The notes under the pieces: generated by a model | The model's input: only the letters and a program-made list of their open reading frames with translations | What the model was told of the DNA's origin: nothing | The model's database searches: none | NCBI GenBank assembly: GCA_017553965.1 | Contig: JAFZJK010000082.1 | Location: 1 to 16,525, forward strand | Length of the DNA: 16,525 nucleotides | Direction of reading: 5' to 3' | DNA from: Lachnospiraceae bacterium | GTDB lineage: Bacteria > Bacillota_A > Clostridia > Lachnospirales > Lachnospiraceae | Shown: positions 1-16,525 of the stretch, one piece after another | Layout: each line of letters starts with the position of its first letter | Numbering within the stretch: the stretch's first letter is position 1 | Made by a program: the position numbers and the translations under genes

Positions 1-596
1 TCGCCTGTGTAAGCATGGATGGTGCTCATGATACCTGACTTGATACCAGCAAGGTCATTAAGAGCCTTAGCCATAGGTGCAAGACAATTAGTTGTACATG
101 AAGCTGCGGAGATGATGGTATCTTCGGGCTTAAGTGATGTATGGTTTACATTGTAAACGATGGTAGGAAGATCATTTCCTGCAGGAGCAGAGATAACAAC
201 CTTACGAGCGCCGGCATCGATATGAGCCTGTGCCTTAGCCTTGCTTGTATAGAAACCTGTACACTCAAGAACAACGTCTACCTTTAACTCACCCCAAGGA
301 AGATCCTTAGCTGCGGGACAAGCATAAATGGTGATCTCTTTTCCATCAACTGTGATTGAGCCGGGAACCTTAACGGTCTTTCCGTCTTCCTCAAAGATTG
401 CATCCTTATATGTAACCTTGTCTGCTAAAGCGTACTTACCCTGTGATGAATCATACTTAAGAAGATGAGCAAGCATCTTAGGGCTTGTTAAATCGTTAAT
501 AGCTACTACTTCGTAGCCTTCTGCACCAAACATCTGTCTGAATGCAAGACGACCGATACGGCCGAATCCGTTGATTGCAACTCTTACATTTGCCAT
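1..596 (-). CDS. gap: Glyceraldehyde-3-phosphate dehydrogenase, type I (N-terminal 198 residues; gene runs off the window)
   Basis: Glycolytic enzyme that oxidises and phosphorylates glyceraldehyde-3-phosphate to 1,3-bisphosphoglycerate with NAD in the cytoplasm. The N-terminus reads [20 protein letters not shown], the Rossmann dinucleotide-binding motif. An Asn-Asp pair after the second beta strand (residues 34-35) is typical of NAD-preferring enzymes. The catalytic cysteine lies in SCTTNC (Cys167), and the partner histidine fits His194 in STIHAYTG. The ATG at 596 has a strong AGGAGGT ribosome binding site. The C-terminal 40 percent or so, including the rest of the catalytic domain, lies beyond base 1. 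The gene has its own promoter and follows rpoZ in the same direction. Identification is near certain from the motifs; nothing is odd in the visible part. Confidence 0.97.
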
Positions 597-682
597 GTCA
601 AATGACCTCCTAAAAAACTTTTAAATAATTAATATTTGAACCTCTTTATCATAAATATGACAAGAGTAACAAATTCGACACT

Positions 683-711
683 ATTTTAACTTGTATTTGA
701 GAAAAATGCAA
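683..711 (-). promoter_or_regulatory. Sigma-A-type promoter for gap
   Basis: On the minus strand there is TTGCAT (706-711), a 17-base spacer and TAAAAT (683-688). The start of transcription is expected near 676, giving a leader of about 80 bases before the gap ATG. The spacing is ideal and the surroundings are AT-rich. The -35 box touches the left arm of the inverted repeat at 711-755. Confidence 0.65.
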
Positions 712-755
712 GGAATATTTTTATAAAATCATGTCTTAAATTATAAAAATATCCT
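711..755. repeat. AT-rich inverted repeat between rpoZ and gap
   Basis: Arms 711-726 and 741-755 can pair over 15 base pairs with one bulged A, around a 14-base loop. The ends are AGGA/TCCT and the rest is A/T. It lies 8 bases past the rpoZ stop and directly upstream of the gap promoter. It could be a weak rpoZ terminator, although no GC-rich stem is present, or a regulator binding site. Confidence 0.45.
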
Positions 756-763
756 AAACTACA

Positions 764-1060
764 TCATTCTGCCTCAAGCTCAGTGCTGTCTGCACCTGAA
801 TACTCATTTGCATTCTGTGCGGCAACTTCTTCCTCGCTTAAGATCTTTACCTTACCTGTAGCAAGCTCCTCTACTGCGATTGAAAGAGGCTTGTTACACT
901 TAGCGGTAGCATATGTAGGTGCTCCGTCGATGATCTGTCTTGCTCTTTTAGCTGTAGCAAGAACGATCGAATATCTGCTGTTTACGATGGGCTGTGTGTT
1001 ATTAGCCTCGCTGTCACTGTTAACTACCTTCATAAGATCGGTGTAAGACGGATGTAACAT
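764..1060 (-). CDS. rpoZ: DNA-directed RNA polymerase omega subunit
   Basis: Small subunit that helps fold and assemble the beta-prime subunit of RNA polymerase. The 98-residue protein opens with MLHPSYTDLMK and has the family signature NSRYSIVLATAKRARQI near residues 27-43. This is followed by NKPLSIAVEEL and GKVKIL near residues 56-74. The C-terminus is an acidic tail (about residues 75-98) that varies in this family. The ribosome binding site AAGGAG lies just before the ATG. It starts 15 bases after the yicC stop, so the two genes are probably cotranscribed. In many Clostridia gmk, and often remA, sit between yicC and rpoZ; here they are absent. Confidence 0.93.
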   Translation of the reverse strand: MLHPSYTDLMKVVNSDSEANNTQPIVNSRYSIVLATAKRARQIIDGAPTYATAKCNKPLSIAVEELATGKVKILSEEEVAAQNANEYSGADSTELEAE

Positions 1061-1075
1061 GTTTTTTCTCCTTTT

Positions 1076-1954
1076 TTACTCTATGTTTTGTATCTGTTCT
1101 CTTACCTTTTCAATATCGGTTTTGAGATTGATCGCTGTATTGGTTATCTCGAGATCGCTTGATTTTGAGAGGATCGTATTAGCTTCACGGTTCATCTCCT
1201 GGGCTATGAAGTCAAGCTTACGTCCGACATTCTCTGCCTCGTTAAGAGTGTTCTTCATGTTGTTGATGTGAGCTCTGAGTCTTACTGTCTCTTCATCCAC
1301 ACATATCTTATCGGCAAATACCGTGATCTCGGTAGCAAGTATACCCTGATCCATATTGGTATTCCCGAGAAGCTCTTCCACCTTAGCATAAAGACGGTTC
1401 CTGTACTCGTCAACTACCATCGGTGATCTCTTTTCGATAAAGTCTATCATGGAGATCATACCGTCGAGCTTGCCGATCAGGTCGTTCTTTAAATGCTCGC
1501 CCTCATCGATACGTGTCTTTACGAAGTTTTCAGCGGCATGCTTAATAGCATTTTCAATGAAGCTCCACATTTCCTCTTCATCTGCCTGCTGTTCTTCTAT
1601 CGTAAATACATCAGGAAAACGTGCCAGCTGGGATGCGTTTATGCTTCCGTCTATCTCAAACTGAGCTCCCATTTTCTTTATAAGCTCAAAATAGCTTTTT
1701 GCCAGATCCTCGTTATACTTAACCAGTTCTTTGCCTTCGGTAAAATCTTCATATATAATAAAGATATCAACCTTACCTCTTGAGATGTAATTCTTAAGAA
1801 GGTTTCTTATGGCTGATTCAAAAAAGTTAAGCTTTTTCGGCATCTTAAGGCTTATCTCACAATATCTGTGATTAACAGCCTTCATTTCAACCGATATTTT
1901 TCTCTCGGGTGTTTCGGATTCAAACCTGCCGAAACCGGTCATACTCTTAAGCAT
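1076..1954 (-). CDS. yicC: YicC-family endoribonuclease
   Basis: Member of the YicC/YloC family; family members have been reported to act as endoribonucleases on RNA in the cytoplasm. The 292-residue length is normal for the family. The N-terminus MLKSMTGFGR is diagnostic. The YicC N-terminal domain follows (roughly residues 2-155, with VNHRYCEISLKMP near 28-40). The C-terminal DUF1732-type domain (roughly 205-292) contains RLRAHINNMK, GRKLDFIAQEMNREANTI and a final helix. The ATG is preceded by a modest AAAGGCGG sequence about a dozen bases upstream. A very good promoter stands directly in front, so yicC starts a transcript that continues into rpoZ. Confidence 0.93.
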   Translation of the reverse strand: MLKSMTGFGRFESETPERKISVEMKAVNHRYCEISLKMPKKLNFFESAIRNLLKNYISRGKVDIFIIYEDFTEGKELVKYNEDLAKSYFELIKKMGAQFEIDGSINASQLARFPDVFTIEEQQADEEEMWSFIENAIKHAAENFVKTRIDEGEHLKNDLIGKLDGMISMIDFIEKRSPMVVDEYRNRLYAKVEELLGNTNMDQGILATEITVFADKICVDEETVRLRAHINNMKNTLNEAENVGRKLDFIAQEMNREANTILSKSSDLEITNTAINLKTDIEKVREQIQNIE

Positions 1955-1993
1955 TTACGTTTCCGCCTTTCCCCACAACTATGTAACCAATTT

Positions 1994-2022
1994 ATTATAG
2001 TAAGATTTTTTTGATTCGTCAA
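1994..2022 (-). promoter_or_regulatory. Sigma-A-type promoter for yicC-rpoZ
   Basis: On the minus strand there is TTGACG (2017-2022), a 17-base spacer and a perfect TATAAT (1994-1999). The expected start near 1987 gives a leader of about 33 bases. It sits in the 101-bp gap after the second CobW-like gene and separates that operon from yicC. Confidence 0.75.
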
Positions 2023-2055
2023 GAAGAAAAATTACTTCTTATTTAAATATATCAT

Positions 2056-3015
2056 TTAGGTGAAGTATACTACTTCTTCCTCGGCTGGTATTGCATCTTC
2101 AAGCTTAGTAACATAGAGGACCGGACCTCTGCCTCTGTATTCACGCCTGAGCTCGATCTTGATCTTGGCCTCTACATTTATCCATTCTCTGTTGTTATGC
2201 GAATTTAAAAAATCTGCATAGTATGAAGGGATACGAGCCGTAAAACCTATAAATCCAATATCGTTTGCACAGCACTGCATTGCGAATCTTCCGGGTACAA
2301 AGGCTCCTTTTCCCATTTTGGGGTCTTTGTATACCTGAGCCTTGAAGGTAATGTTCTTCTCATTGTACTTCTTCGGGAAATCAAGTATGTCCAGATACCA
2401 GAGTCCGAAGTCATCATCCTCTATAACAATGGGATTAGCCTTGATATCAAAAGGAAGCTCGTCCTCTTCCTCTTTATCCATATCTGTTCCGTCACTGCTC
2501 TCATAGATAAGCTGTGCTTTTCTGTTTACAGGCTTTACGATACGACGGAACTCGTTTTTCTTGGTATCTTTTGTACACCTGTTAAATATCACGGTATCGG
2601 AATACTTGATTTGCTCCATGATAATCGAACGCATATTGTTCACGTAATTCATGAAGGTAGAAGCATCCACCATGGTTATGAGCTGTACCGTAGTCCATCC
2701 AGCAGGCATCTCCATCTCGAGTAACTCCTGCATCTGCCATACACCGTTAAGCTCTACTATAATCTTATCGGGATGATACTCTGCATTAAGTTCTTCGAGC
2801 TTTTGGTTTGTAAAGTCTTCTTTTTCCTCGATATACTCTACATAAATGTTCTTTTTTCTGAATTTGTCTTCATCATACTCCTCCTCACCTTCCTCGCAGG
2901 CGATAAGAAGTATTCTGTCTCCGTTTATAAACTCAGGATCCTCAAGAGTGGTCTTTATAAAAGTAGTCTTACCCGACTCAAGAAATCCGTTTATAAGATA
3001 TACCGGTATATCCAT
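2056..3015 (-). CDS. CobW-like G3E GTPase without the CxCC motif, with a TIGR03943/DUF1980-like C-terminal domain
   Basis: Predicted cytoplasmic P-loop GTPase of the G3E/COG0523 superfamily, probably acting in metal handling. The P-loop GFLESGKTTF is at residues 10-19 and the base-recognition motif is a degenerate NRCTKD at 145-150. The CxCC metal motif expected after strand 2 is missing; an acidic stretch rich in Glu and Asp (41-50) stands in that area instead. The usual CobW_C domain is also not evident. Residues about 222-319 (VYKDP, GRFAMQCCAND at 243-252, a terminal VYF) resemble the C-terminal domain of TIGR03943/DUF1980 proteins from memory of that family. The ATG at 3015 (319 residues) was chosen because GAGGTG precedes it; the in-frame ATG at 3027 has no such site. 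It is last in the long operon, 65 bp after the His-rich GTPase. Confidence 0.8.
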   Translation of the reverse strand: MDIPVYLINGFLESGKTTFIKTTLEDPEFINGDRILLIACEEGEEEYDEDKFRKKNIYVEYIEEKEDFTNQKLEELNAEYHPDKIIVELNGVWQMQELLEMEMPAGWTTVQLITMVDASTFMNYVNNMRSIIMEQIKYSDTVIFNRCTKDTKKNEFRRIVKPVNRKAQLIYESSDGTDMDKEEEDELPFDIKANPIVIEDDDFGLWYLDILDFPKKYNEKNITFKAQVYKDPKMGKGAFVPGRFAMQCCANDIGFIGFTARIPSYYADFLNSHNNREWINVEAKIKIELRREYRGRGPVLYVTKLEDAIPAEEEVVYFT

Positions 3016-3078
3016 ATTACACCTCATCAGTCAGCAAAGTTGACAGCTTTCCCTCAAGGGAAAGCCTAATTTAATTAG
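3016..3078 (-). repeat. Hairpin repeat element (MITE/REP-like) filling the gap between the two GTPase genes
   Basis: Almost the entire intergenic gap is structured. GCTTTCCC and GGGAAAGC (3046-3053 and 3058-3065) form an 8-bp hairpin with loop TCAA. GTCAGC and GTTGAC (3030-3035 and 3039-3044) form a second with loop AAA. CTAATT/AATTAG (3066-3078) is a third, perfect inverted repeat. Read on the minus strand the order is AT-rich palindrome, GC hairpin, GTCA/TGAC hairpin, then GATGAGGTG. This layout resembles a short mobile repeat that I recall as common in gut Clostridia. The final GAGGTG serves as ribosome binding site for the ATG at 3015. Confidence 0.6.
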
Positions 3079-3080
3079 TA

Positions 3081-4310
3081 TTAAGCAAAAAGTGCTTTGA
3101 TCTGCTCCTCATTGATCTTGCTTCCGATAACACAGATCTTACCGATTACATCAGCACTGCCGCGTCTAACCTCGGACTCCTCGGGTACATGATCGAAATG
3201 TATCCATTCGCCCTCTGTAGATGCTACGATACCCTTGGCTCTCAAGATGGTACCGAATTCTTCCGGAGTATCAAGTCTCTTCAGAATATCAGCTATCTCA
3301 TCCTCGGTAAACTTCTTGGTAGTCTCGATACCGACACTTGTAAATACTTCATCTGCATGATGATGGTGATGATGTCCGTCATGGTCATGGTGATGATGCT
3401 CGTGATGGTGATGCTCATGCTCATCCTCGTCGTCATCATCGTCATCGTGGTGGTGATGATGGTGATGCTCGTGCTCATCCTCGTCGTCATCGTCATCATC
3501 GTGGTGGTGATGATGGTGATGCTCGTGCTCGTCCTCGTCGTCATCATCGTCATCGTGGTGGTGATGATGGTGATGCTCATGCTCATCCTCGTCATCATCG
3601 TCGTCGTGATGGTGATGGTGGTGATCATGTCCGCAGCACTCCTCGCCGTCCTCATGATGATGTCCGCACTCCGGACAGATGCCTGCTGCTTCAAGAAGTT
3701 CATCTTCAAATTTTGACTTTTCTTCCATAGCTGCCAGTATCTTTGATCCGTCAAGTTCATCCCAAGGAGTGGTTATAAGTACAGCCTTGTCGTTATGTTC
3801 ACGGATAAGTTGAACAGCTGTAGCCAGTTTTTCTTCGGAACAATTCTGTGTTCTGCTTAAAATTATAGTCTTAGCGTACTCTATCTGGTTATTGAAGAAC
3901 TCACCAAAGTTCTTCATGTACATCTTGCACTTGCCTGCATCAACTACAGCCACAAAGTTATTTACTACAATACCTGCATCCTCAGCCACATCCTGGATAG
4001 CCTTTATAACATCCGAAAGCTTACCTACACCTGAAGGCTCGATGATGATCCTGTCGGGAGAAAACTGCTTCATAACATCCTTTAAAGCTATACCGAAATC
4101 ACCTACCAATGTACAGCAAATACATCCGGAGTTCATCTCTGTTATCTCAATACCGGAATCCTTTAAGAATCCTCCGTCAATACCGATCTCACCGAATTCG
4201 TTTTCGATAAGTACAATCTTTTCGCCCTTGAAAGCTTCTGCAATAAGCTTTTTAATAAGAGTAGTCTTTCCGGCTCCTAAAAATCCGGAAAAAATGTCAA
4301 CCTTTGTCAT
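3081..4310 (-). CDS. CobW/COG0523 metallochaperone GTPase with giant His/Asp repeat
   Basis: G3E-family GTPase expected to load or buffer a metal, most likely zinc. The P-loop GFLGAGKTT is at residues 10-18, ENEFGEIGID at 36-45, the metal motif CICC at 63-66 and EPSG at 91-94. The NKxD position is degenerate (SRTQ, 152-155). Residues about 212-318 are an insert: a CPEC/ECC cysteine cluster (212-226), then about 50 histidines in repeats of HEHHHHHHHDDDDDDEDE. The CobW C-terminal domain follows (about 320-405). His stretches here are common in the family but usually far shorter. The start at 4310 has GGAGGG seven bases upstream; an in-frame ATG at 4325 lies inside the amidase gene and lacks a site. 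The ribosome binding site is formed by the last codons of the amidase, so translation is probably coupled. Confidence 0.92.
   Translation of the reverse strand: MTKVDIFSGFLGAGKTTLIKKLIAEAFKGEKIVLIENEFGEIGIDGGFLKDSGIEITEMNSGCICCTLVGDFGIALKDVMKQFSPDRIIIEPSGVGKLSDVIKAIQDVAEDAGIVVNNFVAVVDAGKCKMYMKNFGEFFNNQIEYAKTIILSRTQNCSEEKLATAVQLIREHNDKAVLITTPWDELDGSKILAAMEEKSKFEDELLEAAGICPECGHHHEDGEECCGHDHHHHHHDDDDDEDEHEHHHHHHHDDDDDDEDEHEHHHHHHHDDDDDDEDEHEHHHHHHHDDDDDDEDEHEHHHHEHHHHDHDGHHHHHHADEVFTSVGIETTKKFTEDEIADILKRLDTPEEFGTILRAKGIVASTEGEWIHFDHVPEESEVRRGSADVIGKICVIGSKINEEQIKALFA
3413..3625 (-). repeat. 54-bp tandem repeat encoding the His/Asp region
   Basis: Three full 54-bp units (3413-3466, 3467-3520, 3521-3574) are followed by a shortened 51-bp unit (3575-3625). 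Units differ only by a few synonymous CAT/CAC and GAT/GAC changes. Each unit encodes one 18-residue block of His then Asp/Glu. The pattern points to growth by unequal crossing-over or slippage, so copy number probably varies between strains. Confidence 0.9.
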
Positions 4311-4314
4311 TACA

Positions 4315-5238
4315 TTACCCTCCATAATAACTTTCTTTAAAATTATCTATGCCATCAACTATTCCTTCCGCTATTTTACTCTGATATGCAGGATCGGCGA
4401 GCTTTGCAGCTTCTGTCGCATCGGTCACATATCCGCACTCAAAGATAATGGCAGGCATGGTGGTTTTACTTGTTACAACGAGGTTCTTCCTAAAATGAGT
4501 ACCTCTGTTTTTGGCTCCGGTTTTTTTAGCTGCCGCCTCAGCTACCGCAATACCCAGATCTTCACAGCCTTCCCTGTCATACGTCCATGACTCCATACCG
4601 CTGGCAGAACCTTCTGAAGCATCAAGTGAATTCTGATGTATACTGATCAGACATACCGGATCGTCCAGTGCATTAGCTATTGAAGCACGCTGTGTCAGAC
4701 CCACAAACTCATCATATGGTCTTGTAAGCTTAACGGAATAACCTCTTAATTCCAGCTCTTCCTTTAGCTTATATGATATCTCAAGATTTATAGTTTTTTC
4801 TAATATACCGTTTCCCTCGGCACCGCCGTCATAACCTCCGTGTCCGGCATCAACTATGACAAGTCCCTTACTGCCCGGTATTATATCTTTATACAGAGCC
4901 GCTCTTCTGTCAGCCTCAGTAAGCTCAGGTTTATCTTCTATTTCAAAGAATGTATCCACACCTTTAAGTGCAGAACCAAGTGAATTGTCTACGAGCCATA
5001 CATCGTTATATTCACCTACATATTCTTTATAAGTAATATTTTCAATATGTTCGTTGTATTTATTCTTTATAAAATTCACCAGTAATATGATTATTATAAT
5101 AAGAAGTATCAGCACAACGCCAAAAAAGGACAGCAAAACAAGGAGCCTCTTACGTTTTCTTTTTCGTATAAAGGCCTTCTTTCTTCTGTCCCTGTCATTC
5201 TGGTCATACAATACATTATACATTGCACGAGATGACAT
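4315..5238 (-). CDS. N-acetylmuramoyl-L-alanine amidase (Amidase_3), membrane anchored
   Basis: Zinc-dependent cell-wall hydrolase that cleaves the bond between N-acetylmuramic acid and L-alanine. Residues 15-31 are strongly basic and are followed by a hydrophobic helix (about 32-56), giving an N-in signal anchor. A linker leads to the Amidase_3 domain (about 125-302). The metal ligands fit His133 (VDAGHGG), Glu147 (ILEKTIN) and His201 (ISIHQNS), and the catalytic Glu is Glu267 (FECGYVTD). The ATG at 5238 has GAAGGAG seven bases upstream and overlaps the mgtC end by 23 bp. The stop is four bases before the start of the His-rich CobW GTPase. No cell-wall binding repeats or SPOR domain are present. 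The neighbour suggests, but does not prove, zinc supply to this enzyme. Confidence 0.93.
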   Translation of the reverse strand: MSSRAMYNVLYDQNDRDRRKKAFIRKRKRKRLLVLLSFFGVVLILLIIIIILLVNFIKNKYNEHIENITYKEYVGEYNDVWLVDNSLGSALKGVDTFFEIEDKPELTEADRRAALYKDIIPGSKGLVIVDAGHGGYDGGAEGNGILEKTINLEISYKLKEELELRGYSVKLTRPYDEFVGLTQRASIANALDDPVCLISIHQNSLDASEGSASGMESWTYDREGCEDLGIAVAEAAAKKTGAKNRGTHFRKNLVVTSKTTMPAIIFECGYVTDATEAAKLADPAYQSKIAEGIVDGIDNFKESYYGG

Positions 5239-5914
5239 ATGGATACTCCTTCATGAATTTCCAAACATCTATATCAATACCGACCTTGCCGATATGATAA
5301 CCGATTTTTAAGGTAAAATACCCGTTATCGCTCTTTGTGAGCCCTAAAACTCTTATATGGGGATCCTCTTTTCGCAGTGATTCGAGGAATTCATCCATAT
5401 GTTTTTCACCGTCTTTTATTACTACGGTACACTCTGTAGCCTGACGCCCCTCAAAATTATCCATGGAATTATACAAAGTATATTGGATAATTATCATAAT
5501 TACAGTAGCTCCCAATGCTACAATATACATTCCGTTACCGAAGCACATACCGATGCCTGATACAGCCCATATACCTGCTGCTGTAGTAAGACCTTTGATC
5601 GCCCTGTTTTTAATAAATATCATACCGGCTCCCAAGAAACAGATACCGGTTACGATATTGGCAGCTATACGAGAAGCATCGGTCTGTATGCCTTCATATG
5701 CTACAACGTCAAAATATGAGTATTTCGAACAAATAGTGAATACTGTACTGGCAAGTGCCGCAATGATATGCGTACGCATACCTGCGACCTTTTCCTTTTT
5801 CTTTCTTTCGTATCCTATAATAGCTCCCGCAAAGCAGGAAAGTATTATCCTTAACAACAGCTCAAACTGAAAAGGCAGTCCAAATATATCGTCAAATATG
5901 TTCTGTCCGTACAT
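5216..5914 (-). CDS. mgtC: MgtC/SapB family membrane protein
   Basis: Inner-membrane protein of the MgtC/SapB family, known for roles in growth at low magnesium and, in pathogens, survival in macrophages; the role in commensals is unsettled. The hydrophobic domain (about residues 15-150) has roughly five helices and carries the family motifs GYERKK (34-39), MRTH (46-49), FLGAGMIFI (93-101) and GLTTAAGIWAV (108-118). A soluble tail of about 80 residues follows (about 155-232), likely ACT-like as in MgtC. The length of 232 residues is normal. AGGAGG precedes the ATG. The gene follows a 53-residue membrane protein by 39 bp and overlaps the amidase start. Confidence 0.93.
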   Translation of the reverse strand: MYGQNIFDDIFGLPFQFELLLRIILSCFAGAIIGYERKKKEKVAGMRTHIIAALASTVFTICSKYSYFDVVAYEGIQTDASRIAANIVTGICFLGAGMIFIKNRAIKGLTTAAGIWAVSGIGMCFGNGMYIVALGATVIMIIIQYTLYNSMDNFEGRQATECTVVIKDGEKHMDEFLESLRKEDPHIRVLGLTKSDNGYFTLKIGYHIGKVGIDIDVWKFMKEYPYVISCNV

Positions 5915-5953
5915 AAGTTATCCTCCTGTTTTGCTGTGTGGATAGGCCAGGTA

Positions 5954-6115
5954 TTATTCTTTCTCTCCTTCGCCGTCTCTTGTCTCAACACCTGCTGTGG
6001 TTGAAACTGCAGCAACAACAGCTGCAATAATGGCTATAAGTACCATGATAAAGAATGCTACTATGGCTACTACAACACCGGGGTTCATTGAAAAGATTTC
6101 TTCTATTACGCTCAT
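5954..6115 (-). CDS. 53-residue single-helix membrane protein, unknown
   Basis: I do not recognise this protein. It begins MSVIEEIFSMNPG, has one long hydrophobic helix rich in Val, Ile and Ala (about residues 12-39), and ends with a charged tail VETRDGEGEKE. It has a perfect AGGAGG ribosome binding site five bases before the ATG, no internal stop, and clean gaps to both neighbours (53 bp to the isocitrate dehydrogenase stop, 39 bp to mgtC). This supports it as a translated gene. The tail polarity suggests an N-out or N-in single-span protein without a cleavage site. Salmonella MgtR, a 30-residue membrane peptide, controls MgtC stability; a similar partner role here is only a guess. Confidence 0.8.
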   Translation of the reverse strand: MSVIEEIFSMNPGVVVAIVAFFIMVLIAIIAAVVAAVSTTAGVETRDGEGEKE

Positions 6116-6168
6116 ATTTTCCTCCTAAAGACGGGTACTAACTTATTATGAAATCGTTATGTAAAGAA

Positions 6169-7377
6169 TTATAATAACTTCTCAAGCTCAGCTTTAATAG
6201 CCTGTATAAATTCCAAAGTATTAACCTTGTTTACGTTTGAAAGCTTACTTATAAGTGCAAGATCACCTGTCATAGTGCCACCCTCTATTGTATTAATGGT
6301 AGCCTTTTCAAGCTTCTCGGCAAAGGCGGTAAGTTCAGCAATACCATCCAGCTCTCCACGCTTCTTTAACGCACCTGTCCATGCAAAGATAGTAGCTACA
6401 GAGTTGGTAGATGTAGGCTGTCCGTCCAGATACTTGTAGTAGTGACGCTGTACTGTTCCGTGTGCTGCTTCATACTCGTACTTTCCGTCAGGTGATACAA
6501 GTACGGATGTCATCATACCGAGTGAACCGAATGCAGTAGCAAGCAGGTCGCTCATTACATCGCCGTCATAATTCTTACAAGCCCAGATAAATCCGCCTTC
6601 AGACTTGATAACACGAGCTACAACATCATCGATAAGTGTGTAGAAATATGTTATGCCGGCAGCTTCAAACTTAGCCTTATACTCGTTCTCATAGATATCT
6701 GCGAAGATATCCTTGAAGTTATGATCGTATTTCTTTGAGATTGTATCCTTAGCTGCAAACCAAAGGTCCTGCTTGGTATCAAGTGCAAAGTTAAAACAGC
6801 TTCTTGCAAAACCTGATATGGATTCATCCAGATTGTGTACACCCTGGATAATTCCGGGTGCCTTAAAATCGTGTATGAGTTCTCTTGTCTCATTTCCGTT
6901 TTCATCGGTAAATACAAGTTCAGCCTTACCGGGACAGTTGATCTTCATCTCGGTAGCCTTATAAATATCACCGTAAGCATGACGTGCTATTGTGATAGGC
7001 TTTTTCCAATGAGGAACGTAAGGATCGATACCTTTTACAATGATGGGAGCTCTGAATACTGTACCGTCAAGTATAGCACGGATGGTTCCGTTGGGGCTCT
7101 TCCACATCTGCTTTAAGTTGTACTCGGTAACTCTGGCTGCATTAGGAGTGATTGTTGCACACTTAACACCTACGCCGTATTTCTTGATCGCATTTGCTGA
7201 ATCAATAGTTACCTGATCATTGGTCTCATCCCTGTATTTAAGTCCGAGATCATAGTACTCTGTCTTTAAGTCTATGTAGGGGCAAAGGAGTTCATCCTTG
7301 ATCATCTGCCAGATGATCCTTGTCATCTCATCTCCATCCATCTCTACAAGCGGTGTGGTCATCTTAATCTTGTCCAT
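6169..7377 (-). CDS. icd: NADP-dependent isocitrate dehydrogenase, eukaryote-like type
   Basis: Converts isocitrate to 2-oxoglutarate and CO2 with NADP in the cytoplasm, supplying 2-oxoglutarate for glutamate synthesis. The sequence belongs to the homodimeric type of human IDH1, not to the E. coli type. Expected residues are present: Thr77, Ser94, Asn96, Arg100, Arg109, Arg132 and Tyr139 match human numbering. The metal-binding aspartates lie at 250, 273 and 277, and the NADP motif HGTVQRHY is near 306-313. The ATG at 7377 (402 residues, normal length) gives the canonical start [24 protein letters not shown] at 7410 would add 11 unrelated residues. The ribosome binding site is not close to this ATG; AAAGGA lies 24 bases upstream with a small hairpin between. 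The aconitase gene is two genes upstream. Confidence 0.95.
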
Positions 7378-7388
7378 TTTTGTCTGTC

Positions 7389-7400
7389 GCCCGGTAGGGC
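7389..7400 (-). promoter_or_regulatory. Small hairpin between the ribosome binding site and the icd start codon
   Basis: GCCC (7389-7392) pairs with GGGC (7397-7400) around a four-base loop. AAAGGA on the minus strand (7402-7407) is 24 bases from the ATG at 7377. Folding the 12-base hairpin shortens the effective spacing to about 12 bases. It could tune translation of icd; the stem is only 4 bp. Confidence 0.3.
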
Positions 7401-7410
7401 ATCCTTTCAA

Positions 7411-7995
7411 TCATTCTAATATCGGCTTAATAGCCCTTATATATGTCTGCCGGCCTTCATACTTCAGATATCTGTCCGAGCGTTTATTCCACCCGTCCAG
7501 TATATTTAAATATATGCTGCCGTCTTCATATTTTCTTATACCTTTTACAAGTATCCAGTGCCATTTCGTGATACCGGCATTAACCATCATGGCAAACGGG
7601 ATACCATCCGAAATGCACTGTTCCATATCATCAAAGGATTTAAGCTTTGTAAACTTCACCTTGGATCCTATGGATTTAAAAAATCTTTTAAGCTTGGGTT
7701 TATAAAATACAACCGGACCGTTTTTTACTATCCTGTGTATGTATTTAAAAAGCTCTAAGCGGTCTTGTTCTATACTGCAGTTATTAAGGTCGAATGCCTG
7801 GTCTCTTTTAAGTATAAGTATCATATTCATGGTACAGATACATGCACAATGATTATCCGCTATGTCATTATAATCCATTGTAACAGCGATCTTGTCATTT
7901 TCGACCTTAATGCTTTTTTCTTCATACTGACCCTCTGGCATGGCATCAGAATAGATAAATCCGTATGAACCATTCTTTAACCGGATCCTTATCAT
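7411..7995 (-). CDS. C39-like cysteine peptidase family protein
   Basis: Probable papain-fold protein of the peptidase C39-like group; substrate unknown. Residues 48-57 (NHCACICTMN) match the active-site pattern NxCGxxC...N, making Cys50 the likely nucleophile. WHWILVKGI (about 145-153) supplies His146, and NILDGW (about 164-169) supplies Asp167, in the usual order and spacing. There is no signal peptide or membrane helix, so it appears cytoplasmic unless exported otherwise. The ATG at 7995 (194 residues) has GAGGAGG nine bases upstream; the ATG at 8013 has no usable site. It sits between the aconitase (54 bp upstream) and isocitrate dehydrogenase genes, which gives no clear clue. The call rests on motif order, not overall similarity. 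Confidence 0.6.
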   Translation of the reverse strand: MIRIRLKNGSYGFIYSDAMPEGQYEEKSIKVENDKIAVTMDYNDIADNHCACICTMNMILILKRDQAFDLNNCSIEQDRLELFKYIHRIVKNGPVVFYKPKLKRFFKSIGSKVKFTKLKSFDDMEQCISDGIPFAMMVNAGITKWHWILVKGIRKYEDGSIYLNILDGWNKRSDRYLKYEGRQTYIRAIKPILE

Positions 7996-8049
7996 ATCCT
8001 TATGCCTCCTCATCCCTTAGTTTTATAAAGTATGGTCAGGTAGAACTTA

Positions 8050-10401
8050 TTAATTCCTATAGAAATTGATCAGACAGCCGTCAAGTATTATCTGTCTTTC
8101 ATCATCACTTAAAGCACCGAGTGTAAATACAACTTCCTTTGCGCTTCCAAAGCTTCCGTCGGCATTTGCACTGAATACATAAGCCTTGATCTCATCTGTC
8201 TTATCTGTAAGAGCTTTACGTACATCGGGAACAAATACATAGTCACCCTTATGTATCTCCTGTCCTGCATACAGGAAAGGAAGCATACCCCAGTTAATGA
8301 GGTTTGAACGGTAACGTTTTGTAGCATATTCGCCTGCGATATTTGCCCAAGCACCAAGTACCTTCTGGCACGATGCTGCCTGCTCACGTGCCGAGCCGTC
8401 ACCGGGCTTGGTACAGAATATTGTACTGCCTAAGCATACATCTTTTTCAGCCACATTAAAGCTCTTGGTAACCAAGTCAAGTACCTTTTCGTACTCGTCC
8501 TTAAGCTCTCCGGCATCCTTAGCAAAACCGTACTGATCGATCTCAGACTCAGGTGTGTTAAGTCCTGCAGCCCTATTCATCCTGATCTGTCTGTCTTTTT
8601 CAACAGCTCTAACCTTCTTTGACTCGCCGACATAATCGGGATCTCTTCTTGAAAGTGCAAACTCAGCAAGTCCCAAAGGATTTGATCTGTATGAAGAAGT
8701 CTCACCCGAAGGGATAAGTTCATCAGTGGTAGTAACGGGATCATGGATCTCACTTACGCACTTTATAAGCAGGTTATCGGAAAGTTCATTCATTCTGGGC
8801 CAGTCCTTAATATTAGGTCCAAAATGAATATCACATGTCGGATCGGCCTTACCTACGCAGTCAAGTACTCTTCTGTCGTATATAGTCTTATCAAAGAAAT
8901 ATTTATACTTGTTGATCTCGATACCCTCAAGCTCATCTGCACCAGTAAGGAAGCCCTTGTTAGCAGCGGTAGCTGCGATAGATCTTGCATCCATAAGAGC
9001 AACTGATGATATCTGACCGTTCTGTATCTTGGAACCTTCTCTGTTCGGGAAGTTACGTGTACTATGTCTGATAGAGAATGCATTGTTAGCGGGAGTATCG
9101 CCTGCACCGAAGCAGGGACCGCAGAATGCAGTCTTAATAACAGCACCGGCTTCGATAAGTTTTGCTGCAGCGCCGTTCTTAACAAGCTCCATGTATACAG
9201 GCATGGATGCAGGGTATACACTCAGTGAGAACTTGCCGTTTCCGATATCGGCTTTACCTAAGATATCAGCAGCCTCACATATGTTTTCAAATCCACCGCC
9301 TGCACATCCTGCAATGATGCCCTGTTCAACGTAGAGCTTACCGTCTATTATCTTATCCATAAGTGAGTATTCGCACTTGTCGCCGAAGCTTACCTTTGCT
9401 CTCTGCTCACACTCATACAGATAATCCTTAAGATTAGCCTTTACATCACTGATCGCATAAGCCTTTGAAGGATGGAAAGGCATAGCTATCATGGGTTTAA
9501 CCTTGGAAAGATCGATAACTACTGCACCGTCGTAACATGCAACGCCATCAACCTTAAGAGGCTTATATGCATTCTTTCTTCCATGGATATCGAGCCACTC
9601 TTCAACTGCTTCATCTGTTTCCCAGATAGAAGAAAGACATGTGGTCTCGGTAGTCATTACATCTATACCGATTCGGAAGTCTACACTCAAATTCTTTACA
9701 CCGGGGCCTACGAACTCAAGTACTTTGTTCTTAACAAAGCCGCTGTCAAATGTTGCACCAACAAGTGCAAGTGCCACATCATGAGGGCCTACACCGAAGT
9801 TGGGCTTACCGGTAAGGTAGATACATATTACGTCGGGTCTTGCTACATCATAAGTACGTCCCAAAAGCTGCTTTGCAAGCTCTCCGCCGCCTTCACCTAC
9901 TGCCATGGTACCTAATGCACCGTAACGTGTATGTGAATCTGAACCAAGTATCATATCACCGCAGCCTGCGAGCATTTCTCTTGCAAACTGATGGATAACT
10001 GCCTGATGAGGGGGTACATATACTCCGCCGTACTTCTTTGCAGCAGTAAGACCAAACATATGGTCATCCTCATTTATTGTACCGCCTACTGCGCAAAGTG
10101 AGTTATGGCAGTTGGTAAGAACATAAGGAATAGGGAACTGTGTTAGTCCGCTGGCACGTGCAGTCTGAATGATACCTACATAGGTAATATCATGTGAAGT
10201 AATTTTATCAAATTTGATCTTTAACTTCTCGGGATCACCCGATACATTATGCTTGCTCATTATAGAGTAGCTTAAGGTGTTATCCCTGAGTGACGCGTCA
10301 TTTACATTGATCCCTTTTGCCTGAAGCTTTGCACATCCTGCCTCATCTGCTTCAATAAGTTCACCGTTTACAAGAAATACTTTGTTCTTTATCAAGTCCA
10401 T
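8050..10401 (-). CDS. Aconitase-family hydratase (YbhJ-like)
   Basis: Iron-sulfur hydro-lyase; with isocitrate dehydrogenase nearby the likely reaction is citrate to isocitrate. The 783-residue protein has the aconitase domain order. GSDSHTRYGALG (153-164) is the substrate-binding DSHT motif. The [4Fe-4S] ligands fit Cys366 (GCAGGGFENI) and Cys427/Cys430 (CGPCFGAG). RHSTRNFPNREG (445-456) corresponds to the SxRNFxGR region. The C-terminal swivel domain has GDGSAREQAA (near 670) and INWGMLPF. It is closer in length and motif spelling to E. coli YbhJ, a poorly characterised member, than to AcnA or AcnB. A GGAAGGA site lies about 12 bases before the ATG, a slightly long spacing. It begins 34 bp after the DUF5662 gene. 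Confidence 0.88.
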   Translation of the reverse strand: MDLIKNKVFLVNGELIEADEAGCAKLQAKGINVNDASLRDNTLSYSIMSKHNVSGDPEKLKIKFDKITSHDITYVGIIQTARASGLTQFPIPYVLTNCHNSLCAVGGTINEDDHMFGLTAAKKYGGVYVPPHQAVIHQFAREMLAGCGDMILGSDSHTRYGALGTMAVGEGGGELAKQLLGRTYDVARPDVICIYLTGKPNFGVGPHDVALALVGATFDSGFVKNKVLEFVGPGVKNLSVDFRIGIDVMTTETTCLSSIWETDEAVEEWLDIHGRKNAYKPLKVDGVACYDGAVVIDLSKVKPMIAMPFHPSKAYAISDVKANLKDYLYECEQRAKVSFGDKCEYSLMDKIIDGKLYVEQGIIAGCAGGGFENICEAADILGKADIGNGKFSLSVYPASMPVYMELVKNGAAAKLIEAGAVIKTAFCGPCFGAGDTPANNAFSIRHSTRNFPNREGSKIQNGQISSVALMDARSIAATAANKGFLTGADELEGIEINKYKYFFDKTIYDRRVLDCVGKADPTCDIHFGPNIKDWPRMNELSDNLLIKCVSEIHDPVTTTDELIPSGETSSYRSNPLGLAEFALSRRDPDYVGESKKVRAVEKDRQIRMNRAAGLNTPESEIDQYGFAKDAGELKDEYEKVLDLVTKSFNVAEKDVCLGSTIFCTKPGDGSAREQAASCQKVLGAWANIAGEYATKRYRSNLINWGMLPFLYAGQEIHKGDYVFVPDVRKALTDKTDEIKAYVFSANADGSFGSAKEVVFTLGALSDDERQIILDGCLINFYRN

Positions 10402-10435
10402 TGTTTTAAATTATCCTTCCGATTTATTACCCTTT

Positions 10436-11839
10436 TTAATAATCTTTGTGGTGCTTTTTATACCACTTTATATACATGAATGTATATGATTCGCCTTTTT
10501 CGGCAAGCATCTTTAAGAGCTTCTCCAGGAAATCACTGGTTTCCTGATGAATGGTTCTTCTGCTCCTGCCCTTGTCAAAATACTCATAAGGACTCTTGCA
10601 TGTGTACTGATCCTTAAGATATACCTTGCTGGCTGCCACTCTGTCACAGAACATCTCTATAACATACTTTAAAGGCATTTTAACAGGCAGAGCCTTGTTA
10701 GCTTCTATGTTATAATCATTCCAGTACTCGAAATGATGCTTGTTTCTCCCTTTATGATGCATCCATGCATATGAGAAGCCGTGATCTTCACGTTCTCCCT
10801 CATTGGGGCTCTTGTCTCCCCTGTAGAACTTAACTCCGTATATAAACTCTGAAGGAGAGAACTTTGAAAGGTCATGGGTGATACCCTGAAGCGGAATGCC
10901 GGCCTTTACACAGTGCTTAAATACCATATGTCTGTGTGTAACAACTGTCCTGGTATGAGCTATTAGCTTATTTGGAGCCTTCTTTTTAACCTCATAATAC
11001 TTTATAGCTTCGTCATCCACCTTTAATCCAAGCTTCTTCTTGATGGAGTTCTTTACTGTTTTGCCAAGTGATTTGCGGAGTCTGTAGCCCTGGAAACTGA
11101 TAGTTTCACCGGCTTTTTTAGCTCCTTCGTACATCTTAGGGCCCACCTGCTTAGCCCTTGGGCCAAAATCCCGCGCAGTATCCTTAACCTTACTTCCGAA
11201 ACTGGAAGCGGTTTCCTTTACTTTACTTCCTACTGTGGATGCGGTTTCTTTTACCTTGCTTCCGGCACTGGATGCGGTTTCCTTAGCCTTGGGTGCCAGT
11301 TCCTTGGCTGTTTCTTTTATCTTTCCGCCCGCATTGATCGCTGCATCCTTAGCCTTGGGAGCTAAGTCCTTAGCTGTTTCAGCTACCTTACTTCCTACAT
11401 TTGAGGCAGTCTGCTTAACCTTGGGAAGAACTACTGTCTTAAACTGATTATACTTATCCTTAAAGCTTCCGACTATTTCACCTTCTATTTTCTCTATCTC
11501 GGTCTTTTCTTCGTTACCTTCAACAACTTCGCCTTCTACTTTTTCAGCTTCGGATTCTGCGTTTTCTACAGTATCTTCAATCTTTTCAGCTGTTTCTTCA
11601 AGCTTTTCTTCGATATTTTCTGCCGCTTCGGCCGCACCGTTTTCAACAGCTTCAACTGCTTCTTCCACAGCTTCAGCTGCTTCGGCTGCCTTTTCCTCAG
11701 CTTCATCCTCTTTTTTAGAGAAATGATCATCTACAAAATCGGATACAGACTTTTTAGCTTTCTTGGCTTTATCTTTTATCTTGGGTTCAAGATTGTCTTT
11801 TATCTCGTTGGCTTTTTTCTTGAATTCCTCAAAACTCAT
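10436..11839 (-). CDS. LEA-like 11-residue repeat protein fused to a DUF5662 domain
   Basis: 467-residue protein of unknown role in three parts. Residues 1-45 are basic and helical. Residues 46-135 are an acidic Ala/Glu-rich helix. Residues 137-246 form ten tandem 11-residue units of the type xGSKVKETAxx or LAPKAKETAxx, like group 3 LEA proteins, giving an amphipathic helix. The C-terminal domain (about 280-467) matches DUF5662, with conserved HRHMVFKHC (302-310), THDLSKFSPSEF (321-332), WMHHKGRNKHHFEYW (359-373) and a terminal KWYKKHH. The His/Asp pattern hints at a metal site, but function is unknown. No signal peptide is seen. It starts 13 bp after the folD stop with AGGAGG upstream of its ATG, so cotranscription is likely. 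Confidence 0.8.
   Translation of the reverse strand: MSFEEFKKKANEIKDNLEPKIKDKAKKAKKSVSDFVDDHFSKKEDEAEEKAAEAAEAVEEAVEAVENGAAEAAENIEEKLEETAEKIEDTVENAESEAEKVEGEVVEGNEEKTEIEKIEGEIVGSFKDKYNQFKTVVLPKVKQTASNVGSKVAETAKDLAPKAKDAAINAGGKIKETAKELAPKAKETASSAGSKVKETASTVGSKVKETASSFGSKVKDTARDFGPRAKQVGPKMYEGAKKAGETISFQGYRLRKSLGKTVKNSIKKKLGLKVDDEAIKYYEVKKKAPNKLIAHTRTVVTHRHMVFKHCVKAGIPLQGITHDLSKFSPSEFIYGVKFYRGDKSPNEGEREDHGFSYAWMHHKGRNKHHFEYWNDYNIEANKALPVKMPLKYVIEMFCDRVAASKVYLKDQYTCKSPYEYFDKGRSRRTIHQETSDFLEKLLKMLAEKGESYTFMYIKWYKKHHKDY
11102..11431 (-). repeat. Ten 33-bp degenerate tandem units encoding the 11-residue repeats
   Basis: Codons 137-246 of the DUF5662 gene form ten units of 33 bp. Units starting at residues 192, 203 and 214 are the most alike (AGSKVKETAST, VGSKVKETASS, FGSKVKDTARD), pointing to recent local duplication. 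Outer units alternate with LAPKAK-type units, which suggests an older 22-residue duplication. Confidence 0.8.
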
Positions 11840-11852
11840 ATGATAACCTCCT

Positions 11853-12719
11853 TTATTTATCTAACCCGTATTCGGCGCCTCTAACCACATGCTCTGCAAG
11901 CAATGTGCTGGTGACTGAACCTACGCCTCCCGGTACTGTAGTTATTTTTCCTGCTAAGGGCTCTACGCTTTCAAAATCTATATCGCCGCATATGCCCTTG
12001 CCGTCAGCTCTCATATTTATACCGACATCTATACAGAAGCAGTCGGGCTTTGCATTTTTAAGCATATCACCTTTTAGTAAACCTGCCGAGCCTGCTGCAG
12101 TTACTATTATGTCAGCGTTGGCTATCCTGTCAGCTAAGTCTAAAGTCTTGGTATGGCAACATGTAACTGTTGCATTCCTGGATATAAGCATTGAAACCAG
12201 AGGTCTGCCAACCACTACGCTTCTGCCGATCACGACAACATTTTTATAAGCGGTATCGATCTCTTCATGGTCTAGGAACTTAATAACTGCCTCAGCCGTA
12301 CAAGGATAAAAGCAATCCTTTCGTCCCATAGCAAGACAAGCCTGATTATAATAGCCCATACAATCAATATCTTTATTGTGATCGATATTATTGGCTGCGA
12401 ACTCAGTACTTAAAGGCTTGGGTAACGGTCTGAATACAAGTATTCCTGTAACTGCGGGATCAATATTGACTTTCATAAAAGCTTTATCAAAATCTTCCTG
12501 GCTGATACCTTCGTCAAGCACTATCTTTTCATTCGCTATACCAAGATCATTAAATACCTTTACTATACCACGTTCATACGAAGCATTTGCAGGATCGTCA
12601 CCTACTGCGATCATCACAAGCTTCGGAAATACATTTTTTTCTTCAAGTTTTTTTAATCTATCACGGATATCATCCTTTATCTTTGATGCAACATCCGCGC
12701 CCTTGACTATCACTGCCAT
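11853..12719 (-). CDS. folD: FolD-type methylene-THF dehydrogenase, cyclohydrolase site apparently lost
   Basis: Interconverts 5,10-methylene-THF and 5,10-methenyl-THF with a nicotinamide cofactor. The 288-residue length, the Rossmann motif VVVIGRSVVVGRPL (161-174) and the C-terminal PGGVGSVTSTLL (263-274) are standard FolD. The active site is not. In E. coli FolD, Tyr52, Lys56 and Gln98 drive catalysis, Lys56 being needed for the cyclohydrolase. Here the segment reads SYERGIVKVFNDLGI (47-61), with Tyr48 kept but Ile52 at the Lys56 position, and FRPLP (96-100), with Phe96 at the Gln98 position. KDID (116-119) keeps the aspartate. A dehydrogenase-only enzyme is therefore likely, and a separate FchA is encoded nearby. 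AGGAGG precedes the ATG. It is the first gene of the ten-gene run. Confidence 0.92.
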   Translation of the reverse strand: MAVIVKGADVASKIKDDIRDRLKKLEEKNVFPKLVMIAVGDDPANASYERGIVKVFNDLGIANEKIVLDEGISQEDFDKAFMKVNIDPAVTGILVFRPLPKPLSTEFAANNIDHNKDIDCMGYYNQACLAMGRKDCFYPCTAEAVIKFLDHEEIDTAYKNVVVIGRSVVVGRPLVSMLISRNATVTCCHTKTLDLADRIANADIIVTAAGSAGLLKGDMLKNAKPDCFCIDVGINMRADGKGICGDIDFESVEPLAGKITTVPGGVGSVTSTLLAEHVVRGAEYGLDK

Positions 12720-12772
12720 AGAGGCCTCCTTATACAGTCATATGTCATTAGTCCATACGACTCGATGCTACT

Positions 12773-12801
12773 ATAATACCACAAAAAAATCTCATGTTCA
12801 A
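12773..12801 (-). promoter_or_regulatory. Sigma-A-type promoter for folD and the downstream operon
   Basis: On the minus strand there is TTGAAC (12796-12801), a 17-base spacer and TATTAT (12773-12778). Transcription should start near 12766, giving a leader of about 47 bases before the folD ATG. It is the only strong promoter I could see ahead of the ten genes down to 2056. Confidence 0.7.
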
Positions 12802-12860
12802 ATATTTTTTCTATATAAAATATAAAACCTTTCTAATTATACGATTAAACAAATATTTTC

Positions 12861-12889
12861 TTGTTTTATTATATTATATATGTTAAAAT
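12861..12889 (+). promoter_or_regulatory. Sigma-A-type promoter for the chemoreceptor gene
   Basis: TTGTTT (12861-12866), a 17-base spacer and TAAAAT (12884-12889) lie 73 bases before the ATG. I found no flagellar sigma-28 sequence (TAAA and GCCGATAA). The surroundings are very AT-rich, so alternative -10 boxes are possible. Confidence 0.55.
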
Positions 12890-12962
12890 TTTAATGATGG
12901 GTTTATTAGGATTGTCTTTAGTCGTTTTTGAAGATATCCGGGCACGCATGGAGGTGTGATTC

Positions 12963-14660
12963 ATGGCGAAAGAAAAAACTAAAATACGGTTTGGACTGGC
13001 TATAAGAATACTGATATTATCCGTATGCTGTACTATTATAACCTCGACCGTTCTCTTAATATATGCAGACAGTATGGTAAAAAGCCTTTATCATGACTCT
13101 GTTTCAAATAATATGCTTAATCTTGCCATCTCCTACGGCCAGATCATAGACACTTCTTTGGCAGAGAACAACCGCAAGCAGCTTGATTCTCAAAAATACA
13201 GGCAGCTGCTTGAACAGGTTTCCATCGAAGGCTACGAAACAGGCTATGCTTATCTGGTTGATAAAGACGGAACAATGTTATATCATCCCGATCCGGCAAA
13301 GATCGGCAATCCTGTAGAAAATACTGTTGTACAGGGACTGGTAATAGATATCGGAAACAACTTCTATCCCGCTCCAGAGGTAATCAATTATCTGTATAAA
13401 GGCACAGAGAAAATTGCCGCTTATCATGTCTCTGACATCGACCATTCAATACTTGTCATCACTCTTGATGTGGATGACGTAAATGACAAGATATTCGGTG
13501 TACTGATAACATTTATCATTTATGCACTTATAGCATGTGCTGTTATCAACCTGATTGTCTACATAGTAGCTCGCATACTTTATGCAAAGCCTTACAGGGA
13601 GTTATACAAAGCATCCGTTTCCTTAGGCTCTCTTGATCTTAACGAAACGCACTCTTCCAGCCTTGAAAACCGACTTGACGAGTGCGGTGCCACCGCAAAG
13701 GCTCTTTCGGACATAAGGAAAAAGCTGGCTGATATCACCTTCGAGCTAAAGGATGTATCACAGGCCGTAATGAGCGATGCCGAAAAGATTCAGAATCTTT
13801 CTACCGATATAACAACAAATTCACGTTATAACTCCGGTTTCACTTCAGATCTTGCCGATAACCTTGAGATCACTTCAGAATCTGCCGGTCTTATAGATAC
13901 CAACATAGACGAGATACATAAACGTACCATCGAGATTGAAAATCAGTCAGGTTCAGGCAGTGCTTTAGCGGAAAACATCATACAGCGTGCAGGCGCACTT
14001 AACGAACAGGCTGAAAGCTCTATAGCAGAGACCAAGAGAATATACGAGGAAATAAGAGAAAAAACAGACCTTGCCCTTTCCAATTCAAGAGCTGTAGACA
14101 GGATTCAGGAGCTTACCGCTTCGATCAGATCCATATCGACCCAGACCTCGATGCTGTCTCTTAATGCAGCTATAGAGGCTGCCCGTGCAGGTGATCAGGG
14201 CCGTGGCTTCGCTGTTGTAGCAGGCGAGATTGGCGATCTTGCCGCTCAGTCAACCGAAACAGTTAACAACATCAATGTTATCATCACCGAAATAAGCGGC
14301 ACAGTAAAAAATATGGCTGAGAGTCTCAGCCACATGATTTCGTTTATTGAAAATAACGTACTTCCGAGTTTGTCCTCATTATCCGATATCGGTATCAGTT
14401 ATGCCTCGGATGCACATTCATTTATGGACAGCATGAGCAGTATCAATGTACTTGCTCAGGAGCTTAATACCTCCATACAGGAGATCGTTGTATCGATAGA
14501 CGGCATCAATACCAATATCTCTACCGCCAATTCAAAGATCAACGATATCTCAGGCACCAATGATTCTATCGTCAAAGCCACTACTCTTTCCGACCGTCTG
14601 CTTGAAGACAACATGAGGGGATTTGCAAAACTCAATGAGATAATCAGAAAATTTAAGTAA
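12963..14660 (+). CDS. Methyl-accepting chemotaxis protein with periplasmic-type Cache sensor
   Basis: Membrane chemoreceptor that signals through CheW/CheA to control motility or related outputs. A first membrane helix (about residues 12-34) is followed by an extracytoplasmic sensor (about 36-176). It contains GYAYLVDKDGTMLYHPDP (94-111), typical of a single Cache domain that binds small organic ligands. A second helix is at about 178-204. A degenerate HAMP follows (about 205-262; KPYREL and LDECG match its conserved points). The signalling hairpin tip QTSMLSLNAAIEAARAGDQG (394-413) and RGFAVVA match the MCP consensus. The length is 565 residues. GGAGGTG precedes the ATG. It is the only plus-strand gene and ends overlapping the cyclo-ligase gene by 8 bp. 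No CheR-docking pentapeptide is seen at the C-terminus. Ligand unknown. Confidence 0.93.
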   Translation: MAKEKTKIRFGLAIRILILSVCCTIITSTVLLIYADSMVKSLYHDSVSNNMLNLAISYGQIIDTSLAENNRKQLDSQKYRQLLEQVSIEGYETGYAYLVDKDGTMLYHPDPAKIGNPVENTVVQGLVIDIGNNFYPAPEVINYLYKGTEKIAAYHVSDIDHSILVITLDVDDVNDKIFGVLITFIIYALIACAVINLIVYIVARILYAKPYRELYKASVSLGSLDLNETHSSSLENRLDECGATAKALSDIRKKLADITFELKDVSQAVMSDAEKIQNLSTDITTNSRYNSGFTSDLADNLEITSESAGLIDTNIDEIHKRTIEIENQSGSGSALAENIIQRAGALNEQAESSIAETKRIYEEIREKTDLALSNSRAVDRIQELTASIRSISTQTSMLSLNAAIEAARAGDQGRGFAVVAGEIGDLAAQSTETVNNINVIITEISGTVKNMAESLSHMISFIENNVLPSLSSLSDIGISYASDAHSFMDSMSSINVLAQELNTSIQEIVVSIDGINTNISTANSKINDISGTNDSIVKATTLSDRLLEDNMRGFAKLNEIIRKFK

Positions 14661-15207
14661 ATACAGAAGTTTCGGTAATAAGCATATCAAGGGGCTGATC
14701 AAAAGGATCGGCCTCTATTTTTTCGCACATCTGACAGTCAAAAGCTATACCGCATTTAGTAAAGCTCTTATCAGCATAAGCTGTAAAATACTTATCATAA
14801 AAACCTTTGCCGTAACCTATTCTATCAAGCTCATAATCAAATGCCAGACCGGGTACTATCATAAGACAGCCTTCGGGATCCAACTCTTCTTCGGTTACCA
14901 GTGGTTCTCTTACCCCAAAGTATCCGGCTTCTAACATATCCAAACTCGTTATCTTGTAGAATGTCATTTTATCGCCTTCTACCTTCGGTACACCGACTTG
15001 TTTACCGTCATTAAGAGCTGTTAATATCAGATCATCCGTGATCACTTCGCTTCTAAATGAAACATATGTGAGTATGGTTTTAGCATTTCTATAAGCCTCG
15101 GTATTCATAAGCTTGCGGATTATCATATCAGAAAGAGCCTGAACCTCTGATTGGCTCAGGCTGTCTCTTTCTTTCGCTTTTAATTTTCTTAAAGCAGATT
15201 TATCCAT
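14653..15207 (-). CDS. 5-formyltetrahydrofolate cyclo-ligase
   Basis: Converts 5-formyl-THF to 5,10-methenyl-THF using ATP, returning a stored or inhibitory folate to the active pool. Family features are present: the basic N-terminal helix (ALRKLKAKERDSLS), the TYVSFRSEVITDDLI strand-helix, the ligand loop VPGLAFDYELDRIGYGKGFYD (three parts: VPGLAFD, RIGYGKG, FYDKY), and the C-terminal DQPLDMLIT. The length of 184 residues is usual. The ATG at 15207 has AAAGGAAG a few bases upstream; a TTG at 15225 would add six residues without a proper site. It follows fchA by 50 bp in the same direction. Its 3-prime end overlaps the chemoreceptor gene, whose terminator falls inside this coding sequence. 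Confidence 0.94.
   Translation of the reverse strand: MDKSALRKLKAKERDSLSQSEVQALSDMIIRKLMNTEAYRNAKTILTYVSFRSEVITDDLILTALNDGKQVGVPKVEGDKMTFYKITSLDMLEAGYFGVREPLVTEEELDPEGCLMIVPGLAFDYELDRIGYGKGFYDKYFTAYADKSFTKCGIAFDCQMCEKIEADPFDQPLDMLITETSVFT
14690..14723 (+). terminator. Intrinsic terminator of the chemoreceptor gene, inside the cyclo-ligase coding sequence
   Basis: AGGGGCTGATC (14690-14700) pairs with GATCGGCCTCT (14706-14716) over 11 bp, including two G-U pairs, around a five-base loop. ATTTTTT (14717-14723) follows at once. In minus-strand RNA the two wobble positions become A-C mismatches, so the signal favours the plus direction. It lies 30 bases after the chemoreceptor stop. Confidence 0.8.
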
Positions 15208-15257
15208 TTTACTTCCTTTTATCAATCACAAGGAAATTCCCAGATTGAAGATCAGAT

Positions 15258-15896
15258 TCACCCTTTTAAAGATGAAACAACGTCTGTAAATACTTTCTCA
15301 GATACTTCCTTGCTGTTAGCTATCAAAGTATCGGCTTTTTTATTCATACTTAAAGCCAGTTCTTTGTTTTTCATGTATTTGGTGTTGATATAAACATTCA
15401 ATGAAGCACATTCCATGGCTGTCATACATGTTTTAATGGCACATGCCGCATCACTTACCACAAGTCTGCTACCTTTTTCGGCTACTATAGCAGAAAGTTC
15501 TATGGCTCTGGCACACTTTTCCATTATCTCAAAGGGTACTTCAGCAGCATGTACAAGTTCTCTCTCTAACGTTTCTTCCTTAAACTTTTTCTGCTCTTCT
15601 GTATCTGTAGGAAGTCCATAAGCTTTTGACAAAGGCAGGAAACCATCGGCATCCTTCTGTATAAGAGAGACAAACTCTTCTGCGAGATTATCGCACTCTG
15701 CCATGATCTCATACATCTCTTTTTCGACATCAGCAAACTTCTTCTTACCTACGGTTAAGTTAGCTGCCATCTTACAAAGAGAGATACCGAGTGAAGCTGT
15801 AAGAGCTGCGGCTCCGCCTCCACCGGGTACGGCATCTTTACTGCCAAGCTTATCTATAAAATCATTTATTCTGAGATTTCCGTCTAAAACACTCAT
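15258..15896 (-). CDS. fchA: Methenyl-THF cyclohydrolase / cyclodeaminase family protein
   Basis: Member of the formiminotransferase-cyclodeaminase C-terminal family; stand-alone clostridial versions act as methenyl-THF cyclohydrolase (FchA). The 212-residue helical protein has the family signature VPGGGGAAALTASLGISL (23-40), then CKMAANLTVGKKKF (41-54), DADGFLPLSKAYGLP (82-96) and the basic C-terminal helix region. A formiminotransferase domain is absent, and no histidine-degradation genes are nearby. CAGGAG precedes the ATG. It lies between fhs (upstream) and the cyclo-ligase, a one-carbon setting that favours the cyclohydrolase role. It can supply the step that the FolD in this window seems unable to perform. 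The alternative, formimino-THF cyclodeaminase, cannot be excluded from sequence. Confidence 0.9.
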   Translation of the reverse strand: MSVLDGNLRINDFIDKLGSKDAVPGGGGAAALTASLGISLCKMAANLTVGKKKFADVEKEMYEIMAECDNLAEEFVSLIQKDADGFLPLSKAYGLPTDTEEQKKFKEETLERELVHAAEVPFEIMEKCARAIELSAIVAEKGSRLVVSDAACAIKTCMTAMECASLNVYINTKYMKNKELALSMNKKADTLIANSKEVSEKVFTDVVSSLKG

Positions 15897-15918
15897 GTTA
15901 AATTCTCCTGTTATTTCA

Positions 15919-15995
15919 CTCCATTGTTACACGATGGAGCCGTGTCGTAGGAGTTCTTCCCATTTTGCTTTGCAAAACGGGCCCCTTCCTGCGAC
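15919..15995. repeat. Two adjacent hairpins in the fhs-fchA gap
   Basis: The first hairpin is CTCCATTGT/ACGATGGAG (15919-15939), 9 bp with a three-base loop. The second is a long two-part stem (15944-15995). Its outer part is GTCGTAGGA/TCCTGCGAC, its inner part CCCATTTTGC/GCAAAACGGG with loop TTT, and an internal loop separates them. No run of U follows on either strand, so it is not a standard terminator. It could be a mobile hairpin repeat or an RNA processing or stability element between fhs and fchA. Confidence 0.6.
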
Positions 15996-15999
15996 GTAT

Positions 16000-16525
16000 T
16001 TAGAACAGACCGGATATCTTTCCGTTTTCGTCAACATCTATCTTCTCTGCTGCGGGTACCTTAGGTAAACCGGGCATGGTCATGATATCACCGGTAAGAG
16101 CTACGATAAAGCCTGCACCTGCAGATATCTTTAAAGAGCGTACCGTAATCTCAAATCCCTTGGGTGCACCAAGTAACTTAGCGTCATCGGAGAAGCTGTA
16201 CTGAGTCTTAGCTACACAGATAGGCACGTTACCGAAACCAATCTGGTTAAGTGTAGCAATATCCTTCTTTGCCTGAGCTGTAAATACTACGCCGTCGGCA
16301 TGATATACCTTCTTAGCTATATTCTCAAGTTTTTCTTCAATAGTCTGATCAAGCTCGTAGCTGAATGTGAAGTCCTTATTTAAGGGCTCTCCGTTAGCAT
16401 CTGTAGCGTTGCAGAGACGTACTACTTCTTCTGCAAGCTCTACGCCGCCTTCGCCGCCCTTTTCCCAAACCTTTGAAAGAGCCACGTTACATCCGAGTTC
16501 ACTGCACTTCTTTCTTACAAGTTCA
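16000..16525 (-). CDS. fhs: Formate-tetrahydrofolate ligase (C-terminal 174 residues; gene runs off the window)
   Basis: ATP-dependent enzyme that joins formate to THF to give 10-formyl-THF, the entry of formate into one-carbon metabolism. The visible part opens in frame with [20 protein letters not shown] and carries the family stretches [56 protein letters not shown] and [38 protein letters not shown], here read in pieces. It ends KISGLF, the usual C-terminus. The N-terminal nucleotide-binding part and start codon lie beyond base 16525. It is upstream of fchA by 103 bp, a gap filled by hairpins, and the two are likely cotranscribed. Confidence 0.96.

Follow-up and report, generated by a model that had tools for sequence, protein, structure and literature searches.

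Here we report a group of G3E GTPases lacking the CxCC motif, which occurs alongside a COG0523 partner in four physical arrangements and of which P1, encoded in the window (the whole 16,525-nucleotide stretch of Lachnospiraceae DNA analysed), is the soluble one. This grouping is our stronger finding, while the function of P1 and its partner P2 is what we infer from context. COG0523 proteins are generally regarded as metallochaperones. The features of the two genes are as follows.

2056..3015, minus strand: P1 ORF, a CxCC-less G3E-type GTPase fused to DUF1980_C, 319 aa
2509..3006, minus strand: P1 G3E/cobW P-loop domain, residues 4–169 (PF02492; fold of the HypB/YjiA type)
2962..2988, minus strand: P1 Walker A, GFLESGKTT, residues 10–18, read in the sequence and kept in alignment A1
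2872..2898, minus strand: P1 acidic switch-I segment, CEEGEEEYD, residues 40–48, at the position of COG0523 NEFGE..D in alignments
2743..2754, minus strand: P1 Walker B, ELNG, residues 88–91, from alignments
2578..2583, minus strand: P1 Asn145-Arg146 at the NKxD position, with Lys replaced by Arg and no conserved Asp after it
2065..2487, minus strand: P1 DUF1980_C OB-fold domain, residues 177–317 (PF21537 and model m86986a7870b2)
2260..2274, minus strand: P1 CCxxD motif, residues 248–252, a candidate metal site common to TIGR03943 proteins
3081..4310, minus strand: P2, a His-rich COG0523 metallochaperone-type GTPase, 409 aa, directly upstream of P1
4113..4127, minus strand: P2 GCICC (CxCC) motif, read in the sequence
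3356..3655, minus strand: P2 His/Asp/Glu-rich linker, largely a 54-bp tandem repeat
3087..3344, minus strand: P2 CobW_C domain (PF07683)

On the minus strand, P1 runs from the ATG at 3015 to the stop at 2056; a start at the in-frame ATG at 3027 would lengthen it by four residues, and the 319-residue start matches most aligned homologues. Pfam assigned residues 4–169 to cobW (PF02492, 52 bits) and residues 177–317 to DUF1980_C (PF21537, 72.2 bits against a cut-off of 25.9, E 4.4e-20). The first-pass annotation, which saw in the C-terminal part the corresponding domain of TIGR03943/DUF1980 proteins, is thereby borne out, as is its statement that CobW_C had been replaced: in Pfam at E≤1, P1 has no CobW_C, with DUF1980_C in its place. 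At the same threshold, PF09323, the N-terminal membrane domain of DUF1980 proteins, was not found in P1 either, and the NCBIfam model TIGR03943 covers residues 173–307 only, its 59.5 bits falling under the cut-off of 88.8. Assignment of P1 to the 'CobW-related selenoprotein' family NF041053 was ruled out (46.7 bits against a cut-off of 180); against two membrane-anchored small GTPases described below, this model gave 19.2 bits in one and no match in the other. Homology searching yielded 3387 proteins at E≤0.001, and both Pfam domains are present in 118 of the 120 homologues listed, so that the ORF is not a product of chance. The other two, P0065 (215 aa) and P0069 (211 aa), are partial and have one domain each.

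In alignment A1, comprising the window P1 and 27 homologues, the P-loop, the CEEGEEEYD region, the Walker B ExNG, the Asn-Arg pair and the segment PGRxAMxCCxxD are invariant or nearly so, with Glu88 invariant. The sequence confirmed the P-loop reported earlier as intact, and among the 120 listed homologues Walker A occurs in 119 and ExNG in 118. Likewise, the CxCC motif is gone, as had been claimed: the loop is missing where it would be expected after CEEGEEEYD, and C.CC was found neither within residues 1–200 of the 120 listed homologues nor within residues 1–180 of the 80 locus copies. ExNG marks the CxCC-less group, against Ex[ST]G in the COG0523 proteins compared. A whole-model fold search related P1 to HypB/YjiA, and likewise to the G3E GTPases UreG, HypB and MeaB, placing it within the G3E fold, and PDB sequence searches returned YjiA as the only meaningful match. 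PDB entry 4IXN, a triple mutant, names three YjiA positions in its title, none of which is kept in P1: a non-acidic residue (Ala39 here) stands opposite Glu37, and Cys66 and Cys67 are missing along with the CxCC loop. The NKxD motif is not intact in P1; Asn-Arg stands in 75 of the 80 loci and the conserved Asp is absent. With this motif degenerate, P1 may not be specific for GTP and may not even hydrolyse nucleotide.

According to Haas et al. (2009; PMC2770081), CXCC is found in all COG0523 members and was used to pick the sequences, and an intact NKxD is given in section 5 as a criterion of the G3E family. With CXCC as the entry criterion, a CxCC-less subfamily would have been left out of that survey. 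In the open-access literature we recognised no description of the P1 fusion or of a CxCC-less subfamily.

Since the whole-model fold search barely tested the C-terminal domain, it was also modelled alone. The resulting model is confident and matches OB-folds in structure searches, and no CobW_C-fold structure appeared among the best 50 matches of each list, though the two may be distantly related. An ordinary CobW_C fold, which the first-pass annotation had named as evidence against its own reading, did not emerge. Of the eight TIGR03943 proteins of alignment A2, two (L085 and L087) have His in place of the first Cys of CCxxD, as do none of 25 others; such a Cys/His exchange, seen in two sequences, would fit a metal ligand. 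It is highly improbable, in our judgement, that P1 is a metal- or nucleotide-responsive regulator whose OB-fold binds nucleic acid.

P2 starts at 4310 and stops at 3081, leaving 65 bases before P1, and the arrangement previously described, a DUF1980_C domain joined in one chain to a second GTPase directly after a full metallochaperone, is confirmed. Within this gap (3016–3080), GGCTTTCCCT..AGGGAAAGCT is an inverted repeat, and a hairpin could thus arise between the genes. The window P2 has 53 His residues, and full-length copies have 28–66 (median 42; 69 copies), against 2–16 in 14 COG0523 proteins of permease-fusion loci. The 54-bp tandem repeat in the linker spans 3403–3625 in about 4.2 copies, and the linker length may therefore vary between strains.

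The P1/P2 pair is very widespread in Lachnospiraceae and is not specific to one strain, being found at about a hundred distinct loci; restriction to this strain was the other outcome that the first-pass annotation had named as speaking against its reading. We collected 80 P1 loci from GTDB genomes, the best 80 of at least 570 confirmed. P2 lies immediately upstream of P1 on the same strand in 78 of them, in some cut by the contig end, with a median gap of 28 bp in this set; the two loci without P2, L003 and L071, both start at a contig end or close to one. A second genome set (L164–L193) gave P2 upstream in 30 of 30 loci; seven of them duplicate first-set loci in sequence, so that the second set contributes 23 new distinct loci, each with P2. 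The P1 alignment found matches at E≤0.001 in 184 of 200 Lachnospiraceae genomes, and subtracting six weak matches (G456, G505, G516, G529, G576 and G585) leaves about 178 with a strong match, a count of matches and not of inspected fusions. Sixteen genomes gave no hit for P1. Fifteen of these also lacked any hit for P2, and the last, G459, had a weak one to COG0523; COG0523 matches occur in five of the weak-P1 genomes (G456, G505, G516, G529 and G585). When 17 P1-bearing genomes were checked for P2, 15 gave strong matches, G422 a partial one and G426 (1.2 Mb) none. In a set of 299 genomes of the phylum, DUF1980_C scored over its cut-off in 21 genomes at 24 places, namely seven P1-type fusions, 14 stand-alone proteins of the TIGR03943 type and three weak cases (L103, L104 and L110). 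The seven P1 copies belong to six genomes, which partly overlap the locus sets (L083 lies in the genome of L038, and L193 in that of L097), and P2 adjoins six of the seven. One genome has a second, diverged P1 copy (L109, that is, L113:7162–8097), with no P2 among the neighbouring genes shown. Given strong matches in about 178 of 200 family genomes and conservation of the P-loop, Walker B, CCxxD and the partner, it is scarcely credible that P1 is a degenerate relic without function, despite the lost CxCC and the degenerate NKxD.

No third gene is conserved at the P1/P2 loci, with no other neighbour family exceeding 20 of 80 loci: Amidase_3 reaches 20, followed by a family represented by an ABC ATPase (18) and, at 15 each, by YicC and an ABC exporter-type family. 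In the window, the Amidase_3 gene (4315–5238) ends just before the P2 start at 4310, and the two are probably co-transcribed. P1 might act as an insertase for one metalloenzyme in the manner of UreG, HypB or the nitrile hydratase activator, with P2 as metal donor, which we consider unlikely since no client gene is conserved beside the pair and the amidase is missing in three quarters of the loci. Neither ZnuA nor Fur was found among the 20 neighbour-family representatives scanned at these loci. Control of P2 by Zur was examined and rejected: of the 78 regions upstream of P2, 64 were usable, and one contained a site with at most three mismatches, against 1.25 expected from shuffles. Rfam at the gathering threshold, run on the window and ten of the 80 loci, found T-box and tRNA only, neither of them linked to the pair.

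Relatives of both halves of P1 are encoded in membrane-associated operons. According to an earlier study (PMC5584981), ScfA (8 TM) and ScfB (2 TM) form a bicistron, and their B. subtilis counterparts YcgR and YcgQ are uncharacterised. The first-pass annotation placed TIGR03943 genes of other Firmicutes beside a permease and CobW genes, and both associations were recovered. In 13 of 14 regions, the gene for stand-alone TIGR03943 has a same-strand neighbour that encodes a membrane protein with several spans, and the two such neighbours scanned (L111 and L114) are ArsP_1 permeases. A CxCC-bearing COG0523 gene adjoins this gene pair in three of the 14 regions (L111, L121 and L123), and such association extends to 14 of the 18 permease-fusion loci described below.

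In five of 113 genomes searched, TIGR03943 is clustered with a small GTPase that lacks CxCC and carries a membrane helix at its C-terminus. This GTPase directly follows TIGR03943 in L112, and a COG0523 gene stands between the two in L111, L194, L195 and L196. The order in L194 is fur, znuA, ABC ATPase, ABC-3 permease, ArsP_1, TIGR03943, COG0523 and small GTPase. The example at L195:5425–6069 belongs to a tiny family; a relative of it, P0122, has 14 homologues, whose three named sources are Desulfofarcimen, Desulforamulus and Desulfotomaculum. At L196:8443–9533, the permease by TIGR03943 reads as two shorter ORFs.

In a third form, the CxCC-less GTPase is fused to the permease. Two genomes of the Lachnospiraceae set that lack a full P1 but have a P2-like gene, G505 (L197) and G585 (L198 and L199), encode a GTPase–ArsP_1 fusion without CxCC together with TIGR03943 and the P2-like gene. 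ZnuA lies close by in L197 and L198, and none was recognised in L199. On one strand, L198:6812–13756 carries a fur-family gene, ZnuA, ABC genes, the GTPase–permease fusion, TIGR03943 and COG0523, and is a good candidate for a complete membrane-type system. A homologue search with the fusion found 135 proteins, all 120 of those listed having both cobW and ArsP_1; where a source gives them a name, it is 'permease', 'uncharacterized membrane protein YraQ', 'putative two-component membrane permease complex subunit' or something similar. From 391 Clostridia genomes we took in 18 fusion loci, leaving out one full-length fusion (G736:C43). TIGR03943 comes next after the fusion on the same strand in all 18. 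A P2-like COG0523 gene lies beside it in 14, on the same strand in 11 and divergent in three; among the other four, L203 starts at a contig end and the rest have flanks of at most 1.5 kb. In L207, L210 and L211, the order is COG0523, GTPase–permease and membrane–DUF1980_C, with gaps of 1 to 23 bases. The GTPase is a separate gene next to the permease in L216, L220, L222 and L223, where an upstream COG0523-like ORF is cut by the locus end in all four, its CxCC being visible in two, and TIGR03943 is present in three.

ExNG is found in 119 of the 120 listed permease fusions and in all 16 membrane-anchored relatives, and C.CC is absent from the first 200 residues of all 256 sequences (120 P1, 120 permease fusions and 16 membrane-anchored GTPases). 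An HMM of the P1 GTPase scored the 18 permease-fused GTPases at 39–174 bits and full-length COG0523 neighbours at 59–78. The closest permease-fused GTPases (L207, L209–L211 and L224) reached 137–174 bits, and those of L201–L204, at 39–60 bits, did no better than COG0523. In the tree of DUF1980_C, P1 (20 rows, support 100/96) falls in a set (99/99) with the TIGR03943 proteins of ten permease-fusion operons (L207, L209–L211, L213, L217, L219 and L224–L226), and those of the other eight of the 18 fusion loci lie outside it together with the remaining TIGR03943 proteins. In the GTPase tree, P1 (75/98) joins permease-fused GTPases that include the same ten operons (87/80 and 91/85), with moderate, unstarred support; this set also holds operons whose TIGR03943 falls outside the P1 set of the DUF1980_C tree. 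A grouping of P1, P2 and COG_L111 was not rejected (p-AU 0.241 and 0.188). Given the ten operons shared by the two trees, both halves of P1 point to the same operon lineage. In a first GTPase tree, which carried a long-branch warning, P1 and the membrane-anchored small GTPases formed one group (94/76). Upon addition of permease-fused GTPases, the small GTPases joined P1 and the permease-fusion set (96/75, not starred), and with still more of them added their position was unresolved. For this reason, the kinship of P1 with the permease fusions is the sole grouping of the GTPase trees on which we rely. The P2–P1 order equals the operon order COG0523, GTPase–permease, membrane–DUF1980_C with the membrane parts missing, and a single deletion may have been the route to P1.

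P1 might be a soluble subunit that docks on a permease encoded elsewhere, so that P1/P2 would still energise or gate metal transport. We regard this as distinctly unlikely: 126 of the 178 P1-strong genomes lack ArsP_1 over the cut-off (the other 52 carry some ArsP_1 elsewhere), P1 has no transmembrane segment in 79 of 80 loci by hydropathy scan, and no ArsP_1-family permease appeared among the P1/P2 neighbour families scanned, although GTPases of this subfamily are joined to ArsP_1 in all the listed fusion homologues noted above and membrane-anchored in five other operons, and ArsP_1 over the cut-off occurs in 60 of the 200 Lachnospiraceae genomes. Given these genomes without ArsP_1 and the missing membrane segment, the pair most likely buffers metal in the cytosol and passes it on there. 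Zinc is our best guess for that metal, since ZnuA lies near some membrane relatives (L117, L122 and L194–L198), as does Fur (L117, L194 and L198). Against zinc stand the lack of both genes among the P1/P2 neighbour families scanned and of a Zur box above chance.

These data enable us to propose a putative model, in which the two genes would specify a unit, probably a heteromer, that handles metal in the cytosol and descends from a membrane operon for metal transport, a reading we hold to be slightly more probable than not. Initially, the source operon, as now seen in other Clostridia, would have encoded a P2-like COG0523 protein, a CxCC-less GTPase–ArsP_1 fusion and a membrane-bound TIGR03943 protein with DUF1980_C. 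In the P1 lineage, which is mostly that of Lachnospiraceae, the unit would have lost the permease together with the membrane part of TIGR03943, and the two ends left over, GTPase and DUF1980_C, would have become one chain, P1. P2 would have gained its greatly enlarged His-rich linker. In the present pair, P2 may bind metal, probably Zn2+, via CxCC, with the His tract storing more. The GTPase domains of P1 and P2 would then pair up, and nucleotide hydrolysis could drive the metal to or through the CCxxD site of the P1 OB-fold. Finally, the metal would pass from CCxxD to client enzymes. The probable role of the pair is that of a cytosolic two-GTPase unit for metal (probably zinc) buffering and delivery. 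The 'two-GTPase metal system' suggested by the first-pass annotation appears right in outline and is well supported by context, since relatives of the P1 GTPase are permease-fused or membrane-anchored in operons with the same COG0523 and TIGR03943 components.

More broadly, a metal-transport complex may have shed its membrane parts and so become a cytosolic machine, as a permease-fused GTPase was united with the metal-site domain of the membrane subunit next to it and the metallochaperone grew a His store. This would define an undescribed CxCC-less G3E subfamily, the asymmetric partner of COG0523 in permease-fused, membrane-anchored, free and soluble-fusion forms; we give this wider proposal an even chance. 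A CxCC-less GTPase that is nearly always beside COG0523, and fused to a permease or partner domain in relatives, offers a concrete link between metallochaperone and transporter. P1/P2 is a soluble two-protein version that is purifiable and testable, and its presence in most sampled members of Lachnospiraceae, a major gut family, makes a housekeeping metal system plausible.

In comparison with known systems, P1 shares the P-loop, the Walker B Glu and the N-domain fold with the COG0523/CobW family (YjiA, ZigA and CobW), of which P2, with its GCxCC, CobW_C and His tract, is an ordinary member. However, P1 lacks CxCC, has Ala at the position of YjiA Glu37, ExNG and a degenerate NKxD, and carries DUF1980_C for CobW_C. 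With TIGR03943/DUF1980 proteins (YcgQ and ScfB), which accompany an ArsP_1 permease (YcgR and ScfA), it has DUF1980_C and CCxxD in common, but it is without the N-terminal membrane half of DUF1980, scores under the family cut-off, and occurs mostly in genomes without ArsP_1 over the cut-off (126 of 178 P1-strong genomes). UreG, HypB and MeaB are, like P1, G3E GTPases of related fold, acting on metallocentres or cofactors, whereas P1 has no conserved client cluster, has another C-terminal domain and is paired with a second GTPase. P1 is reminiscent of the Clostridia GTPase–ArsP_1 fusions, which likewise have ExNG and no CxCC, usually a COG0523 neighbour, and a DUF1980_C protein adjacent; the GTPase is joined to the permease there and to DUF1980_C in P1, in which the membrane parts are missing.
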